Source: Rhodopirellula sp. P2 (GTDB taxonomy: Bacteria > Planctomycetota > Planctomycetia > Pirellulales > Pirellulaceae). Taken from it: 64,000 bases of DNA. The position numbers and the translations under genes are program-made. Position 1 is the stretch's first letter; every line of letters starts with the position of its first letter. The notes beneath the pieces were generated by a model that was not told the DNA's origin, ran no database searches, and was given only the letters and a program-made list of their open reading frames with translations. Shown piece after piece: positions 1 through 64,000 of this stretch. The stretch lies in assembly GCF_028768465.1 (NCBI RefSeq), contig NZ_CP118225.1:868001-932000 (forward strand), written 5' to 3'.

Positions 1-2
1 TT

Positions 3-794
3 GCGGAAACGATGCTGCGTGCACGTGGTCACCGAGTCACTTCGGTTTCCAATGCGAAAGATGCGTTGAAACAACTCCGATCGCATGCGTTTGATCTGGT
101 GCTGATGGACGTGCAAATGCCCGAAATCGATGGCCTGACAGCCACCCAAATCATCCGAAACGACCTGCCATCGCCAGCCCGCGACATTCCCGTCATTGCG
201 CTGACGGCCCACGCCATGCGAGAAGATCGCCAACGCTGCTTGGATGCGGGTATGAATGAATGCCTGACCAAACCCTACCCGCCAGAGCTGTTGTTTGACA
301 CGATCGAATCATTTGCAATCTGTCGCGAAGATGACCAAGATGATCTGCTTTTGCCCCCCACCACGAACAGCAAGACTTCCTCGCCAAGCTCCCATGCGGA
401 TCGAGTCCTGCCACTGAATCACGAGGTGATTCTTCAGAATGTCGGTGGAGATCTTCAGGTGCTTGCAATGTTGGCCCAAACGATCTCCGCGGAATTGCCA
501 TCCCAAATCGACCAACTGCATCAAGCAATCCACGCCGGTGACTCGACGCAAGTTGCTCTGGCAGCACACACACTGAAGGGAACCGCGGCGGCCATCGGAG
601 CCACTCAGGCACAAGAAATCGCGGCCAGCATCGAAACCTTTTCTTTGGAGGAGACGTCTCAAGAAGAGAGTTTGCAATTTCTCGATAATCGGATGAATGC
701 ACTCGTCAGTGCATTCGAATTGGCCCAAACTGAACTGAAGAGTTTTTTGCTTTCTTCATCCGGATCCGACCACCCCGGAAACGAAACACCATGA
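3..794 (+). CDS. Hybrid histidine kinase C-terminus (receiver + HPt), 5' truncated by window edge
   Basis: The reading frame is already open at base 3, so this is the C-terminal part of a longer protein, probably a hybrid sensor kinase. A CheY-like receiver comes first: its phospho-acceptor aspartate lies in LVLMDVQMPEIDG, followed by the conserved ALTAHA and LTKP segments. A Ser-rich linker leads to a histidine phosphotransfer domain whose active histidine lies in AAHTLKGTAAA. Receiver plus HPt is the usual tail of a multistep phosphorelay sensor. The stop overlaps the next start (ATGA), so the two genes are co-translated and the next receiver-kinase protein is a plausible phosphorelay partner. 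The sensor input domain lies outside the window. Confidence 0.88.
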   Translation, partial: AETMLRARGHRVTSVSNAKDALKQLRSHAFDLVLMDVQMPEIDGLTATQIIRNDLPSPARDIPVIALTAHAMREDRQRCLDAGMNECLTKPYPPELLFDTIESFAICREDDQDDLLLPPTTNSKTSSPSSHADRVLPLNHEVILQNVGGDLQVLAMLAQTISAELPSQIDQLHQAIHAGDSTQVALAAHTLKGTAAAIGATQAQEIAASIETFSLEETSQEESLQFLDNRMNALVSAFELAQTELKSFLLSSSGSDHPGNETP

Positions 795-2044
795 AATTGT
801 TGATCGCAGACGACAATCCGGTTTGGCGTAATTTGATTTCGGCAGCCGTCGAGAACTGGGGCTACCGGATTGAATTGGCTGCCGATGGCAACGAAGCGTA
901 TCGGCTCTTGCGATCCGACGATCCGCCCCGCTTGGCGTTGCTGGATTGGTTGATGCCCGGCATGGAAGGGGTCGAAATCTGTCGCCGGATCAAACAGGAT
1001 CCAGAGCACCCTTTCACCTACATCATTCTGTTGACCAGTCGCGACCGAGACGAGGACATGATCCAGGGTTTGGATGCGGGAGCGGACGATTACTTGACCA
1101 AACCAATCGTCGCACCACTTCTCAAGAGCCGATTGGCAGCCGCGCGCCGAATCATCGAAGCGGTGCCGCCGATGAAGTGGACCAAGCCACAAATCGAGGG
1201 CTTCGACGTTGAACATTTGATCGGCCGTGGCGCGTTTGCGACCGTTTGGAAAGGCATGCATCGAGCTTCTGGCAAGCCAGCTGCCATCAAAATCATTCGC
1301 GCGGACCTCGCAACGGACTTGGTCTTCGAACGCTTCGCTCGCGAAATCCAGGTGATGCGAAAGATGAATCACCCTGGCATCGCCACCATCTACGGCAGCC
1401 ACCTCGAACGTGACCTGGCGTACTACGCGATGGAATTGATCGACGGTGAATCACTGGCGAATTACATCGCCTCGGAATCACCGCGAGCGACTCGGATCAT
1501 CGAGATGATGGCAGCGGTTTGCGATGCGTTGCAACACGCCCACGATCACGGTGTGATCCACCGTGATGTCAAACCATCCAACATCATGGTGGGTCTTGAT
1601 GGGCAGCCCAAGTTGGTCGACTTTGGGTTGAGCAAGTCCATGTTCCGCATGAAGCTCCCCGCTTCCAACAGCAGCACTCACGACGGGGCTGTGCTTGGAA
1701 CGCCCCTCTACATGTCACCGGAACAAGCCCGCGGCGACGCCAACAGTGTGGATCATCGATCGGACCTTTACGCGGTCGCGACGATCCTATATCTGTTCCT
1801 GCTTCGCGAGCATCCACACGGTGCGCTATCGCTCAGTCGAGAAGAAACGATCGATGCGATTGCGAACACGGATCCGCGGCCCGCGACAGAAATCAATCCG
1901 AAATTCAACCCAAAACTCGAATCCATCCTGTCTCGATGCCTGTCCGACGATCCCGACGAACGACCGCAATCGGCGGGACAACTGGCCCGAGAACTTCGCG
2001 GGTTCCTGGACGATCGCGCCGCTTCGCGAATCCAAACTTTTTGA
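791..2044 (+). CDS. Response regulator fused to a Ser/Thr protein kinase
   Basis: The 417-residue cytoplasmic protein has an N-terminal receiver (acidic pair at D7-D8, phospho-acceptor D52 in LLDWLMPG, K104) and a C-terminal Hanks-type kinase. Kinase landmarks are the glycine loop GRGAFATVWKG, catalytic lysine K167, HRDVKPSN at about 257-264, DFG at 277-279 and GTPLYMSPEQARGD. No membrane segment is present, unlike many bacterial PknB-type kinases. The ATGA overlap with the upstream receiver-HPt gene suggests that His-Asp phosphorelay input is converted directly into Ser/Thr phosphorylation. The family calls are secure; the substrate is unknown and the relay link is inferred from gene order. 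Confidence 0.92.
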   Translation: MKLLIADDNPVWRNLISAAVENWGYRIELAADGNEAYRLLRSDDPPRLALLDWLMPGMEGVEICRRIKQDPEHPFTYIILLTSRDRDEDMIQGLDAGADDYLTKPIVAPLLKSRLAAARRIIEAVPPMKWTKPQIEGFDVEHLIGRGAFATVWKGMHRASGKPAAIKIIRADLATDLVFERFAREIQVMRKMNHPGIATIYGSHLERDLAYYAMELIDGESLANYIASESPRATRIIEMMAAVCDALQHAHDHGVIHRDVKPSNIMVGLDGQPKLVDFGLSKSMFRMKLPASNSSTHDGAVLGTPLYMSPEQARGDANSVDHRSDLYAVATILYLFLLREHPHGALSLSREETIDAIANTDPRPATEINPKFNPKLESILSRCLSDDPDERPQSAGQLARELRGFLDDRAASRIQTF

Positions 2045-2050
2045 TCCGTC

Positions 2051-2734
2051 ATGCCTCGACTTGATGACCGCCTGAAATTGGTGGCGTCCCTGATTCGAGG
2101 AACCACCCATGCCGACATCGGTTCGGACCACGGTCACCTGCTGGCCGCTTTGCTGGCAACCGGCAGAATCCAGCGTGGCATCGCGGTCGAAAACAAACCG
2201 CAGCCGCATCGGAATTCAACGGCCACCTTGGAGGGCCTGAACGCGGAAGTCCGACTGGGCGACGGGCTGAATGTCATCCAAGAAAACGAACTCGATTCGC
2301 TCAGCATTTGTGGCATGGGGGGGCAATCCATCGTTCGCATTCTCACCAATCATTCCGACCGGTTGCCTGACCAATTGATTCTGCAACCCAACAAAGCTAT
2401 CGGCTCGGTCCGGCAATGGGCGCTGAACAACGGCTACTGGTTGGTCGACGAACAGTGCACCGCAGGCACCCGTCGTTTTGAGGTGCTGCTGCTGAAGCGA
2501 TCTGGAACGACTCTCGATCCGGTTTACCGACAGCTAGCCAGCCTCCGCGTGGAGGAATCCCTGGGCCTGATGTTCGGCCCTTGGTTTCTGCTGCGAAGGG
2601 ACGTAGACCTGCAGCAACGTTTGGAGGAAGAGCAACGTTATCTTCAGGCCAAACAGAAGTTGACGGCCCCGAGTCGCCAGCGACTGGAAGCGATCGACCG
2701 ACTGCTGTCCCACGATCACTTTCTGAGTCGGTAA
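2051..2734 (+). CDS. trmK: tRNA (adenine(22)-N1)-methyltransferase, TrmK family
   Basis: The 227-residue protein starts MPRLDDRLKLVASLI and has the SAM-binding motif ADIGSDHGHLLAALL, followed by GIAVENKPQP and ICGMGGQSIVRIL. These are the hallmarks of the TrmK (formerly DUF633) family, which makes m1A22 in tRNAs using S-adenosylmethionine. Length fits the family. It begins 6 bp after the receiver-kinase gene, so it is probably in the same transcript, and its last 19 bp overlap the end of the convergent SUI1-like gene. The family call is strong; methylation of A22 itself is assumed by homology. Confidence 0.85.
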   Translation: MPRLDDRLKLVASLIRGTTHADIGSDHGHLLAALLATGRIQRGIAVENKPQPHRNSTATLEGLNAEVRLGDGLNVIQENELDSLSICGMGGQSIVRILTNHSDRLPDQLILQPNKAIGSVRQWALNNGYWLVDEQCTAGTRRFEVLLLKRSGTTLDPVYRQLASLRVEESLGLMFGPWFLLRRDVDLQQRLEEEQRYLQAKQKLTAPSRQRLEAIDRLLSHDHFLSR

Positions 2735-3099
2735 CCGATCTCGCCGAGCTTTTGCCGAACCCGATCCACGTGATCGCCTTGCAACTCGATCAGTTCGTCG
2801 GCCTTCTTCACCGTTCCACCTGCACCACAAGCGGATTGCAACTTGCCGAGCAACTCGGGCAAATCATTGGCTCGCGACGTGAGACCTTCGACCAAGGTCA
2901 CCGTGCGGCCACCTTTGCGTCGATCCAGTCGAACGCGAGCGGTTTGCTTCTCCGGCGGCAACCGGTCCGCTTCCCGCTGTTTTTCAGCCTCCACGTCAGC
3001 TTTTTGCTGCGGCGTGCACTGGCACTCGGATTCCTTCTGACCGCACAAATCGCAGGTCGGTGGAATATCAAACGGGGTTCCCGCGAAAAGACGCGTCAT
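2716..3099 (-). CDS. SUI1/eIF1-like translation factor (YciH family) with N-terminal Cys cluster
   Basis: The 127-residue protein ends in a SUI1 fold of about 75 residues, recognisable by VRLDRRKGGRTVTLVEGL, the glycine-rich CGAGGTVK turn and ELQGDHVDRVRQKL. Bacterial SUI1 proteins resemble eukaryotic eIF1 and are thought to influence start-codon selection. Ahead of the fold lies a short cysteine cluster, CDLCGQKESECQC, that could bind a metal, then a charged linker. It sits 27 bp downstream of the SulP gene on the same strand and may be read from that transcript. The 3' end overlaps trmK by 19 bp in convergent orientation. Confidence 0.85.
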   Translation of the reverse strand: MTRLFAGTPFDIPPTCDLCGQKESECQCTPQQKADVEAEKQREADRLPPEKQTARVRLDRRKGGRTVTLVEGLTSRANDLPELLGKLQSACGAGGTVKKADELIELQGDHVDRVRQKLGEIGYRLRK

Positions 3100-3126
3100 G
3101 ACGTCGGAGGGGGCAAAAGGGTCGAA

Positions 3127-4821
3127 TCAATGACTCACGAGCGGTCGCTTTCGGGCGGCCATCGGATGTCGTGAGAACGGTTGGTGATGATCCATCCCCA
3201 CGACGTTCAATTCAATCCCTTCGCGAGCAAATTCGCCTTCGAGTTCATGCAATTTTTCCATCACGCTGTGGTCGATCAGGTGAACATCGCTGAAATCAAC
3301 AGTGCAGTTCTTGCCTTGTTTCAGGCTCTTTTCAACCACTCGACGCCGAAAACTGATCCAGTTGCTGAACACGGCCGACTCGGTTGCATGAACGCTGACT
3401 TCGGTTTCGGATGTTTCATCGAACTCCAGCGTCGGTACAAACAGCGATCGAAGAGGAACACCATTGAACAGGTGAATTGCGAATTTGGTGCCGATCCCGA
3501 TGCCGATCCCGATCAACAAATCGGTGGCGAGAACAGCCACCAAGGTTGTTGCGAAGATGATCAATTGCTCACGTCCCACGCGGTACACACTTCGGAATTC
3601 ACTGGGCGATGCCAAACGAAATCCGGTGAAAACCAGCATCGCAGCCAACGCGGCCCGAGGGATGTTGTGGATCAATCCAGGCAACAGGGCAACAAATCCG
3701 AGCAAAAAGACACCGTGCCACATATTCGCGAATCGCGTCTTGGCTTGATTGTCGAGATTGGCTTTGCTCCGAACGATCTCTGAGATCATGGGCAAACCGC
3801 CGATCAAGGAGACCGCCATGTTGCCGACGCCGACCGCCCACAAGTCTCGGTCCAAGTTGGTTTTTCGTTTGTAGGGATCCAACATGTCGACGGCTTTGGC
3901 GCTGAGCAACGATTCCAAAGAACCAATCAACGCAAACATCAACACCCACCCCAATGCCGTGGGCAGTGTTTCACTGTTGAGAAACACACTGAAGTCAGGA
4001 AACGTGATCGCACCAAACAAATTGAAGGGCACGGTCACCAAGTCGCTCTCTCCAACCGCGAATTCTTTTCCCATCAATGTGTACGTGTGGTCGCTGGTCA
4101 AATTCATCGCCATTCCCAACGGGATCGCGACCAACAAAACCACCAAGGGGCCGGGGACTTTGTCGATGAAACTGATACTGGTCCGACTCTTTAGAAACGC
4201 CAGACCAAACAAGATCACCAAGGACACGCCGCCGATCAGCGCGATCTCGGGGTTCGCGTTCATCAAGAGGTGCGGCAACTCACGCAAAATTTCGAGCGGT
4301 TCGCCTGTCGCGGACTGCCCCACGACGATGGGCAATTGCTTGACCATGATGATGACCCCGATCGCGGCCAACATGCCGTGCACGGCCGCAGTGGGGAAGA
4401 AGTCACCGAGGATACCAGCCCGCAACAACCCGAATACGATCTGGACCAAACCGGCCACCACGCCAACGGCGAGCGCCATTTTGTAGGCTTGCATGTCCGC
4501 CACTTGGTCCACCCCTGCGGTGTAGCCAAAGCTATTCACGGCTCCGAGCACGATCACGATCATCCCGGCCGCGGGGCCTTTGATCGTCAGTTCGCTGTTG
4601 CTCAGAAACGTCGTCAGGACCGAGCCGACGATCGCGGTGAACACGCCAGCGATGGCGGGGAAACCGGACGCCAGTGAGATCCCCAAGCACAACGGCAAGG
4701 CGATCAAGAACACCAAACCGCCAGCGATCAGGTCGTCTTTGAAATAACGTTTGAAACCGTTGACATCGCCTCGTGGCGGCTCTTCGGTGGGGGTGACGGT
4801 GTGTTCCGAAGGTGCGTTCAT
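3127..4821 (-). CDS. SulP-family anion (probable bicarbonate) transporter with STAS domain
   Basis: The 564-residue inner-membrane protein has the SulP layout. The transmembrane core starts at about residue 25 with DLIAGGLVFLIALPLCLGISLASG, includes TIKGPAAGMIVIVLGAV, and spans at least ten helices. A cytoplasmic STAS domain occupies roughly the last 110 residues (FSDVHLIDHSVMEKLHELE). SulP proteins carry sulfate, bicarbonate or other anions; cyanobacterial BicA is a bicarbonate member. Substrate cannot be read from sequence. Bicarbonate is favoured because the gene lies directly downstream of the two-component genes that separate it from a DAB carbon-uptake operon, and both uptake loci share operator-like dyads and sigma-54 motifs. 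Confidence 0.88.
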   Translation of the reverse strand: MNAPSEHTVTPTEEPPRGDVNGFKRYFKDDLIAGGLVFLIALPLCLGISLASGFPAIAGVFTAIVGSVLTTFLSNSELTIKGPAAGMIVIVLGAVNSFGYTAGVDQVADMQAYKMALAVGVVAGLVQIVFGLLRAGILGDFFPTAAVHGMLAAIGVIIMVKQLPIVVGQSATGEPLEILRELPHLLMNANPEIALIGGVSLVILFGLAFLKSRTSISFIDKVPGPLVVLLVAIPLGMAMNLTSDHTYTLMGKEFAVGESDLVTVPFNLFGAITFPDFSVFLNSETLPTALGWVLMFALIGSLESLLSAKAVDMLDPYKRKTNLDRDLWAVGVGNMAVSLIGGLPMISEIVRSKANLDNQAKTRFANMWHGVFLLGFVALLPGLIHNIPRAALAAMLVFTGFRLASPSEFRSVYRVGREQLIIFATTLVAVLATDLLIGIGIGIGTKFAIHLFNGVPLRSLFVPTLEFDETSETEVSVHATESAVFSNWISFRRRVVEKSLKQGKNCTVDFSDVHLIDHSVMEKLHELEGEFAREGIELNVVGMDHHQPFSRHPMAARKRPLVSH

Positions 4822-4884
4822 ATTGGAATCGGCATCGCAAGCTGAGTGAAAACCATTGCCGCCGGGGCGGTCGGCTCACTCAAG

Positions 4885-4901
4885 AGCATGCATCGTACCA
4901 A
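4885..4901 (-). promoter_or_regulatory. Candidate sigma-54 (-24/-12) promoter of the SulP gene
   Basis: On the minus strand this 17-mer reads TTGGTACGATGCATGCT. Against the sigma-54 consensus TTGGCACG-N4-TTGCT it differs at two of thirteen defined positions and keeps the diagnostic GG-N10-GC spacing exactly. Transcription would begin near 4875, leaving a leader of about 54 nt before the SulP ATG at 4821. A sigma-54 activator gene lies just upstream and two dyads sit 153 and 174 bp from the -12 element. Confidence 0.6.
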
Positions 4902-4972
4902 GGCGATTCCGGAGCCCGGGCATTCCGTTCCAAGTCGCAAGCTTCTCCCGCAAATCACGGTGCCAAATCCAG

Positions 4973-4995
4973 CGGATTTTTCCTGCAAAAATCCG
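4973..4995. repeat. Perfect 9-bp inverted repeat between dyads and SulP promoter
   Basis: The arms are CGGATTTTT and AAAAATCCG around a 5-nt loop. It lies between the TGCA dyads and the -24/-12 motif, where DNA bending often matters in sigma-54 promoters. It could also be a weak terminator after the activator gene, but no T-run follows the stem. Confidence 0.45.
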
Positions 4996-5030
4996 TGACA
5001 CGCTCCGCCGACACGCCCTCCTCGAGGGAA

Positions 5031-5048
5031 CGTGCAAGCGTTTGCGTG
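5031..5048. promoter_or_regulatory. Imperfect upstream activator dyad D (TGCA-N6-TGCG)
   Basis: The core TGCA-AGCGTT-TGCG is centred at 5039.5, 153 bp from the -12 element of the SulP promoter and 21 bp (two helical turns) from the perfect dyad next to it. One core base departs from symmetry. Paired sites two turns apart are typical of enhancers for NtrC-type activators. Confidence 0.45.
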
Positions 5049-5051
5049 AAA

Positions 5052-5069
5052 CCTGCAAAGAATTGCAGG
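5052..5069. promoter_or_regulatory. Upstream activator dyad C (CCTGCA-N6-TGCAGG)
   Basis: This is an 18-bp dyad with perfect 7-bp arms (CCTGCAA/TTGCAGG) around AGAA, centred at 5060.5 and 174 bp upstream of the SulP -12 element. Its TGCA-N6-TGCA core is the same as in the two dyads upstream of dabA. It ends 2 bp before the stop codon of the activator gene. Confidence 0.55.
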
Positions 5070-5070
5070 G

Positions 5071-6438
5071 TCAGTGCAAACCGTAGCGGCCCATCTTGTA
5101 ATGCAGCGTTCGAACGCTCACACCAAGCCGTTTTGCCGTGTTTTCGCGGTGAAAATCACACTCGGCTAAAACCGCCGAGATCATCTCACGTTCACAGCTT
5201 TCGACCGCTTCGCTCAATGAGGCGGGCAGCACCTTGATGCCACTGCCCAGCATCGCGGGCTGCAAATCCGCAGGCAGCTCATCGGAATCGATCACATCGC
5301 CGGTGTGTGTCACCACCAAACGCTCGACCAGATTGCGAAGTTGGCGAACGTTCCCCGGCCACTGAGCCCCCACCAACACCCGCATCGCATCGGGAGCGAT
5401 TTGCTTCATCGGACGGCCGTGACGAGAGCAAAAGTGCTGCAGGAAATGTTCAATCAGCAGCGGGATATCATCGCGGCGTTGACGCAGCGATGGCACCTCG
5501 ATTGGAATCACATTCAAGCGATAATAGAGATCTTCGCGAAACGAGCCGTCTTGGATCATTTCCGGCACCGACTTGTTGGTGGCCGAAACCACTCGCACAT
5601 CGGTTTCCAAAACGGTTTCACCACCCACACGTGTGAATCGCCGCGATTCCAACACACGCAGCAGATCCACTTGGCTCTTCGCGGACATCTCGGTGACCTC
5701 GTCCAGAAACAACGTGCCGCCGCCCGCCTGTTCAAAGCACCCCGGTTTTTGTCGTGAGGCGCCGCTGAACGATCCTTTCTCGTGGCCGAACAACTCACTC
5801 TCGAGCAATGTTTCCGGCATCGCGCCCAAGTTGACGGCCACGAATGGACCACCACTGCGGTCGCTCAGGTCATGCAGTGCACGAGCAACAAGTTCCTTTC
5901 CCGAGCCACTTTCCCCTTGGATCATCACGGTGGCTTCGGTGGCGGCGACTTGCCGGATTTGGTGAAACACATCCTGCATCGCGGCGCATTGACCAATGAT
6001 ATTGGAGAGTTCCCCCGCATCGGCCAATCGTGTTCGCAGCGTTTGATTCTCTTGCCGCAGTTCCCGGTGTTCCCGGGCTTTGCGGACCTGTTGGCGAACC
6101 AAGTTCAAATCCAATGGCTTGGAAATGAAATCAAACGCCCCGGCCCGCATGGCATCCACGGCGGTTTCGACGGTGCCGTGCGCGGTGATCACAATCACCG
6201 ACACTTCCGGGTCGATGTGCCGCACTCGACCAAGCAATTCGATGCCGTCCATGCCTCCGCCCAATCGAACGTCGGCGATCACCAACTGGTAGTGCCCCGA
6301 TTCAAACTTGGCCAAACCACTTTCGGCGTCCACGGCAGTTTCAATTCGGTCCGCTTCTCGGACCAAACCTTTTTCCAACCCCGATCGAATGTTGGGTTCA
6401 TCATCGACGATCAAAACCGAGAATTCGCTGCGGTTCAT
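5071..6438 (-). CDS. NtrC-family sigma-54-dependent response regulator
   Basis: The 455-residue protein has three parts: a receiver (D12-D13, phospho-acceptor D56, K107), an AAA+ sigma-54 interaction domain, and a C-terminal Fis-type helix-turn-helix (ENTAKRLGVSVRTLHYKM). The AAA+ part shows Walker A GESGSGKE at 175-182 and Walker B GTLFLDE at 241-247. The sigma-54 contact loop reads GSFSGA (222-227) instead of GAFTGA, so two positions are changed while the central Phe-Gly is kept. The gene overlaps the upstream sensor kinase by 4 bp (ATGA), so the two form a cognate pair. Sigma-54-like promoters with matching dyads lie on both sides of the pair, which makes the SulP gene and the dab operon its best candidate targets. 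Confidence 0.95.
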   Translation of the reverse strand: MNRSEFSVLIVDDEPNIRSGLEKGLVREADRIETAVDAESGLAKFESGHYQLVIADVRLGGGMDGIELLGRVRHIDPEVSVIVITAHGTVETAVDAMRAGAFDFISKPLDLNLVRQQVRKAREHRELRQENQTLRTRLADAGELSNIIGQCAAMQDVFHQIRQVAATEATVMIQGESGSGKELVARALHDLSDRSGGPFVAVNLGAMPETLLESELFGHEKGSFSGASRQKPGCFEQAGGGTLFLDEVTEMSAKSQVDLLRVLESRRFTRVGGETVLETDVRVVSATNKSVPEMIQDGSFREDLYYRLNVIPIEVPSLRQRRDDIPLLIEHFLQHFCSRHGRPMKQIAPDAMRVLVGAQWPGNVRQLRNLVERLVVTHTGDVIDSDELPADLQPAMLGSGIKVLPASLSEAVESCEREMISAVLAECDFHRENTAKRLGVSVRTLHYKMGRYGLH

Positions 6439-7814
6439 GCTGGTTGACTCAGTGGAAGTAGGACCGTGAACTCGGTGCCTTGGACGGAACGGTGTGTGTC
6501 GGATGCGTCGTTCTCAAGCACCCGAAAATCAATGCTGCCATCGTGTTGCCGGACAATCTTGTCACACAGAGCCAACCCCATGCCAGTGCCGTTGTTGCGG
6601 GTTGTGAAGTACGGATCAAAAACGCGAGATCGAATTTCCTCGGGAATGCCGTTGCCTTCATCACGAACATCGATCCGAACAAATTCATCTTGGCGACTGA
6701 GACGGAACGTGAGTTTTCCGCCGTCGGCCATCGCAGCCATCCCGTTCAATGCCAAGTTCAACAGGACTTGTTCCAAACCGACCGAGTCACCCTGGATCAA
6801 GCCCACCATTTCAGCTGGGAGCTGAACGTCCAGCTTCACCGCTTGTTGCTCGGCTTGTGGACGCAGCAACCGCACCAATCGTTCGATCAAAATCGCCACG
6901 TCCACCGACGTGAGCCCGATTTGGTTGGTCGACGCGTAATTCCGGAACCCGTCCAGGACATCGTTGATGCGATGAACCTCGGTGTGCAAGACATCCAACA
7001 ATTCTTCGACTTCCGCGTCTTGTGTTGTGGCGTCCAGTCGCTCGCAGAGCAATTGAATGTGCAGGGACAGGGCACTCAGGGGGTTCTTGATTTCATGCTG
7101 CAATCCTGCGGCCAGCGACCCCAACCCCATGTAGCGTTCCATCCGGCGGAGGCGTTCTTCGATCAATTCCTTTTCCGACACATCCCGCACATGCAACACA
7201 GTCCCAATCTCCTCCCCGCGTCGATTTCGAAGCAACGTGCATCCCGCTCGCAGCGTTTGACGGTGACCTTGGTTGTCGACGGTGTAGTCACGATCGCGAA
7301 TGGGATGATGATACGTCGCGACCTCGTCACGAATTTCGGCGAGCAAGGCGTGACGCTTTCCGAGTGATTCCAACGTCCTTCCCAGATGCTCCTTGTCGCA
7401 ATGGACCAGTTGCAATCCGCTGGGGTTGATGCTGGTCATTCGGCCATTGCGATCCGTGGTGATGACCCCGGCATCCATGCTGGCCAGCACGTCGGTGGAG
7501 TAGACTTTGACATCTTGCAACGTGCGTTCGCTGCTGAGGTAGCCGCGGACAACCCAAGCCAGGGCGATCGCGGTTCCGATGATATTCAGCCCTAGTAACA
7601 CGACCAATCCGCCCTGCAAACTGAGTTCGCCTGACAATTCGCGAGCGGCTTCGAAGTCGCTCTTGGGCAGGTGTTCGGTGAGCTCCGCGAAAATTTCCTG
7701 CTCGTGGTGCACGTGATACAACATCGCCGCTGTGACCGCGAACGCCGTCAAGCTCAACAGTGCAATCCCCGCGGCGAAACGCCGGACACTGGGTCCGTCA
7801 TGGTTGTCAAACAT
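6435..7814 (-). CDS. Membrane sensor histidine kinase (NtrB-like), partner of the sigma-54 activator
   Basis: The 459-residue protein has two membrane helices (about 12-33 and 68-90) enclosing a short external loop of about 35 residues. Next come a PAS domain (about 105-210; ITTDRNGRMTSINPSG), a HisKA dimerisation helix with phospho-acceptor H240 in LQHEIKNPLSALSLH, and an HATPase domain (GMGLALCDKIVRQHDGSI). The small external loop means the signal may be sensed in the membrane or by the PAS domain rather than by a large periplasmic domain. It is the first gene of the kinase-regulator operon. Its start lies 44 bp from the dyads of the divergent dab promoter, so its own transcription may be affected by the same sites. 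Confidence 0.93.
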   Translation of the reverse strand: MFDNHDGPSVRRFAAGIALLSLTAFAVTAAMLYHVHHEQEIFAELTEHLPKSDFEAARELSGELSLQGGLVVLLGLNIIGTAIALAWVVRGYLSSERTLQDVKVYSTDVLASMDAGVITTDRNGRMTSINPSGLQLVHCDKEHLGRTLESLGKRHALLAEIRDEVATYHHPIRDRDYTVDNQGHRQTLRAGCTLLRNRRGEEIGTVLHVRDVSEKELIEERLRRMERYMGLGSLAAGLQHEIKNPLSALSLHIQLLCERLDATTQDAEVEELLDVLHTEVHRINDVLDGFRNYASTNQIGLTSVDVAILIERLVRLLRPQAEQQAVKLDVQLPAEMVGLIQGDSVGLEQVLLNLALNGMAAMADGGKLTFRLSRQDEFVRIDVRDEGNGIPEEIRSRVFDPYFTTRNNGTGMGLALCDKIVRQHDGSIDFRVLENDASDTHRSVQGTEFTVLLPLSQPA

Positions 7815-7857
7815 CGAGATCGGGTGGTTGGAAGGACAGGTTCATAGGCGGGTGCCT

Positions 7858-7873
7858 CTGCAAGGTCTTGCAG
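7858..7873. promoter_or_regulatory. Upstream activator dyad A (CTGCA-N6-TGCAG)
   Basis: Perfect 6-bp arms (CTGCAA/TTGCAG) flank GGTC, centred at 7865.5 and 155 bp upstream of the dabA -12 element. The TGCA-N6-TGCA core matches the perfect dyad near the SulP promoter. Confidence 0.55.
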
Positions 7874-7878
7874 TGCAA

Positions 7879-7898
7879 GTGTGCAAACAACTGCACAC
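7879..7898. promoter_or_regulatory. Upstream activator dyad B (GTGTGCA-N6-TGCACAC)
   Basis: Perfect 7-bp arms flank a 6-nt spacer, centred at 7888.5, 23 bp from dyad A and 132 bp upstream of the dabA -12 element. It is the second member of the pair. The arrangement mirrors the pair upstream of the SulP gene. Confidence 0.55.
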
Positions 7899-8005
7899 CG
7901 GCCGCTGACATCCAATTTCCGCTGAAATCAAACGCGGGGCCAAAAACCTCGCCATTCCCGCCCTGCAAGCTCACCAGTTGCATTCGTTTTCACCCAGAAC
8001 CACGC

Positions 8006-8022
8006 TTGGCACAACACGTGCT
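8006..8022 (+). promoter_or_regulatory. Candidate sigma-54 (-24/-12) promoter of the dab operon
   Basis: The 17-mer TTGGCACAACACGTGCT matches the consensus TTGGCACG-N4-TTGCT at eleven of thirteen defined positions and has the exact GG-N10-GC spacing. Predicted transcription start is near 8033, which gives dabA a leader of about 168 nt. A divergent NtrC-type regulator operon lies immediately upstream. Confidence 0.65.
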
Positions 8023-8067
8023 TCGCCAGGCAACCTCTGTTTTCTCGCACACGCCCCCAGAACGCCC

Positions 8068-8090
8068 AAAAAGGTGTCAGGTACCTTTTT
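8068..8090. repeat. REP-like palindrome / possible attenuator in the dabA leader
   Basis: The 8-bp arms AAAAAGGT and ACCTTTTT flank GTCAGGT. The element lies between the predicted start of transcription and dabA and ends in five T residues, so its RNA could fold like a short terminator. To my recollection, palindromes of this GGTGTCAGGTACC type are dispersed in many bacterial genomes as REP-like elements. Either reading is possible. Apart from this repeat, the dyads and the promoter, the 386-base gap 7815-8200 shows no gene. Confidence 0.5.
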
Positions 8091-8200
8091 GCGAATCCTG
8101 GCCCTTTGGGTCACTTCGGCAAAATTGATTTTGTCTTATCTTCTTTGTCATTCGCGTTCTGATTCAGCGTGCCACGCCAGACTGGCCAGATGAAGCTCGC

Positions 8201-11200
8201 ATGACCCAACCCACCCCCTCCACATCGATTGCATCCGGCGTGACCTCCGACAACCGCGATCAAACGGCTCTCTCCTCCACAGACTCCGACGACACATCAC
8301 TGCCCAGTGGTCCGATCGCCTCTCCGGCGAAAACGGACCATCCGCACTTCGATGTGGTCCATGCGATCCAGCATGCGAGGCACTTTCTACCGGCCCAGGG
8401 GCCCATTTCGGTTTTCGTTCACCACAACACCTTGCATGCTTTCGACGACATGCCGTTTGAGGAAGCTGTGCTCGAAGGCGGACGTCGATTTGGATGCGAA
8501 CCCTATCTCAGCGAAGAACGCTACCACGAAGAACTTGCTCGAGGCCGAATCTGCCGCGAAGACCTTCGCGAAGTCTTGATGGCGGACTTGCAAGAAGACG
8601 CTGACAAACTGGTGGCGACGTTTGGAACTCGCTACACGTTGCGTTTGTCGATGTTGCAAACAGAGCTTCAGCCGATGCCGGAATCGGGACTGAACTGGGC
8701 GTTGGCTGAAACGAAATTGTTGGATCGATTCCGGAACGAGGTTCCTGCTCCGTATCGTGAAAAAACAATCACTCAAACTCGCAGCTGGGTGATGCGGCAA
8801 CTCGAACCGCTCGCGAACACCCAGGCAGCTGCAAATTCATCGACTCAGCCCTCGCCTCTACCCTCGTCGCTGCGTGATCGATTGCAGGCGGCGGGCGAAT
8901 CCCAAATCCATCGCTGGAACGACCAGCAATGGGAATCTTTTGTTTTGCACGCTCTATGGGAAGCTTGCCAGCAGGGGATGGAGCAAGCGGAGGTGCCGCC
9001 ACCTACGGAAACGCACGTTGATTCGCTCAACCATTTGATGCTAGGCGAACTGGGAGTCGACCTGAACACGAAGATCGATGATGTCCTGATTCGTTTTTGC
9101 GGCAGCTTCCTCGACCAAGGTTTTGCCGATTGGGCCCTGCCAGAAAGAGAAGACGGCTTTGCCAAAGCCTTCGCAAATTTGTTCTTGGGCCGGTGGGCGA
9201 TCCGCGCGGACTGGATGGTGGGCATCGACGCGGCGCTGCGTGAGATCCAGCACACCGATTGGGACGCAATCCAAAGCATCCAGCATTCGCTCGACCAATT
9301 GGGGATTCCGAGCAACGAATGCGAGAGCTTTCTGTCGGAGTGTCTGCTCACACTGAGAGGTTGGGCCGGCATGATTTGGCAGATGGAAACGAACAGCCCA
9401 TTCTTGCCGAACCCGGTCCCAGAAGGTTCTCTCAACCAGTACTTGGCCGTTCGACTGATCTTGCTCACGCACGCGGTGGAGCACTTTGGCAAGGCAAAAT
9501 TCAGCGTTGGAACCGCCAGTGAGATCATTGGGCTCGCTTTCAAATCAGCGCGTTCCCGGTCGACTCCGTCCAAGCGTTCGCGCACCCACACCGTCTTTCA
9601 ATTGGCGCAATTGGGCGGATGGACCCCCGAACAATTGCTGAACATGTCAGCCGCTCAGTGGCGGTGCTTGATCACCGAGATCGAATCGTTTCCGTCTTTG
9701 GATCGGCGTCGTTTGTTGCACGCAGCGTACGAGCGTCACTATGCCAAACAAGCTCTCGATGCGATCGCGATTCACTCGCGTCGGCGGCGTGAGCTGGATC
9801 AGCCGACCCCGCCTCCGGCGTACGCAGCCATCTTTTGCATTGACGATCGGGAAGAGTCGTTCCGGCGTCACCTGGAAGAGGTCGATCCTGAATGCCGGAC
9901 CGCGTCGGCGGCTGGTTTCTTTGCGGTTGCGATGTACTACCAAGGAGCCGACCACGCTGATTTCCGACCTTTGTGTCCAGGGATCATCTCCCCTCAACAT
10001 TATGTTCGCGAAGAACCTTTGTTCTCGTCGATGGCGGCGGGGGAAAGAAGAGCACTCCGCAGACGACGGTTGGGATGGTTCGCTCATCAGATCCACCAAA
10101 ACTCACGGACTTTGCTTGGCGGTTGGGTCACCGGCCTGTTCGGTGCCGTGGCGACGGTCCCGATGGTCGCCCGAATCCTGGCACCTCGATTGACCTCACA
10201 GATCCGTGAGTCGATGGGGAATTTCGTGCGGCCTCCGAAAACGGAACTGCACCTGGAACGTTTGGCAGCGGAACCGGGTTCCGCTCCAGAATCGATGGGT
10301 TACAGCCTTGATGAGATGTCCCAGATCGTCGTCCGCATTCTGGAAGACATCGGGATGGTCCGAGACTTCCCACCGATCATTGTGTTCTTTGGTCATGGCA
10401 GCGGCAGCCTGAACAACCCGCACGAATCGGCTTACAACTGCGGGGCTTGCAGTGGTGGCCGCGGTGGGCCCAACGCACGTGCTTTCGCGGTGATGGCCAA
10501 TGACCCACGGGTCCGTCGACGCGTGGCTGAGCAGGGCATCGAGTTGCCCGAGGAGGTGCGTTTTGTCGGGGCCTATCACAACACATGCAGTGATGACGTG
10601 GACTACTACGACTTGGACTCCTTGCCCCGCTCGCATCGCGCACTGTTTCGGCGAATTGAATCGAATGTCAATGAAACGCGAGCTCGAAACGCACATGAGC
10701 GTGCTCGTCGGTTCGAGTCCGCGCCCTTGGATCTGACACCGCAAGAGGCGCTCGAACATGTTGAAGAACGAGCGGAAGATTTGTCGCAAGCACGCCCCGA
10801 ATACAACCACGCTACCAACGCGTTGGTCACGGTTGGTCGTCGAGATTGGTCGCGAGGATTGTTCCTGGATCGACGAGCGTTCGTGACTGAATACGATCCC
10901 GCGGTGGACGATGAAGACTGCAGCGTGCTGACCCGTATTTTGCAGGCGGCCATTCCGGTTTGTAGCGGCATCAGCTTGGAGTACTACTTTTCAACCGTCG
11001 ACGTGGAAGGCTACGGGTGCGGTTCCAAACTACCGCACAACGTCGCGTCCATGGTCGGCGTCATGACGGGTGCGGCGAGCGATTTGCGTCCTGGCCTTTC
11101 GCAGCAAATGATCGAGATCCACGAACCGATGCGGATCCTCTTTGTCATCGAGACCACCGCTGAAAAGCTGACCCAACTCGTTGCCAAAAACGAAGGCATT

Positions 11201-11455
11201 CGCCGTTTGGTGGAGGGCAACTGGGTCCAGGTCGCGGTCATCGATCCGGCCACCTCCATCATCCAACGTTATGTCGATGGACATTTCGAACCGCATGTGG
11301 TTTCAACTTCCGAAATCCCGACGGTCCAATCGTCGATGCAATGGTACCGGGGTCAGCGAGACCACCTGGGCTTTGCGACCATTCAAGAAACTGAGATCAA
11401 ACAACCGATGACTTCATCCGAATCGAACGCAAGTCCAGCGGGAGTTCTGGCATGA
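8201..11455 (+). CDS. dabA: DabA: zinc-containing cytoplasmic subunit of a DAB inorganic-carbon uptake system
   Basis: The 1084-residue protein belongs to the DUF2309/UPF0753 (DabA) family. DabA resembles a beta-carbonic anhydrase and works with a membrane partner to accumulate bicarbonate, powered by a cation gradient. The four expected zinc-site residues are present: C546 and D548 in [10 protein letters not shown]732 in [12 protein letters not shown], and C747 in [13 protein letters not shown]. The H-to-C spacing of 15 equals that known for Halothiobacillus DabA. It is longer than that protein. Its stop overlaps the start of the first membrane-subunit gene (ATGA), so the two are translationally coupled. 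A sigma-54-like promoter lies upstream. Confidence 0.93.
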
Positions 11456-12861
11456 GCACTCTGGATATTTTCTTTCACTCGCTGGGGACCGCCGTGGTTG
11501 CCAGCCCCGTGTTGCTATTGGCTGTGCTGGGACTGTCCCTGCTGGTGAATCGTCCGTTCAGCGAAACCGCCACGGTTCGTCTGACACAGATGTCGGTGTT
11601 GCTGTCGCTGCTGCCAGCCATCGCGATTTTGATCGCGATGTTGGCGACCGGCATTCGCAACGTACCGATTGAATTTGGAAACTGGGTCACGATTCCTGAG
11701 CAAGCGTTTCACTTCCATCTGAAGTTCACGTTTGATCGGCTGAGCATTCCGTTCCTGATGCTGTCGTGCGTGTTGTGCGGCGTCGTCGGTGAATTCTCGC
11801 GGCGATACCTGCACCGCGAGCAAGGCTTTGCCCGGTTCTTTTTGTTCTATGCCATCTTTTATTGTGGGATGGTGCTGTCCTCCTTGGCAGGCACGATTGA
11901 AACCCTGTTTGTTGGTTGGGAGATGGTCGGTCTGTCGTCAGCTTTGTTGATCGCCTACTTCCACGAACGCGAAAATCCGGTTCGCAACGGGCAACGCGTC
12001 TGGACGATCTACCGACTCTCAGACGCCGCCTTGTTGATCGCCGCGATCACCATGCATCACATGGTGGGTGAAGGTGACTTTGGCGGGCTGATGAGTTCAG
12101 GGATCTGGCCCGAAGGCACCGCAGCGGTGACGCCTTCTCAGGCGTTGCTGGTCGGCACATTGTTGTTGATTGGTGCAGCGGGAAAATCGGCATTGTTTCC
12201 GTTCAGCGGATGGTTGCCCCGAGCGATGGAAGGTCCCACCCCTTCCAGCGCCATTTTCTATGGTGCCTTGTCGGTGCACTTGGGTGCCTATTTGTTGCTT
12301 CGACTCAGCCCGCTGATTGAAGCCTCGCTTGCATTGCAAATGATGGTGTTGTCACTCGGAGCAATCTCTGCGGTCGGTGGCGCGTTGATGTCTCGGGTTC
12401 AGAACGACGTGAAGACCTCGTTGGCGTATGCCTCGCTCACCCAGGTGGGAATCATCGTGGTCGAAATTGGGCTGGGACTCCGTTACCTCGCGTTGATTCA
12501 CATCATGGGTCACGCGACGTTGCGAACCATGCAATTGCTTCGTGCTCCAACACTGCTTCGTGACTACAACGACCTCGAAAACAAGATCGGCTCGCGTCTG
12601 AAGCAACCGTCTTGGTCGGGCGTGCGTTGGCTGCCCCAATCGGCTCAGCGTTGGTGCTATCGATTTGGCTTCGACCGCGGCTTCATGGACATCGCCCTGG
12701 ATCGCTGGGTCGCAGGTCCATTTGTGAAGTGTTTCCGGACCTGCAATGAGTGGGAACACAGAATCACTTGTTGGCTTTCGCGTGAACCGGATGCAAACAC
12801 GGAAGAGGGCTCGCCAGATTTAGCCAACGACACATCACAAGACATCTCCACCGCCGCTTAG
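11452..12861 (+). CDS. dabB: DabB-like membrane subunit 1 (NuoL/MrpA-type antiporter fold)
   Basis: The 469-residue polytopic protein is of the proton-translocating NADH dehydrogenase/antiporter (Proton_antipo_M) type. Segments shared with NuoL include [18 protein letters not shown], a lysine in [43 protein letters not shown] and [15 protein letters not shown]. The C-terminal 100 residues are soluble and basic. DabB proteins couple cation flow to carbon capture by DabA. The 4-bp overlap with dabA and the 11-bp gap to a second antiporter-like gene show one operon. Confidence 0.9.
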
Positions 12862-12872
12862 GAATTCAACCG

Positions 12873-14330
12873 TTGTCTGAACTGCATTTTCCCTGGATCG
12901 AGTGTTCGATCCTTGTTCCGCTTCTCGGCGTGTTGTGGCTGCAATGGCGTGGCAATGGCGAACGCGCCTTGCGTGACACCGTCGTGGTGTGCGTTGTGAC
13001 GTTGTTGCTGACGATCGGCGAATTGGTGGACTTCACCATGATCGGCGCCTTCGAAGCCCATGATCACTGGGCGTTTCTGCGCTGGATTTTTCCGCCGGAT
13101 GTCTTTGTCATTGACGAACTGAGCGCCTTTCAATTGCCATTGGCGGCTTTGATCTTCATGGTCATCGTGCTCTCAACGCTCCGCACGAAGGCGCCCAGGT
13201 TCTCATTGGAACTGGCTTTGATATCCGAATCGTTGGTCCTGGCCACCTTCAGCTGTCGGGCATCTTGGGCTTTGATCGTTCTGCTCATCGCATCAACGAT
13301 CCCTCCGCTCTTGGAATTGCGCCGCCGCAAACGCTGCACTCGAATCTATTGTTTGCACATGGGGCTGTTTGCCGGATTGTTGGTCGTTGGCTACGGATGG
13401 CTGACAATGGTCGATCCCAGTTCATCTGCGGTTTTGATCCCAGGTGCGTTTTTGACCGCCGCTGGACTGCTTCGCAGCGGTATTTTCCCGCTGCACTTGT
13501 GGATGACAGATCTCTTTGAAAAAGCCACCTTTGGCACCGCGATCTTGCACACGACTCCATTGGTGGGTGCCTACGCGGTGATGCGTCTGGTGCTGCCAAT
13601 CGCTCCGTCTTGGGCACTGCAAAGCATCGCAGTGTTGTCCTTGTTCACCGCGGTGTATGCCGGTGCGATGGCGTTGGTGCAATCGGACGCTCGACGAATG
13701 TTTTGCTTTTTGCTGCTGTCTCAGTCCTCCTTGATTTTGGTGGGCTTGGAACTGGTCACCCCGATCGGTCTGACCGGCGCGCTGTGCTTGTGGCTGTCAG
13801 TGGCGATGTCGCTGACCGGGTTTGGGATCACGCTGCGATGCATCGAAGCCCGCATCTCAAGAATCTCACTGAATGAATTCCATGGCCTGTACCCGCAGAT
13901 GCCAATGCTGGCGGGCTTCTTCTTGCTGACAGGACTGGCATCGATTGGGTTTCCAGCGACCGTGGGATTTGTCGGGATGGAATTGCTGATCGAAGGTGCA
14001 GTGGAGGTCTATCCACTGGTGGGAACAATGGTGGTGATCGCGACGGCATTTTGTGGTGTCGCGGTTCTACTCGCTTACTTTCGTGTCTTCACCGGCTGCG
14101 AGAACCGAACGGTGATCTCGATGCGAGCCCGGCCTGCTGAGCGATTCGCCATTTTGCTGCTGACGTTGTTGTTGCTGGGAGGCGGACTGTACCCACAACC
14201 TGGCATCGCGTCTCGCTACCACGCAGCGAAAGAGTTGACTCGTTTACGGAGCAACGCTTCGATCGAAGACGCTCCGGCGGAACCTGCGGCGCATGGGCAC
14301 GCGTTGGCCGCCGCAAACATTTCTGAATGA
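12873..14330 (+). CDS. Second antiporter-like membrane subunit of the DAB operon (NuoM/MrpD-type)
   Basis: The 485-residue polytopic protein resembles NuoM/MrpD subunits more than its upstream neighbour. It has a conserved lysine-less GIFPLHLWMTDLFEKATFGTAILHTTPLVGAYAVMRL segment in place of the AGKS form, and QSDARRMFCFLLLSQSSLILVG further on. About 13 hydrophobic stretches are visible. Translation starts at TTG 12873, preceded by AGGAA at 8 nt. It follows the first membrane subunit by 11 bp. Described DAB systems usually list one membrane subunit, so this gene could be an added cation channel module. Role in carbon uptake is inferred from position. Confidence 0.82.
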   Translation: MSELHFPWIECSILVPLLGVLWLQWRGNGERALRDTVVVCVVTLLLTIGELVDFTMIGAFEAHDHWAFLRWIFPPDVFVIDELSAFQLPLAALIFMVIVLSTLRTKAPRFSLELALISESLVLATFSCRASWALIVLLIASTIPPLLELRRRKRCTRIYCLHMGLFAGLLVVGYGWLTMVDPSSSAVLIPGAFLTAAGLLRSGIFPLHLWMTDLFEKATFGTAILHTTPLVGAYAVMRLVLPIAPSWALQSIAVLSLFTAVYAGAMALVQSDARRMFCFLLLSQSSLILVGLELVTPIGLTGALCLWLSVAMSLTGFGITLRCIEARISRISLNEFHGLYPQMPMLAGFFLLTGLASIGFPATVGFVGMELLIEGAVEVYPLVGTMVVIATAFCGVAVLLAYFRVFTGCENRTVISMRARPAERFAILLLTLLLLGGGLYPQPGIASRYHAAKELTRLRSNASIEDAPAEPAAHGHALAAANISE

Positions 14331-14371
14331 AGTCTTGCTAGACTTGGAACGAAACGCATGCCAGTGGTCTG

Positions 14372-14396
14372 CCGCCGCCTCATCATGAAGCGGCGG
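14372..14396. repeat. GC-rich hairpin between the DAB operon and the MFS gene
   Basis: The arms CCGCCGC and GCGGCGG enclose an 11-nt loop, 40 bp after the last dab gene. There is no T-run, so termination is doubtful. It may mark the operon end or act in RNA processing. Confidence 0.35.
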
Positions 14397-14444
14397 GGAA
14401 TTCCCTGACCAAGATGCGTCCCTGATCGTTCCGACAGCAGGCAA

Positions 14445-15791
14445 TTGAAATTGAACCAGCGCGTTTTCTTGTGGAGTTTGACTTCGTCCTTGGCGGGATT
14501 CCTGTTTGGTTTTGACACCGTTGTCATTTCTGGAGCAGAGAAAGCCATTCAGAGCTTGTGGGCGTTGGGAGACTTTCAACACGGACTCGCATTGAGCGCC
14601 GCGCTGTGGGGAACCGTCGTGGGGTCATTGGTGGGCGGTTGGCCCACCGACAAGTTCGGCCGCAAGAACACTTTGTTGTGGATTGGGATCCTGTACTTGG
14701 TGTCGGCCATTTGGTCGGGTCTCGCGACCGGCATGGACTCGTTCATGCTCGCCCGATTCATTGGCGGGTTAGGAGTTGGCATTTCAACGGTCGCTGCGCC
14801 GCTCTACATCTCTGAGATCTCACCGCCGGAACAACGTGGCACCCTGACTGGGATGTTCCAATTCAACATTGTCTTTGGAATCCTCATCGCGTTTGCCTCC
14901 AACTACTTGATCGGGTCCTGGGTCACCGAGAACGCGTGGCGATGGATGTTGGCGGTGGAATCACTGCCAGCATTGATCTTCACAGCCATGTGTTTCCGAC
15001 TGCCCGCCAGCCCCCGATGGCTGATCGCGATTCGGAAGGATCGGAACGCGGGCGTATCCGTCTTGAAACAGCTACGTCCCGAAGCCTCTGAGGCGGACAT
15101 CCAACAGACGGTCGACGAGATTGTCGCGTCCGTCCGGGCGGAGTCTGACACAACGCCCGCGGAGCCATTTTGGAGTCGGCGATTGTTCACACCGATTTCG
15201 ATCGCGTTTCTGGTTGCGTTCTTCAATCAGCTTTCCGGGATCAATGCGATTCTGTACTTCTCACCACGAATTTTTGAATTGGCGGGGATGGGCGAACAGA
15301 CCGCTTTGCTGAAGTCCATTGGGATTGGTGTGACCAACCTGATCTTCACATTCGTCGGGCTGTACTTGATCGACCGACTGGGTCGGCGGACGCTGTTGCT
15401 GATCGGGTCGGTGGGCTACGTGCTGTCGCTGGGCACCTGCGCATACGCGTTTCAATCCGAAACGTTTGCGATCGTCCCCGCGTGCATTTTTGCGTTCATC
15501 GCGGCGCACGCCATGGGACAAGGGGCGGTCATTTGGGTGCTGATCTCAGAAGTCTTTCCCAATGAACACCGTGCTGCGGGACAGTCACTGGGCAGCTTCA
15601 CTCACTGGATCTTTGCCGCGATCTTGACGTTGGTGTTCCCGTCTGTTGTCGATCATTTTCAACCCTCGCTGATCTTTGGATTTTTCTGCTGCATGATGAT
15701 CTTGCAAGGACTCTGGGTCTTCACGATGCTGCCGGAAACCAAAGGCATCTCGTTGGAGCAGATGGAAGCGAAACTCGGCATTCGCACTTGA
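14445..15791 (+). CDS. Sugar porter family MFS transporter (sugar:H+ symporter type)
   Basis: The 448-residue, 12-helix protein carries the sugar porter signatures: GFDTVVISGAE in helix 1, DKFGRKNTL in loop 2-3, APLYISEISPPEQRG, PASPRWLI before the central loop, QLSGINAILYFSPRIF in helix 7, DRLGRRTLLL in loop 8-9 and LPETKG after helix 12. It probably imports a monosaccharide with protons. The TTG start at 14445 is supported by AGCAGG 6 nt upstream; another TTG lies two codons on. A 114-bp gap separates it from the dab operon, so it may be a separate unit. Confidence 0.88.
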   Translation: MKLNQRVFLWSLTSSLAGFLFGFDTVVISGAEKAIQSLWALGDFQHGLALSAALWGTVVGSLVGGWPTDKFGRKNTLLWIGILYLVSAIWSGLATGMDSFMLARFIGGLGVGISTVAAPLYISEISPPEQRGTLTGMFQFNIVFGILIAFASNYLIGSWVTENAWRWMLAVESLPALIFTAMCFRLPASPRWLIAIRKDRNAGVSVLKQLRPEASEADIQQTVDEIVASVRAESDTTPAEPFWSRRLFTPISIAFLVAFFNQLSGINAILYFSPRIFELAGMGEQTALLKSIGIGVTNLIFTFVGLYLIDRLGRRTLLLIGSVGYVLSLGTCAYAFQSETFAIVPACIFAFIAAHAMGQGAVIWVLISEVFPNEHRAAGQSLGSFTHWIFAAILTLVFPSVVDHFQPSLIFGFFCCMMILQGLWVFTMLPETKGISLEQMEAKLGIRT

Positions 15792-15797
15792 ACAAAC

Positions 15798-16724
15798 TCA
15801 GGCAATTTGCCCGTTGATCGCGGGGCGAATCGCGGTTTCAATTTTGCATTGATTGCGCCCCGCCTTTTTCGCGGTGTACAACGCTGAGTCGGCGCGTCGG
15901 AAGGCAGATCGGTTGTCGTCCGACGCCAGCACACAGGTGGCACCGATGCTCACGGTCACTTTGATCTCTTCCGTGAGAGATTCCAATTCTTCGATCGCGC
16001 GTCGATGTTGTTGCAAAAGAGGTCCAAGTTCATCGATCGTGGTGTCCGAGAAGATCACCGCGAATTCTTCCCCACCAATCCGGGCCACCAGATCATTCGG
16101 TCGGCAGGTGTCATGAAGACTTCGTGCGACTTGGCGAATCACGCGGTCGCCCAGATCGTGCCCCCCCGAATCGTTGACCGATTTGAAATGATCGATGTCA
16201 ACGATGCCCACGCAAAACGGGACACCGTCGTGCAAGAGAAATTCTGAGCGGCGTTTGAATTCGATGTCGCAGCAGCGACGATTCGCGATCCCAGTCATGG
16301 AATCTCGCAGGGACGCTTCCTGAAGTTCAAACATCTGCCGCTGCCGCAGAATTGCATGGACCGTCAGACGGGTCAGCAAGTGATCCTTCAAGTCGTGCTT
16401 GGACAAGAAGTCTTGAGCACCCGCTTCGATCGCGGCAAATCCTGTTTCGATTCTGTCGTCACCGGTTTGCACCACGATCGGGATTGAAGTGGTGCGTTCA
16501 CGAATGGCTCGAATCGATTGCAGGCCATTGCTGTCCGGCAACCCCAAGTCCAACAGGACGATGTCGAAATCACTTTGATCGAGCTTTTCAAACGCCTCCC
16601 CCAGTGAGGAGGCACGTTCAATTTGGGCATCGATCACGGTCGCGCGTTCGAAAACACGCGTGATGAACATCGCATCCAAATCGTTGTCTTCGACCAATAG
16701 TAAACGAAGGGATTCGATGGGCAT
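15798..16724 (-). CDS. Response regulator with GGDEF diguanylate cyclase domain
   Basis: The protein of about 308 residues joins a receiver (phospho-acceptor D59 in IVLLDLGLPDSNG) to a GGDEF domain that makes cyclic di-GMP from GTP. The active-site motif is GGEEF, a functional variant. RPND five residues ahead of it fits the RxxD inhibitory site, so product feedback is likely. DIDHFKSVNDSGGHDLGD is the nucleotide-binding stretch. ATG 16724 is preferred to a TTG 17 codons upstream because the receiver fold begins right after it. It converges with the MFS gene, stopping 6 bp from its end. Confidence 0.92.
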   Translation of the reverse strand: MPIESLRLLLVEDNDLDAMFITRVFERATVIDAQIERASSLGEAFEKLDQSDFDIVLLDLGLPDSNGLQSIRAIRERTTSIPIVVQTGDDRIETGFAAIEAGAQDFLSKHDLKDHLLTRLTVHAILRQRQMFELQEASLRDSMTGIANRRCCDIEFKRRSEFLLHDGVPFCVGIVDIDHFKSVNDSGGHDLGDRVIRQVARSLHDTCRPNDLVARIGGEEFAVIFSDTTIDELGPLLQQHRRAIEELESLTEEIKVTVSIGATCVLASDDNRSAFRRADSALYTAKKAGRNQCKIETAIRPAINGQIA

Positions 16725-16806
16725 GAGCTTGGAACAGTCCGCGAAATGAGTGCCAACATTTGAGAGTACGATCAAACCTACGACACGATCTGGACTCAGC
16801 AGCTGA

Positions 16807-17856
16807 CTACCCCAACAAACCCAGGAATTGATCGATTTCGGCGGGATCCGTGCAGAAGGAAGTCACGAATCGATACATGCCATGCCCCTCGGGAGGGTCT
16901 GTTGTGGAGTCGTTGGGGGTTGGCCAAGCGTAGAAACGCGCCCCTGCAGATTGCAGACGTTCAGCGTGTTCTTTCTCGATCACCACGAACACCTCGTTGG
17001 TTTCGTTCTGCCAAGCGAGTTCTGCGTGAGACGACTTTTCGATCCCTGTGGCCAATCGAGCGGCCATGGCGTTGGCATGCCGGGCCAATCCCAGCCAGAG
17101 GTCATCGTCCAAGTAAGCATGAAACTGAGCGGCGATGAATCGCGTTTTCGAGAACAGCTGAGCGGCTCGCTTGCGAATGAACGGCATCTGCTTTGCGAGT
17201 TCAGGGCGAAAGAAGATGATCGCCTCGGCGCACCAACACCCATTCTTGGTCCCGCCAAACGACAACACGTCCACGCCAGCCTTCCAAGTCATCTCGGCCG
17301 GAGTGAGGTCCAGATGAACAAGTGCGTTGGCGAATCTTGCCCCATCCATGTGCAGCGGAAGTTTGTGTTCGTGGACAATTCCGCTGATCTCTTTCAGTTG
17401 GTCAACGTTGTAGACCGTGCCCACTTCCGTCGCTTGCGTGACGCTGACCGCCATCGGTTGTCCATGATGGACAAAATTGGGGTCAAACCGTCGCAGTTGC
17501 TTCTGCAACGCTCGCGGGCAGATCTTTCCGTGATCGCCAGACACGGGTGCCAAGCGAGCCCCCGAGGTGAAGAACTCAGGTGCCCCACATTCGTCTTCGA
17601 TCAAATGGGCATCGCGGTGGCAAAGCACAAACCCACCCGGTCGGTTCACGGCGGACAGCGCCAACGAATTCGCGGCGGTACCGGTCCCGACAAAAAACAC
17701 TTCCAAGTCCGTTTCGAACAACTCGTTGAATCGTTGTTCGAGGCGACGATCCAGATCACTCGTCCCGTAGGCGGGGGACATCCCCTTGGCATGACGACTC
17801 AAGGATTCCGCAATCGGATCTGCGGCGCCGGCCCAATTGTCACTCGCAAAAAACAT
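16807..17856 (-). CDS. ltaE: Low-specificity threonine aldolase-like PLP enzyme
   Basis: The protein of about 349 residues is a fold-type I PLP enzyme of the beta-eliminating lyase family. Visible features are the start MFFASDNWAGAADPI, YGTSDLDRRLEQRFNELF, the PLP phosphate region VGTGTAANSLAL, HRDAHLIEDECGAPEF, the MDGARFANALVHL segment with its aspartate, and the Schiff-base lysine in LSFGGTKNGCWCAEAIIF. Members cleave L-threonine or allo-threonine to glycine and acetaldehyde. An upstream in-frame extension to 17976 would overlap the next gene's territory and lacks similarity, so ATG 17856 is chosen. Confidence 0.85.
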   Translation of the reverse strand: MFFASDNWAGAADPIAESLSRHAKGMSPAYGTSDLDRRLEQRFNELFETDLEVFFVGTGTAANSLALSAVNRPGGFVLCHRDAHLIEDECGAPEFFTSGARLAPVSGDHGKICPRALQKQLRRFDPNFVHHGQPMAVSVTQATEVGTVYNVDQLKEISGIVHEHKLPLHMDGARFANALVHLDLTPAEMTWKAGVDVLSFGGTKNGCWCAEAIIFFRPELAKQMPFIRKRAAQLFSKTRFIAAQFHAYLDDDLWLGLARHANAMAARLATGIEKSSHAELAWQNETNEVFVVIEKEHAERLQSAGARFYAWPTPNDSTTDPPEGHGMYRFVTSFCTDPAEIDQFLGLLG

Positions 17857-17896
17857 GAACCGACACCTCACCCAAATCCAACGTGTTAATGAATCA

Positions 17897-18211
17897 TTAT
17901 CCCGCCACTCGGTGCATCGTATCGCTTTCTTGTGCCAACAAGTAGTAGAACGTGACGCGACATTTCGCTTTGTCACCCTTCATGATCTCGCACACCTTTT
18001 GGATGGCCGCGTCGGCTTGTTCGGACGTCAGGTCCAAGTTCACTGAACAGTAACCGCTCTTGATACCAGCGAGTTCTTCCGGGTCGGTTGCCGCAACCGT
18101 TGCCGAGTCACGGTTTGCCAAGGCCAACCGCAGGTGGTTGACCAAGGATTCCACCGCGTCTTCGACGGGATTGGGGACGTACTTCTTTACGTTCGCCAGG
18201 TATTTTTCCAT
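17897..18211 (-). CDS. DUF2853 family small protein
   Basis: The 104-residue protein starts MEKYLANVKKYVPNPVEDAVESLV and contains LANRDSATVAATDPEELAGIKSGYC and KAKCRVTFYYLLAQ, matching the DUF2853 family, whose biochemical role is not established. It is soluble with no signal peptide. ATG 18211 is chosen over an upstream TTG-type extension because family similarity begins there and the extension would overlap the divergent gene. It lies 40 bp upstream of the aldolase gene on the same strand and could share its transcript. Confidence 0.8.
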   Translation of the reverse strand: MEKYLANVKKYVPNPVEDAVESLVNHLRLALANRDSATVAATDPEELAGIKSGYCSVNLDLTSEQADAAIQKVCEIMKGDKAKCRVTFYYLLAQESDTMHRVAG

Positions 18212-18372
18212 GTCTGTTGTCTCTGGTTGGGAGCAAAAAAGGGGCGTAATCGACCACCCGTTTGTAGTGGACAGTGACCGACGAAACAACCTTGCAAACG
18301 ATCGCTGTTAATTCTGCAACCACTGAACTAGATTGTCCGATCCCATTCCCCCCCTCGAGGAGTTCCAACACC

Positions 18373-21300
18373 ATGCAAGTGTGTAGATTACGTCGATTCC
18401 TTACGTCGCAATCAGTCTTAGCACTGACCATGACAGTCGCTTGGTGCGTCACCGCGACGGCCCAAAAACCAGACGCGGTGTTCACCGAAGCCAAGGGCTT
18501 TGTGAAGGTCGAAGCAGAAGACTTCGCATCGCAAACGCAAACCGAAAAGCGCGCCTTCTATTTGACCACCGCCGACTCGACTCCCTCGGTCACCCCCGAC
18601 GGTGACCCATCGCATGCGGCGAGCGCCAGCGGCGGGGCATACCTGGAGATCCTCCCCGACACTCGGCGGACCCACGCCGACAAATTGATCCACGGCACCA
18701 ACTTTTCACCGCAGCCCGGCAAAATGGCCGTGCTGACCTACCGTGTGAACGTGCAGACTCCTGGTCGTTACTACGTGTGGGTACGAGCGTACTCGACCGG
18801 TGGTGAAGACAACGGGTTGCATGTTGGCCTCGATGGCACTTGGCCCGAATCGGGACAACGTCTGCAATGGTGTCAGGGCAAACACTCGTGGTACTGGGAC
18901 AGCAAACAACGAACCGAGGCACAACACTGCGGCGAGCCCGGCAAGATCTTCTTGGACATTCACGAACCCGGCGAACACAAGATTCACTTCTCCATGCGAG
19001 AAGATGGGTTTGAATTTGATCAGTGGTTGATGACCACCGACGCGAATTTCAAACGGCCCCCAGCGGGACCTTCAGCGAAGCCTCAACAAGCTTCCGAAAA
19101 AGTAACCCTTGCGTTGCCTGCGAAAGAGTTTGAATTCAAGAGCGGTGGCTACTACTTGGACCAAGGCAAATGGTTGGCGATCAACCCCGATCGCAACAAA
19201 ACAGCCGCTGCACAGAAGGTGTTCCCTTTCCCCAGCGGTCGCTACGACATCGCATTGAAAGCCGTGGGCGAAAACGACGGCCAATCAACCTACACCTTGT
19301 CCGCTGACAAAGAATCCATCGGTTCATTCACGTGCCCGTTGGCGAACCAAACCTACGCCGAAGGCGAACAGTTCCACCAAACATTCGCCAACGTTCAGCT
19401 GACCGAAGGTGCGGAGCTGGAAGTCACTTCCAAGATCGCATCGGCCGACGGTCAAGAGTTCAGCCGAGCACGCTGGAGCGAATTGACGTTCACTCCCGCC
19501 AACGAGGCAACAGCAAAGGCCGCGGCCAAATTTGCGAAAGAGAACAATCAGTCAGTCGCGAAGGCGTCTGCCAAGTCCGACTCGCAAGATCGCACTGGCA
19601 GCCCCACCAAACCGGTCAGCGATCAACCGCTCCAAATGCCTCGTGAACAGGATGGTGACGGCAAAGTCACCGTCAGTGGCGAGAAACGCGAGTGGCACAA
19701 AATCACACTGACACTCAACGGGCCTTATGCTCACGAGCAAGACAACTCGCCCAACCCATTCTTGGACTATCGAATGGATGTCGAGTTCAAACACGAGAAC
19801 GGCAAACAGTACTTGGTCCCGGGATACTTCGCCGCCAATGGCGATGCCGCGAATTCATCGGCGGAATCAGGCACTCAGTGGCGTGCCCATTTTGCTCCCG
19901 ATGAAACGGGAACTTGGACCTACACCGTTCGATTCGTCAAAGGCAAGAACGCCGCAATTGATCGAGACGCTTCCGCAGACGCGTTGGCGCCGTTCAACGG
20001 CAAGACTGGAAACTTCGCCGTCGCCAAGACCAACAAGTCCGGTCGCGACTTGCGTGCTCACGGACGACTGCAATACGTCAACAAACCTCACCTGCAATTC
20101 GCAGGCAGCAAAACGTACTTCCTCAAAGCCGGCGCCGACGCTCCCGAAACCTTGCTGGGATACGCTGAGTTTGACGGGACCGTTGCCGGCAAACCGGGCA
20201 AGGTGCCATTGAAGAAATACGCTCCTCACGTAGGTGACTGGCGACGTGGCGACCCGACCTGGAAAGACGGTCAAGGCAAGGGTTTGATCGGCGCGGTCAA
20301 CTACCTTTCATCGAAAGGCTGCAACGCGTTTTCATTTTTGACCTACAACGCAGGCGGAGACGGCGACAACGTTTGGCCCTTTATCCAGCGTGATGACAAA
20401 CTGCACTATGACTGCAGCAAACTGGATCAGTGGGGAATCGTCTTTGACCACGGCACTCAGAACGGCATGTACTTGCACTTCAAACTGCAAGAAACCGAGA
20501 ACGACGACCATCGCCAAGGGCAAAAGGCCAACGGCTACAAACCTGAATCGCTCGATGGTGGCAAACTCGGCACGCAACGAAAGTTGTACTTGCGAGAAAT
20601 CATCGCTCGCTTCGGTCACAACTTGGCGTTGAACTGGAACCTTTCCGAAGAGACCACGCAAACGGCCGACGAACACCTCGCGATGTTGAACTACATCGGG
20701 GAAATGGATCCCTACGGGCACCATCGCGTTTTGCACACTTACCCCGGTCAACAAGACGAGAAGTACGATCCGTTGCTCGGCGACAAGTCCAACCTGACCG
20801 GTGTGTCGCTGCAAAACAGCCACATCAAGGACACCCACTGGCAAACGGTGAAGTGGAGAGAGAAAGCACGCGAAGCTGGCAAGGCTTGGGTGGTTGCGTT
20901 TGACGAGTCAGGAACAGCCGCTCACGGTCAATGTCCCGACCTTGGTTACCGCGGTTACGACGGTCACGACAAGACCGGCAAAATGACCTACACCCAACAC
21001 GAAGTCCGCAAGCAAACCTTGTGGGGCAACTTCATGGGCGGCGGTGGCGGAGTCGAATACTACTTCGGCTACCAATACGTCGAAAACGACCTCGGATGTG
21101 AAGACTGGCGAAGTCGCGATCAAAGCTGGGACGCTTGCCGGATCGCAATCGAGTTCTTCCAAAACAACTCGATCCCGTTCTGGGACATGGCCAACGCCGA
21201 CGAGTTGATTGGCAACGAGAAGCATGACAACTCCAAGTACTGCTTGGCCAAGACAGGTGAGGTGTACGTCGTTTACTTGCCAAACGGTGGCACCACGTCG

Positions 21301-21471
21301 ATCGATCTGAGCGATGCGGAAGGCGAGTTCCAAGTGCAGTGGTACAACGCCCGCATCGGCGGCGACCTGCAATCGGGTTCCGTCAAAACAGTTTCGGGCG
21401 GCGGTTCGGTCGAAATCGGCAATCCACCTGCCGAAGCCGATCAAGATTGGGCCGTGTTGCTGCGGAAGTAG
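18373..21471 (+). CDS. Large secreted DUF5060/glycoside-hydrolase-like protein
   Basis: The protein of about 1032 residues starts at ATG 18373, preceded by GAGGAG. The signal peptide ends near ATAQ (residue 31). A carbohydrate-binding-like beta domain follows ([22 protein letters not shown]), then a second module with [18 protein letters not shown]5060 domain comes next ([31 protein letters not shown]). A TIM-barrel-like region with [25 protein letters not shown] and [10 protein letters not shown] follows, and the C-terminal beta region is like those called putative collagen-binding domains. DUF5060 proteins usually precede hydrolase barrels that act on polysaccharides; the substrate is unknown. 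It is cell-surface or exported. Confidence 0.8.
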
Positions 21472-21472
21472 T

Positions 21473-22801
21473 TCATCTTGAACCTTGAACGATTCGAATG
21501 GCCCGGCGCAATTGCGCCGCGGCCATTCCTTTTGCGCGGTCGTCGATTCGGACCAACAACGTCAAGATCGGGTCTCCTGCCGTCACCTTCACGGGTGACG
21601 GGGGAAGGTCAGCGAGCTCGACCGCAATTGACTCGGCACGCAACCGCCTTTGAATCTTCCGGATGTCGACCAAGCCATCTTGATGGGCGAAGACGACTCG
21701 CTTGATCCACTGAGCCGATGCGTTCGCACCGCGCAACGCGTCCAAATTGGAACGACAATCCATCTGATCCGTCCGCTCACGCCCACCAATGGCTTCCAGG
21801 TGCATTCGCATCAACGAGTGCCCTGCAGGCAACTGCCCCGTCTCGGTGGCCCAACGTTCAATGACCTCGCACGATGCACTGGGGCGGGCGTTCAGTTCCA
21901 GCAACCACCATCGACCTGCCGCGTCACGCAGGAAGTCGAGATTGAAAAGTCCGCGAAGGGAAAACTCCCGGGCGACGCGTTCACTCAGTGTTTGCAGCGA
22001 CCGCCAGGGCACGTTGCCAGGATCAACGCCACCGCCCTCGACGATCGGCCCACGGGCCCCCGAGTAAACAAACGGTCGGTCACCGGATCGGTGATGGAGC
22101 CCCCGAGACAGTCCCAGCACGCGTGTCTGATTGGCTTCCGCGATGGCCACCAGACCGTACGAGCGACCGTGGACCCGTTGTTGCAACCATCCGTCGCCCG
22201 ATTCCGCGATCACCAGGTTCCCTGGCAGCACCGAACGAATGCCCAAACCGCCGGTCGAGTCGACTTGCTTCCACAGCCAGTCGATGGATCGGCCAGATGC
22301 CCCGTCCATCAACTCCGCCAGAGGTGCGTCCTCGCCGGTTGCTCCCGCCAAACGACCTCGCCCGGCGGAGCACTGGTAGGTGAGCGGAAACGTCACCGGG
22401 AACTCATTGGCCCCCGATTCGGTGGCCAATTCGCGAGCAATGGACTGCAGGCGGTTCCAGCCCTCCCACGGATTCGCCGCTCCGGCGAACTGCAGCCCGC
22501 CCACGTGAACCACCCTTGCGGCGTGCAAAATCGCGACCGAATCGATCTGTTCGGAGAGATTTTGGGAGGGTTCCTCGCCCAACTGAAATGGATGGAATTG
22601 GTCGCAAACCATTCGGGTGTCGGCATCACCGAACCAATCCAGGCCAATCAGCCGTGAATTTGGCTGCCCACGACGCAGCGATTGGGCGGCCCATCGAACC
22701 GACGCCCCCACCAGTAGAATTGCGGGGCGGTTCTCACCGTCGCAGGGGTTTGTTACCGTTTTCAACCTGCCCGACCCACCCATCGCCATTGGTGTGTTCA
22801 T
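21473..22801 (-). CDS. ATP-grasp protein, probable H4MPT-pathway associated
   Basis: The protein of about 442 residues shows an N-terminal Rossmann-like part (AILLVGASVRWAAQSL) and an ATP-grasp core: WLWKQVDSTGGLGIR for nucleotide binding, WLQQRVHGRSYGLVAI, and the metal-binding end LFNLDFLRDAAGRWWLLELNARPSASCEV. ATP-grasp proteins ligate a carboxylate to an amine or thiol. A family like this accompanies tetrahydromethanopterin-linked C1 genes in bacteria. That context is present here, because fae begins 80 bp away on the other strand. Start is uncertain: ATG 22801, ATG 22792 or a GTG at 22834. Confidence 0.72.
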   Translation of the reverse strand: MNTPMAMGGSGRLKTVTNPCDGENRPAILLVGASVRWAAQSLRRGQPNSRLIGLDWFGDADTRMVCDQFHPFQLGEEPSQNLSEQIDSVAILHAARVVHVGGLQFAGAANPWEGWNRLQSIARELATESGANEFPVTFPLTYQCSAGRGRLAGATGEDAPLAELMDGASGRSIDWLWKQVDSTGGLGIRSVLPGNLVIAESGDGWLQQRVHGRSYGLVAIAEANQTRVLGLSRGLHHRSGDRPFVYSGARGPIVEGGGVDPGNVPWRSLQTLSERVAREFSLRGLFNLDFLRDAAGRWWLLELNARPSASCEVIERWATETGQLPAGHSLMRMHLEAIGGRERTDQMDCRSNLDALRGANASAQWIKRVVFAHQDGLVDIRKIQRRLRAESIAVELADLPPSPVKVTAGDPILTLLVRIDDRAKGMAAAQLRRAIRIVQGSR

Positions 22802-22881
22802 CCTGCGTGTGGGGTAAGGACCATGTGTTCCCACCGGTAAATCTTTGGGCGTTTGTTTCCCCTCTCCAAAGGCATCTTGTC

Positions 22882-23379
22882 ATGCAATTCCACATTGGTG
22901 AATCCCTCGTCGGTGACGGCAACGAAATTTCGCACATCGATCTGATGATCGGTAGCAAAGACGGACCCGTCGGCGCAGCGTTCGCCAACGCATTGGCCAA
23001 CCAAAGCGAAGGTCACACCAACCTGTTGGCCGTGCTCGAGCCCAACGTGGCTGTGAAGCCATCGACCGTGATGGTGACCAAGGTCACGATCAAAGGCATG
23101 AAGCAAGCCGTGCAAATGTTCGGACCTGCTCAAGCCGCCGTTGCTCAAGCGGTCGCCGACGCTGTCAGCGAAGGCATCATTCCTAAGGACCAGTGCGAAG
23201 ATCTGGTTTGCGTCTGCGGCGTGTTCATTCACCCCGCCGCCGAAGACGACGAAAAGATCTACAAGTACAACTACGAAGCCACCAAGGACGCCCTCAAATC
23301 GGCCATGCAAGGCAAACCAAGCGTCGACGACATGTTGGCAAAGAAGGACACCGCAGCTCACCCCTTCAAGGGCTTCTGA
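22882..23379 (+). CDS. fae: Formaldehyde-activating enzyme
   Basis: The 165-residue protein matches Fae throughout: MQFHIGESLVGDGNEISHIDLMIGSKDG, the catalytic-histidine region, GHTNLLAVLEPNVAVKPSTVMVTKVTIK, and QVFGPAQAAVA-type MFGPAQAAVAQAVADAV. Fae condenses formaldehyde with tetrahydromethanopterin to methylene-H4MPT, the entry step of the archaeal-type C1 oxidation route that planctomycetes are known to carry. The gene is divergent from the ATP-grasp gene and followed by a strong terminator, then by the next pathway enzyme, MtdB/C. No formaldehyde-producing enzyme is recognisable nearby. Confidence 0.95.
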   Translation: MQFHIGESLVGDGNEISHIDLMIGSKDGPVGAAFANALANQSEGHTNLLAVLEPNVAVKPSTVMVTKVTIKGMKQAVQMFGPAQAAVAQAVADAVSEGIIPKDQCEDLVCVCGVFIHPAAEDDEKIYKYNYEATKDALKSAMQGKPSVDDMLAKKDTAAHPFKGF

Positions 23380-23411
23380 GCCAACGCTTTGTCCAAAGCA
23401 AAATGACGAAC

Positions 23412-23444
23412 AAGCTTCGGGCGAGAGCCCGAAGCTTTTCTTTT
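23412..23444 (+). terminator. Intrinsic terminator between fae and mtdB
   Basis: A perfect 11-bp stem (AAGCTTCGGGC/GCCCGAAGCTT) with GAGA loop is followed by TTCTTTT. It lies 32 bp after fae and 40 bp before mtdB, so it should reduce read-through and keep fae expression above that of mtdB. Confidence 0.85.
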
Positions 23445-23484
23445 GTCTTCTACGAACCCACCTTTCTGCACACTGGTGACGACG

Positions 23485-24369
23485 ATGCCCAAGAACATCC
23501 TGTTTCAGTTGGACGTGGACCCTCACCCCAGTTCATTCGATGCGGTTGTCGCGGTCGATGCGGGCGTTGACCACTTGTTTCAGTATGGCAGCGTGCAAGC
23601 GGATGCGGTGGAATCACTGGTACACGGCGCCATGTTCACGCGTGGTGGTGACGACCTCAAACACTCCGCTCTGTTCATCGGCGGAAACGATGTGGTCCAA
23701 GCCGAAGCAATCTTTCGCCGTGTTCAAAAAGCTTTCTTTGGCCCCGTTCGTGTCTCGGTGATGCTGGACGCTTCCGGATGCAACACCACCGCTGCCGCTG
23801 CGGTGGCCTCCGCGTCCAAGCACGTGACACTGGATGGTTGCACCGCCGTGGTCCTGGGCGGCACCGGCCCCGTTGGCAGGCGTGTTGCTCAAATGCTGGC
23901 ACGGCAAAACGCCAATGTGCTGCTGACCAGCCGTTCGCTCAACCGCGCTGAGACCGCCTGCAAGCAGATCGGTGCCCACGTCAGTTCCGGCAACCTCGAA
24001 GCCGTCGCGCCTGAAAACGAAGACGACCTGAAAGCACTGCTCGAACGAGCCGAGGTGATCATTGCCAGTGGCGCGGCCGGAGTCGAACTGGCCTCCAAAG
24101 AATTGATCCACGGCCTTTCCAAACTGCGTGTTGCAATTGATCTCAACGCAGTGCCCCCGGCAGGACTGGGCGGCGTGGAAGCGTTTGACAAGGCGAAACC
24201 GCTGCACGAGAACCAAACCGACGGTCCAGTCGCTTACGGCCCCATTGGTGTGGGTGGACTGAAGATGCGAACGCACAAAGCCGCGATCGCCAAACTCTTC
24301 ACATCCAATTCGCTGGTCCTGGACGCGGATGAGATCTACGACCTGACAATGGAACAGATGAATCGCTGA
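23485..24369 (+). CDS. mtdB: Methylene-tetrahydromethanopterin dehydrogenase (MtdB/MtdC class)
   Basis: The 294-residue protein starts MPKNILFQLDVDPHPSSFDA and has DHLFQYGSVQADAVESLVHGAMFTRGGDDL, the nucleotide-binding motif VVLGGTGPVGRRVAQMLA, and a C-terminal VAYGPIGVGGLKMRTHKAAI. These identify an NAD(P)-dependent methylene-H4MPT dehydrogenase, which oxidises the product of Fae to methenyl-H4MPT. Planctomycete members have been placed in a separate MtdC class, so cofactor choice is uncertain. ATG 23485 fits the family start; an upstream in-frame extension is unconserved. Confidence 0.88.
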   Translation: MPKNILFQLDVDPHPSSFDAVVAVDAGVDHLFQYGSVQADAVESLVHGAMFTRGGDDLKHSALFIGGNDVVQAEAIFRRVQKAFFGPVRVSVMLDASGCNTTAAAAVASASKHVTLDGCTAVVLGGTGPVGRRVAQMLARQNANVLLTSRSLNRAETACKQIGAHVSSGNLEAVAPENEDDLKALLERAEVIIASGAAGVELASKELIHGLSKLRVAIDLNAVPPAGLGGVEAFDKAKPLHENQTDGPVAYGPIGVGGLKMRTHKAAIAKLFTSNSLVLDADEIYDLTMEQMNR

Positions 24370-24450
24370 GCACTCAGCGCTGGCCCCCATCATCGATGAT
24401 CGTTGCCTCAGCGGCTTTCGAAAGAGCCACTCTCGACCGAGACACCTGCC

Positions 24451-24486
24451 GAAACGCAAAGAGGCGAGTCTCGAAAGACTCGCCTC
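24451..24486 (-). terminator. Intrinsic terminator of the repeat wall-protein gene
   Basis: A perfect 11-bp stem (GAGGCGAGTCT/AGACTCGCCTC) is followed on the minus strand by TTTGCGTTT. It lies 46 bp past the stop of the minus-strand gene and also faces the convergent mtdB. Confidence 0.7.
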
Positions 24487-24531
24487 TGGATGCTTCCAAT
24501 GGTTTGCAAGAACGTTTTCTTGCGTATGAAC

Positions 24532-26223
24532 TTACAGCTCACGTGCGAAGGTTGGGTTCCAACGAACGCGGTGCGAAATGTTGCGGACACTGGCGGGTTG
24601 GCCCTCGATTCCGCGACGTTTCCAACTGGCCTCTTTGTCATCCAATTGAGGCTGTTCGACTTCGTCCGAATCCTGTGGATCAAACATGTGGTCGTAGTTG
24701 TCTGGCAGGTCGCTGTTGGAATCCGGTTCTGGGGCACCAAATTCGACTTTGCCCATCGTGGAACTGGGCTCCGAGTCATCCGACTGGTAAGGAGCATCGA
24801 GTTCCGTTTCTTCCGAATCCAAAATGGGTCGTGAACTGGTCACTGAACCGGGTTCGGTGATGACCGACGGACCGAGGTAACTCGAAGTGCTGGGATAGCT
24901 CGACGAATAGGGTGCCGATTCGACGATTGGACGGAACGATGAGTAACCGTTCGTGATCGCAGGACTGAACGGATCGACGTACGACAATGGCACGCGTTCG
25001 ACCACGGTTCGTGGAACCATTTGCTGGACTTGATACTTTTGGTACCGCGGGACCGAAACAGGCCGACGCACGACTTGCACGACCTCTTCTTGCTCGTAGT
25101 ACTTCACCGTGATCGGTTCACGACGCGTCTTGTAGACCACGCGACTGGTTTGCACGGGCACCTTGCGAACCACTTCTTCAGCGACCCAACGTTTGCTCTG
25201 CACGGGAACCTTCCGGGTGGACGTTTCCGTCACAGGGCGTTGCACAACGTAGGGCACTTTCCGCACAGTCGTTTGGGGCACCATTTTGGTCGTTTGCACG
25301 GGAACGTTTTGCGTGACCATTTCGGTTTGCATTCGCTGAACAGTCACGGGAACGTTTTGAGTCACCATTTCCGATTGCATGCGAGTCACTTGGATCGGAC
25401 GCTGGACTTGCTGAACTTCTGGTACGTACTGCGTTTGAGCAATCTGTTGATTGATGTAGTTGGGACGGTAGACCATTTGGGTCTGCGTCTTGGGCGGTGT
25501 GACCACGGGCACTGCGGTCGCCGCACCACGGGGGTACGCGAGCAATCCGAGTGGACCGGGCTGGTAGTAGGCCCGGGGGTTCCAACCCAAACCGTACTGC
25601 AATTGGCTCGGCGTGACGGTTGTTTGCGGCACGTAACCACCCGCGTCGACCGTTTGCTGCTGGACCGTGGTGACAGGTCGGTACGAAGTGACCTGTTGTG
25701 TTTGCATTTGCGTTTCAGTGACAGGCCGTTGGACCATGTACTGTTGCTGAACCATCTGCGTTTCAGTGACCGGGCGCTGCACCTGGTACTGCTGCTGGTA
25801 CATCTGCGTTTCGGTCACGGGACGGTAAGTCGTGACCCGTTCTTCTCGTTCAGCGGTCTCGTTGACGTACCGAGTTTGCGTGACTGTTTCTTCGCGGTAC
25901 GAAGTTTCCGTGACCGGTTTGTAGATCGTGTAACGTTCTTCGCGAAACGCGGTTTCGGTGACGGTTTCCGGGACCGTGACTTCGCGTTCTTCGACCCGCG
26001 TCTTCAAAACCGGCCGATAGCTTTTGACCTCTTCTTCGACGTACTGGGTTTCGTAGGTCAGACGCATGCGCTCGACCACTTCAGGCTGCATGATCGTCTG
26101 AGTTTGCAAGCGATATTGCGGTGTGAAGCAGCACGCGTCCTGAGCCGATGCGGTCCCAGCGGCCAACAGGCAACTCAGCGCCGAGAGTTTGGCAAATTTC
26201 GATGACAGAACAGAGTGATTCAT
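24532..26223 (-). CDS. Secreted repeat-rich wall protein (planctomycete YTV type)
   Basis: The 563-residue protein starts at ATG 26223 with the signal peptide MNHSVLSSKFAKLSALSCLL, cleaved near TASAQ. The mature chain begins with a CC pair and then consists of dozens of degenerate repeats rich in Tyr, Thr, Val, Gln and Arg: units such as TYRPVTETQM, QVQRPVTETQM, MVTQNVPV and RKVPVQTSR. Planctomycete proteins with this tyrosine-threonine-valine pattern have been proposed as cell-wall constituents. The C-terminal 130 residues are Ser-rich and then acidic. A long antisense open frame over the same span is a by-product of the repeats. Wall role is inferred from family resemblance. Confidence 0.75.
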   Translation of the reverse strand: MNHSVLSSKFAKLSALSCLLAAGTASAQDACCFTPQYRLQTQTIMQPEVVERMRLTYETQYVEEEVKSYRPVLKTRVEEREVTVPETVTETAFREERYTIYKPVTETSYREETVTQTRYVNETAEREERVTTYRPVTETQMYQQQYQVQRPVTETQMVQQQYMVQRPVTETQMQTQQVTSYRPVTTVQQQTVDAGGYVPQTTVTPSQLQYGLGWNPRAYYQPGPLGLLAYPRGAATAVPVVTPPKTQTQMVYRPNYINQQIAQTQYVPEVQQVQRPIQVTRMQSEMVTQNVPVTVQRMQTEMVTQNVPVQTTKMVPQTTVRKVPYVVQRPVTETSTRKVPVQSKRWVAEEVVRKVPVQTSRVVYKTRREPITVKYYEQEEVVQVVRRPVSVPRYQKYQVQQMVPRTVVERVPLSYVDPFSPAITNGYSSFRPIVESAPYSSSYPSTSSYLGPSVITEPGSVTSSRPILDSEETELDAPYQSDDSEPSSTMGKVEFGAPEPDSNSDLPDNYDHMFDPQDSDEVEQPQLDDKEASWKRRGIEGQPASVRNISHRVRWNPTFAREL

Positions 26224-26882
26224 GCGTTCATTCAAACAGAGGTCTTTGAGGCGAAGGCCGATACGAGTCGAAACGGTCATGGTGGCATGTCTCAAAAAGG
26301 AAAACTCAGGCGTGGCAACCAAGTCTCGATGGGTCGAGACGACAGGTGTACAAACCGTGAGTCACAGCCGGATTGTTGCAATGGCGAACCCAAAGGAAAG
26401 GGCAAGCCGTTGGCGCGGCAGGCATCCTTGGGCCCAAAACAGCCGCACAAATAAGAGTAGGCAAGACTTGAGCCATTTGCAGAAAAAACCCGCGAAAAAC
26501 GACACTTTTGCGACCTCCCCCGAGTCGCAAACTCACTATTTTGCCGAGACTGTCCCGCCAAGCACACAGACGTTGCATTTTCGCAACACCGCACAACCCA
26601 CCCAAGCCTCCCGTTCGTTGAGGGCGTCATTTTCGATCGGCCAAGGCCGCAACGATTGAAACACCAGCCAGGACACGTGGCGGGGACCTCCCGCCCCCAT
26701 TCGTCGGCTCCGGTTGCTGCTCCCGTCGCTTCGGCGTGACGAAGGAGTTACTTTGTGGGCCAAGATTTGAGTGTTCTTCCCCGCCCGTTGCCGGACTGCC
26801 TTGTCACCGGCGCATCGTCGCCCGCGCGTTGTCAGCCAACGGGCCCCCACCGACCAAGTTTCCCGTCCTCTGAGTTCCCACC
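26224..26882. other. 659-bp intergenic region between divergent genes
   Basis: This holds the upstream regions of the repeat wall-protein gene (minus) and the DapA-like gene (plus). No convincing coding frame was seen. One perfect 8-bp inverted repeat (TTTGCGAC/GTCGCAAA, 26507-26531) is operator-like. No clear -35/-10 pair stands out. Confidence 0.4.
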
Positions 26883-27794
26883 ATGAAAACCGGACCGTTC
26901 AATCCCAAGCTGTTGTCTGAATCTGTCTTTGCCGTGCCACCGTTGGCTCGTGATGCGGACTATCAAATCGACGCGGACGAAAACGAAAAGATCATCCGTT
27001 TCCTCGAAGCTGGCGGCGTTCGCTCGTTGCTGTACGGCGGCAACGCGGTGCTCTACCACACCAGCCTGGCTGATTTCGATGATCTGCTGGGGATGATCTC
27101 GGACTCCGCCGGACCGGACACCACCGTCGTGCCATCGTTTGGCCCGTCTTTCGGAATTGCCTCGGACCAGATCAACATCCTGCAAGAATTCGATTTTGGC
27201 ACCGCGATGCTGCTGCCTTCGCGCGACATTGTCGATTCGGCAGGCATCGCAACGGGCATCCGAAAGCTGTCCGAACAGTACGGCAAACCGTTGGTCGTCT
27301 ATCTGAAACACGACCGATGGTTGTCACCCGCCGATCTGAAATCCCTGGATGACGACGGTGTGATTTCGTGGATCAAGTACGCGGTCGTTCGCGAGAATCC
27401 TGCTGACGACGACTACCTTCGCGAAGTCCTCGACGTCTTCCCCGCGGAACGAATCGTCAGCGGCATCGGAGAACAACCCGCGATCGTTCACCTGCGTGAC
27501 TTCGGCATCACCGGGTTCACCAGCGGCTGCGTTTGCGTCGCGCCTGGCAAGAGCATGGACATGCTGGGATCGATCCAAGGGGGCGACATGGAAATGGCGG
27601 AATCGATCCGGCAGTACTTCCTCCCCCTGGAAAACCTTCGCGATGGCATTCACCCAATTCGGGTTTTGCACGAAGCGGTCGCACTCGCTGGCGTCGCGAA
27701 CACGGGCCCGATTCAGCCCATGCTGAGCAACGTTTGCGACGAAACCAAATCGAAGATCCAAGCAGCACTGCGGACGATGAAGGTCATCAACTGA
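26883..27794 (+). CDS. Dihydrodipicolinate synthase (DapA)-family aldolase
   Basis: The 303-residue protein has the TIM-barrel layout of the DapA/NAL family, with the Schiff-base lysine probably the one in ISWIKYAVVREN. GGVRSLLYGGNAVLYH and VVPSFGPSFGIA replace the usual GTTGE and GVGG segments, so it is a divergent member. C-terminal GIHPIRVLHEAVALAGVA is typical. Family members condense pyruvate with an aldehyde, or decarboxylate or dehydrate related acids. The exact reaction is unknown, and the altered motifs argue against calling it dapA. Confidence 0.78.
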   Translation: MKTGPFNPKLLSESVFAVPPLARDADYQIDADENEKIIRFLEAGGVRSLLYGGNAVLYHTSLADFDDLLGMISDSAGPDTTVVPSFGPSFGIASDQINILQEFDFGTAMLLPSRDIVDSAGIATGIRKLSEQYGKPLVVYLKHDRWLSPADLKSLDDDGVISWIKYAVVRENPADDDYLREVLDVFPAERIVSGIGEQPAIVHLRDFGITGFTSGCVCVAPGKSMDMLGSIQGGDMEMAESIRQYFLPLENLRDGIHPIRVLHEAVALAGVANTGPIQPMLSNVCDETKSKIQAALRTMKVIN

Positions 27795-27843
27795 GTTCGT
27801 TTGCGTCGTTTCAACAGCAGCTCAAAACGATCGTTTCTCAACG

Positions 27844-27875
27844 AAAGACCGTGCGGTCATCCCGCACGGTCTTTT
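27844..27875. terminator. Bidirectional terminator between the DapA-like and Hsp20 genes
   Basis: A 13-bp perfect stem (AAAGACCGTGCGG/CCGCACGGTCTTT) is bounded by A residues on the left and T residues on the right, so it can end both the plus-strand aldolase transcript and the minus-strand heat-shock transcript. Confidence 0.85.
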
Positions 27876-27912
27876 TCATTGGACACACGATCGTTTCTTC
27901 GGTCACAAGCCG

Positions 27913-28347
27913 TCAGCGTGCCCGCACCTTGATTCGCCGAGGCTTGGCCTCTTCGGATTTCGGCAGATGCAGGGTCAGCACACCGTTCTTCATCTCCGCT
28001 GAGATCCCAGATGCATCAATCTTTTCACCGATCGTGAAGCTTCTCTGGAAGTCTCCGACTTCGTACTCGGATTGCAGGTAGGAATCCGGGGCTGCATGAC
28101 GCGTGACTTGACCACGAATGGTCAACAACCGGTTCTCAAACTGGACGTCCAGGTCCGCTGGATCGACACCGGGCAGATCGCCCAAGAGCGTCAACTCCTG
28201 CTCACCTTCCCAGATATCAAATCGCGGCGTGAACGTCGTGCCGCGACTGGTGTTCTCGGTGCGTTGTTTGGAACGGGTGTTGGGACCAGCCATCGTGGTC
28301 GTCTTGTTTTTTGACCCATTGGAATGGGTCGTCATGGCAGTGCTCAT
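27913..28347 (-). CDS. Small heat-shock protein (Hsp20 family), copy 2
   Basis: The 144-residue protein has a flexible N-terminus of about 40 residues rich in Thr/Asn and an alpha-crystallin domain: PRFDIWEGEQELTLLGDLPGVDPADLDVQFENRLLTIRG and FQRSFTIGEKIDASGISAEMKNGVLTLHLPKSEEAKPRRIKV. ATG 28347 is preferred to a TTG four codons upstream because GGAG lies 6-9 nt ahead of it. These ATP-independent chaperones bind unfolding proteins. It follows the paralogous gene by 49 bp, so the two form a heat-shock operon. Confidence 0.92.
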   Translation of the reverse strand: MSTAMTTHSNGSKNKTTTMAGPNTRSKQRTENTSRGTTFTPRFDIWEGEQELTLLGDLPGVDPADLDVQFENRLLTIRGQVTRHAAPDSYLQSEYEVGDFQRSFTIGEKIDASGISAEMKNGVLTLHLPKSEEAKPRRIKVRAR

Positions 28348-28396
28348 GAGTTTCTCCAATCAATCAAAAAGGGTGGATCGAGGACGAGCCGACCGA

Positions 28397-28822
28397 TCAG
28401 CTCGACTGAACCTCGATTCGACGTGGTTTGGCAGTTTCACTTTTGGGCAGCGTGATCCTTAGGATGCCATGCTGAAAGTCCGCCGCAACTTGCTCGGCGT
28501 CGACGTCGGCGGGCAACTCCATCATTCGATAGAAGCTCCCGAACCCACGCTCTTGGCGGTGCCACGTTCCACCTTCCATTTCCGGTGCAGATCGCTCGCC
28601 TTTGAGAGTGAGCTGGTTGGCATCGACGTAGATTTCAAGCTGTTTTGAGTCGAATCCTGGCAATTCCGCTTCGACGTACACCGTGCCGTCGTCTTCCCAG
28701 ACATTCAAAGCTGGGAAGGTGACCGCGGACGTGCCGGATGGAACCCCGCGAGTGAACAGTCGGTCCATCTCACGCGAAAGGCGGTTCAGTTCGTTCCAAG
28801 GTTCCCAACGTGTCGCTAACAT
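28397..28822 (-). CDS. Small heat-shock protein (Hsp20 family), copy 1
   Basis: The 141-residue protein starts MLATRWEPWNELNRLSREMDRLF, the typical bacterial Hsp20 N-terminus, then the alpha-crystallin domain with ALNVWEDDGTVYVEAELPGF and GILRITLPKSETAKPRRIEV, which ends in the IxV-like tail. ATG 28822 follows GGAGG at about 7 nt; the upstream extension is not coding. It is the first gene of a two-gene operon. The two paralogues differ in their N-termini, which in this family controls oligomer size and client choice. The 221-bp upstream gap probably holds a stress-responsive promoter, but no inverted repeat of the CIRCE type was found. Confidence 0.93.
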   Translation of the reverse strand: MLATRWEPWNELNRLSREMDRLFTRGVPSGTSAVTFPALNVWEDDGTVYVEAELPGFDSKQLEIYVDANQLTLKGERSAPEMEGGTWHRQERGFGSFYRMMELPADVDAEQVAADFQHGILRITLPKSETAKPRRIEVQSS

Positions 28823-29043
28823 TTTTGATCCTCCGTTCACACAAGTGTGCAAGCAAAGTTTGTTGAAAGAATCTTGCTCAACACGGAATGCCAAACTGAC
28901 AGACGGCGTCGAGCCGGAACTTCAAAAATGCAACGAGTGTGCCAATTCCCCGCGAAGCGCACTCAAATTCTGGGACCCGCTGATGAACCAGTCCGTGAAC
29001 CGGAGTGGCTCAAGGGGCTCGTCCATCACGGTTGGCAGACGGG

Positions 29044-30474
29044 CTACTCGACTTGGCGAAGCTGCAGTGTGTCGATGATCTTTTCGTCGGCCAGAGCGTT
29101 GGTGATGACCCCCAACCAAACGCCCGGTTTGCACCAACCGCTTTCTTTGAGAACTTCCAATGCGTTGGTGATCGTTTGATCGTGGTCCTCCGAAAACTCC
29201 ATGAAGAATGGTTCCACTCCCCAGGGCAGCATCAGATGACGGAACGTGTGTTCGACGTCGGTGAAGGCAAAGATAGGCACCCCACGCGGCCGGAGCGCAC
29301 CGAGCACATAGGCCAGAAAACCGCTGCGGGTGAAGACAACGACTCCCGAGTCGCCCATTTCTTGCGCCAACGTGCATGCTGAACGCAGCATCATCGACTT
29401 TGGCTCACGGAGCACGATCTTCGAGTTCAGTTGACGGCTGACGGTGGGCTCGATGCTGGCAACGATGTTTTGCAGCACACCGACGGATTCCAGTGGGTAT
29501 TTGCCCGTGGTGGTTTCCCCGGACAGCATCACCGCATCGGCTTGTTCGCGAATCGCGTTGGAAACGTCCGACACTTCCGCCCGGGTTGGGACGGGGGAAT
29601 GAATCATCGACTCGAGCAAGTGCGTGGCGATGATGACCGGCTTGCCATCTTCTTGGCAGGCACGAATCAGCTCGGTTTGAACGAGCGGCAATCGGTGGTA
29701 GTCGATTTCAACGCCGAGGTCCCCGCGCGCCACCATGATCGCATCCGATTGCCGGATGATCGTCTTCATGTTGCGAACGCCAGCTTGGTCCTCAATTTTC
29801 GAAATGATTCGAGCGGGCGAATTGTGTTGGACCAAGAACTCGCGGAGTGAGTCGACGTCCGCCGCTTGGCGAACAAACGAGAGCGCGACGAAGTCAATGC
29901 CCGCTTGGATCCCCGCGATCAAATCCGTTCGGTCCTTGTCTGTGATCGCGGGCAAGTTGACTTGCACGCCGGGCAAGTTAATGTGCCGGCGCGAGTCCAA
30001 TGCACCGGTTGTGATCACTCGGCAGTGGACCGTCGTGGCATCCTTGCTCGCCACGTGCCAGTGCAGCAATCCGCTGTCGACCAAGATGGTGCTGTCCAAA
30101 TCAATCGCCTCGGGCAGACCGGGGTAGTTCACGCTGACCCGCGGCGTCCCATCGGACTCAACCGCCGATTGGTCGGGGCAGTCTTCAGTGAACAGCACCA
30201 GCTCATCACCGGTTTTCAGATCGATCGGTGCGTCGACGGCACCGGTTCGAATCTCAGGGCCCTTCACGTCCATCATCACCGCGACATGACGGTCAATCTG
30301 CTTGGAGACCGCTCGGATTCGGGCGACGATTTCGCCGACCCATTCAGGAGTCCCGTGAGCCATGTTGAGCCGCATGACATCGACACCCGCTTCGATCAAC
30401 GCCGCCAATTTTTCGGGGGACTCGGTTGCTGGTCCGATCGTGGCAATGATTTTGGTGTGACGGTAGTCCTGCAC
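29044..30474 (-). CDS. pyk: Pyruvate kinase
   Basis: The 476-residue enzyme makes pyruvate and ATP from phosphoenolpyruvate and ADP in glycolysis. It shows TKIIATIGPATES, DVMRLNMAHG (usually RLNFSHG), MMDVKGPEIRTG, the K-containing ISKIEDQAGVRN, ARGDLGVEI and IIATHLLESMIHSPVPTRAEVSDVSNAI (usually ATQMLESM). The C-terminal allosteric part is present. Translation starts at GTG 30474. Several signature positions are substituted, so it belongs to a divergent branch, but the catalytic residues stand. It is divergent from a membrane-protein gene 12 bp away. Confidence 0.93.
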   Translation of the reverse strand: MQDYRHTKIIATIGPATESPEKLAALIEAGVDVMRLNMAHGTPEWVGEIVARIRAVSKQIDRHVAVMMDVKGPEIRTGAVDAPIDLKTGDELVLFTEDCPDQSAVESDGTPRVSVNYPGLPEAIDLDSTILVDSGLLHWHVASKDATTVHCRVITTGALDSRRHINLPGVQVNLPAITDKDRTDLIAGIQAGIDFVALSFVRQAADVDSLREFLVQHNSPARIISKIEDQAGVRNMKTIIRQSDAIMVARGDLGVEIDYHRLPLVQTELIRACQEDGKPVIIATHLLESMIHSPVPTRAEVSDVSNAIREQADAVMLSGETTTGKYPLESVGVLQNIVASIEPTVSRQLNSKIVLREPKSMMLRSACTLAQEMGDSGVVVFTRSGFLAYVLGALRPRGVPIFAFTDVEHTFRHLMLPWGVEPFFMEFSEDHDQTITNALEVLKESGWCKPGVWLGVITNALADEKIIDTLQLRQVE

Positions 30475-30486
30475 GGTTGCGTCTCA

Positions 30487-31323
30487 ATGAGCGGAAAAAG
30501 AAGTGACGAGGCGGCGAAGTGTCGCGGGCAACGGCCTGGCGAACAAGCTGCCGAGCCGACAACGGAACCCATCCCACCGATGACGGCTCAGTTGGTTGCA
30601 TTTGCCTCCATTCCGTTCACCAGCCACAATGGCGAGCAGTTCCCCAGCGTCCGTCAATTTGGATTTGGCACGATGTCCCCTCTTGAAATGCAACCCACGT
30701 TCTCTATGGACTTCCCGGTCCCAGCCAACGCGATGGTGGTGGGAGTCCGCACGGCCATCGCCACGCTGGGTCCCAGCACGCGAGCTGTCGCGGCGGGCAA
30801 ATGCTTGGAGATCGCTCCGCCACGGAACGAAACTCGGTTTTGGTCCCCGCACCTGTCGATCCAGTTCAGCGATGTGCGTCCGGAGTCGTCTGGAAACGCG
30901 GAATCCCCACACCACAGCGACCATTCGGTGCCAGCGGAGAGCTCGCCAGAAGGTGCCTCGGACGTGAACTGCCAGCTGTTTGGCCGGTTCTCGCCGAGAC
31001 CTGAAATCTGGACATTCTGCATGTTTCTCTATTTTGCCATGGCATTGATCCTGTGTGGCGGATTGCTGATCGCGTACGTGCAATGGAGCCTCGGTGCATC
31101 GATGACGGGGCTGTGGATGGTGCCACTTGCCCTGCTGGTGATCGCCGGTTTGCACGCGGCGAGTTTGATCGGACAAGGCCTGAGCCGTCATCAGATGATC
31201 GAATTACGGGAGCAGTTGGACCAGATTTTGGCGTTGGCAGCCCCGGAAACTCCCACTGCGGAACGCCCCGGCTTGTCGACGGCAGACCAAACGCCGACGA
31301 TGCGGGTCGAAATCACGTCCTGA
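30487..31323 (+). CDS. Hypothetical protein with C-terminal two-helix membrane region
   Basis: I do not recognise the family. The 278-residue frame has a polar, Pro/Ser-rich first 175 residues without a signal peptide. Two hydrophobic helices (IWTFCMFLYFAMALILCGGLLIAY and MTGLWMVPLALLVIAGLHAASL) follow, then a short polar tail with a coiled-coil-like MIELREQLDQILALA. Codon use fits neighbouring genes. The start is uncertain: ATG 30487 lies only 12 bp from the divergent pyk start, while ATG 30580 would leave room for promoters. The biotin synthase gene starts 37 bp after it, so the two may be cotranscribed. Confidence 0.6.
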   Translation: MSGKRSDEAAKCRGQRPGEQAAEPTTEPIPPMTAQLVAFASIPFTSHNGEQFPSVRQFGFGTMSPLEMQPTFSMDFPVPANAMVVGVRTAIATLGPSTRAVAAGKCLEIAPPRNETRFWSPHLSIQFSDVRPESSGNAESPHHSDHSVPAESSPEGASDVNCQLFGRFSPRPEIWTFCMFLYFAMALILCGGLLIAYVQWSLGASMTGLWMVPLALLVIAGLHAASLIGQGLSRHQMIELREQLDQILALAAPETPTAERPGLSTADQTPTMRVEITS

Positions 31324-31360
31324 TCTTCCTCATCTCCTTCCCCGCTGACCCCCTGGTTCC

Positions 31361-32440
31361 ATGAGCGTTGCTGACTCCAGTGCTGCCGATTCTGTTGCTG
31401 CCCCGGACACTGCCGACACGTCATCGTCCGCCGGTGCGTTTTCGCCTCCGGGATACTACGACGCATTGGCCCAACAAGTCCTCGACGGCACGCCGATCAC
31501 GCGAGCGCAAGCGCTCGGAATGCTGGAAGCGTCTGACCTGGATGTGCCCGCGATCATTTCGGCCGGCTATCGAATTCGCCATCAGTACTTTGGCAACACG
31601 GTTCAGCTGTATTTCTTGATGAATGCCAAGAGCGGGTTGTGCCCCGAGGATTGCCACTACTGCAGCCAATCCAAAGTTTCCGACGCTCCCGTCCCCAAGT
31701 ACAACATTCTCAAACGCGACGCGTTGATGGATGCCGCCAAAGTCGCTGCCGAACGAGGTGCCAAGACGTACTGCTTGGTGATCTCCGCTCGCGGACCAAA
31801 CGAACGCGAAATGAAAGCGGTCGAAGCGATCGTTCCCGAGATCAAGCAGAAATACAACTTGGACATCTGCGCCTGCTTGGGCTTGCTGGATGAATCTCAA
31901 GCCGCACGGCTGAAGGCCTGTGGTGTCGACCGAGTCAACCACAACCTGAACAGCAGCGAATCACACTACGAAAAAATCTGCACGACGCACACCTACGAAG
32001 ACCGCGTTCAAACGCTGCGGCACGTTCGCGATGCGGGCATGGAAATGTGCAGCGGTGGCATCATTGGCATGGGCGAATCCAAGTCCGACATCGTGTCGAT
32101 GGCGTTCGACCTCAACGAGCTTGGTGTGCAATCGATTCCCGTCAACATTCTCAATGCGATCGATGGCACACCACTGGAAGGCACCGAGGCTTTGACGCCT
32201 CAAGACGCCCTCAAAGCACTGGCGATGTTCCGGTTCGTGAACCCGGATCGTGAACTGCGAATCGCTGGCGGTCGTGAACTGCACCTGCGTCAGCTGCAAC
32301 CCATGGGACTGTACGTTGCCAACAGCGTGTTCGTGGGCGATTACCTGACGACGCAAGGCCAAGCACCTCAAGCGGATTACGACATGATTCGCGACCTCGG
32401 TTTCGACGTCACCGGTTCGTGCGAAGAGCTGAGCGTCTGA
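31361..32440 (+). CDS. bioB: Biotin synthase
   Basis: The 359-residue radical-SAM enzyme inserts sulfur into dethiobiotin to form biotin. The 4Fe-4S cluster motif is CPEDCHYC (C94, C98, C101); further family segments are GVDRVNHNLNSSESHYEKICTTHTYEDR, CSGGIIGMGES and the C-terminal REMRLAGG-equivalent RELRIAGGRELHL. The first 28 residues are Ala/Ser/Asp-rich and look non-essential. It is followed by an SDR gene one base past its stop, so the two are tightly coupled, although other biotin genes are absent from the window. Confidence 0.95.
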   Translation: MSVADSSAADSVAAPDTADTSSSAGAFSPPGYYDALAQQVLDGTPITRAQALGMLEASDLDVPAIISAGYRIRHQYFGNTVQLYFLMNAKSGLCPEDCHYCSQSKVSDAPVPKYNILKRDALMDAAKVAAERGAKTYCLVISARGPNEREMKAVEAIVPEIKQKYNLDICACLGLLDESQAARLKACGVDRVNHNLNSSESHYEKICTTHTYEDRVQTLRHVRDAGMEMCSGGIIGMGESKSDIVSMAFDLNELGVQSIPVNILNAIDGTPLEGTEALTPQDALKALAMFRFVNPDRELRIAGGRELHLRQLQPMGLYVANSVFVGDYLTTQGQAPQADYDMIRDLGFDVTGSCEELSV

Positions 32441-32441
32441 G

Positions 32442-33266
32442 GTGGAAACCACCGCTCGTCGTTCACGATTGCAAGGCGTTTTCGAAACGGATGATCCGGT
32501 TGCCATCGTCACGGGCAGTGGTTCACCGCGAGTCGGTCGTGTCATCGCGGAAGAATTGTCGCGGCGCGGCTGCCATGTGGCTCTGCACGCCAACACCAGC
32601 GTTGACGAAGCTGAGCAAGCCGCCTCGCAGTGGCAGCAACGATTCGGCCGCGAAGCGATTGTGACGCAAGGTTCACTCGAAGAAGACGCGACCTGCGATG
32701 CGATCATCGATCAAACGCACCAGCACTTTGGCCGGCTCGACATCCTGGTCAACAGCGCCGCGATCTGGACCCCCACGCGATTGGAAAACATCACCGGTGA
32801 CGAGATCCGGCGGTACTTCCAAATCAACTCCGTCGCCTCGCTGCTGTGCGCTCGCGCCGCCGGCCGACACATGGTCACGCAATCGCGTGGGGGCTGCATC
32901 ATCAACCTGGGTGACTGGGCCACGGTGCGACCATACGCGGAACACGCCGCGTACTTTCCTAGCAAAGGGGCGATCGAGGTCATGACCCGGTCGTTGGCGG
33001 TGGAACTCGGGGGCAGCCACCCGAATATTCGAGTCAACTGCGTGCAACCAGGGCCCGTGCTGCTGGCGGACGAGGTCTCCGCCGAGACCGTGAACGAGTT
33101 GGCCGACAGCACCCTGGCTCGGCGAGTCGGCACGCCCGAGGACGTCGCTCACGCGGTCGGCTTCTTGTGCGAAAACACATTTGTCACAGGAGTCTGCTTG
33201 CCGGTCGATGGCGGCCGCAGCGTCTTCGCCCCCGACGGACTTCAGATTGGCCGCAACACCGGCTGA
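32442..33266 (+). CDS. Short-chain dehydrogenase/reductase (pteridine-reductase-like)
   Basis: The 274-residue Rossmann oxidoreductase has the cofactor motif VTGSGSPRVGRVIAEEL, the NSA motif LVNSAAIW, the active-site serine region INLGDWATVRPY and the YxxxK pair in YFPSKGAIEVMTRSLAVELG, then RVNCVQPGPVLL. The TGS-x-RVG form of the cofactor loop resembles pteridine reductases (TGAARRIG). Its start is GTG 32442, directly after the bioB stop, so expression depends on bioB. Substrate unknown; a role near biotin or folate-type cofactors is only a guess. Confidence 0.85.
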   Translation: METTARRSRLQGVFETDDPVAIVTGSGSPRVGRVIAEELSRRGCHVALHANTSVDEAEQAASQWQQRFGREAIVTQGSLEEDATCDAIIDQTHQHFGRLDILVNSAAIWTPTRLENITGDEIRRYFQINSVASLLCARAAGRHMVTQSRGGCIINLGDWATVRPYAEHAAYFPSKGAIEVMTRSLAVELGGSHPNIRVNCVQPGPVLLADEVSAETVNELADSTLARRVGTPEDVAHAVGFLCENTFVTGVCLPVDGGRSVFAPDGLQIGRNTG

Positions 33267-33355
33267 ACCCAGGCGAAGTTTGAGCATTTTGACTTCACCC
33301 CAGCGACCTGAAACCTGCAACACGGACGCACCCCCATCCAACGGACTGAACCGAC

Positions 33356-33832
33356 ATGACTGAATCCAAACCTGCCACCAATTTCAAACCCGTGGAGCTG
33401 TACACCGATGGTGCCTGCAGTGGGAACCCGGGACCGGGTGGTTGGGCGTTTGTGTTGCGATGCCCGCGGACGCTGAAAGAGATTCAGCGATCAGGCGGCC
33501 AACCGCACACGACCAACAACCAAATGGAATTGATGGCCGTTATCCGTGGACTGGAGGCTCTCAAAGAACCCTGCGCTGTCGCTCTGTACTCCGACAGCAA
33601 ATACGTGGGGCAGGGGATGTCGAGCTGGATGGCCGGCTGGAAGAGTCGCGGTTGGAAACGCAAAGAGGGTTCCAAACTGGTTCCGGTCAAGAACGTTGAG
33701 CTGTGGCAAGAACTCGATCAACAAATGCAAGACCACGTGGTGACCTACCATCACGTCAAAGGTCACGCCGGGCACACCGAAAACGAACTGTGCGACCAAT
33801 TGGCGGTCGCGGCGTACCAGCAGTATCTCTAA
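33356..33832 (+). CDS. rnhA: Ribonuclease HI
   Basis: The 158-residue enzyme cleaves RNA in RNA-DNA hybrids. The catalytic acidic residues are all recognisable: Asp in [17 protein letters not shown], Glu in [18 protein letters not shown], Asp in [12 protein letters not shown] and the late Asp in [11 protein letters not shown]. The basic handle [16 protein letters not shown] is present, as in the E. coli enzyme. ATG 33356 follows ACCGAC with a weak ribosome site. The surrounding genes (SDR, carotenoid desaturase) are unrelated. Confidence 0.95.
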
Positions 33833-33939
33833 CACTGGCCGCACGCGTAAGATAACGCAGTTGCTCGCGGCGAGCGTTTGAAGTTCAAGCCGCGAGGCGG
33901 CTCTCAGTTTGTGTTCTTGGTCTGGTCAGTAAGGTTGTC

Positions 33940-35505
33940 ATGTCCCAAAGGAAAGTCGTTGTCGTTGGAGCTGGCCCCGGTGGGTTGGCGTCAGCGATGC
34001 AGCTCGCCGCGGGCGGTTGCGACGTGACCATCTTGGAACGCCGCGGGCAAGTCGGTGGGCGGACGTCCGCCATCGAAATGGATGGCTTCCGTTTCGACTG
34101 CGGCCCCACGTTCTTCCTGTACCCGCGTGTGTTGGACGAGATCTTTCACTCGACCGGGCATGACTTGATGGAAGAGGTCCCGATGGAGCGTTTGGACCCT
34201 CAATATCGACTGACATTCGGTGGGGGCGGTCAACTCGATTGCACGCCCGACATGGATGAAATGGATCGCCAGATCGCTCAGTTCTCACCGCAAGACGTTG
34301 GGCAACTGAAGCGGTACATGGACGACAACCGGATCAAGCTAGAGAAGTTTCGTCCGATCCTGGAGTCGCCATTCCACTCCGCGCTGGACGTGATGAAGCC
34401 GTCCTTGTTGGGCGCGGCCAAGCACCTGCACCCGTTCCGAACCCTGGGCAAAGAACTCGAACGCTACTTCAGCGACCCCCGACTCGTGATCGCGTTCGCA
34501 TTCCAGTCCAAGTACCTCGGGATGTCGCCGTTCAATTGCCCGAGCCTGTTCAGCATCCTGTCGTTTCTGGAATACGAATACGGCGTCTTCCATCCCATCG
34601 GTGGCTGCAGCCGCGTGAGCGAAAGGATGGCGGAACTGGCCGAACAAATGGGCGTGAAGATCCGGCTCGATGAACCGGTCGAGTCCATCGAGATGGAAGG
34701 TCGTCGGGTGCGTGCGCTGCACACCCACCACGATCGCTACGACGCCGATGCGTTTGTCGTCAACGCCGACTTCGCGGACTGGATGACCAAGACCGTTCCC
34801 AACGCGTCCCGCAAACGATGGTCGAACGAACAGATCGCCAAGAAGAAGTTTTCCTGCAGCACTTACATGCTGTACCTAGGGATCGAAGGTCTGTACGAAG
34901 ACCTGCCGCACCACAGCATCCACATCAGCCAAGACTACAACCGCAACCTCCGCGAAATCGAAACCGATCACGTTCTCAGCCAGGATCCCTCGGTGTATGT
35001 CCAGAATGCCGGCGTGACCGATCCGACGCTGGCGCCCGCCGGACACAGTTCGTTGTACGTTTTGGTTCCGGTCACGCATGACACCGACAACGTGGACTGG
35101 TCCAAAGAGGCTCCTCGTTTCCGCGAGCTGACGCTGGACAAGTTGGGCGAACTCGGCCTGACCGATGTTCGCGATCGGATTCGGGTGGAGCATCAAATCA
35201 CGCCCGACGATTGGCAGAGCGACTACGCAATCTACAAAGGGGCCACGTTCAACTTGGCTCATAACTTGGGCCAAATGCTTCACAAGCGACCTCACAATCG
35301 TTTCGAGGAACTGGACGGGGTTTACTTGGTCGGCGGCGGCACGCATCCGGGCAGTGGGTTGCCGGTGATCTATGAATCCAGCCGGATCAGTTCGCGATTG
35401 TTGCTGCAAGATCTGGGGATGGACACGGACTTCATGGACGAATCCGCCCGCGGCGTCCCACCACGTCCTGAGCCGACTGTGATGGCCTCGGCTTCCAGCC
35501 TCTGA
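33940..35505 (+). CDS. Phytoene/diapophytoene desaturase-type FAD enzyme (CrtI/CrtN family)
   Basis: The 521-residue protein begins with the dinucleotide-binding motif VVVGAGPGGLASAMQLAAGG followed by VTILERRGQVGGRTS, and ends with the CrtI-type motif GVYLVGGGTHPGSGLPVIYESSRIS. Desaturases of this family convert a colourless carotene precursor to a coloured polyene. Planctomycetes are pigmented and at least some use a C30 squalene-derived route, so the substrate could be diapophytoene or phytoene; sequence alone does not decide. No other carotenoid gene is nearby. Confidence 0.87.
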   Translation: MSQRKVVVVGAGPGGLASAMQLAAGGCDVTILERRGQVGGRTSAIEMDGFRFDCGPTFFLYPRVLDEIFHSTGHDLMEEVPMERLDPQYRLTFGGGGQLDCTPDMDEMDRQIAQFSPQDVGQLKRYMDDNRIKLEKFRPILESPFHSALDVMKPSLLGAAKHLHPFRTLGKELERYFSDPRLVIAFAFQSKYLGMSPFNCPSLFSILSFLEYEYGVFHPIGGCSRVSERMAELAEQMGVKIRLDEPVESIEMEGRRVRALHTHHDRYDADAFVVNADFADWMTKTVPNASRKRWSNEQIAKKKFSCSTYMLYLGIEGLYEDLPHHSIHISQDYNRNLREIETDHVLSQDPSVYVQNAGVTDPTLAPAGHSSLYVLVPVTHDTDNVDWSKEAPRFRELTLDKLGELGLTDVRDRIRVEHQITPDDWQSDYAIYKGATFNLAHNLGQMLHKRPHNRFEELDGVYLVGGGTHPGSGLPVIYESSRISSRLLLQDLGMDTDFMDESARGVPPRPEPTVMASASSL

Positions 35506-35640
35506 TTCTCGCTCGACTGCTTGGAAGCCAGTGCCATGGGGCCTTCACAGAAAGCCACAACACCAACGCTGCTTCGCAAAGCAGATAGAATGTGGGTCTG
35601 AACTCGCATTCCAGTCCCATGCGTCCACCACGAGCCCCGC

Positions 35641-36540
35641 GTGAACACCCCATCACCATTTCGACGCCGAACAAGCGTCTCCGCTGTCGTTCCATTCTGC
35701 ATTGCAGCCTGCTTCGCTAGCCTTTGGAGCGGGGCGGCTTCCACGTCCTCGGCTCAAACGCCTGCCTCGCCTGCAACGGTTCGTCCGTCGCATCCTCAGG
35801 CTCACGCGCACAACGACTACCTGCACGAACGTCCGCTGCTGGACGCCCTCGACAACGGCTTCCGCAGCATTGAAGCGGATGTCTTTTTGGTCGAAGGGGA
35901 CCTTTGGGTCGCACACTCGGTCTCGGAACTTTCCGCTGATCGAACCTTGAAAGCGTTGTACCTCGATCCACTGCGGCAGCGGATGCAATCGAACGTCAAG
36001 GCGGAGGGATCTTCGGACTCGTTCCAAAGCGTCGAAAGCGATGGCCTGCCCGTCACCTTGCTGATCGATCTGAAGTCCGAAGGGGAGTCCACCTACCGGG
36101 CCCTCAATCAACTGCTTTCGACCTACGACGACGTGTTCACACATGTCGATTCCAAAGGGGTGCACCGGCGCGGCGTGACCGCCATCATCAGCGGCAACCG
36201 GCCCATCGAATTGGTCCAGTCGGACTTGCCCCGGTTCGTTGGCGTGGACGGTCGACTGGACGATTTGGAGGGTGATCACTCGGCCGACCTGATGCCGTTG
36301 ATCAGCGACCACTGGGGCCGCCATTTCAAGTGGCGCGGCAAGGGCGAACTGCCCGAGGCCGATCGCCAAAAGCTGAGCCTGATTTTGGAACGAGCCCACC
36401 AGCAAAACCGTCGAGTCCGTTTCTGGGCGACGCCCGATCACGAAGCCGCTTGGAAGGTCCTCCACGACGCGGGAGTCGACTTGATCAACACGGATGACCT
36501 CGAGGGCCTCCATCGATTCCTGCAATCACAATCGAAGTGA
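35641..36540 (+). CDS. Secreted PI-PLC/glycerophosphodiester phosphodiesterase-like protein
   Basis: The 299-residue protein starts at GTG 35641, has a signal peptide ending near STSSAQ (about residue 40), and then a TIM-barrel phosphodiesterase-like fold. HPQAHAHNDYLHERPLLDALDNGFRSIEADVFLVEGDLWVAH carries the two histidines and the E-x-D pair typical of the family's metal site, and LLIDLKSEG gives another acidic ligand. Family members hydrolyse phospholipid headgroup diesters. Substrate is unknown. It stands alone between the desaturase and a Tat-exported dehydrogenase-like gene. Confidence 0.8.
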   Translation: MNTPSPFRRRTSVSAVVPFCIAACFASLWSGAASTSSAQTPASPATVRPSHPQAHAHNDYLHERPLLDALDNGFRSIEADVFLVEGDLWVAHSVSELSADRTLKALYLDPLRQRMQSNVKAEGSSDSFQSVESDGLPVTLLIDLKSEGESTYRALNQLLSTYDDVFTHVDSKGVHRRGVTAIISGNRPIELVQSDLPRFVGVDGRLDDLEGDHSADLMPLISDHWGRHFKWRGKGELPEADRQKLSLILERAHQQNRRVRFWATPDHEAAWKVLHDAGVDLINTDDLEGLHRFLQSQSK

Positions 36541-36787
36541 CCCGGGTTGGAAGCCCGACCCGATTGAAATCCAGCACCTCGACTCCCGACACCCCAATTC
36601 CACCCACTTGAGGAAATCTGGGCTCCACCGTCGAACCGGCCTGATCGGCGAGATTCCTTGGCCGACGAGTAAAATTGCGTGTCTTGGGGCTTTGGAGGCG
36701 TAAGGTGGATGAATACGCCGCACGAAGCATGCATAATGTGTATGTCTCCCCATCGTCCCACCTTCCTCTTCCTTCCACAGGCCCGCC

Positions 36788-38350
36788 ATGAAACCTACCC
36801 CAGCTTCCTCCGCCCGTGCCTCGCGAATCAGTCGTCGTCAGTTCACCGCGACCGGAATCGCGGTCGGGGCGGCCGTCGGTGTTCACACCAGCCCATCCGC
36901 TTCCGCCCAAGCCACCTCGCCCAACGAAAAACTCGGCGTGGCGATCTGCGGCGTCAACAGCCGCGGCGGAGAACACATTCGCGGATTCGACAAAGACCCC
37001 CGCACCGAAATTCGAGTGTTGGTCGACATCGATGAAAAAGTCGGCAACAGCCGCGCTGACAAGGTCGCCGATCTGCAGGGACTTCGCCCCAAAGTCGTCA
37101 AGAACTTTCGCGAAGCCTTGGACATGGACGAAGTCCAGATCCTGACCAGCGCCACGCCCAACCACTGGCACGCGTTGATGGGCGTCGAAGCGATGCAGGC
37201 AGGCAAAGACGTCTACATTGAAAAACCGATCAGCCACAACATTCACGAAGGTCGGGCACTTGTCGCCGCCGCCGCCAAGTACGGCCGCATGTTCCAAACC
37301 GGAACCCAGTGCCGCAGCAGCTCCGGCTGTCGCGAGGGCATGCAGTTCTTGGCCGATGGCGGGATTGGCGAAGTCAAACTCGCTCGCGGCCTGTGCTACA
37401 AACGACGCAAGTCGATCGGTCCTTTGGGCGACTATGAAATCCCCGCGGGCGTCGACTTCAATCTTTGGAGCGGGCCGGCTTCCTACACCGATCCCAAGCT
37501 GACGCGTCAACGTTTCCACTACGACTGGCACTGGCAGCGTCACTACGGCAACGGCGACTCCGGAAACCAAGGGCCTCACCAAACCGATGTGGCTCGCTGG
37601 GGACTGGGGCTGGAACGTCATCCCAACGCCGTGCTGAGTTACGCCGGCCGACTGGGCTACAAAGCGGAACGCAAAGACCCCGATTACGTCGATGCAGGTG
37701 ACACCGCCAACACGCAAGTTTCGATCTACGATTATGGCGACAAGACCATCGTGTTTGAAACACGTGGGTTGAGCGTCGATGAATCGGCTGATCAAGAAAT
37801 CAACGAGCTGTTCGGTTACAGCAAAGGCAACAAGATCGGCGTCATCTTCTACGGAGAAGACGGTTATCTCGTGCAGGGTCCCAGCTACAACCGCTGTGCT
37901 GTGTTCGACAAACAACGCAAATTGGTGCGTGAATTCAAAGCGACATCGAACGTGGGAGACGCCCACTTTGCGAACTTCCTCGATGCGGTACAGTCTCGCG
38001 ATGCCTCGACGCTGCATGCGGATGCACGCTGCGGTCACCTGTCCGCCGCGATCGCTCACCTGGGCAACATTTCGTACTACGTTGGCCAAGAAAACCGGGT
38101 CGATCCCAAAACGATCTCCGAGTCACTCGCGAAAATTTCGTCGTTGGATGACGATCAAGCCACGCTCGACCGAACGCTGCAGCACCTCCGGGACAACAAC
38201 GTCGATCCGGAAAAAGAACAGTTGTCGCTGGGCCCTGTGCTGAAGTTTGATCCTGACGCCGAAACCTTTGTCGACAACGACAAAGCCAAAGCGATGGAAA
38301 CTCGCGAGTACCGCGATGGATTCGTCGTTCCCAGCGCGGCTGACGTTTGA
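36788..38350 (+). CDS. Tat-exported Gfo/Idh/MocA-family oxidoreductase
   Basis: The 520-residue protein has a twin-arginine signal (SRRQFTATGIAVGAAVG) and a Rossmann domain starting LGVAICGVNSRGGEHIRGF. The sugar-dehydrogenase motif EKPISHNIHEGRALVAAA supplies the catalytic lysine; GTQCRSSSGCREGMQFL and WHWQRHYGNGDSGNQGPHQTDVARWGLG follow. Planctomycetes carry many such exported members, probably acting on sugars with a tightly bound NAD(P). Substrate unknown. A long open frame on the opposite strand is a shadow of this gene. Confidence 0.9.
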   Translation: MKPTPASSARASRISRRQFTATGIAVGAAVGVHTSPSASAQATSPNEKLGVAICGVNSRGGEHIRGFDKDPRTEIRVLVDIDEKVGNSRADKVADLQGLRPKVVKNFREALDMDEVQILTSATPNHWHALMGVEAMQAGKDVYIEKPISHNIHEGRALVAAAAKYGRMFQTGTQCRSSSGCREGMQFLADGGIGEVKLARGLCYKRRKSIGPLGDYEIPAGVDFNLWSGPASYTDPKLTRQRFHYDWHWQRHYGNGDSGNQGPHQTDVARWGLGLERHPNAVLSYAGRLGYKAERKDPDYVDAGDTANTQVSIYDYGDKTIVFETRGLSVDESADQEINELFGYSKGNKIGVIFYGEDGYLVQGPSYNRCAVFDKQRKLVREFKATSNVGDAHFANFLDAVQSRDASTLHADARCGHLSAAIAHLGNISYYVGQENRVDPKTISESLAKISSLDDDQATLDRTLQHLRDNNVDPEKEQLSLGPVLKFDPDAETFVDNDKAKAMETREYRDGFVVPSAADV

Positions 38351-38380
38351 TTTTCCAAACCTCGCGCAACGGTCCCTGAT

Positions 38381-39451
38381 GTGAACGAAGCCGAAACGAT
38401 TCGATATCACGCCGCCCACAACGGGCGGCCCGCAGAACTGGATCTGCTGGATCAAACCAAGTTGCCTGGAACGCTGACGCGTTTGGTCTGCACCACGGTG
38501 GACCAAACGCACGATGCGATTCAACGATTGGTCGTTCGCGGTGCGCCGGCCATCGGCATCGCTGCGGCCTACGGGGTCACCCTGACCCCGGTCAGTGCGA
38601 ACGAGGACGCGAGCCTGCCAGAGGCGCAGGCGCGGTATCGGCAAACGATCGATCACCTGGCGACCAGTCGCCCCACGGCGGTCAATTTGTTCTGGGCCCT
38701 GGACCGCATGCGGGCCATTGTCGACCGGTTTTCCGGTCAGGTCGCGGAGCTCCGCGAGCAGTTGATCACCGAGGCGATTCGCATCCACGATGATGATCGG
38801 CAGATGTGCCGGTCCATCGGTCGTCAGGGAGCAACGCTGCTGGCTGATTGCCAACGCGTCATGACCCACTGCAACGCAGGGGCGCTGGCCACCTCGATGT
38901 GGGGAACCGCTCTGGCACCGATCTACCACCTGCACGCATCCGGTCACACACTGGAAGTGTTCGCGGACGAGACGCGTCCGCTGCTGCAGGGAGCCCGTCT
39001 GACGGCCTGGGAACTGCACCAAGCCGGGATCCCCGTGACGGTTTGCACCGATTCGATGTCAGGCAGCCTGATGCGGCAGGGCCTGGTCGATGCCGTCATC
39101 GTGGGCGCCGACCGAATCGCAGCCAATGGCGACGTCGCCAACAAGATCGGCACGTACCCTCTGGCGGTGCTGGCCAAGCACCACAACCTCCCGTTCTACG
39201 TCGCCGCTCCGACAAACACCTTCGACCCGGAACTGGAATCAGGCGATTTGATTCCGATCGAGCAACGCGACGGCGATGAGGTCGCGTATCCCTGTGGAAC
39301 TGACTCACCGCGACAAACCCCCGAGGGCGTTGCGGTGGTGAATCCGGCGTTTGACGTCACGCCGGCTGATTTGGTCACCGCGTTGATCACTGAAAAAGGC
39401 GTGATTTCAGGGCCCAACACTGAAAAAGTCCTGGCGCATTTGAGTTCGTGA
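38381..39451 (+). CDS. mtnA: S-methyl-5-thioribose-1-phosphate isomerase
   Basis: The 356-residue enzyme of methionine salvage converts 5-methylthioribose 1-phosphate to the ribulose form. It shows the family motifs VVRGAPAIGIAAAYG, LMTHCNAGALATSMWGTALAPIY, ETRPLLQGARLTAWEL and the catalytic-aspartate region VIVGADRIAANGDVANKIGTYPLAVLAK. GTG 38381 is the start, 30 bp after the upstream stop. The paralogous eIF2B-like proteins are excluded by the ETRPLLQGAR segment. No other salvage gene is near. Confidence 0.93.
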   Translation: MNEAETIRYHAAHNGRPAELDLLDQTKLPGTLTRLVCTTVDQTHDAIQRLVVRGAPAIGIAAAYGVTLTPVSANEDASLPEAQARYRQTIDHLATSRPTAVNLFWALDRMRAIVDRFSGQVAELREQLITEAIRIHDDDRQMCRSIGRQGATLLADCQRVMTHCNAGALATSMWGTALAPIYHLHASGHTLEVFADETRPLLQGARLTAWELHQAGIPVTVCTDSMSGSLMRQGLVDAVIVGADRIAANGDVANKIGTYPLAVLAKHHNLPFYVAAPTNTFDPELESGDLIPIEQRDGDEVAYPCGTDSPRQTPEGVAVVNPAFDVTPADLVTALITEKGVISGPNTEKVLAHLSS

Positions 39452-39491
39452 CCAAACGTGTCACACCCCAAGCTGATACTACTTGTGTGGA

Positions 39492-39533
39492 CGAGAGACT
39501 CAGTTGTCTCAGGGTGAGACGGCCTCTCGTTTT
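39492..39533 (+). terminator. Probable terminator of mtnA
   Basis: A nested hairpin: outer arms CGAGAG/CTCTCG enclose GTCTCA-GGG-TGAGAC, and TTTT follows. It lies 40 bp after mtnA. Confidence 0.65.
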
Positions 39534-39551
39534 GAAATGAGTTGGGTGAGA

Positions 39552-39844
39552 CATCCACCAGTTGGTGGATGATCGATCCGGGTCAGATCGGTTCTCGAAA
39601 CGGTTCGAAATCGGTTTGGGCTGCAATTTTTGAGCACAAGCGAAATTATTGCGAGGAATTGGGAGTTTAGGCGAACTTTATGGCGCAGGTATTGCTCATT
39701 AAAGTTTCCACATGAAGCGAACTGCTTCCTGTTGCAAACGGGTTCGACATCGGCCCTCTCACACCTGAGAGGTTGATTTCGAACAACCAACACTTGAAAC
39801 GATTTTCAAAACGCAAAAGTATCCCTCCGGGAAAGGATTCAGAA
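39552..39844 (+). other. csrA leader region with hairpins
   Basis: About 290 nt before csrA hold two perfect hairpins (CATCCACCA/TGGTGGATG at 39552-39571 and CCTCTC/GAGAGG at 39755-39772) and a base composition richer in A and T than nearby coding DNA. AAAGGATTC just ahead of the ATG contains both the ribosome site and a GGA, the CsrA recognition triplet, which is compatible with autoregulation. No gene was seen here. Confidence 0.45.
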
Positions 39845-40090
39845 ATGTTGGTACTCAGTCGAAAAGAAGGCGAAAAGCTGGTCATCGGTGACAACATCGT
39901 GATCACGGTCAATCGCATCGCTGGCAATCGCGTCGCCATTGGGATTGAAGCTCCACGTGAAGTTTCGATCGTTCGTGGTGAGTTGGACAAACAAGAGAGC
40001 GTCGCTCCTGTTCAGCAGCACAAAGCAGGTGCTCCGAACTCCGCCGTTCTGGAACATGACATCGCTGTCGCAGGTCAAGCCGAACGTTGA
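39845..40090 (+). CDS. csrA: Carbon storage regulator CsrA
   Basis: The 81-residue RNA-binding protein opens with MLVLSRKEGEKLVIGDNIVITV, has NRVAIGIEAPREVSIVRGEL and a Q/A/G-rich tail of about 30 residues. CsrA binds GGA in mRNA leaders and controls translation and decay of genes for carbon metabolism, motility and biofilms. ATG 39845 lies 7 nt after AGGA; the upstream in-frame segment is unconserved. The long leader suggests post-transcriptional control. Confidence 0.95.
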   Translation: MLVLSRKEGEKLVIGDNIVITVNRIAGNRVAIGIEAPREVSIVRGELDKQESVAPVQQHKAGAPNSAVLEHDIAVAGQAER

Positions 40091-40425
40091 ATGCCGCTCT
40101 CTCACACTGAGTCCTGGACCGCTCACGCACCCTGTATGCCTGTTCATTTAAACACGTTTGAGGGTGAGTGAACGACAGACGACGATGGACGAACTCCATC
40201 CATGAGTTCCGCAACTGTGCTTTGAGGGACCAGTGTGAACATGCGGTTGGTGCGAAATCGCTCACCGCGTGAATCCAGCCTTCGGATCCGCCAAAAAAAT
40301 TTGCCGAGAAATGGAGTCTCGAACGTGCCCTACTCGAGAACGTCCATGGTCTTGCGCTCCGCCAGCCCTCCCCTTTGGCAACCCTCCAACACCGCCAATC
40401 AGGCGCTCCATTGCGACGTGGGCCT
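40091..40425. other. 335-bp gap after csrA
   Basis: A long-loop inverted repeat (GCTCACGCACCCT at 40121-40133 with AGGGTGAGTGAAC at 40161-40173, 11 of 13 pairs) lies shortly after csrA and could be a weak terminator. A short open frame at 40235-40438 has no similarity I recognise and unconvincing codon use. I see nothing else. Confidence 0.4.
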
Positions 40426-41280
40426 TCAAGCGGGGTAAGGACTGATCCGGCTGATCGTCAGATGGCCCGAAAAACAACGCTCCACATCGGTTCCCGACGT
40501 CCTGGGTCGCCCATGAAAGTCCGCTTGGATCCGAATCGGCTGCTGACTCGCGAACTCGACTGATCCACTCGCAAATTGAGACGTTGCCTCGCTCTCGATG
40601 TGCCCCGTTCGCATTCCAGCTCGCTTCATCGGTTTCCGCTCCACCTCGCAGTCGAAAACCGGTGGCATCTCCGTCGCGGGATCGATGGCTGGCAAGTTGA
40701 CATTCCACAACTGCCCCGGCTGATGCTCGTCGTCCTCCGTCGTCAGCATCGAACTGTCACGCCCAGGTGCCGAAGCGTTTGCGACCCACGAGGTGTCGCT
40801 GAAAAACGAATCCAACACCGGCCGCAGCCACCGCCCCGTGTGATCCCACGTCTTGGGCACATCGGGTCGACGATAATGCGACACCGCCATGCTGTGAACG
40901 CCATGCAGCGCCGCCTCGCGGGCCGCAGCAAACGTTCCGCTGACCAACAGATCAACACCCAGGTTGGCTCCCGCGTTGATCCCTGAAAAAACCACCGAAG
41001 CGTGGGGGCATAACACCGTCATCGCGGAGCGAACGCAATCCACAGGTGTCCCGTCCACGGCGAACCATCCGGTTTGCGTTTCTGTGACGGTGAGGTCTCG
41101 GGTTGTGGTGACGCTGTGACCGCATTCACTGCGGCCTCGGTCTGGCGCGACCACCGTGATGTCATACCGGTCCGCGTTCCCGGTCGCACGAATCCACTGC
41201 GTGATTGTGCGGTGCATCGCGAGCAATCCGGGGGCATCAATCCCGTCATCATTGGTCAGCAGAATCGCGGTGCGTTTCAT
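40426..41280 (-). CDS. surE: 5'-nucleotidase SurE
   Basis: The 284-residue protein begins MKRTAILLTNDDGIDAPGLLAM, with the NDDG metal-binding motif, and contains VVAPDRGRSECGHSVTTTRDL, VDGTPVDCVRSAM and FSGINAGANLGVDLLVSGTFAAAREAALHGVHSMAVS. SurE dephosphorylates nucleoside monophosphates in stress survival. ATG 41280 is chosen over the TTG one codon upstream. A Ser/Asp-rich insertion near residues 175-195 is not usual, and the C-terminal 80 residues are divergent. It is the last gene of a possible minus-strand run with the next hypothetical gene 61 bp upstream. Confidence 0.92.
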   Translation of the reverse strand: MKRTAILLTNDDGIDAPGLLAMHRTITQWIRATGNADRYDITVVAPDRGRSECGHSVTTTRDLTVTETQTGWFAVDGTPVDCVRSAMTVLCPHASVVFSGINAGANLGVDLLVSGTFAAAREAALHGVHSMAVSHYRRPDVPKTWDHTGRWLRPVLDSFFSDTSWVANASAPGRDSSMLTTEDDEHQPGQLWNVNLPAIDPATEMPPVFDCEVERKPMKRAGMRTGHIESEATSQFASGSVEFASQQPIRIQADFHGRPRTSGTDVERCFSGHLTISRISPYPA

Positions 41281-41341
41281 CAATTGGGTCGGTGAGTTCG
41301 TCTGACGGGATTTTTGAAACGGGATCGGGGAGCCGTCTTCT

Positions 41342-42064
41342 TCAGCGTGGCTTGCGGCGGATCAACGCTTGCGTTGCTGACACCAACGAGGGCATCTCGC
41401 TGGGCCGCGGATCCGGAGGGATTTGCACGAAATAATTCGCGTCGATTCCCATCACTTCACGACGGGTGGCGGATCGACGAGGGTCTTCGTCCAAGAACAG
41501 TGACGCCATTTCAAAATCGCGATCCCACAAAATTTGATCAGCCAGCGATTCGATCAGATCATCCCACGCGCCGCTGTCGAGCGAGTGCAGATCGGGAATT
41601 CGAAAATCCGTCGGCAACACCTCGTCCACTTGAATGACGTCGTCAGCCGGTCGGTCCGTCCCCAACAAATCATCACGGACGAGGCATTCGATCGCGGCGT
41701 CGCGAATCAACTGTCGCCAATGAGCATTGTTGACGTCCAACGACAGATCCAATTCCATTTCCACGTGGTGATGCAGTTCCGCAAACAGAGCTGCCACAGT
41801 GGCTTCGGCAATCGCACTGAGAGTCATGCCCTCAGGGGTGGGCTCGAGCAAGTGATGGGCGACATCATGCAGGAGCGCGATTTGTTGTTCACTGTGAAGA
41901 TTGTCGAACAGTTCCACCCCGGTGTCGCAGGACCAATCGGCATCGGGTTGCCACTCTTCATCAAACTGCAACAACAAATCTTCGAGCAGCGATTCAATCA
42001 ATCGCTGCATCAATTCCGCTTCGGCACCGTCGAGCGTGCGATCGCCTTGGCTAGTGTGCCACAT
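41342..42064 (-). CDS. Hypothetical acidic protein, unknown function
   Basis: I do not recognise this family. The 240-residue protein is acidic and soluble, with no signal peptide or membrane segment. It is largely helical-looking: EAELMQRLIESLLEDLLLQF, EQQIALLHDVAHHLLEP and AELHHHVEMELDLSLDVNNAHW. The His/Glu-rich middle could bind metal but no known motif fits. ATG 42064 is preferred to an upstream frame extension because that extension crosses a terminator. It precedes surE on the same strand. Confidence 0.6.
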   Translation of the reverse strand: MWHTSQGDRTLDGAEAELMQRLIESLLEDLLLQFDEEWQPDADWSCDTGVELFDNLHSEQQIALLHDVAHHLLEPTPEGMTLSAIAEATVAALFAELHHHVEMELDLSLDVNNAHWRQLIRDAAIECLVRDDLLGTDRPADDVIQVDEVLPTDFRIPDLHSLDSGAWDDLIESLADQILWDRDFEMASLFLDEDPRRSATRREVMGIDANYFVQIPPDPRPSEMPSLVSATQALIRRKPR

Positions 42065-42103
42065 GGTCGTACCGATGGATGGTTTGATGGAACGGCATCT
42101 ACG

Positions 42104-42134
42104 AAAAAAGGCCACCGATCTGACTCGGTGGCCT
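42104..42134 (-). terminator. Terminator upstream of the hypothetical gene, ending the MscS transcript
   Basis: A 10-bp stem (AGGCCACCGA/TCGGTGGCCT) around a 6-nt loop is followed on the minus strand by six T. It ends transcription from the mscS-like side before the next minus-strand gene starts at 42064. Confidence 0.8.
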
Positions 42135-42162
42135 CAGCATACTTCACAGCGTCACCGCCGGG

Positions 42163-42294
42163 CTAGCCGACAGCGGTTTCGTTCGCGGATTCGCCGTTTC
42201 CCGAACTTCCCATCACCGAAGCGAAAGTCGTCAAGACTTTCGGGATTTCGTCACGCAAATCAAAACTCTGGACGAGTTTCGCTACCCAAACCAT
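42163..42294 (-). CDS. Possible 43-residue ORF in the mscS 3' region
   Basis: An ATG-initiated frame reads MVWVAKLVQSFDLRDEIPKV and continues LTTFASVMGSSGNGE to a TAG 29 bp before the terminator. It is amphipathic in its first half and lies 60 bp after the MscS gene. The tail composition (GSSGNGESANE) looks like a natural C-terminus. No family is recognised and no clear ribosome site is seen, so it could be a chance frame. Confidence 0.3.
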   Translation of the reverse strand: MVWVAKLVQSFDLRDEIPKVLTTFASVMGSSGNGESANETAVG

Positions 42295-42354
42295 TCGCTG
42301 GCACAGACCACGGGGCTGGTGTCCTCATTTGCTTGATTCACAGGCGGTTGCCCC

Positions 42355-43368
42355 TCAGCCAACCATGCGATCTGCGCCACGACGGGTTGGTCGCGTGCGT
42401 CCGGCCTTTTCAGCATTGGCGGCGGCCTCTGCAAATTGATGCACGTGCACATCCATTTGAGGGAAGGGGATACCGATCTCGGCGGCATCCAGTTGCATTT
42501 TGATTTCGCCGGTCAATGCTTCGGTCATCGGCCAAAAATTGGAACCAGCGACCCACATGCGGACCTTCCAATTCACGGCACTGTCACCCAATCCAGCCAG
42601 CACGACAGCGCTGCCTCGGTTTTCGCCTTGAATCACATTGGCGGCCAACTGATCCACCGCTTTTTGAAGTGCTGCTCGGGTGGTTTGCAAGTCGGCGGAG
42701 TAGTCCACACCGACGGGCACTTCGACACGGCGATGTTGGTGATGACTCATGTTTTCAATGGTGCCACCTGCGATTGCACTATTGGGAACAATGATGCGTC
42801 GGTTGTCAGGCGTGTCCAACGTTGTTGTGAACAAATCGATCTCATCGACTTTGCCTGTCACGCCAGCTGCATTGACAACGTCACCGACTTTGAATGGACG
42901 GAAGACCAGCATCAACACGCCCGAGGCGAAGTTGCTGAGCGTTCCTTGGAATGCCAAACCAATCGCGAAACCGGCCGCCGCAAGCATCGCTGCCAAGCCA
43001 CCCAGCGGGGCGCCCAACTTCGTCAACACAGCACCGACGACGGCAAACATCACCGAATAGAACACCATCTTGCCGACAAACTTGCCGAGCGTTTCGTCCA
43101 CCCGTCGACACACAGGACGACTGATCACACGCATCAAATACTTGGCAACCAAGTACCCGATGAAGATAACAAACAAACCCAGGCCAGCTGAAAGCAGCGC
43201 GGGCGCCAGGTGTGTGGTGGCGTAGTCCGTCAGGCCATCAAAGTTGCCTTCGGTCATCTGACTGACCAAGTCCGACGTGGCGTCGGCAAAACTGGGTGGC
43301 GAAACTTCGGTGGCTCCCAAGTTCATTTCGGAAGCAAGGTTGGTTGGTGAGAGAGAGTTTTCAGACAT
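42355..43368 (-). CDS. MscS-family mechanosensitive channel
   Basis: The 337-residue protein has an N-terminal polar segment of about 50 residues, three membrane helices and the MscS beta domain. The pore helix is recognisable in LAAMLAAAGFAIGLAFQGTLSNFASGVLMLVFRPFKVGD, followed by VTGKVDEIDLFTTTLDTPDNRRIIVPNSAI. Such channels open under membrane tension and release solutes during osmotic downshift. Length fits the short, single-module class. The C-terminal tail is Ala/Arg-rich. No clear partners are adjacent. Confidence 0.93.
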   Translation of the reverse strand: MSENSLSPTNLASEMNLGATEVSPPSFADATSDLVSQMTEGNFDGLTDYATTHLAPALLSAGLGLFVIFIGYLVAKYLMRVISRPVCRRVDETLGKFVGKMVFYSVMFAVVGAVLTKLGAPLGGLAAMLAAAGFAIGLAFQGTLSNFASGVLMLVFRPFKVGDVVNAAGVTGKVDEIDLFTTTLDTPDNRRIIVPNSAIAGGTIENMSHHQHRRVEVPVGVDYSADLQTTRAALQKAVDQLAANVIQGENRGSAVVLAGLGDSAVNWKVRMWVAGSNFWPMTEALTGEIKMQLDAAEIGIPFPQMDVHVHQFAEAAANAEKAGRTRPTRRGADRMVG

Positions 43369-43477
43369 ATCGAATCACGACAGCGCATGGAGCGGAAAAG
43401 GGAGGCACGTTCTGCAGAACGTCGATACCTCATTCCGGCGAGGGGATTCAAGATCGATGCACAAGTGTTTCGTATTC

Positions 43478-44584
43478 TCAGGCGGTGGTATTTTTCGCCC
43501 AAACCGATTCACGCAGCACGGTTTGCATCGGCAAACGCATGTAGGCGTCTCGCGCGGGACGATTAGTCCGATCCACAGCAAGGATCATCCGTGAGGCAGA
43601 TTCTTGACGACAACACTGCAGCGCCAACGAAAGGATGTCACGTGAAAAGCCGCGGCCTCGCGCAGCGGGGACCACGCCCATGTAGACCACTTCCAAAACC
43701 GATGCGGGATCACCGCCGTGGCGTGCCATCAGCAAGCATCCAATGGGTTCGCCGCCCGGACGTTCGGACAGCATGAACCACAAATCCGGCGCGTACGTGG
43801 GGACCGCTTGGTAGCCGTCCATGATCTGCGCCGCGGTCCGAAACTGTTCCAACGCGGGACAATCCATCGACCCGAGGTAAGTCCGCTGGACCAAATCACG
43901 GATTTGGTTCAGCTGCTCGGCATCATTCACGTCGACCGATTGAGCGTCCAACTGCAGCGGGGCGTCCAAGGACTCCAACGAAAATGAACCGCTGAGGTCG
44001 AGCGCGAGATACTCCAGGTCGCCGACATTTGTGAACCCCATCCAATGCGGCCACCAACTCTGCCAATCAATGGAGTTGGCCTCTCCACCGCCCGAGTCTG
44101 GCCCGTCCGAGATCGCTGCTTCCAGTGGCCAGGCCGTCGCCCACTGCAGAAACTGGATGCCCCGTTGCTGGCAAATCTGACCAAGTGTCCGGCCGAGCCC
44201 CTCCGCCAACTGTGAATTTTCGATTTCTCGACGATCGGGCCGGGTTGCTTGCTCCGTCGGCAAAACGATCGGACCGGCGTGCAGAACCGTCGCCATGTCG
44301 CTATCCGCGGCACCCAGCACGATCGCAATCGCGTCGGAAGCCTCGCTGACCAGCAAAATCAGCTGGTCGGTGACCTGCCGCGAGATCGCCGAGCGAATTT
44401 GGTCCGCGACCATCACCGCTCGACCTGGCGGGATTCGTTCCAGCGCCGCGGGCAGCAGCGTGGGCAACTCCGCCAGCGCAAACGGGCGAAACCGCAGGGC
44501 CTCGTCCCCCGCATCGCCGAGGCGGGCCGCCTGGGTTCCGCTGGACGACTCATTGAACCCGAATTGGTTGGCGTTCCCCATCAT
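43478..44584 (-). CDS. GNAT-family N-acetyltransferase
   Basis: The protein of about 368 residues has an unrecognised N-terminal half with a possible degenerate acetyltransferase fold and a C-terminal GNAT domain. The acetyl-CoA-binding signature is VYMGVVPAARGRGFSRDILSLAL and the fold closes with ILAVDRTNRPARDAYMRLPM. Family members acetylate amines on proteins, antibiotics or metabolites. Two ATG codons at 44584 and 44581 are possible starts; an upstream extension to 44722 crosses an inverted repeat and is unlikely. Substrate is unknown. Confidence 0.82.
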   Translation of the reverse strand: MMGNANQFGFNESSSGTQAARLGDAGDEALRFRPFALAELPTLLPAALERIPPGRAVMVADQIRSAISRQVTDQLILLVSEASDAIAIVLGAADSDMATVLHAGPIVLPTEQATRPDRREIENSQLAEGLGRTLGQICQQRGIQFLQWATAWPLEAAISDGPDSGGGEANSIDWQSWWPHWMGFTNVGDLEYLALDLSGSFSLESLDAPLQLDAQSVDVNDAEQLNQIRDLVQRTYLGSMDCPALEQFRTAAQIMDGYQAVPTYAPDLWFMLSERPGGEPIGCLLMARHGGDPASVLEVVYMGVVPAARGRGFSRDILSLALQCCRQESASRMILAVDRTNRPARDAYMRLPMQTVLRESVWAKNTTA

Positions 44585-44665
44585 TCTCTCTATGATCGAT
44601 TGACCGCGTCCTTCTGAACCCGCTCCCACACGTCGGGAAGCAATGTTTCGAAGGAACCTTCCGTC

Positions 44666-44752
44666 ATCCGAAAAGGGGTCTGACCCTCTCCGGCGAGGCC
44701 GCAAACTACACCAAAACAGCACACCTCCAAAGGGTCAGACCCCTTTTCGGAT
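44666..44752. repeat. 22-bp perfect inverted repeat (REP-like) around a 43-bp spacer
   Basis: The arms at 44666-44687 and 44731-44752 are exact reverse complements with the core AAAAGGGGTCTGACCCT. It lies between the divergent acetyltransferase and PDZ genes, in the position of both promoters. The GGGTCTGACCC core resembles intergenic REP elements. Confidence 0.7.
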
Positions 44753-44774
44753 CGCTTCTAAAGTGGAGAGACAA

Positions 44775-46289
44775 ATGCTTCGATCAGGTCGACGCTCGAA
44801 CTGGATTCGCTGGGCCGTCTGCCTGTCGATGGTTTCTTGCCTGCATGCGATCGACGCTTCGGATGCGTCAGCCCAACGTCTGCTGGAACGCTTGCGGAAC
44901 CGCATTCAATCGCCTCCGCCATCTCCGCTTTCCCAGCCACCGTACCAAAATCCCGCGGCCTCCAACCGCGCCAATTCGGCTCGCAACCGAACCCTGGCAA
45001 CGCCGATCCCAAGGAACAACGCGTCAGCCGACCGCCGCACATCGGCAACGCGGCGGAGTGCGTCCACGGGCAATGGCCAATCCACCACCACAGGACGTGC
45101 GGGTGAAATTGCATCGGATGACGTTCAGTTCGGCATGCAAGTCTCCCCTGCGGTCGTCGGCGGTTACCAAGGCCTTCGTGTCGATGGCTTCTCGTCGCAA
45201 TCACGAGCCGATGAGGCTGGTGTCCGCCCGGGCGACTTGATCGTCGCGATCGGAAACTCGCGAACACGAACGCTCGATGAGGCGGTTTCGGCACTCGACG
45301 ACATCCGATCCACGCCCGGCCAAGAACCTGCCGTCGCCATGCAATTGTTCCGAGGCGGGCGTTTGTATCGCGGAAATGTTCCCGCGATCAGCAGCGCTCG
45401 TGTTGCTGCCAAGCCACCGATCACACTCCCCCCTTCCAGCCAAAGCGTCCTGGACAATTCCAACCGCAATCAGCCACGGGCCAATGAGTTGCCCGCGCCG
45501 CAACTTCCGCCACCAGCCTCCGAACGCTTGTCACCGCCAACGAACAACACCACTCCCACGCTCGCTCGTTCACGAGGTTCCCTCGGAATCGAAGTTCGTG
45601 ACGCGACACCGCAACGAGGCGTCTCGGTCGTGTCAGTCCCCGAGAACACCGCGGGCAAAGTCGCGGGACTCGCCGTGGGAGATCGAATTGTCTCGGCCTC
45701 AGGTCGGCTGATTCGTGGCACCGACGACTTGCTGCGAGAAATATCGATCCTCCAACCAGGTGATCAAATCGAATTCGGTTTGATTCGGGGCGACGCCATG
45801 CTTCAAAAGCAAATTGAAATGGGTGGTCCCGGTGGCGCGCCCACACGGTCCGCGATCGCGAACTCCGAAAGGGATGCTGCGAATGCCAACGAGGAAACAC
45901 CCGAGGCCAGCGGCACGGACTCCGGCGGTTTCCTTGGCGGGATGGGTTCGGTGTTTGGCAAGATGCTGGGTGGCAACGGATCCAATTCGCAAGCACCTGC
46001 CGGCGAGGAGTTGCCCGCACCGAGTGCCGAACCCAAGGCGTCGTTCACACTCCCGGCCCCCACCGAAACCCTGCCATCGCCCAAGCCCACCGCGCCGCCA
46101 ACCGTTGAGATTGATCCGCTGGCGTTGCCGGCCGATGGGGCCGCATCCGGCTCCGAAAGTCTTCCGCCCGCGAAGCCGACTCCTGTGGCTGAACCGGACA
46201 CCTTGCCCGCCGAAGCCAAGTCACCCACGGTGGAAGAGTTGCAGCGAGAAATTGAACGTTTGAAGCAACAACTGCAAGCCAAGGAATGA
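44775..46289 (+). CDS. Secreted two-PDZ-domain protein
   Basis: The 504-residue protein starts at ATG 44775 (GGAGAG 7 nt upstream) with a signal peptide ending near ASAQ (about residue 34). After a basic Ser/Asn-rich linker come PDZ domain 1 (GLRVDGFSSQSRADEAGVRPGDLIVAIG) and PDZ domain 2 (SLGIEVRDATPQRGVSVVSV; AGLAVGDRIVSASGRLIRG). The C-terminal 180 residues are low-complexity Pro/Ala/Glu, ending in a coiled coil (VEELQREIERLKQQLQ). No protease domain is present, so it is a scaffold or adaptor outside the cytoplasm. Its partner is unknown. Confidence 0.83.
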   Translation: MLRSGRRSNWIRWAVCLSMVSCLHAIDASDASAQRLLERLRNRIQSPPPSPLSQPPYQNPAASNRANSARNRTLATPIPRNNASADRRTSATRRSASTGNGQSTTTGRAGEIASDDVQFGMQVSPAVVGGYQGLRVDGFSSQSRADEAGVRPGDLIVAIGNSRTRTLDEAVSALDDIRSTPGQEPAVAMQLFRGGRLYRGNVPAISSARVAAKPPITLPPSSQSVLDNSNRNQPRANELPAPQLPPPASERLSPPTNNTTPTLARSRGSLGIEVRDATPQRGVSVVSVPENTAGKVAGLAVGDRIVSASGRLIRGTDDLLREISILQPGDQIEFGLIRGDAMLQKQIEMGGPGGAPTRSAIANSERDAANANEETPEASGTDSGGFLGGMGSVFGKMLGGNGSNSQAPAGEELPAPSAEPKASFTLPAPTETLPSPKPTAPPTVEIDPLALPADGAASGSESLPPAKPTPVAEPDTLPAEAKSPTVEELQREIERLKQQLQAKE

Positions 46290-46722
46290 GGCCTCGAACC
46301 GCGATGAGGCCAAGCCGTTTTCCAATGCCGGGTTTCTGCAACAACAACCTCTCCCGAAACGAGGTCGTGCAGTTTTATTTCACCCTCCCTTTGGGAGGGT
46401 CGGCCCGCTTCGGGCCGGGGAGGGGTACGCGCTGGTTCCGATGCTCGACCCTCCCCTCGCTTCGCTCGACCCTCCCAGGGGGAGGGTGATGATAAACGCC
46501 TGGCAACACAGCAGTTAAAAACTGCACGACCTCCGCAGCGGGAGGGGCCGGAAAGCGAGCGTTCAGCGAGATTTCCGGGGGAGGGCAAACCGCGCCGCTT
46601 CCCATGCTCGGCTCCCTCGCGTACGCCTGAACGGCGTCGCTCGACCTCCCCCCAAACTTCGTTTCAGGAGAGGTGCATCATCAGAAACCCGCTCAAACGC
46701 AGCCTCGATAAATGGCACAACC
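46290..46722. repeat. 433-bp intergenic block of nested inverted repeats
   Basis: No gene is seen. The block contains a 16-bp inverted pair (GAGGTCGTGCAGTTTT at 46361-46376 and its complement at 46518-46533) enclosing several GC-rich hairpins of the form CCCTCCC-TTT-GGGAGGG. Outer arms near 46347-46365 and 46659-46676 are imperfect complements (CCTCTCCCGAAACGAG and CTTCGTTTCAGGAGAGG). The layout resembles a composite REP/BIME-type element or a decayed non-autonomous transposon. Target duplications were not identified. Confidence 0.6.
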
Positions 46723-47631
46723 TCAGGACAGGTGAGAGCGCATTCGCAAACACACGTAAACCGCAGCGGCGATGAAGTCGGCCGTCGTGCCTGGGTTCAG
46801 CCGGTGTCCGTCGCTCCGCAAGTGATGGTCGAACTCAACGATCGAATCGAAGTCACCCTCGCGTTCAAAGGCTTTCAAGCAACGCCGAGCTCGATCACGA
46901 ATTTCCTCTTCGACGTCGCGACCGTTCTTGCGAGCGATCAACGAGTCACCCCGATCGGCCAACAATTGCAAATGAGCCAGCGCGATCCCTGAAAGAAGAT
47001 CGCCGGTGTCGCCCGTGGAGGCTTCCACGATCGGCACAACCTCGGCAAAAAAGCTTTCAAAACCGTTTGCGTATTCGGCCGCGATCAAGTCCCGGTCCTT
47101 TGCCTCCCGCATCCCGGCCATCACGTCAAACGATTCGGACGCGGCATGAACATCCAACGCCGGGTCCTCCGGTTGATAGTCCCCGTCCATTCCTCCGGCG
47201 ACTGCCAGCCCGATCGCTTCTCCCATCCGCTGGCTTTGATCGCTCGAAAGCGTCGACAGCACGTTGGCCGTGGCGTCCCGCCATGCGTCCAACGTCCAAG
47301 GGATGTCCGAGGTTCGATACCGTTCTTCTGCCACGACAATCGGGGCCAACAACAACGCGATGCCCAGGTTGACGTTGGTGTTTGTCCTGGATCGCGTTTG
47401 CTCGATCACCGCGTGAACGCGGTCCCCCAAACCCAACGATGTGGCCGTCAATTCATTGGCCGCGATTTCAGCGGACACAACGAAGTCGGCAAAACAAAGA
47501 TCATCAAATTTCGCGACGGGATGAACGTTGCCCGCTTTGGGTGCGGTCGCCTCCAGCACACACGCGTACTGAATCGCATCCGCAGGACTGCGAACGGTCT
47601 TCGCAATCCATTGCCACGGATCAGGCCGCAC
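46723..47631 (-). CDS. Triphosphoribosyl-dephospho-CoA synthase (CitG)-like protein
   Basis: The 302-residue protein has the CitG family start AIQYACVLEATAPKAGNVHPVAKF, followed by TNVNLGIALLLAPIVVA, conserved in the family, and HLQLLADRGDSLIARKNG near the end. CitG makes the citrate lyase prosthetic-group precursor from ATP and dephospho-CoA. No citrate lyase genes are here. As far as I recall, CitG-like proteins also accompany bacterial tetrahydromethanopterin genes, which fits the fae/mtdB group in this genome. GTG 47631 overlaps the upstream hydrolase by 11 bp, so the two are translationally linked. Confidence 0.78.
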   Translation of the reverse strand: MRPDPWQWIAKTVRSPADAIQYACVLEATAPKAGNVHPVAKFDDLCFADFVVSAEIAANELTATSLGLGDRVHAVIEQTRSRTNTNVNLGIALLLAPIVVAEERYRTSDIPWTLDAWRDATANVLSTLSSDQSQRMGEAIGLAVAGGMDGDYQPEDPALDVHAASESFDVMAGMREAKDRDLIAAEYANGFESFFAEVVPIVEASTGDTGDLLSGIALAHLQLLADRGDSLIARKNGRDVEEEIRDRARRCLKAFEREGDFDSIVEFDHHLRSDGHRLNPGTTADFIAAAVYVCLRMRSHLS

Positions 47632-48577
47632 CGATGTGATCCTTGACGCGGCTCAGCAAGGAATCGATCGCTTGCAGCGTTTCTTCAGGCGAATCTTCGA
47701 TCACATAGTGACCGGTCGTGGCCAATTCCGTGACCTCCGCGTCCGGCCAAACCGCTTCGAAGCGTCGCAAGCATTCCGGCCGGAAACACCAGTCCTTCAT
47801 GCCCCAGATCAGCGAGATCGGCAGCGACGCCAAGTCAGGCAAATCGGATTCCAACTGACGGAGCGTTTTCATTGTGGGATGCGAATCGTCGAGCGGGATG
47901 TCGCGCACAAACCGATCGATCGCGACTCGGTTGTTCCAGTTGTCATAAGGAGCCAACAAACCTGCCGCGACATCTGGCTTCATCTTCGTCCGCGACATCG
48001 CCATCGTGACCGCGGCGCGAGCAAACGCATTCAACCCGCGAACGGCGGGGGTGCCCAACAGGGGCATCCGACAAGCCGCGATTCGCTGTGGCATGTACGG
48101 CGGTGGGAACGCGGCGGTGTTCAGCAACCCAATTCCCGCCAACCGTTCGCGACGAGCATGCATGGCCGACAATCCGATCGCGCCCCCCCAATCGTGAGCG
48201 ATCAAGATCACGTTCTTCAGATCCAACTCGTCGACCAACCGAATCAAGTTGTCGCGATGCGCCGCCATCGTGTAGGGGAAATCTTCTGCCGACGGTTTGT
48301 CGCTGCGACCGCAGCCGATGTGGTCGACCGCGATCACACGTTGCTGCTTGCCATATCGCTCGATGATCCGGCGATAGTAAAAACTCCAGGTCGGATTGCC
48401 GTGCACGCAAACAAACGTCGGCTGGTCGCTTTGTTTTTCGACTCCAGAATCCGGTTTTTCGACTTCGGAACCAGCGAATTTGGCTTCAGCCGCCGTGTCG
48501 ATATAGCGCAGGGTGTGACCGTCGATGGAAAATTCCGACGACGGGTAGGGAAACAGATCGCGAGCAAGATTCAACAT
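47621..48577 (-). CDS. Alpha/beta hydrolase, haloalkane-dehalogenase-like
   Basis: The 318-residue protein starts MLNLARDLFPYPSSEFSIDG and has the oxyanion-hole motif HGNPTWSFYYR and the nucleophile motif AHDWGGAIGLSAM, where Asp takes the usual Ser place, as in haloalkane dehalogenases and OleB-type beta-lactone decarboxylases. DHIGCGRSDKP and the late His in TTGHYVIEDSPEE complete the triad. Substrate is not established, though a planctomycete dehalogenase of this type has been characterised. ATG 48577 is preferred to a longer frame. It is the upstream member of a pair with the CitG-like gene. Confidence 0.83.
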   Translation of the reverse strand: MLNLARDLFPYPSSEFSIDGHTLRYIDTAAEAKFAGSEVEKPDSGVEKQSDQPTFVCVHGNPTWSFYYRRIIERYGKQQRVIAVDHIGCGRSDKPSAEDFPYTMAAHRDNLIRLVDELDLKNVILIAHDWGGAIGLSAMHARRERLAGIGLLNTAAFPPPYMPQRIAACRMPLLGTPAVRGLNAFARAAVTMAMSRTKMKPDVAAGLLAPYDNWNNRVAIDRFVRDIPLDDSHPTMKTLRQLESDLPDLASLPISLIWGMKDWCFRPECLRRFEAVWPDAEVTELATTGHYVIEDSPEETLQAIDSLLSRVKDHIGAA

Positions 48578-48676
48578 AACGAGCAGTTTCGACGATCCGC
48601 GGCAGTTTGACGAGAGGCGGCAATTCAAATCTCGCTCGGGACCAATCCCCCAATCCAATCCCCTTCCGCCAATGGT

Positions 48677-50380
48677 TCACGCCCCCGCCAGCGCGGCCCG
48701 CTCCGCCCAAAACTTGCGAGCCGCACGAACGTAGGGCACAAACGCCTTCAGTTGGTCGGGTGGCAGCTTCGCCAATCGCTGCTCGGTTTCCCCCAACCAT
48801 TCCTTGAAAAAGGCCACGCTGCGCGCCGTGATTCGCGGTTGCCCGCCGACTTCGAAATACCACGGCGACGAAATCACCGCCCGGTAATGGTCCTCGTGCA
48901 ACGTCACCACTCGGACCGTCGCCCAGCCGGACTCTTTGATTTTCAGCGGCGGAATCCGGCCACCAGCTTTCGCGAATTCGTCCAACTTCGCGCTGTAGTG
49001 CAACCGACCGTTGTGAATGACCTCCAAGTATTCGACTGGGTCACGGACATTCAGAATCACCTCCGCGGTCAACTCCACCGATTCGCCTTCGCCGACTTCC
49101 GCAGGGTTGATCTCAAACACATGCCCGGGCAAACGCCCGTCCAAGTTGGTCCGCATCAACGGCCCGTTGGTCGCGAAACTGCAACCTTCCCAAGCCGCCT
49201 GCCACCAATCCTGCTTCGAGCCCACCGCGACCGCTTCCTCTCGCGAATCAAACGAGGAAGCCTGCGAACGCCCGGCCACGTACAAACGGTTGTATCCCAC
49301 GGGTGAGTTGCCTGGGTCGTCGCCTGATCCCGCCATCGGGGACAGCCGAAAACCGGCTTCCAACAATTGCCAGTGGATCTGCTCGGCGTCACGTCCAAGC
49401 TGAGTCGCATCGTTTCGATTGGCGGGTTGAAGCATGCGTCCCTCCGGCACGCGCGTCACCGATTCGTTCAGTTGCAACCAATCCCCCAGCACAAACACGC
49501 CGTCCACCTTCTCGCTGGCCAACCAGATCGGCAGCAACCACGCGAATGGATTTTCAACCGCAACACGCGTGGAAGAATCCGCTGGCAGACCTGCCAACCA
49601 ACCCAGCGAAGCCAGTTCCTCCGAAGCGAACTCGTCCGCTGAAGTCGGTTGCCAATCGGAGTCCGCCGAATCGCGGTAGAACGCCAACCCTCCCAGGCAA
49701 TCGACGTTCGCATCGATCCACAGAGGTTCCGTCGGCCAACCCTGGGGTGTGAGAATCGAATTGTCTTCTCCAAACAAGTTGCCCGCATTGCGACGCGGGA
49801 TCGGTTTTTCTGCCCCGCGTCCCGCGACGTTGGGATCTCGAATCACGTTCGCCAGGTGCAGATCCTCCGCTGTCATCCGCATCGGCAAACTTTCGGGGGA
49901 ACGAGGCAGCAGGCAATCGCCGCTGGTCCAACCTTCCGGTCGCATCCGAACCATGCGTGGCAGAGCGAGCTGATGTTCGTCCTCGCTGCCGCGTTGGACA
50001 TCGAAGGTGCCCCGCAAAACCCGCGACTCGGGACCTCGTGTCAGTTTGAACTCGTACGCACCGTCTTGCAGCGACAGGTCCGCGAATTCGTCGAGCACAA
50101 ACCCAGGCCCGGACGACAGCGATCGTCGTGGAGCCACCGAAACCGTCTTTGGCCGGGACGTCCGCCGCGTGGTGACGGGCAGTTGACGCGTCAATTCCAT
50201 TCTCGCGATGGTCGGTTCGCCCGTCGATTCCTCCACCACCCGCAGCGTCAAATCGCCATCGGCCCAAATCGGAGCATTTGTGACGAAACCGCACGAAAAC
50301 AGTGCCAAAAGGGGACAAACCAACTTCCAAACCTTCCCCCATCGGTCTGTGGTTCGGTGTTTGCTATGGTGAATCCTCAA
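48677..50380 (-). CDS. Secreted protein of unknown function, with a PHP-like C-terminal half
   Basis: The 567-residue protein has an N-terminal hydrophobic segment (KVWKLVCPLLALFSCGFVTN) that reads as a signal peptide. It lacks the usual metal ligands of catalytic domains I know. The central layout (WTSGDCLLPRSPESLPMRMTAEDLHLANVIRDPN) and DVDGVFVLGDWL-like KVDGVFVLGDWLQL resemble CehA/McbA or PHP-type secreted phosphoesterase relatives in which the His ligands are lost. The last 180 residues look like a beta-sandwich with AKLDEFAKAGGR and EVGGQPRITARSVAFFKEWL. TTG 50380 is the only in-frame start I can find near the signal peptide, so it is tentative. Role unknown. Confidence 0.55.
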   Translation of the reverse strand: MRIHHSKHRTTDRWGKVWKLVCPLLALFSCGFVTNAPIWADGDLTLRVVEESTGEPTIARMELTRQLPVTTRRTSRPKTVSVAPRRSLSSGPGFVLDEFADLSLQDGAYEFKLTRGPESRVLRGTFDVQRGSEDEHQLALPRMVRMRPEGWTSGDCLLPRSPESLPMRMTAEDLHLANVIRDPNVAGRGAEKPIPRRNAGNLFGEDNSILTPQGWPTEPLWIDANVDCLGGLAFYRDSADSDWQPTSADEFASEELASLGWLAGLPADSSTRVAVENPFAWLLPIWLASEKVDGVFVLGDWLQLNESVTRVPEGRMLQPANRNDATQLGRDAEQIHWQLLEAGFRLSPMAGSGDDPGNSPVGYNRLYVAGRSQASSFDSREEAVAVGSKQDWWQAAWEGCSFATNGPLMRTNLDGRLPGHVFEINPAEVGEGESVELTAEVILNVRDPVEYLEVIHNGRLHYSAKLDEFAKAGGRIPPLKIKESGWATVRVVTLHEDHYRAVISSPWYFEVGGQPRITARSVAFFKEWLGETEQRLAKLPPDQLKAFVPYVRAARKFWAERAALAGA

Positions 50381-50432
50381 ACGACTGTTCCTGTCAAAAT
50401 GACACCATTGCCTTCCAAATCATTGACACACT

Positions 50433-51437
50433 GTGGCTGAAGATCTGTATCAAACGCTGGGAGTTTCTCGCGACGCCGAGAAGGCTGAACTGACCAAAGC
50501 CTATCGCAAATTGGCTCGGAAGTACCATCCGGACATGAATCTCGATAACCCCGACGCGCAAGAAAAATTCAAGCGTGTTCAGGAAGCTTACGAAGTTCTC
50601 GGCGACGAGGAAAAGCGTGCGGCGTACGACCGCTACGGTTCCGACTTCGAAAAAATTCGCGGTGGATGGAATCCGAATGCTGGCGGTGGCGGCGGCGGAG
50701 GAGCAGACCCATCCTTCGACGGATTGGATCTGGAACAGATTTTCGGCGCGGCTGGCCGTGGCGGCGGCGGTGGTGGAAGAGGAGGAGCTGGATTCGAAAA
50801 CGGATTCAACGACTTCTTTGAACAAATTCTCGGTGGTGGAGCTCGCGGCGGCGGCCAAGGGTCACCGTTCGGTGGCGGTCAGCGATCCGCGCCCCCGCAA
50901 CGAGGTCAAAACATTCGGCATGAGTTGTCCGTCACCTTCCGCACCGCGGTGCTGGGCGACAAAGTCGAGTTCTACCTCGCTCGTGGAGGCAAACAAGAAA
51001 AACTGTCGGTGACGATTCCCCCCGGAGTCAGCTCAGGCAGCAAGATCCGCTTGCGCGAACAAGGGCAACCCGGATCCGGTGGCGCGGGCGACCTGATCCT
51101 GATCATCCAAGTCGACAACCATCCGTTTTACAAACGCATTGGCAACAACTTGGAACTCAAGCTGCCGATCACACTGGCCGAAGCCGCCTTGGGTGCCAAG
51201 GTCGACGTGCCGACTCCCGCAGGGACGATCGCACTCTCGATTCCCGCCGGCAGTTCCAGTGGCAAACGTTTGCGACTCAAGGGACAGGGTGTTCGCAACC
51301 CCAAGGGCACGGACGGAGACTTGATGGTCGAACTGCAAATTCAATTGCCAGAATCGATCGACGACGACTCCAAGAAGCTGATCGAGCAATTCGACGCCGC
51401 CAATCCAATGCAGCCGCGTGAATCGTTGAAGTTCTGA
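50433..51437 (+). CDS. DnaJ-type co-chaperone without zinc finger (CbpA/DnaJ-B class)
   Basis: The 334-residue protein has a J domain with the HPD motif ([45 protein letters not shown]). A glycine-rich linker of about 90 residues follows, and then a C-terminal peptide-binding part with [33 protein letters not shown] and [30 protein letters not shown]. CxxCxGxG zinc-binding repeats are absent, so it is a type II J protein that stimulates DnaK. GTG 50433 is the start, just after the divergent secreted-protein gene. No dnaK is adjacent. Confidence 0.92.
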
Positions 51438-51447
51438 TTGAGCTGGA

Positions 51448-52878
51448 TCACTCCGGCTTGGACGCCGCTTGCTGTTGCATTTCATGCATCATCACCGCCG
51501 TGAAAATGTTGCCATCTGACAACGTGTTCAGCGGCACGCGGTGCAGGATGCCTCGGTTGTCCTCCAGCTCCACCGTTTCACGATCGATGATCCGGTTGAT
51601 CTTGGCCTCCAAGTGATGTTTGCCATCGCGATCGGTCCACGTCGACCAGGTTGGGCCGGGCGAAGTGAGCGGATTGCCGTCCGGATTCCCAGCCCGATTG
51701 ACTGCCGCGGGAACGACGTTTGGAATCGGCTTTCCCAACACTTCTTTGCTTGCACGCGTGCCCAACGCTCCCCACACCCCATACGGGCTTTTCGAACCCG
51801 GGAGAGCATAATCTTTACCGGTCGACACCCCTGGTTGCGTGCTGTCGCCGCAATCGATGGTGTCACTGACAAAGACAACACGCCCGTCCATCATCAGAGC
51901 ATGAACCCCACCGGCGTGGCGACTGGACGCCGAGGCAATCGGATCGTCCATCCCCAAATCCGACAAACAGGTTGGTGAATTGGGTGGCAACACCGTTTGG
52001 AATCCGCTGATCGCCAGCGTCCCATCCGCCCAACGAGATCCCCGCCGGACGTCCCACCAATCCGCATGGTCACCATCATGCGTCTTCAGACACAGCGATG
52101 GATTCAAACTCAACCCCTTGATGCCCTGAGCGATGTGAGATTCCTTGGCGTCATTCATTCCGGGCGAAATCGTTTCGGACATCCCGACCGTGTTGGACAA
52201 CCCATCCAAGCAATCACGAAACCTCATTCGCTGATTCCCACAGAACACACCCCGCATACCAGCCCGCACCCGATTCACTGCCTCAACGTCATGGATGTCG
52301 ATCATCTCGCCCATCAAATACGTTCCATCGCCGTAGCACATCACATAGTTGCACAAGGATGCTGAGACGACTGCCTCGGGCGGAAGATCGGGCATGGCCA
52401 ACGTCGTGACCACGATCGGTTCCGATTTCGGCGTTTCCGGTTGGGTTTCCATGTCATCGGGACAACGCAAGGTTGCGAAAGCCGATGCCCATGGTGTGTA
52501 TTCCGCCGGATCAAACCAGGGTGCCGGTCCCATCGGCGGGAACCGTTTTCCGGTCTTGGGGGACACGTACGGATTGGCAATTTTCTCCCACAATGCCTGC
52601 TGTTCTAAAAACGGTGTGAGACCGACGATCGGCCCCAGCCGACCTTGGTTGCACGTGACATCTTCCCCGCCAACCGTTCCGCCCAATCCCGGCGGCAATT
52701 GATTGAAGGCGGCATGATAATTGTGCATCGCCAACCCCAACATCTTCACATTGTTGCTGCACTGCATGTTTCGTGCGGCGGCGCGTTGACGCTGAATCGC
52801 CGGCAACAACAAACTGAATCCGACCGATGCCATCACACCAACGATGACCAGATCGATGAAAGAAAGCTTTGACTTCAT
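51448..52878 (-). CDS. DUF1559 protein with SHD1-like tail, copy 1
   Basis: The 476-residue protein starts at ATG 52878 (GGAG 8 nt ahead). An N-terminal pilin-like membrane helix is followed by ARNMQCSNNVKMLGLAMHNYHAAFNQLPPG, the DUF1559 signature of planctomycetes. H-x-G-G-V-H-A-L-M-M-D-G-type RHAGGVHALMMDGRVVFVSDTI is the usual C-terminal DUF1559 motif. It is extended by an SHD1-like domain (WSTWTDRDGKHHLEAKINRI; VELEDNRGILHRVPLNTLS). The usual GFTLVELL prepilin cleavage motif is replaced by LSFIDLVIVGV, so classical processing is doubtful. It is a close paralogue of the next gene upstream. Confidence 0.88.
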   Translation of the reverse strand: MKSKLSFIDLVIVGVMASVGFSLLLPAIQRQRAAARNMQCSNNVKMLGLAMHNYHAAFNQLPPGLGGTVGGEDVTCNQGRLGPIVGLTPFLEQQALWEKIANPYVSPKTGKRFPPMGPAPWFDPAEYTPWASAFATLRCPDDMETQPETPKSEPIVVTTLAMPDLPPEAVVSASLCNYVMCYGDGTYLMGEMIDIHDVEAVNRVRAGMRGVFCGNQRMRFRDCLDGLSNTVGMSETISPGMNDAKESHIAQGIKGLSLNPSLCLKTHDGDHADWWDVRRGSRWADGTLAISGFQTVLPPNSPTCLSDLGMDDPIASASSRHAGGVHALMMDGRVVFVSDTIDCGDSTQPGVSTGKDYALPGSKSPYGVWGALGTRASKEVLGKPIPNVVPAAVNRAGNPDGNPLTSPGPTWSTWTDRDGKHHLEAKINRIIDRETVELEDNRGILHRVPLNTLSDGNIFTAVMMHEMQQQAASKPE

Positions 52879-52992
52879 CGGAGAACTCCAAAGGAAAAGT
52901 GTCTGCGAGCGGTGGGTGGGTGACTGAGTTTCAAACTTGACGCCGGTATCTCGGTTCACTCAATCGGAGCCATTCAAGGGCCGCGAAACGGA

Positions 52993-54693
52993 TCATTGTC
53001 GGCGTTCATAAGGCCCAGGCTGGTTAGCCTCATGAATCACCTGCCCATCAATGGCGAGCTTCCAACGGCCGTGTAAAAACTCCAATTCCACACCACGAGT
53101 GAACCGCTTGCCTGTTGTGAGAGCCTCTTGCAGTTCACGGAGACCCTCCGGATTTGCCGTGCTCGCGATCTCAAGAACTTGATCGTATCGGGTGATCAAT
53201 GCACCTCGCTGTGGTTTCAACAATTTCGCCATCATCGAAACAGCCTTAGGATTGTCACTCTGCTCGTCATACTTGAACGCAACCCACTCACGAACGAATG
53301 TCTCGAGCTGCTTGTCTTCCAACAATTCAAGTTGAGTCGACAAATGCTCGACCAGCAGCTTCGTCTTCTCTTGCATGCGTCGCTGATGGGTTTCAACTGC
53401 TCGGTACGCATCCTGGCTGCTGAACTTTGACAGTCCTAATCGACGAATGTCACCTTGTTCGGACATCAAGACCAAGATTCCCTTGTCAGTCAAATCCACC
53501 TGACGAGCTTGAATCTTCCCGGTGCCTTTGGCTGCATGCCAAGTCTCCAGTTCGAACTTCGCGAACTCAGCCAATTCTTCCTTCGAAAAGGTACGCACCG
53601 GGTCGGACAGGACGTTCGGATCGAAAATTTCTTGCGAGGCACGTGTCCCCATCCCTCCCCAAACTCCAAACGGACTGGGACTGCCCGGAGGAAGCGTTTT
53701 GCCGTTGTCCAAATGACCTTCTGCAACGGTGGGCGAATCCTGATCACCGGCGTCAATCGAGTTGCTCGCGAATCGCACGGCTCCATCTGCCATCAACACA
53801 TGAACTCCTCCGTCGTGCAGACTGGACGCTGACATCACGCCTTCGAGTTCGCCTTTCTCCGACGTCGCGGAGGGCGAATTGGGCGGCAAAATGGTTTGCA
53901 CGCCGATCGACAACAACGAACCATCCGCCCAACACGCTCCGCGTCCCTCGGGCCAGAACTCGGTGGAATCGTCCTCATGAACTTCAATGCAAACCGCCGG
54001 TCGTTCGATCAATCCGGACACGTCTTTGGCAACGCGGACACCGCCAATCCGTGCTTCGCTCATCAACAGCGTGTTGGACAAACCGTCCAACACATCGCGA
54101 AAGCGAAAGACCATTTGGTAACCGAACATTCCTCTTAGAGCCCCCGGCGTTCGGCCATAGGGCGGCATGTCCTCGAGCGGTGAGGCCCCCACGTTCATCA
54201 CCGCGTCGCCATAGTTGATGGTGTAACTGGCAACCGTCGGAAAATCCTCTGCCGTTGGATCAGCGGGGCAAACCAATGCCTCGGGCCGCTGGCGCCAAGG
54301 TGTGTACTTTTCTGGATCAAACCAAGGAACCGGCCCCATCGCTGGGAAGCTTTCCCTGTTCACTTGCAATGGGTTGGCAATCTTTTCCCACAAGGCCTGC
54401 TGTTCCATGAACGGCGACAAAGCCACCAGCGGACTCAACCGATTCGCGTTGCCCAACAGCGGCTCTTCGGAACTACCAGAGGAAGTTCCACCGCATCCCA
54501 TCGGCATCATTCGGTACGCAGAATGGTAGTTGTGAAGTGCGAGCCCCACCTGTTTGAGATTCATCTCGCACGTGGACCGTCGCGCACTTTGTCGCATCCG
54601 AGGGACAACGCCGGCTAATAACACCAGACCCACCATCGACGCGACACCGATCGCAGTCACGTCCACTATTTTCGCGGAGTGCGTTGTTCTCAT
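52993..54693 (-). CDS. DUF1559 protein with SHD1-like tail, copy 2
   Basis: The 566-residue protein is built like its neighbour. A membrane helix (DVTAIGVASMVGLVLLAGVV) is followed by STCEMNLKQVGLALHNYHSAYRMMPMGCGG and then LHDGGVHVLMADGAVRFASNSID. An SHD1-like region follows (ELETWHAAKGTGKIQARQVDL; MSEQGDIRRLGLSKFSSQDAYRAV). About 110 extra C-terminal residues form a helical part ending in a beta hairpin. The prepilin motif is again lost. ATG 54693 is the start. The two genes are 114 bp apart and probably arose by duplication. Function of DUF1559 proteins is unknown. Confidence 0.87.
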   Translation of the reverse strand: MRTTHSAKIVDVTAIGVASMVGLVLLAGVVPRMRQSARRSTCEMNLKQVGLALHNYHSAYRMMPMGCGGTSSGSSEEPLLGNANRLSPLVALSPFMEQQALWEKIANPLQVNRESFPAMGPVPWFDPEKYTPWRQRPEALVCPADPTAEDFPTVASYTINYGDAVMNVGASPLEDMPPYGRTPGALRGMFGYQMVFRFRDVLDGLSNTLLMSEARIGGVRVAKDVSGLIERPAVCIEVHEDDSTEFWPEGRGACWADGSLLSIGVQTILPPNSPSATSEKGELEGVMSASSLHDGGVHVLMADGAVRFASNSIDAGDQDSPTVAEGHLDNGKTLPPGSPSPFGVWGGMGTRASQEIFDPNVLSDPVRTFSKEELAEFAKFELETWHAAKGTGKIQARQVDLTDKGILVLMSEQGDIRRLGLSKFSSQDAYRAVETHQRRMQEKTKLLVEHLSTQLELLEDKQLETFVREWVAFKYDEQSDNPKAVSMMAKLLKPQRGALITRYDQVLEIASTANPEGLRELQEALTTGKRFTRGVELEFLHGRWKLAIDGQVIHEANQPGPYERRQ

Positions 54694-54719
54694 GACTTCA
54701 TCTCAAAAGGGGAGGAGAC

Positions 54720-55265
54720 CTACAAACGTCCCGACCATTCACTTCGATCGATCACGTCGCTAATGAACATCTGTTGCGCCACCAAGATGGACTCATGCAG
54801 TTGTTCCGCGGTCACGGAACCAGCTTTGTTTGACACGTCCAAGGTTCCCGTCGCGTCGCTTAGAAACTCAACCTGATACCCACGATGAAAGGCTTGCCGG
54901 GCCGTCGTGTCGCAGCAGATCTGCGTCATGTAACCCGCGATGCTGACCGTATCGATGTCGTTGGATTTCAGAAAATCTTCGAGGTCTGTGTTGGTAAACG
55001 ACCCCGGCAAGGCCTTGTCGATCAACGCGTCTCGGTGCCGCGATTCGACCTCGGGATGCAATTGCCACATCTCGCTGTCTTTGCGAAACACCGGCGATTC
55101 CGGATCAGGTTGATGATGCCGAATCACCGCCGTGGGAACCTTCGCGTCTCGGGCTTGATCCATGACTTCCAGGATTGATTCCAAGTGCCCGACGGGATGT
55201 CGAATTGGAAATGCACCATCGAAGTATTCACGCTGGACATCGATGACCAACAAAGCTCGCTTCAT
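54720..55265 (-). CDS. Isochorismatase-family cysteine hydrolase
   Basis: The 181-residue protein starts MKRALLVIDVQREYFDGAFPI, giving the catalytic Asp in LLVIDVQ. The lysine is in LIDKALPGSFTNTDLEDFL and the nucleophilic cysteine in SIAGYMTQICCDTTARQAFHRGY, with a second Cys beside it. The fold covers nicotinamidases and isochorismatases, and similar cysteine hydrolases act on amides. The substrate is not decidable from these residues. ATG 55265 follows a run of weak ribosome site. It stands just upstream of the DUF1559 pair on the same strand, 27 bp away. Confidence 0.87.
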   Translation of the reverse strand: MKRALLVIDVQREYFDGAFPIRHPVGHLESILEVMDQARDAKVPTAVIRHHQPDPESPVFRKDSEMWQLHPEVESRHRDALIDKALPGSFTNTDLEDFLKSNDIDTVSIAGYMTQICCDTTARQAFHRGYQVEFLSDATGTLDVSNKAGSVTAEQLHESILVAQQMFISDVIDRSEWSGRL

Positions 55266-55377
55266 TCGTTTGCCTTTTTAAAATCAGAAAAGAGGGGTTT
55301 AAAAACACCCTTGGGAAGATCATGGCACTTCGGCTGCCTGAATGCAAATTTTCGGAGTTGAGCAGGTGGAACCGTTG

Positions 55378-56949
55378 TCATGGACGAATTTGCAAGTTCA
55401 GCAAATCGTCCCGCAGTTTCCCCTCGGTCAGTTGAGGGTCTTTCATGAGGTCGCCGTACCGCAACATGGACTGCGCCAGCCTCGCGGCGATCGCTTGGTT
55501 TTCCGGTTTGCCGATGTGATTGGTGATTTCGTGCGGGTCCTCCTTCAAATCAAACAACCAGGGCCGATCACCCGCCGACACAATCAGCTTGTAGCGATCG
55601 GTCACCGCGGCGACCCAAGCCGCCTTGCTCGAGGCGGCTCGCAAAAACGTGACACTGGCTCCATCAAGCTCCTCATCACCCGACTCCTGCTTCCGAAACC
55701 ATTCCGAAAGGTTGCGTCCCTGAGTTCCATCCGGGACTTCTTTCTCCAGCAATGACAGCAGGGTGGGTGCGAAATCAACGGTGCCCATCGCTTGATCGAT
55801 TCGCAATCCCGCCGGAACAAAGCTGGGCGCGGCGAGGATCATGGGAACCTTTGCACTGCCTTCGTAAGGATTGCCTTTGTTCAGTCGGCCGTGTTCGTAA
55901 CAAAGGTCCCCGTGGTCCGAAGTGAAGACCACCACGGTTCGTGCGGTCAAACTCAGCTCCTCCAACAGAGTCAACAACTTCCCAACGTTGTCGTCGATGC
56001 AACGGACCATTCCGAAGTACTGTGTCATCACGCGGGCGTTGAACTGTTGTTCTGCGTTGCGATTCGTCGTCGGCAACCACCCCGGTTGTTCCCCCTCCAG
56101 CTGGAACGTCATCGGCGGTCGGACGGCCATGTCTTCGTACATCGTGTCGTACGGTTCCCGAACCGTGTTGGGGCCGTGAGGATCCGGCAGCGACAAGTGG
56201 TAACAAAAGGGCTGCTCTGAATTTTCGCGAATGAAGTCAGCCGCTCGATCACACAACCAATCCGTGCTGAAGGTCTTCTCGTCCGCACCCGCTAGGTCGT
56301 AGCTCGGTTGACCGTTCTTGTTGGTCGCTGCCACGATCGGTTGGCCGTCTTGGAAATCAAACTTCTTCCAGTGCCCTCGATTGAACATGAACCGATTGTC
56401 AGTGAAACCGAACTGACGTTCAGGTCCCCACTGCGGTTTCCCGGGCCCATCCAAATGCCACTTGCCCGCGTAGCCGGTCGCGTAACCCTCACGCCGAAGA
56501 ACTTCCGCAAACGTCACCATGTCGCCGCGAAGGGGCCGGTCATTTTGATAGGCGCCGGTGTTCTGCGGGTACCGTCCTGTGAAGAACGCGGCTCGCGAAG
56601 GCGTGCACACGGGGGATGTCGCGTAAAAGGATGTGCAGATGGCGCCGCGGGCCGCGATGGAATCGATGTGGGGCGTTTCCACGACGGCACCGTTGCCCCA
56701 AATCTCCGCTTCCTCGATCGGCAACGTGTCTCGGTAGCACCCCAAGGTTCGAAAGTTGTGCTCATCGGTTTGAATGATCAACACGTTCATCGGTTGGGCA
56801 CCGTTGGAAACCGACGACACGGCCCCCCACAACAAACAACCCGTCACCGCCATCGCCAACCCCATCCGAATTCGCGAGCGAAAGGCGAGGCCACCGCGAC
56901 GACTCGCAGCAACAAGCGTGGATCCAAGACCGACAATGATGGATGACAT
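55378..56949 (-). CDS. Secreted sulfatase (arylsulfatase family)
   Basis: The 523-residue protein has an N-terminal hydrophobic region ending near NGAQ. It is a type I sulfatase: the formylglycine site is in SPVCTPSRAAFFTGRYPQN (C-x-P-S-R, with the Cys as precursor). The metal-binding aspartates are in MNVLIIQTDEHNFRTLG and in FTSDHGDLCYEHG, and the lysine is in AGKWHLDGP. Marine planctomycetes use many of these to release sulfate from algal polysaccharides. The start is uncertain: ATG 56949, or ATG 56865, which would give a neater signal peptide. Confidence 0.9.
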   Translation of the reverse strand: MSSIIVGLGSTLVAASRRGGLAFRSRIRMGLAMAVTGCLLWGAVSSVSNGAQPMNVLIIQTDEHNFRTLGCYRDTLPIEEAEIWGNGAVVETPHIDSIAARGAICTSFYATSPVCTPSRAAFFTGRYPQNTGAYQNDRPLRGDMVTFAEVLRREGYATGYAGKWHLDGPGKPQWGPERQFGFTDNRFMFNRGHWKKFDFQDGQPIVAATNKNGQPSYDLAGADEKTFSTDWLCDRAADFIRENSEQPFCYHLSLPDPHGPNTVREPYDTMYEDMAVRPPMTFQLEGEQPGWLPTTNRNAEQQFNARVMTQYFGMVRCIDDNVGKLLTLLEELSLTARTVVVFTSDHGDLCYEHGRLNKGNPYEGSAKVPMILAAPSFVPAGLRIDQAMGTVDFAPTLLSLLEKEVPDGTQGRNLSEWFRKQESGDEELDGASVTFLRAASSKAAWVAAVTDRYKLIVSAGDRPWLFDLKEDPHEITNHIGKPENQAIAARLAQSMLRYGDLMKDPQLTEGKLRDDLLNLQIRP

Positions 56950-57167
56950 GGCGTTTCTCAAAGGGAAGGGGAGGCTTTACTCTAGCCAATTCGAGTTCAC
57001 TGCGGTTTCCTTGCACAACCAGGGCGAACGCTGGACTGCGAAATGTTTGGGGGTGTGGTGGCTAATCTTCGAAACGGATTCAATCAACAGCCTGCCAGGC
57101 CACGTTAAGATGAGCAGTCTGCTTTGTTGCCATTTGAATCAGCCGTTTCACGGACCTCGCTCAATCC

Positions 57168-58811
57168 ATGCCCCCCGTTCCTCATCCTTTCTGTCGTTTG
57201 CTGCCAGCCCAAATCCTCGTGGCGTTGTCCTCCGCCACGATTTTCGGCTTGGCGGGTTGCGACACCGGTGACAGTGTTGATCCACAGCTCGTCAAACGCT
57301 TGGTTGCCAGCCCCGCCCATGCTCGGCCAACCGATCCGGAATCGATCCGGGCATTTTGCGGTGACTGCCACGCGTCGCCCGACCCTGGGATCTTTGAATG
57401 GGATCGCTGGGAAGAGGAAGTCGACCAAGGGTTTCGACTGTACCGAGAATCCTTGCGTGACGATTTGGTGCCGACCGATCGTGACGCCACCCTGGCGTAC
57501 TACCGCGATTCATCGCCTCCAAAATGGGACATGCCTGTTCCAACCCGAACGCCGGACAACCGCTTTGAACGACACGTCATCGAGTGGCCCGGGAAGCCAG
57601 CCATCAGCGCCGTTTCTAGCCTCTTGAGGCTGCCAGACGAGGATCAAAACCCGGTGATGGCACTGACCGACATGTGGATCGGCACCGTCGCGAAATTCGT
57701 GGCGAAGCAACCAAGCGTCGAGCAAATCAAAGTGAAACCGTTGGCTTCCGTCGCTCATGCATCCCACGTGGCGGAATCAGACTTGGATGGCGATGGGCAA
57801 CTGGATTTCCTGGTGGCCGACCTGGGAACTCACAACCCTCAGACGGAACACGAAGGCAACGTGTGGTGGCTGCGACCGGTCCAAGCTGACGCCGGCAACT
57901 CCCATTCGGACAACACGTCCGGACTGGACTACGAACGAATCCCGTTGCGACTGGCCATGTCACGTGTCGCCGATGCGCGGCCGATCGACTACGACGACGA
58001 TGGGGACCAAGACATCTTGGTCGGCGACTTTGGCCTGCACTTCGAAGGCGGCCTGCACCTGGGTTTGAACCAAGGCATCGATCCCCAAACAGGCATTCCG
58101 CAGTTTGAGTGGCAGACTCTGGATGAGCGACCGGGCATCATCACGATTGAAGTCTTGGACTTTGATCAGGATGGCAAGCAAGACTTCCTCACGCTCCTGA
58201 CACAGCACTACGAAGCGATCCAGTTTCACCGCAACCAGGGCGACGGTACGTATGAAACCATCGTGCTGCATCAAGCCCCCAACCCGGCCTACGGTTCGAG
58301 CAGCATGGAAATCATCGACTTCGATCAAGACGGTGACTGGGATGTGTTGGCGACCAACGGCGACACGTTCGATGACTCCTTGGCAAAACCCTACCACGGC
58401 ATTTGGTGGCTTGAGAACAAAGGCTCTTTCCCGCTGACACGCCACGAGGTGGCAACCATGCCAGGTTGCTACCACGCCGCGACCGGCGACTTCGACCACG
58501 ACGGTGACCTGGACATCGCAGCCACGTCGTGGCTGGGCAAACAAGAAATCGAACGCTATCCAGCGGACTCGTTTGATGGATTGGTGTGGTTTGAAAACAA
58601 GGGCAAGGCTTCGAAAGATGCCACCTTCACGTTCCAACGTCACACGCTGGAAATGAATCGTTGCCAAGCAGCGACCATGGAAGTCGTGGATTGGAATGGC
58701 GATGGCTACGAAGATCTGTTGGTGCCACAGTCGGTCATGGCCTTTGATGCTGTTCAGCCTCTGGTCGTCTGGATCAATCGCGGGAACACGTTGAAGGAAC
58801 CCACCGAATGA
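57168..58811 (+). CDS. FG-GAP/VCBS-repeat lipoprotein with a CxxCH heme motif
   Basis: The 547-residue protein has a lipoprotein signal peptide ending in the lipobox FGLAGC (cysteine at about residue 31). A heme-binding CGDCH motif in FCGDCHASPDPG follows. The rest is a beta-propeller of FG-GAP repeats: DLDGDGQLDFLVADLG, DYDDDGDQDILVGDFG, DFDQDGKQDFLTLL, DFDQDGDWDVLATNGD, DFDHDGDLDIAATSW and DWNGDGYEDLLVPQ. These Asp-rich loops bind calcium. Presence of a heme motif suggests electron transfer or redox sensing at the outer side. Its stop overlaps the start of the TPR gene (ATGA), so the two proteins probably work together. Confidence 0.87.
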   Translation: MPPVPHPFCRLLPAQILVALSSATIFGLAGCDTGDSVDPQLVKRLVASPAHARPTDPESIRAFCGDCHASPDPGIFEWDRWEEEVDQGFRLYRESLRDDLVPTDRDATLAYYRDSSPPKWDMPVPTRTPDNRFERHVIEWPGKPAISAVSSLLRLPDEDQNPVMALTDMWIGTVAKFVAKQPSVEQIKVKPLASVAHASHVAESDLDGDGQLDFLVADLGTHNPQTEHEGNVWWLRPVQADAGNSHSDNTSGLDYERIPLRLAMSRVADARPIDYDDDGDQDILVGDFGLHFEGGLHLGLNQGIDPQTGIPQFEWQTLDERPGIITIEVLDFDQDGKQDFLTLLTQHYEAIQFHRNQGDGTYETIVLHQAPNPAYGSSSMEIIDFDQDGDWDVLATNGDTFDDSLAKPYHGIWWLENKGSFPLTRHEVATMPGCYHAATGDFDHDGDLDIAATSWLGKQEIERYPADSFDGLVWFENKGKASKDATFTFQRHTLEMNRCQAATMEVVDWNGDGYEDLLVPQSVMAFDAVQPLVVWINRGNTLKEPTE

Positions 58812-60130
58812 GTTCCTCCAAACACAATCGTCGCCGACGAACAACTCCACCTGCGACCGCCCCTGTTGTTTCTTCCTCCACAACGCGGTATCGCAAACCA
58901 GTCCTTTTCACGATCGCGGCCTGTCTGGTGGGTCTGCTGATCGCGTTGACGTTGCCAGCTCGCTTGCACTGGCATCGCTACGAAGCCCAGCTTGACAACA
59001 CCAACTATGCCGCCGCAACCGAGTCACTCGAATCAGCCGAACGCTGGTGGGCATCGACCGCCAAGGTGACATTGGCCAAGGCGCGGATTTTGGGGCAGCA
59101 AGGTTACGATGACGAAGCACTCGCCGCGATCGTTGCGGCCGAGAACATCGGCGCGGACCCAGCGGTTGCCTCCGCGATGAAGTCACGGCTGAAGTGGCAA
59201 AGTGGGAAACTGGATTCACGTGCCCAGCGGCACGACGACTCCAACTTGACCACGGACGACTTGGCCGCCATCGCCATGGGCCACATCGTAGGCGGAGACC
59301 ACGACAGCGCAGCCAAAGTCATCGAGGTGTGGCGAGAGCGGGATCCCCACGATGCATCGGCCGGCGTGCTGGCGTCCTTGATCGCCCAGGAGCACGAAGA
59401 CATGGAACAATCGGGCAAACTGCTGGGAGATGCCGTCCGCGAGAACCCCGAACATGTGACAGCCCGTTTTCGATTGGCCCAGCATCAGTACTCACAGCGA
59501 AACTTCGATGCTGCATTGGCCGGTTTTGAGTCGGTGATCGCCACCCTTTCACCGCACGTCCCGGCCGGCGATCGTGTCTCGATCAACGGAGAACAACTTC
59601 ATGCGTCCCGATTCATTCGCGCGTTGATCTTGCAAGAACAAGGACGCATCGACGAGGCGGAAGACCAGTTCGAAAGCTTGCTTGCAAACTTCGAAGACGA
59701 TTTCGCGATTCGGTACTCCCTGGCCAACATGCATGCCTTGCACGGACAGGGCGATCAAATCCTGGAAACCCTGAAACCGATTCTGGGTCGATTCCCCGAT
59801 GACATCTCGCTGAACTATTTGATGGCCACCGGCGAAACGCTTCGCGGAAACGTTTCCCAGGCCAACGACTGGATCAACCAGTACTTGAAGGCCCGCCGTG
59901 AACTGAACCAGCTCTTGGAAGCCGAACGCAAGCGGGGCAATCGCCCGCCCGATCCCGAGTTCTACATGCAGTTGGCGGAAACCTACTTGCGTTTCAAATG
60001 GGATGACGCAAAACCTTGGTTGGACATGGCCGCCTCCTTGCAACCTCGATCGCCTCGCGTGCGACGTGGTTACCAGCAGTTCTACGAGAACTCCGGCAAC
60101 TTTGAACAAGCCGCCCGGTACAGCAACTGA
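58808..60130 (+). CDS. Membrane-anchored TPR-repeat protein
   Basis: The 440-residue protein has a basic N-terminus, one membrane helix (about 31-49: FTIAACLVGLLIALTLP) and then repeated helical hairpins typical of TPR, such as ESLESAERWWASTAKVTLAKARILGQQG, AAKVIEVWRERDPHDASAGVLASLI, ARFRLAQHQYSQRNFDAALAGFESVI and DEAEDQFESLLANFEDDFAIRYSLANMHALHGQ. TPR arrays bind proteins. The 4-bp overlap with the FG-GAP lipoprotein gene suggests a two-component surface complex. Pairings of FG-GAP and TPR genes are familiar in planctomycetes, but function is unknown. Confidence 0.85.
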   Translation: MSSSKHNRRRRTTPPATAPVVSSSTTRYRKPVLFTIAACLVGLLIALTLPARLHWHRYEAQLDNTNYAAATESLESAERWWASTAKVTLAKARILGQQGYDDEALAAIVAAENIGADPAVASAMKSRLKWQSGKLDSRAQRHDDSNLTTDDLAAIAMGHIVGGDHDSAAKVIEVWRERDPHDASAGVLASLIAQEHEDMEQSGKLLGDAVRENPEHVTARFRLAQHQYSQRNFDAALAGFESVIATLSPHVPAGDRVSINGEQLHASRFIRALILQEQGRIDEAEDQFESLLANFEDDFAIRYSLANMHALHGQGDQILETLKPILGRFPDDISLNYLMATGETLRGNVSQANDWINQYLKARRELNQLLEAERKRGNRPPDPEFYMQLAETYLRFKWDDAKPWLDMAASLQPRSPRVRRGYQQFYENSGNFEQAARYSN

Positions 60131-60145
60131 CCACCACCATCCGAT

Positions 60146-61417
60146 TCAGGCGTTGCGACTTCTCTGAAGAATCAATGGCCGAGCGGGCACGGTTGTTTCC
60201 GACAACCGAACCGGCGTGATGGGCGGGCAGGGCTTCGGACCTTCATACACCGTCCACACGGGCTGGCCGGCGTCGACGCGATCACCGATGCGAACGTGCA
60301 GGTCGATTCCGACGGACGGATCCACTGAGTCGGTCGTTTGACGGCGGCCTCCTCCCATTGAGATGATCGCGTCACCGATCGCGGGACAGTCGATCGATTC
60401 GACCCAACCCGATCGTTCGGCCACGTGTTCGCTTCGCCGGCCCAGCGGCAAATGCCCGGGAAGCTTGCCACCTTGTTCATGCACCATTCGCTCAAACCGC
60501 TGCATCGCGTCGCCCGAATCCAGTTTGCTGGCGAGCAATCCCTCGGCCGCTCGCAAATCGCTGGCCTGCTTCGTTGCCACCAACAGTTCGGCTGACAATC
60601 GCAACGTCAACGCTCGCACCTCTTGCGGACCACCACCACCGAGCACGTCGAGCGACTCGTTGACCTCGATCGCGTTTCCGATGGCTCGTCCGAGCGGTTG
60701 ATCCATGTCGGACAACAGGGGAAGGGTAGGCAGTCCGGATTCCGCACCGACGTCTTGCAAGGATTCCGCCAACTCAGACGCCTGTTCGATTGTCGGCATG
60801 AACCCTGCCGCCCCGACTTTCACATCCATCACCAACGCATCCAAATTGGCGGCCAGCTTTTTGCTGAGGATGCTGGCCGTGATCAGCCCCACGGATTCGA
60901 CCGTCCCAGTCACGTCGCGCAGCCCGTACAACCGACGGTCCGCCGGGGCGATGGACTCGGTCGCTCCCACGATGAAGCATCCCACGTCCTTCAGGACTCG
61001 ACTGGATTGGTCGATCGTCAGTTGAGTCTCGTAACCCTCAATGGCTTCCAATTTGTCGAGCGTCCCGCCGGTTCGCCCCAGTCCGCGACCACTGATCATC
61101 GGCACATCCACGTCGCAGCATGCCAGCAGCGGAGCCAGGATCAGGGAAACCTTGTCGCCCAGTCCTCCGGTGCTGTGTTTATCGACGCGAGGACGATCAT
61201 TCACGCGAGGCAAGCGTTCACCACTGTCGACCATGCAGCGGGTCAACGCCGCCGTTTCACGTCGGGTCAATCCGCGAAAGTAGATTGCCATCGCCAGGGC
61301 TGACATCTGGTAATCGGTGACTTGGCCATTGCAGTAGCCCTCGATCAGAAAACGCCACTGGTCGGGGTCCAGCACCCCTCCATCCCGCTTGATCCGGATC
61401 AAATTGGCCGTCAGCAT
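60146..61417 (-). CDS. deoA: Thymidine (pyrimidine-nucleoside) phosphorylase
   Basis: The protein of about 423 residues starts at ATG 61417 (MLTANLIRIKRDGGVLDPDQWRFLIEGYCNG) and has the family signature STGGLGDKVSLILAPLLACCDVDVPMISGRGLGRTGGTLDKLEAI, where Lys and the glycine loops bind phosphate and nucleoside. The second domain includes DALVMDVKVGAAGFMPTIEQASELAESL. The enzyme splits thymidine or uridine into base and (deoxy)ribose 1-phosphate for salvage. Which base it prefers (deoA or pdp type) is not readable here. It converges with the TPR gene. Confidence 0.9.
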   Translation of the reverse strand: MLTANLIRIKRDGGVLDPDQWRFLIEGYCNGQVTDYQMSALAMAIYFRGLTRRETAALTRCMVDSGERLPRVNDRPRVDKHSTGGLGDKVSLILAPLLACCDVDVPMISGRGLGRTGGTLDKLEAIEGYETQLTIDQSSRVLKDVGCFIVGATESIAPADRRLYGLRDVTGTVESVGLITASILSKKLAANLDALVMDVKVGAAGFMPTIEQASELAESLQDVGAESGLPTLPLLSDMDQPLGRAIGNAIEVNESLDVLGGGGPQEVRALTLRLSAELLVATKQASDLRAAEGLLASKLDSGDAMQRFERMVHEQGGKLPGHLPLGRRSEHVAERSGWVESIDCPAIGDAIISMGGGRRQTTDSVDPSVGIDLHVRIGDRVDAGQPVWTVYEGPKPCPPITPVRLSETTVPARPLILQRSRNA

Positions 61418-61677
61418 CCGAGGCTTGCCTTGAGAAAGACGAGGGAAGAGAAGTGTGTCAGAGGAGGCAAGCACGGGACGCAGAGGAGATCCACCGAGGC
61501 CCAGTGGAAAACCACCGGGGGACATCCTACAAACATCTGGCTTGTCTTTCGACAATTGCCCTCGATCGACTAAGCTAAGGCCTGAGTTCGACTTGAAGAT
61601 TCTTTTCCTCCTTCCTCCGATTCACGGGAGATTTCGCCGATTGGGCGAACATTCCCCGGTCACGCGAGAACAAACGT

Positions 61678-62880
61678 ATGGCACACGGCGCAGCGAAATC
61701 CGTTCCCGCAGGCCCCCCCCGCGATATGTCACCCGATGCGGTTGCAGCGCGGCTGAAAAGCAGTTTGCTCCAGGAAAAGAAGGAACTGGAAGTCGATAAG
61801 ATCTTCCGGGCCCTGGTCAAACTCGAAGGTTCCGACCTCCACTTGAAAGTCGGCCAGCCTCCCTTGGTCCGAGTTGGTGGTGAACTCAAACCGCTCAATC
61901 GGGGACCGATCGAAGCCGAAGAAATGGTGCGATTGCTACTCCCGATGATGGACGAACGCAACCTGGTCATCTTCGAAGAAGAAGGCGGGGCTGACTTTTC
62001 GTACCAAATCGACGTCGACGGAGTCCGCTGGCGGTTCCGGATCAACATGCTGAAATCGCTGGGCAACATCGGCCTGGTCGCCCGTCGGATCAGCAACTTC
62101 ATCCCCGATTTTCGCGGTCTGTTCCTTCCGGATTCCATCGAAAACCTGTGCCACTATGACCAGGGCATGGTCCTGCTGGCCGGGGTCACCGGTTCGGGAA
62201 AAAGCACGACGATCGGTTCGATGCTGAACTACATCAACAGCATCTACCGCAAACACATTCTGACGCTCGAAGACCCAATCGAATTCATCTTCACGGAAGA
62301 CAAATCGCTGATCAACCAACGAGAAGTCGGCCAAGATGTGGTTAACTTTTCAGTTGGAATGAAGCACGCTGTGCGGGAAGACCCCGACATCATTCTGGTC
62401 GGTGAGCTTCGCGACGAAGAAACGTTCATGACCGCGATTCACGCCGCTGAAACCGGTCACTTGGTCTTCGGAACGATCCACGCCGCGAGTGCGTCGACCT
62501 GCATCGGCCGGATCCTGGACTTGTTCCCCGAAGAAATGCACGGGGCAATCCGCAGCGCCATCGCCTTCAACATGAAAGGCATCGTCGCCCAGAAACTGCT
62601 CCGGAGCATCAAGCCCGGCGTCTCACGTGTGCCCACCTGCGAAGTGATGACGTTCTCGCCGATGATTCGCAAACTGGTCCTCGAAGGCCAAGACAGCAAA
62701 CTACCCGATGCCATTCGCATCGGTGCCGAAGACGGCATGCAAGACTTCACCATGAGTTTGAAACAACTGATCGACGACGAATTGATTGATCGGCCGACGG
62801 CATTTGCAGTCGCTCCGAACAAAGACGCGCTGAAGATGGCGCTCAAGGGCATCGACGTGAAAGCACCAGGAATCCTGTAA
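61678..62880 (+). CDS. pilT: PilT-type twitching-motility ATPase
   Basis: The 400-residue AAA-like secretion ATPase has the PilT N-terminal part (LVKLEGSDLHLKVGQPPLVRVGGELKPLN), Walker A GVTGSGKSTTIGS, the Asp box EDPIEFIF and Walker B ILVGELRDEETF. The His box TGHLVFGTIHAASASTCIGRILDLFPEE and the AIAFNMKGIVAQKLLRSI segment follow, the last of which distinguishes PilT from PilB. PilT powers pilus retraction. The gene ends immediately before a GspE/PilB-like gene, so the two are one operon. A 260-bp gap upstream holds no other gene and a weak promoter at best. Confidence 0.92.
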   Translation: MAHGAAKSVPAGPPRDMSPDAVAARLKSSLLQEKKELEVDKIFRALVKLEGSDLHLKVGQPPLVRVGGELKPLNRGPIEAEEMVRLLLPMMDERNLVIFEEEGGADFSYQIDVDGVRWRFRINMLKSLGNIGLVARRISNFIPDFRGLFLPDSIENLCHYDQGMVLLAGVTGSGKSTTIGSMLNYINSIYRKHILTLEDPIEFIFTEDKSLINQREVGQDVVNFSVGMKHAVREDPDIILVGELRDEETFMTAIHAAETGHLVFGTIHAASASTCIGRILDLFPEEMHGAIRSAIAFNMKGIVAQKLLRSIKPGVSRVPTCEVMTFSPMIRKLVLEGQDSKLPDAIRIGAEDGMQDFTMSLKQLIDDELIDRPTAFAVAPNKDALKMALKGIDVKAPGIL

Positions 62881-64000
62881 GTGGCCAAGCAATCCAACGA
62901 AGAAGTCCAACTCTGGCAAACCGTCGCTCCCGTTGAATTTGTTCCTCGGGTCAAAGACAACAACGAACTGCAAGCGTTGCTGATCAGCACCCGCCAAGGC
63001 GCTGGCAATGCCATCGCCGGCGGCCAAATTGCGCACGCGATCGCCTCGCGAGCCACCCACATTCTGATGGACTTCTCCAAGTCCGCCTGTGCGATTCGCT
63101 ATCAGATCGACGGGGCCTGGGAACAACTCCCACCGCTGGATCGCGAAAGCGGCGACGCGATGCTGTATGCCCTGAAACAGCTGTGCTTGATGAACCCAGC
63201 GGATCGTCGCGGCAGCCAAAAGGGCGGCATGCAGGTCAAACTGGTCAAGGACAAGTACCAATTCAACGTCCAATCGCAAGGCGTGCCCACCGGCGAACGC
63301 GTGATCTGCCGTCTCGAAGCAGAGGAAATGCCATTCAGTAAATTGGCCGACCTCGGGATGCGAGACAAAATGATTGAACAGTTCAAAGAGAAACTGAACG
63401 GTTCGGGAAATATCGTCCTGATCACAGCCAAGAAGAGCGAAGGCGTCTCGACCTTCTGGAACGTCGCCATCAGCGCCGCCGACCGGTTGGTCCGCGACTT
63501 CCAATCGTTTGAACCCGCGGAATCGCCCGACCCTGAGATCATCAATATCTCACCGAACTTGTTCGGAGGCGACACCGGGAAAACCGAACTGGAGATGGTC
63601 AAACGGATGGTTCTTCGCGAACCTGACGTGCTGATGTTCCCCAACCCTCCACAACCTGAATCGCTGCAAATCGCGCTCGAACAAGTCGTCGAGGCGGATC
63701 GACAAGTCATCCACCGGATGGCAGCCGAGGGCGCCATGCAAGCCTTGCTGACGTTCGTGGGACGCTACCCAGAATGCCGCAAATTGATCGCCGAAAACAT
63801 CGGCTGCGTGATTCATCAGAGACTGGTTCGTCGCTTGTGCGACAACTGCAAAGTCGGATTCGAACCGCCACCGAAGTTGCTCGCTCAACTTGGAATCCCG
63901 GCGGGTCGAGTCCCGTTGCTCTACAAACCGTTCATCCCGCCACCGATCGAACAGCAAGTCGACGAAAGCGGCCGGCCCGCACCGATCACCCCGTGCCCCG
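62881..64000 (+). CDS. GspE/PilB-like ATPase homologue with degenerate nucleotide motifs, 3' truncated
   Basis: The frame is open from GTG 62881 to the window end (373 residues visible), starting one base after the pilT stop. Segments such as NAIAGGQIAHAIASRATHILMDFSKSACAIRYQIDG, IRYQIDGAWEQLPPL and INISPNLFGGDTGKTELEMVKRMVLREPDVLMF align in order with secretion ATPases. The Walker A position reads TAKKSEGVST in place of GPTGSGKT (no P-loop glycines or lysine at that place), and the Walker B position reads MFPNPPQPE in place of VGEIRD. The C-terminal zinc region is present (LVRRLCDNCK). A catalytically inactive partner of PilT is the best reading. Confidence 0.8.
   Translation, partial: MAKQSNEEVQLWQTVAPVEFVPRVKDNNELQALLISTRQGAGNAIAGGQIAHAIASRATHILMDFSKSACAIRYQIDGAWEQLPPLDRESGDAMLYALKQLCLMNPADRRGSQKGGMQVKLVKDKYQFNVQSQGVPTGERVICRLEAEEMPFSKLADLGMRDKMIEQFKEKLNGSGNIVLITAKKSEGVSTFWNVAISAADRLVRDFQSFEPAESPDPEIINISPNLFGGDTGKTELEMVKRMVLREPDVLMFPNPPQPESLQIALEQVVEADRQVIHRMAAEGAMQALLTFVGRYPECRKLIAENIGCVIHQRLVRRLCDNCKVGFEPPPKLLAQLGIPAGRVPLLYKPFIPPPIEQQVDESGRPAPITPCP

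Follow-up and report, generated by a model that had tools for sequence, protein, structure and literature searches.

Control of inorganic-carbon uptake in described systems

The nearest described counterpart of the system analysed here is AtoS-AtoC/atoDAEB of Escherichia coli, where, as in our locus, a kinase and a sigma-54 response regulator are neighbours. The AtoC site at atoD was mapped experimentally as an inverted 40-bp palindrome (available text of PMC3118216). Upstream of the E. coli gene (L195), dyads are found at 5268 and 5287, followed by the promoter TGGCACTCCCCTTGC at 5387. They are paired TGCA-N6-TGCA motifs, one of them mismatched, 19 bp apart, the second lying 100 bp before a GG-N10-GC promoter. 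Such a pair upstream of a sigma-54 promoter is present at atoD and in the DNA studied here.

CcmR, CmpR and CbbR are LysR regulators of inorganic-carbon uptake, a type not known to depend on a kinase or sigma-54. That transcription factors adjust CO2-concentrating genes to the carbon supply is described in the available text of PMC3401165. Our proposal likewise places inorganic-carbon uptake under a transcription factor that follows carbon supply; while these three belong to the LysR type, it involves a predicted phosphorelay and an enhancer-type activator.

DAB systems are widespread, heterotrophs included (PMC13144422, a DAB2 structure paper in whose searched text the word 'transcription' is absent). 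In the available text of PMC5700660, DAB genes have LysR neighbours in clade A and P-II neighbours in clade B; no sigma-54 two-component system is named for either clade, unlike what we see here. In clade C of the same text, as in our locus, dabA-dabB is accompanied by NuoM-like genes and SulP genes. Among the literature matches listed, which lie mostly outside subscription journals and are available in part, none describes control of DAB, SulP or SbtA by a two-component system or by sigma-54. We take the planctomycete Pirellula sp. strain 1 to be what is now Rhodopirellula baltica. Its sigma-54 regulon was studied earlier (cited as reference 27 in the available text of PMC12316311), and that study may list some of the promoters described below.

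A two-component system between two predicted carbon transporters

In the window (the whole stretch of DNA analysed, 64 kb of Rhodopirellula sp. P2), a histidine kinase-response regulator pair (5071-7814) is flanked by a SulP gene on the same strand (3127-4821) and by a divergent dabA-dabB-dabB2 cluster (8201-14330). This arrangement, noticed in an earlier sequence-only reading, is borne out by gene calls and Pfam. The features are as follows.

3127-4821, minus strand: sulP, SulP-family anion transporter of 564 aa, predicted bicarbonate transporter (Pfam Sulfate_transp, 195 bits)
4885-4900, minus strand: sigma-54-type -24/-12 site of sulP, TGGTACGATGCATGCT, GG-N10-GC, 10 of 12 consensus positions
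5033-5046, no strand: putative operator dyad TGCAAGCGTTTGCG, one mismatch, promoter-near member of the sulP pair
5054-5067, no strand: putative operator dyad TGCAAAGAATTGCA, exact, 21 bp from its partner TGCAAGCGTTTGCG
5071-6438, minus strand: AtoC/NtrC-type response regulator with receiver, AAA+ sigma-54 activator and Fis-type helix-turn-helix (HTH; Pfam)
6435-7814, minus strand: membrane sensor histidine kinase, two hydrophobic segments with a short loop, PAS_4, HisKA, HATPase (Pfam)
7859-7872, no strand: putative operator dyad TGCAAGGTCTTGCA, exact, between the kinase gene and dabA
7882-7895, no strand: putative operator dyad TGCAAACAACTGCA, exact, 23 bp from TGCAAGGTCTTGCA, starting 125 bp before the -24 site of dabA
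8007-8022, plus strand: sigma-54-type -24/-12 site of dabA, TGGCACAACACGTGCT, GG-N10-GC, 10 of 12 consensus positions
8201-11455, plus strand: dabA, DAB inorganic-carbon transporter subunit of 1084 aa (PF10070, 776 bits)
11452-12861, plus strand: dabB, NuoL-like proton-channel subunit (Proton_antipo_M and _N)
12873-14330, plus strand: dabB2, TTG start, NuoM-like second channel subunit (Proton_antipo_M)

The kinase and regulator genes, both on the minus strand, overlap by 4 bp. Receiver, AAA+ and HTH parts of the regulator are all recognized by Pfam (Response_reg, Sigma54_activat, HTH_8), and the sigma-54 gene rpoN is present in the genome, in one place (PF04552, 212 bits). The sigma-54 contact motif of the regulator is GSFSGA, not GAFTGA; among 68 regulator rows, GSFSGA occurs in 25, GSFTGA in 16, GAFTGA in 13 and GAFSGA in 10, with none found in 4 (including 2 outgroups). 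The HTH motif (V/I/L)RTLHYKM is shared by 66 of the 66 regulators collected.

DabA aligns with the DabA2 structure 9rd0 and carries CID, GHGS and CGAC motifs at 546, 731 and 747. In that alignment C546, D548, H732 and the CGAC motif (747) have counterparts in DabA2, and these residues are presumably the zinc ligands. The locus thus has PF10070, the aligned zinc-site residues of DabA and a DabB, as expected of a DAB system; in those relatives' loci long enough to show both, dabB2 comes after dabB. A second DAB of the genome (L105) was rejected as a regulon member, being devoid of dyads.

Paired dyads and sigma-54-type promoters

Matching sites had been claimed for both intergenic regions. A GG-N10-GC promoter and paired TGCA-N6-TGCA dyads do occur in both, but one of the sulP dyads is imperfect. 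That promoter-near dyad, starting 146 bp before the -24 site, has equivalents in the relatives' loci L045-L047 and L056, and the 16-mer of the dabA promoter is identical upstream of dabA in L045, L046 and L047. A further promoter candidate, TGGCACCGTGATTTGC at 4965 on the minus strand, was discarded, its GG-GC spacing being 11.

On the two strands of the 64-kb window, eight sites resemble the promoter with a score of 10 or 11 of 12, and the promoter motif alone is not significant as evidence. Single dyads are not enriched either: TGCAAN4TTGCA has 13 matches in the genome, versus 13 for the reversed control. Exact paired dyads, by contrast with their control (none), occur twice in the 7.29-Mb genome, once before this kinase-regulator pair and dabA, once before a paralog of the regulator; in the family, they are found in 67 of 199 genomes and the reversed pattern in 4 of 199. 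The full architecture, defined as the dyad pair plus a -24/-12 promoter in the upstream region, precedes 42 of the 60 dabA homologues fetched (1 of 3000 shuffles). On the strength of these counts, the combination of dyad pair and promoter is not due to chance, though each part alone is weak.

Co-occurrence with the regulator

The sites were compared across relatives, as the sequence-only reading had called for. In a sample of dabA loci and family genomes that are non-independent and not randomly drawn, the architecture before dabA tracks the regulator: it is there at 42 of the 47 loci with the regulator in the genome and at none of the 13 without it (Fisher 1.7e-9). Loci with transporters and no regulator had been named as evidence that would tell against the proposal; they do exist (these 13 of 60), but they are also without the sites. 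Over the 199 related genomes, dyad pair and regulator are both present in 57, the pair only in 10, the regulator only in 14 and neither in 118 (p 6e-26), while the kinase is present in 70 of the 71 genomes with the regulator and in none without it. Only three of the 60 dabA upstream regions can still be aligned with that of the window. Among the five of 47 regulator-positive loci that are without the full architecture, L069 passes when its upstream region is lengthened by 30 bases. In another family, from which 13 loci were fetched, the architecture is present at 4 of the 4 loci with DAB beside the two-component system.

A probable switch for inorganic-carbon uptake

Since the regulator and its paired sites recur in relatives next to unrelated bicarbonate-uptake genes, it is very probable that the kinase-regulator pair acts as the switch by which this bacterium, without a RuBisCO match, controls its uptake of inorganic carbon. 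A search for RuBisCO, among fixation routes, gave no match in this genome, which fits the earlier description of the organism as a heterotroph; a RuBisCO-family match is found in 5 of the 71 genomes with the regulator.

The membrane kinase would respond to some cue that signals a lack of inorganic carbon and, judging from the protein families, phosphorylate the regulator. The latter would bind TGCA-N6-TGCA dyads in pairs, spaced by roughly two turns of the helix, as co-occurrence and the example of E. coli AtoC suggest; at dabA such dyads lie 111-217 bp upstream of the -24/-12 promoter. From what is known of the family, it would then drive sigma-54 RNA polymerase via DNA looping. Two transcripts would be served in the window, dabA-dabB-dabB2, a predicted PMF-coupled CO2-to-bicarbonate system, and sulP, coding for a putative SulP bicarbonate transporter. 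In relatives, the operator would serve a cluster of dab and sulP, or separate sulP, SbtA, carbonic-anhydrase-family and NhaD-like genes. The genes, the sites, their co-occurrence and their genomic contexts are observed, and we regard it as highly likely that uptake of inorganic carbon is turned on by a two-component system of the AtoC type.

The regulon proposed for bicarbonate uptake is supported and proves broader than first stated: architecture of the same definition precedes SbtA in four loci of relatives and a carbonic-anhydrase-family gene in three (its match spans roughly two thirds of the profile). These genes, placed behind the same operator and promoter, lend independent support to the inorganic-carbon reading. 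Sbt_1 is not generally under the operator; it occurs in 17 of 199 family genomes and, by coordinates, near the regulator only in G019. Porin O/P is a possible target and could not be retained as a firm one: of the 9 porin genes examined, 8 have paired dyads upstream but only two (L215, L218) a fitting promoter, and the porin gene of L052 has a single dyad only.

What did not stand is the description of the regulon as self-contained, because some regulators of the same family, one of them in this genome, sit beside HlyD/AcrB (RND) pumps, an association that turns up in two distinct parts of the tree, and carry the same kind of operator. The regulator would therefore not be exclusively for inorganic carbon. 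Spread of the regulator by plasmids was also considered and set aside, 11 plasmid records matching at 1e-100, all with less than 60% identity.

What the system may sense

A larger reading is quite possible, and is offered tentatively. The pair would be a two-component system that acts through sigma-54 and is dedicated to sensing CO2/bicarbonate. It would form a new AtoSC-type branch in at least two planctomycete families and command a modular inorganic-carbon regulon, mostly in bacteria without RuBisCO. Sensing would use the PAS domain or a conserved short periplasmic loop (kinase N-termini were compared by eye across relatives), and the members would be DAB, SbtA, carbonic anhydrase, NhaD, SulP proteins both with P-II and lacking it, and perhaps an anion porin.

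The regulon might instead answer alkaline pH or sodium stress, with a kinase sensing pH or ion balance, targets that serve pH homeostasis and carbon as a secondary matter. We find this rather unlikely. It is true that pH is affected by bicarbonate uptake, by CO2 hydration and by Na+/H+ exchange, that members of the regulator family are associated with RND pumps, and that the architecture precedes an NhaD-like antiporter in two loci of relatives; yet the targets that recur across unrelated families are the inorganic-carbon ones, DAB, SulP, SbtA and carbonic anhydrase, and extrusion of Na+ would equally help Na+-coupled bicarbonate uptake. Proximity of NhaD to sulP is not a rule, as the genes are adjacent only in L145 and L146 and about 3 and 6 kb apart in L110 and L092. 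Citrate uptake was rejected for two operator-linked proteins matching CitMHS, which NCBIfam groups with NhaD, above one NhaD cut-off and below another.

It is doubtful that the regulator still answers to a metabolic signal of the AtoC type, a short-chain acid for example, with carbon uptake as one output of carbon-status control. Its operator is that of AtoC, and the best NCBIfam models are AtoC for the regulator and AtoS for the kinase. However, both scores are far under the cut-offs for the equivalogs (456 versus 714 bits and 246 versus 646 bits), the kinase has 459 aa and a short loop versus 608 aa for AtoS, no atoDAEB-type gene is present among the window genes scanned, and the putative targets are inorganic-carbon genes. 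Judged by the sequence of the regulator, which is 42% identical to E. coli AtoC over 451 aligned positions, this is an AtoC-like sigma-54 system with other putative targets.

It is also improbable that sulfate or some other anion is the substrate of SulP and that the gene lies beside the two-component system incidentally. SulP proteins are a broad anion family, and this one scores 101 bits where NCBIfam BicA has a cut-off of 880, so that it does not qualify as the equivalog; its C-terminal STAS match is weak, below the Pfam cut-off, and the PDB structure that it matches best is entered as a sulphate transporter. The sequence-only reading had asked for a comparison of gene order: in 37 of the 60 relatives' loci, sulP instead follows dabB2 within 1 kb. 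This recurrence argues against an incidental position, as does the architecture found before separate sulP genes, away from dabB2, in 10 of 15 loci (the exceptions are L145, L146, L228, L229 and L230, with L146 falling short solely in the distance of its promoter). A P-II domain is present on 7 of the 8 long SulPs of relatives that were scanned, and a dab-nuoM-COG0659 cluster was noted before (available text of PMC5700660).

Finally, it is very improbable that another regulator binds the dyads and that the adjacent system is a coincidence: there is a paralog of the regulator, and NtrC-type regulators are probably numerous in the genome (86 candidates at first look, 8 scored), but the pairs track this regulator family over the 199 genomes and over the dabA loci, and of the two exact pairs of the genome one precedes this kinase-regulator operon and the other the regulator paralog.

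Possible consequences for planctomycete carbon metabolism

LysR and P-II are the only regulators named beside DAB in the literature examined (available text of PMC5700660). For the control of DAB, the locus offers a concrete putative activator, an operator, a promoter class and a list of targets. Different carbon transporters would be exchanged under one operator, and an AtoC-type operator would have persisted in different phyla with different targets. In field data, the fractions that assimilate dissolved inorganic carbon contain sequences related to Rhodopirellula baltica (available text of PMC3463544), and the proposed regulon may be tied to these observations. The manner and timing of bicarbonate uptake by heterotrophs become testable.

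Two transporters around a two-component system

The genome of the strain amounts to 7.29 Mb on a single contig. SulP, an AtoC/NtrC-type response regulator and a kinase are consecutive genes there, and the sites upstream of dabA-dabB-dabB2 and of sulP combine paired TGCA-N6-TGCA dyads with a sigma-54-type promoter.

Features of the locus (window coordinates; proteins assigned with Pfam)
3127-4821, minus strand: SulP
5071-6438, minus strand: response regulator
6435-7814, minus strand: kinase
8201-14330, divergent from the SulP, regulator and kinase row: dabA-dabB-dabB2
7859 and 7882: dyads upstream of dabA
8007: dabA promoter TGGCACAACACGTGCT (GG-N10-GC)
5054 and 5033: dyads upstream of sulP (one mismatch at 5033)
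4900, minus strand: sulP promoter TGGTACGATGCATGCT (GG-N10-GC)

A dyad alone or a promoter alone is not unusual; the pair combined with a promoter is. The sequence-only reading had seen matching sites on both sides: promoter and dyad pair are indeed found at both, the match being imperfect at the 5033 dyad. The window DabA retains the CID, GHGS and CGAC motifs and can be aligned with the solved DabA2 subunit 9rd0. Further outward, the next neighbours are SUI1-like and TrmK-like genes beyond sulP and a sugar porter beyond the dab genes; the stretch 791-2044 encodes a fusion of a receiver with a Ser/Thr protein kinase domain. Elsewhere, the genome has a second DAB system (L105:7316-11683, C1:5974091 region) with gene order dabB-dabA, a DabA of 903 aa (PF10070, 815 bits) and no operator.

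The operator accompanies the regulator

DabA is matched in 119 of the 199 Pirellulaceae genomes sampled. Sixty dabA loci were taken from this list. Score guided most of the choice, and some loci were added to cover distant relatives; the set is non-random, and one genome (G159) contributed twice. One fixed rule defined the architecture: two dyads with a spacing of 17-25 bp and no more than two mismatches in total, and a GG-N10-GC site scoring at least 9/12 at 60-220 bp. The architecture is present upstream of dabA at 42 of the 60 loci, against 1 of 3000 dinucleotide shuffles, and every one of the 42 belongs to a genome with the regulator. The failing loci are 13 without the regulator and five with it (L061, L069, L076, L089, L096). 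L069 passes once 30 bases are added at the gene end (43/60); L061 has the dyads and no promoter reaching score 9; the failures of L089 and L096 are partly explained by the regulator adjoining SbtA (G019, L126) or an RND pump (G105, L125) there. Counting also the window's own locus and four from another family, 48 of 65 pass. The dyads at dabA are spaced by 18-23 bp, mostly 20-21, and lie 111-217 bp upstream of the promoter (median 147). Only three of the 60 upstream regions are similar to that of the window by blastn; elsewhere, therefore, the sites persist within otherwise diverged DNA.

Genome-wide, the paired pattern (TGCA-N6-TGCA, N5-9, TGCA-N6-TGCA) is present in 67 of the 199 genomes, against 4 for the reversed control. 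Taking as regulator a homologue at E 1e-130 or better, the pair is found in 57 of 71 regulator-carrying genomes versus 10 of 128 without, at least three of these ten (G046, G051, G068) being short tandem repeats by sequence. At an E value limit of 1e-70, 70 of the 71 regulator-carrying genomes have a homologue of the kinase, and no other genome has one. A link between regulator, operator and transporter is thus very probable. As 55 of the 199 genomes match DabA without the regulator, it is limited to part of the DAB distribution.

The scheme extends beyond the family. Among 392 genomes drawn from the phylum, the regulator reaches E 1e-125 or better in 18, of which 13 belong to another family of the same class; the operator pair (at most one mismatch) is seen at 12 of these 13 loci, where the two-component system neighbours DAB (4), SbtA (3), an anhydrase gene (3) or an RND pump (1), none of these being recognised at L216 and L224. 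Loci joining it to DAB include those of Roseimaritima sediminicola, Rhodopirellula sallentina and Thalassoglobus neptunius.

Probable targets other than dabA

The same definition was applied to other genes. The architecture stands upstream of SbtA-family (Sbt_1) genes (L215, L218, L221, L126), of a gene of the carbonic anhydrase family (its Pro_CA match spans roughly two thirds of the profile) and of NhaD-like genes.

Further genes behind the operator, and the regulator paralog region
L217:3361-4299, L219:3470-4408, L220:14215-15153: carbonic-anhydrase-family genes, 312 aa, another family of the class (partial profile match)
L177:5159-6502, L182:6148-7800: NhaD-like (CitMHS) transporters
L124:6878-14483 (own genome, C1:5332877-5340482): regulator paralog, with the genome's only other exact pair

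The source of L177 (G045) has the two-component system, but neither DabA nor SulP is matched there at the thresholds applied; the NhaD-like transporters might recycle Na+ or be an unrecognised bicarbonate carrier. Porin O/P genes preceded by dyads are frequent neighbours of the two-component system; only 2 of the 9 examined have a fitting promoter.

SulP follows dabB2 within 1 kb at 37 of the 60 loci and lies elsewhere in the stretch at 6; at 7 the sequence breaks off or dabB2 is truncated, and at 10 no sulP was seen within the 583-715 bases examined. Away from dabB2, sulP has the architecture at 10 of 15 relatives' loci (L045-L047, L056, L110, L112, L119, L120, L188 and L189, of which L189 has a long leader), four of the loci being close relatives with the gene order of the window; L145, L146, L228, L229 and L230 fail, L146 solely by promoter distance. 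Of the 24 complete SulP frames, some of them the same gene sampled twice, 13 measure 640-686 aa from match start (long) and 11 measure 548-564 aa (short, like the window SulP). A P-II domain exceeds the Pfam cut-off in 7 of 8 long SulPs scanned and also in L189, and Pfam finds none in the window SulP. Frames with this domain at the C-terminus, as many relatives have them (L119, L188, L189, L229, L231, L238, L251, L257), are reminiscent of SbtB-type control.

Not all contexts deal with carbon. The other exact pair of the genome (the only one besides 7859), at 5334604, sits upstream of a regulator paralog 63% identical to that of the window, with no kinase match beside it, divergent from cytidylate-kinase-like, HlyD and AcrB-family genes. 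HlyD/AcrB genes adjoin same-family regulators in two separate parts of a tree of 66. Contrary to the sequence-only reading, the system is not self-contained. Scoring the eight best first-look candidates per genome, two regulator places and one kinase place clear the thresholds in the own genome (G000), G130, G141, G166, G180, G013 and G198: one kinase may serve both regulators, or the second may use another partner. This suggests a branched two-component system.

Likeness to AtoS-AtoC

The best NCBIfam models for regulator and kinase are AtoC and AtoS, both far below cut-offs. The regulator is 42% identical to Escherichia coli K-12 AtoC over 451 aligned positions, and the atoD promoter of K-12 shows TGCAGAAATTTGCA and CGCAATTTTCTGCA, 19 bp apart, with TGGCACTCCCCTTGC beginning 100 bp past the start of the second dyad. 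AtoC binding at atoD, at an inverted 40-bp palindrome, was established experimentally (PMC3118216). Because of this identity, this layout, this mapped site and a segment (V/I/L)RTLHYKM found in all 66 regulator homologues collected, we infer that the planctomycete regulator reads the AtoC operator. In the window regulator the GAFTGA loop is GSFSGA, a possible misfit.

A probable inorganic carbon regulon in a likely heterotroph

The COGNAT paper already describes ybcC(dabA)-nuoL clusters with NuoM and COG0659 (SulP) genes and, in other clades, with LysR or P-II genes (PMC5700660), and PMC12316311 cites work on sigma-54 in Pirellula sp. strain 1. Among the literature matches listed, none deals with DAB, SulP or SbtA being controlled by sigma-54 or a two-component system.

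The heterotrophic setting proposed earlier agrees with the absence of a RuBisCO large-subunit match from the genome; such matches occur in 16 of the 199 genomes, five of these being among the 71 that carry the regulator. With the architecture also upstream of SbtA, carbonic-anhydrase-family, NhaD-like and sulP genes, an inorganic carbon meaning of the regulon is likely, while direct sensing of CO2 or bicarbonate is a tentative proposal, a little on the doubtful side. The kinase would sense carbon shortage, and the regulator would be phosphorylated, as is usual in its family. It would then very probably bind the paired dyads and activate sigma-54 polymerase (rpoN is present in the genome) at dabA and sulP. 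DAB would hydrate CO2 to bicarbonate in a PMF-coupled reaction, a mechanism described in PMC13144422, and SulP may import bicarbonate.
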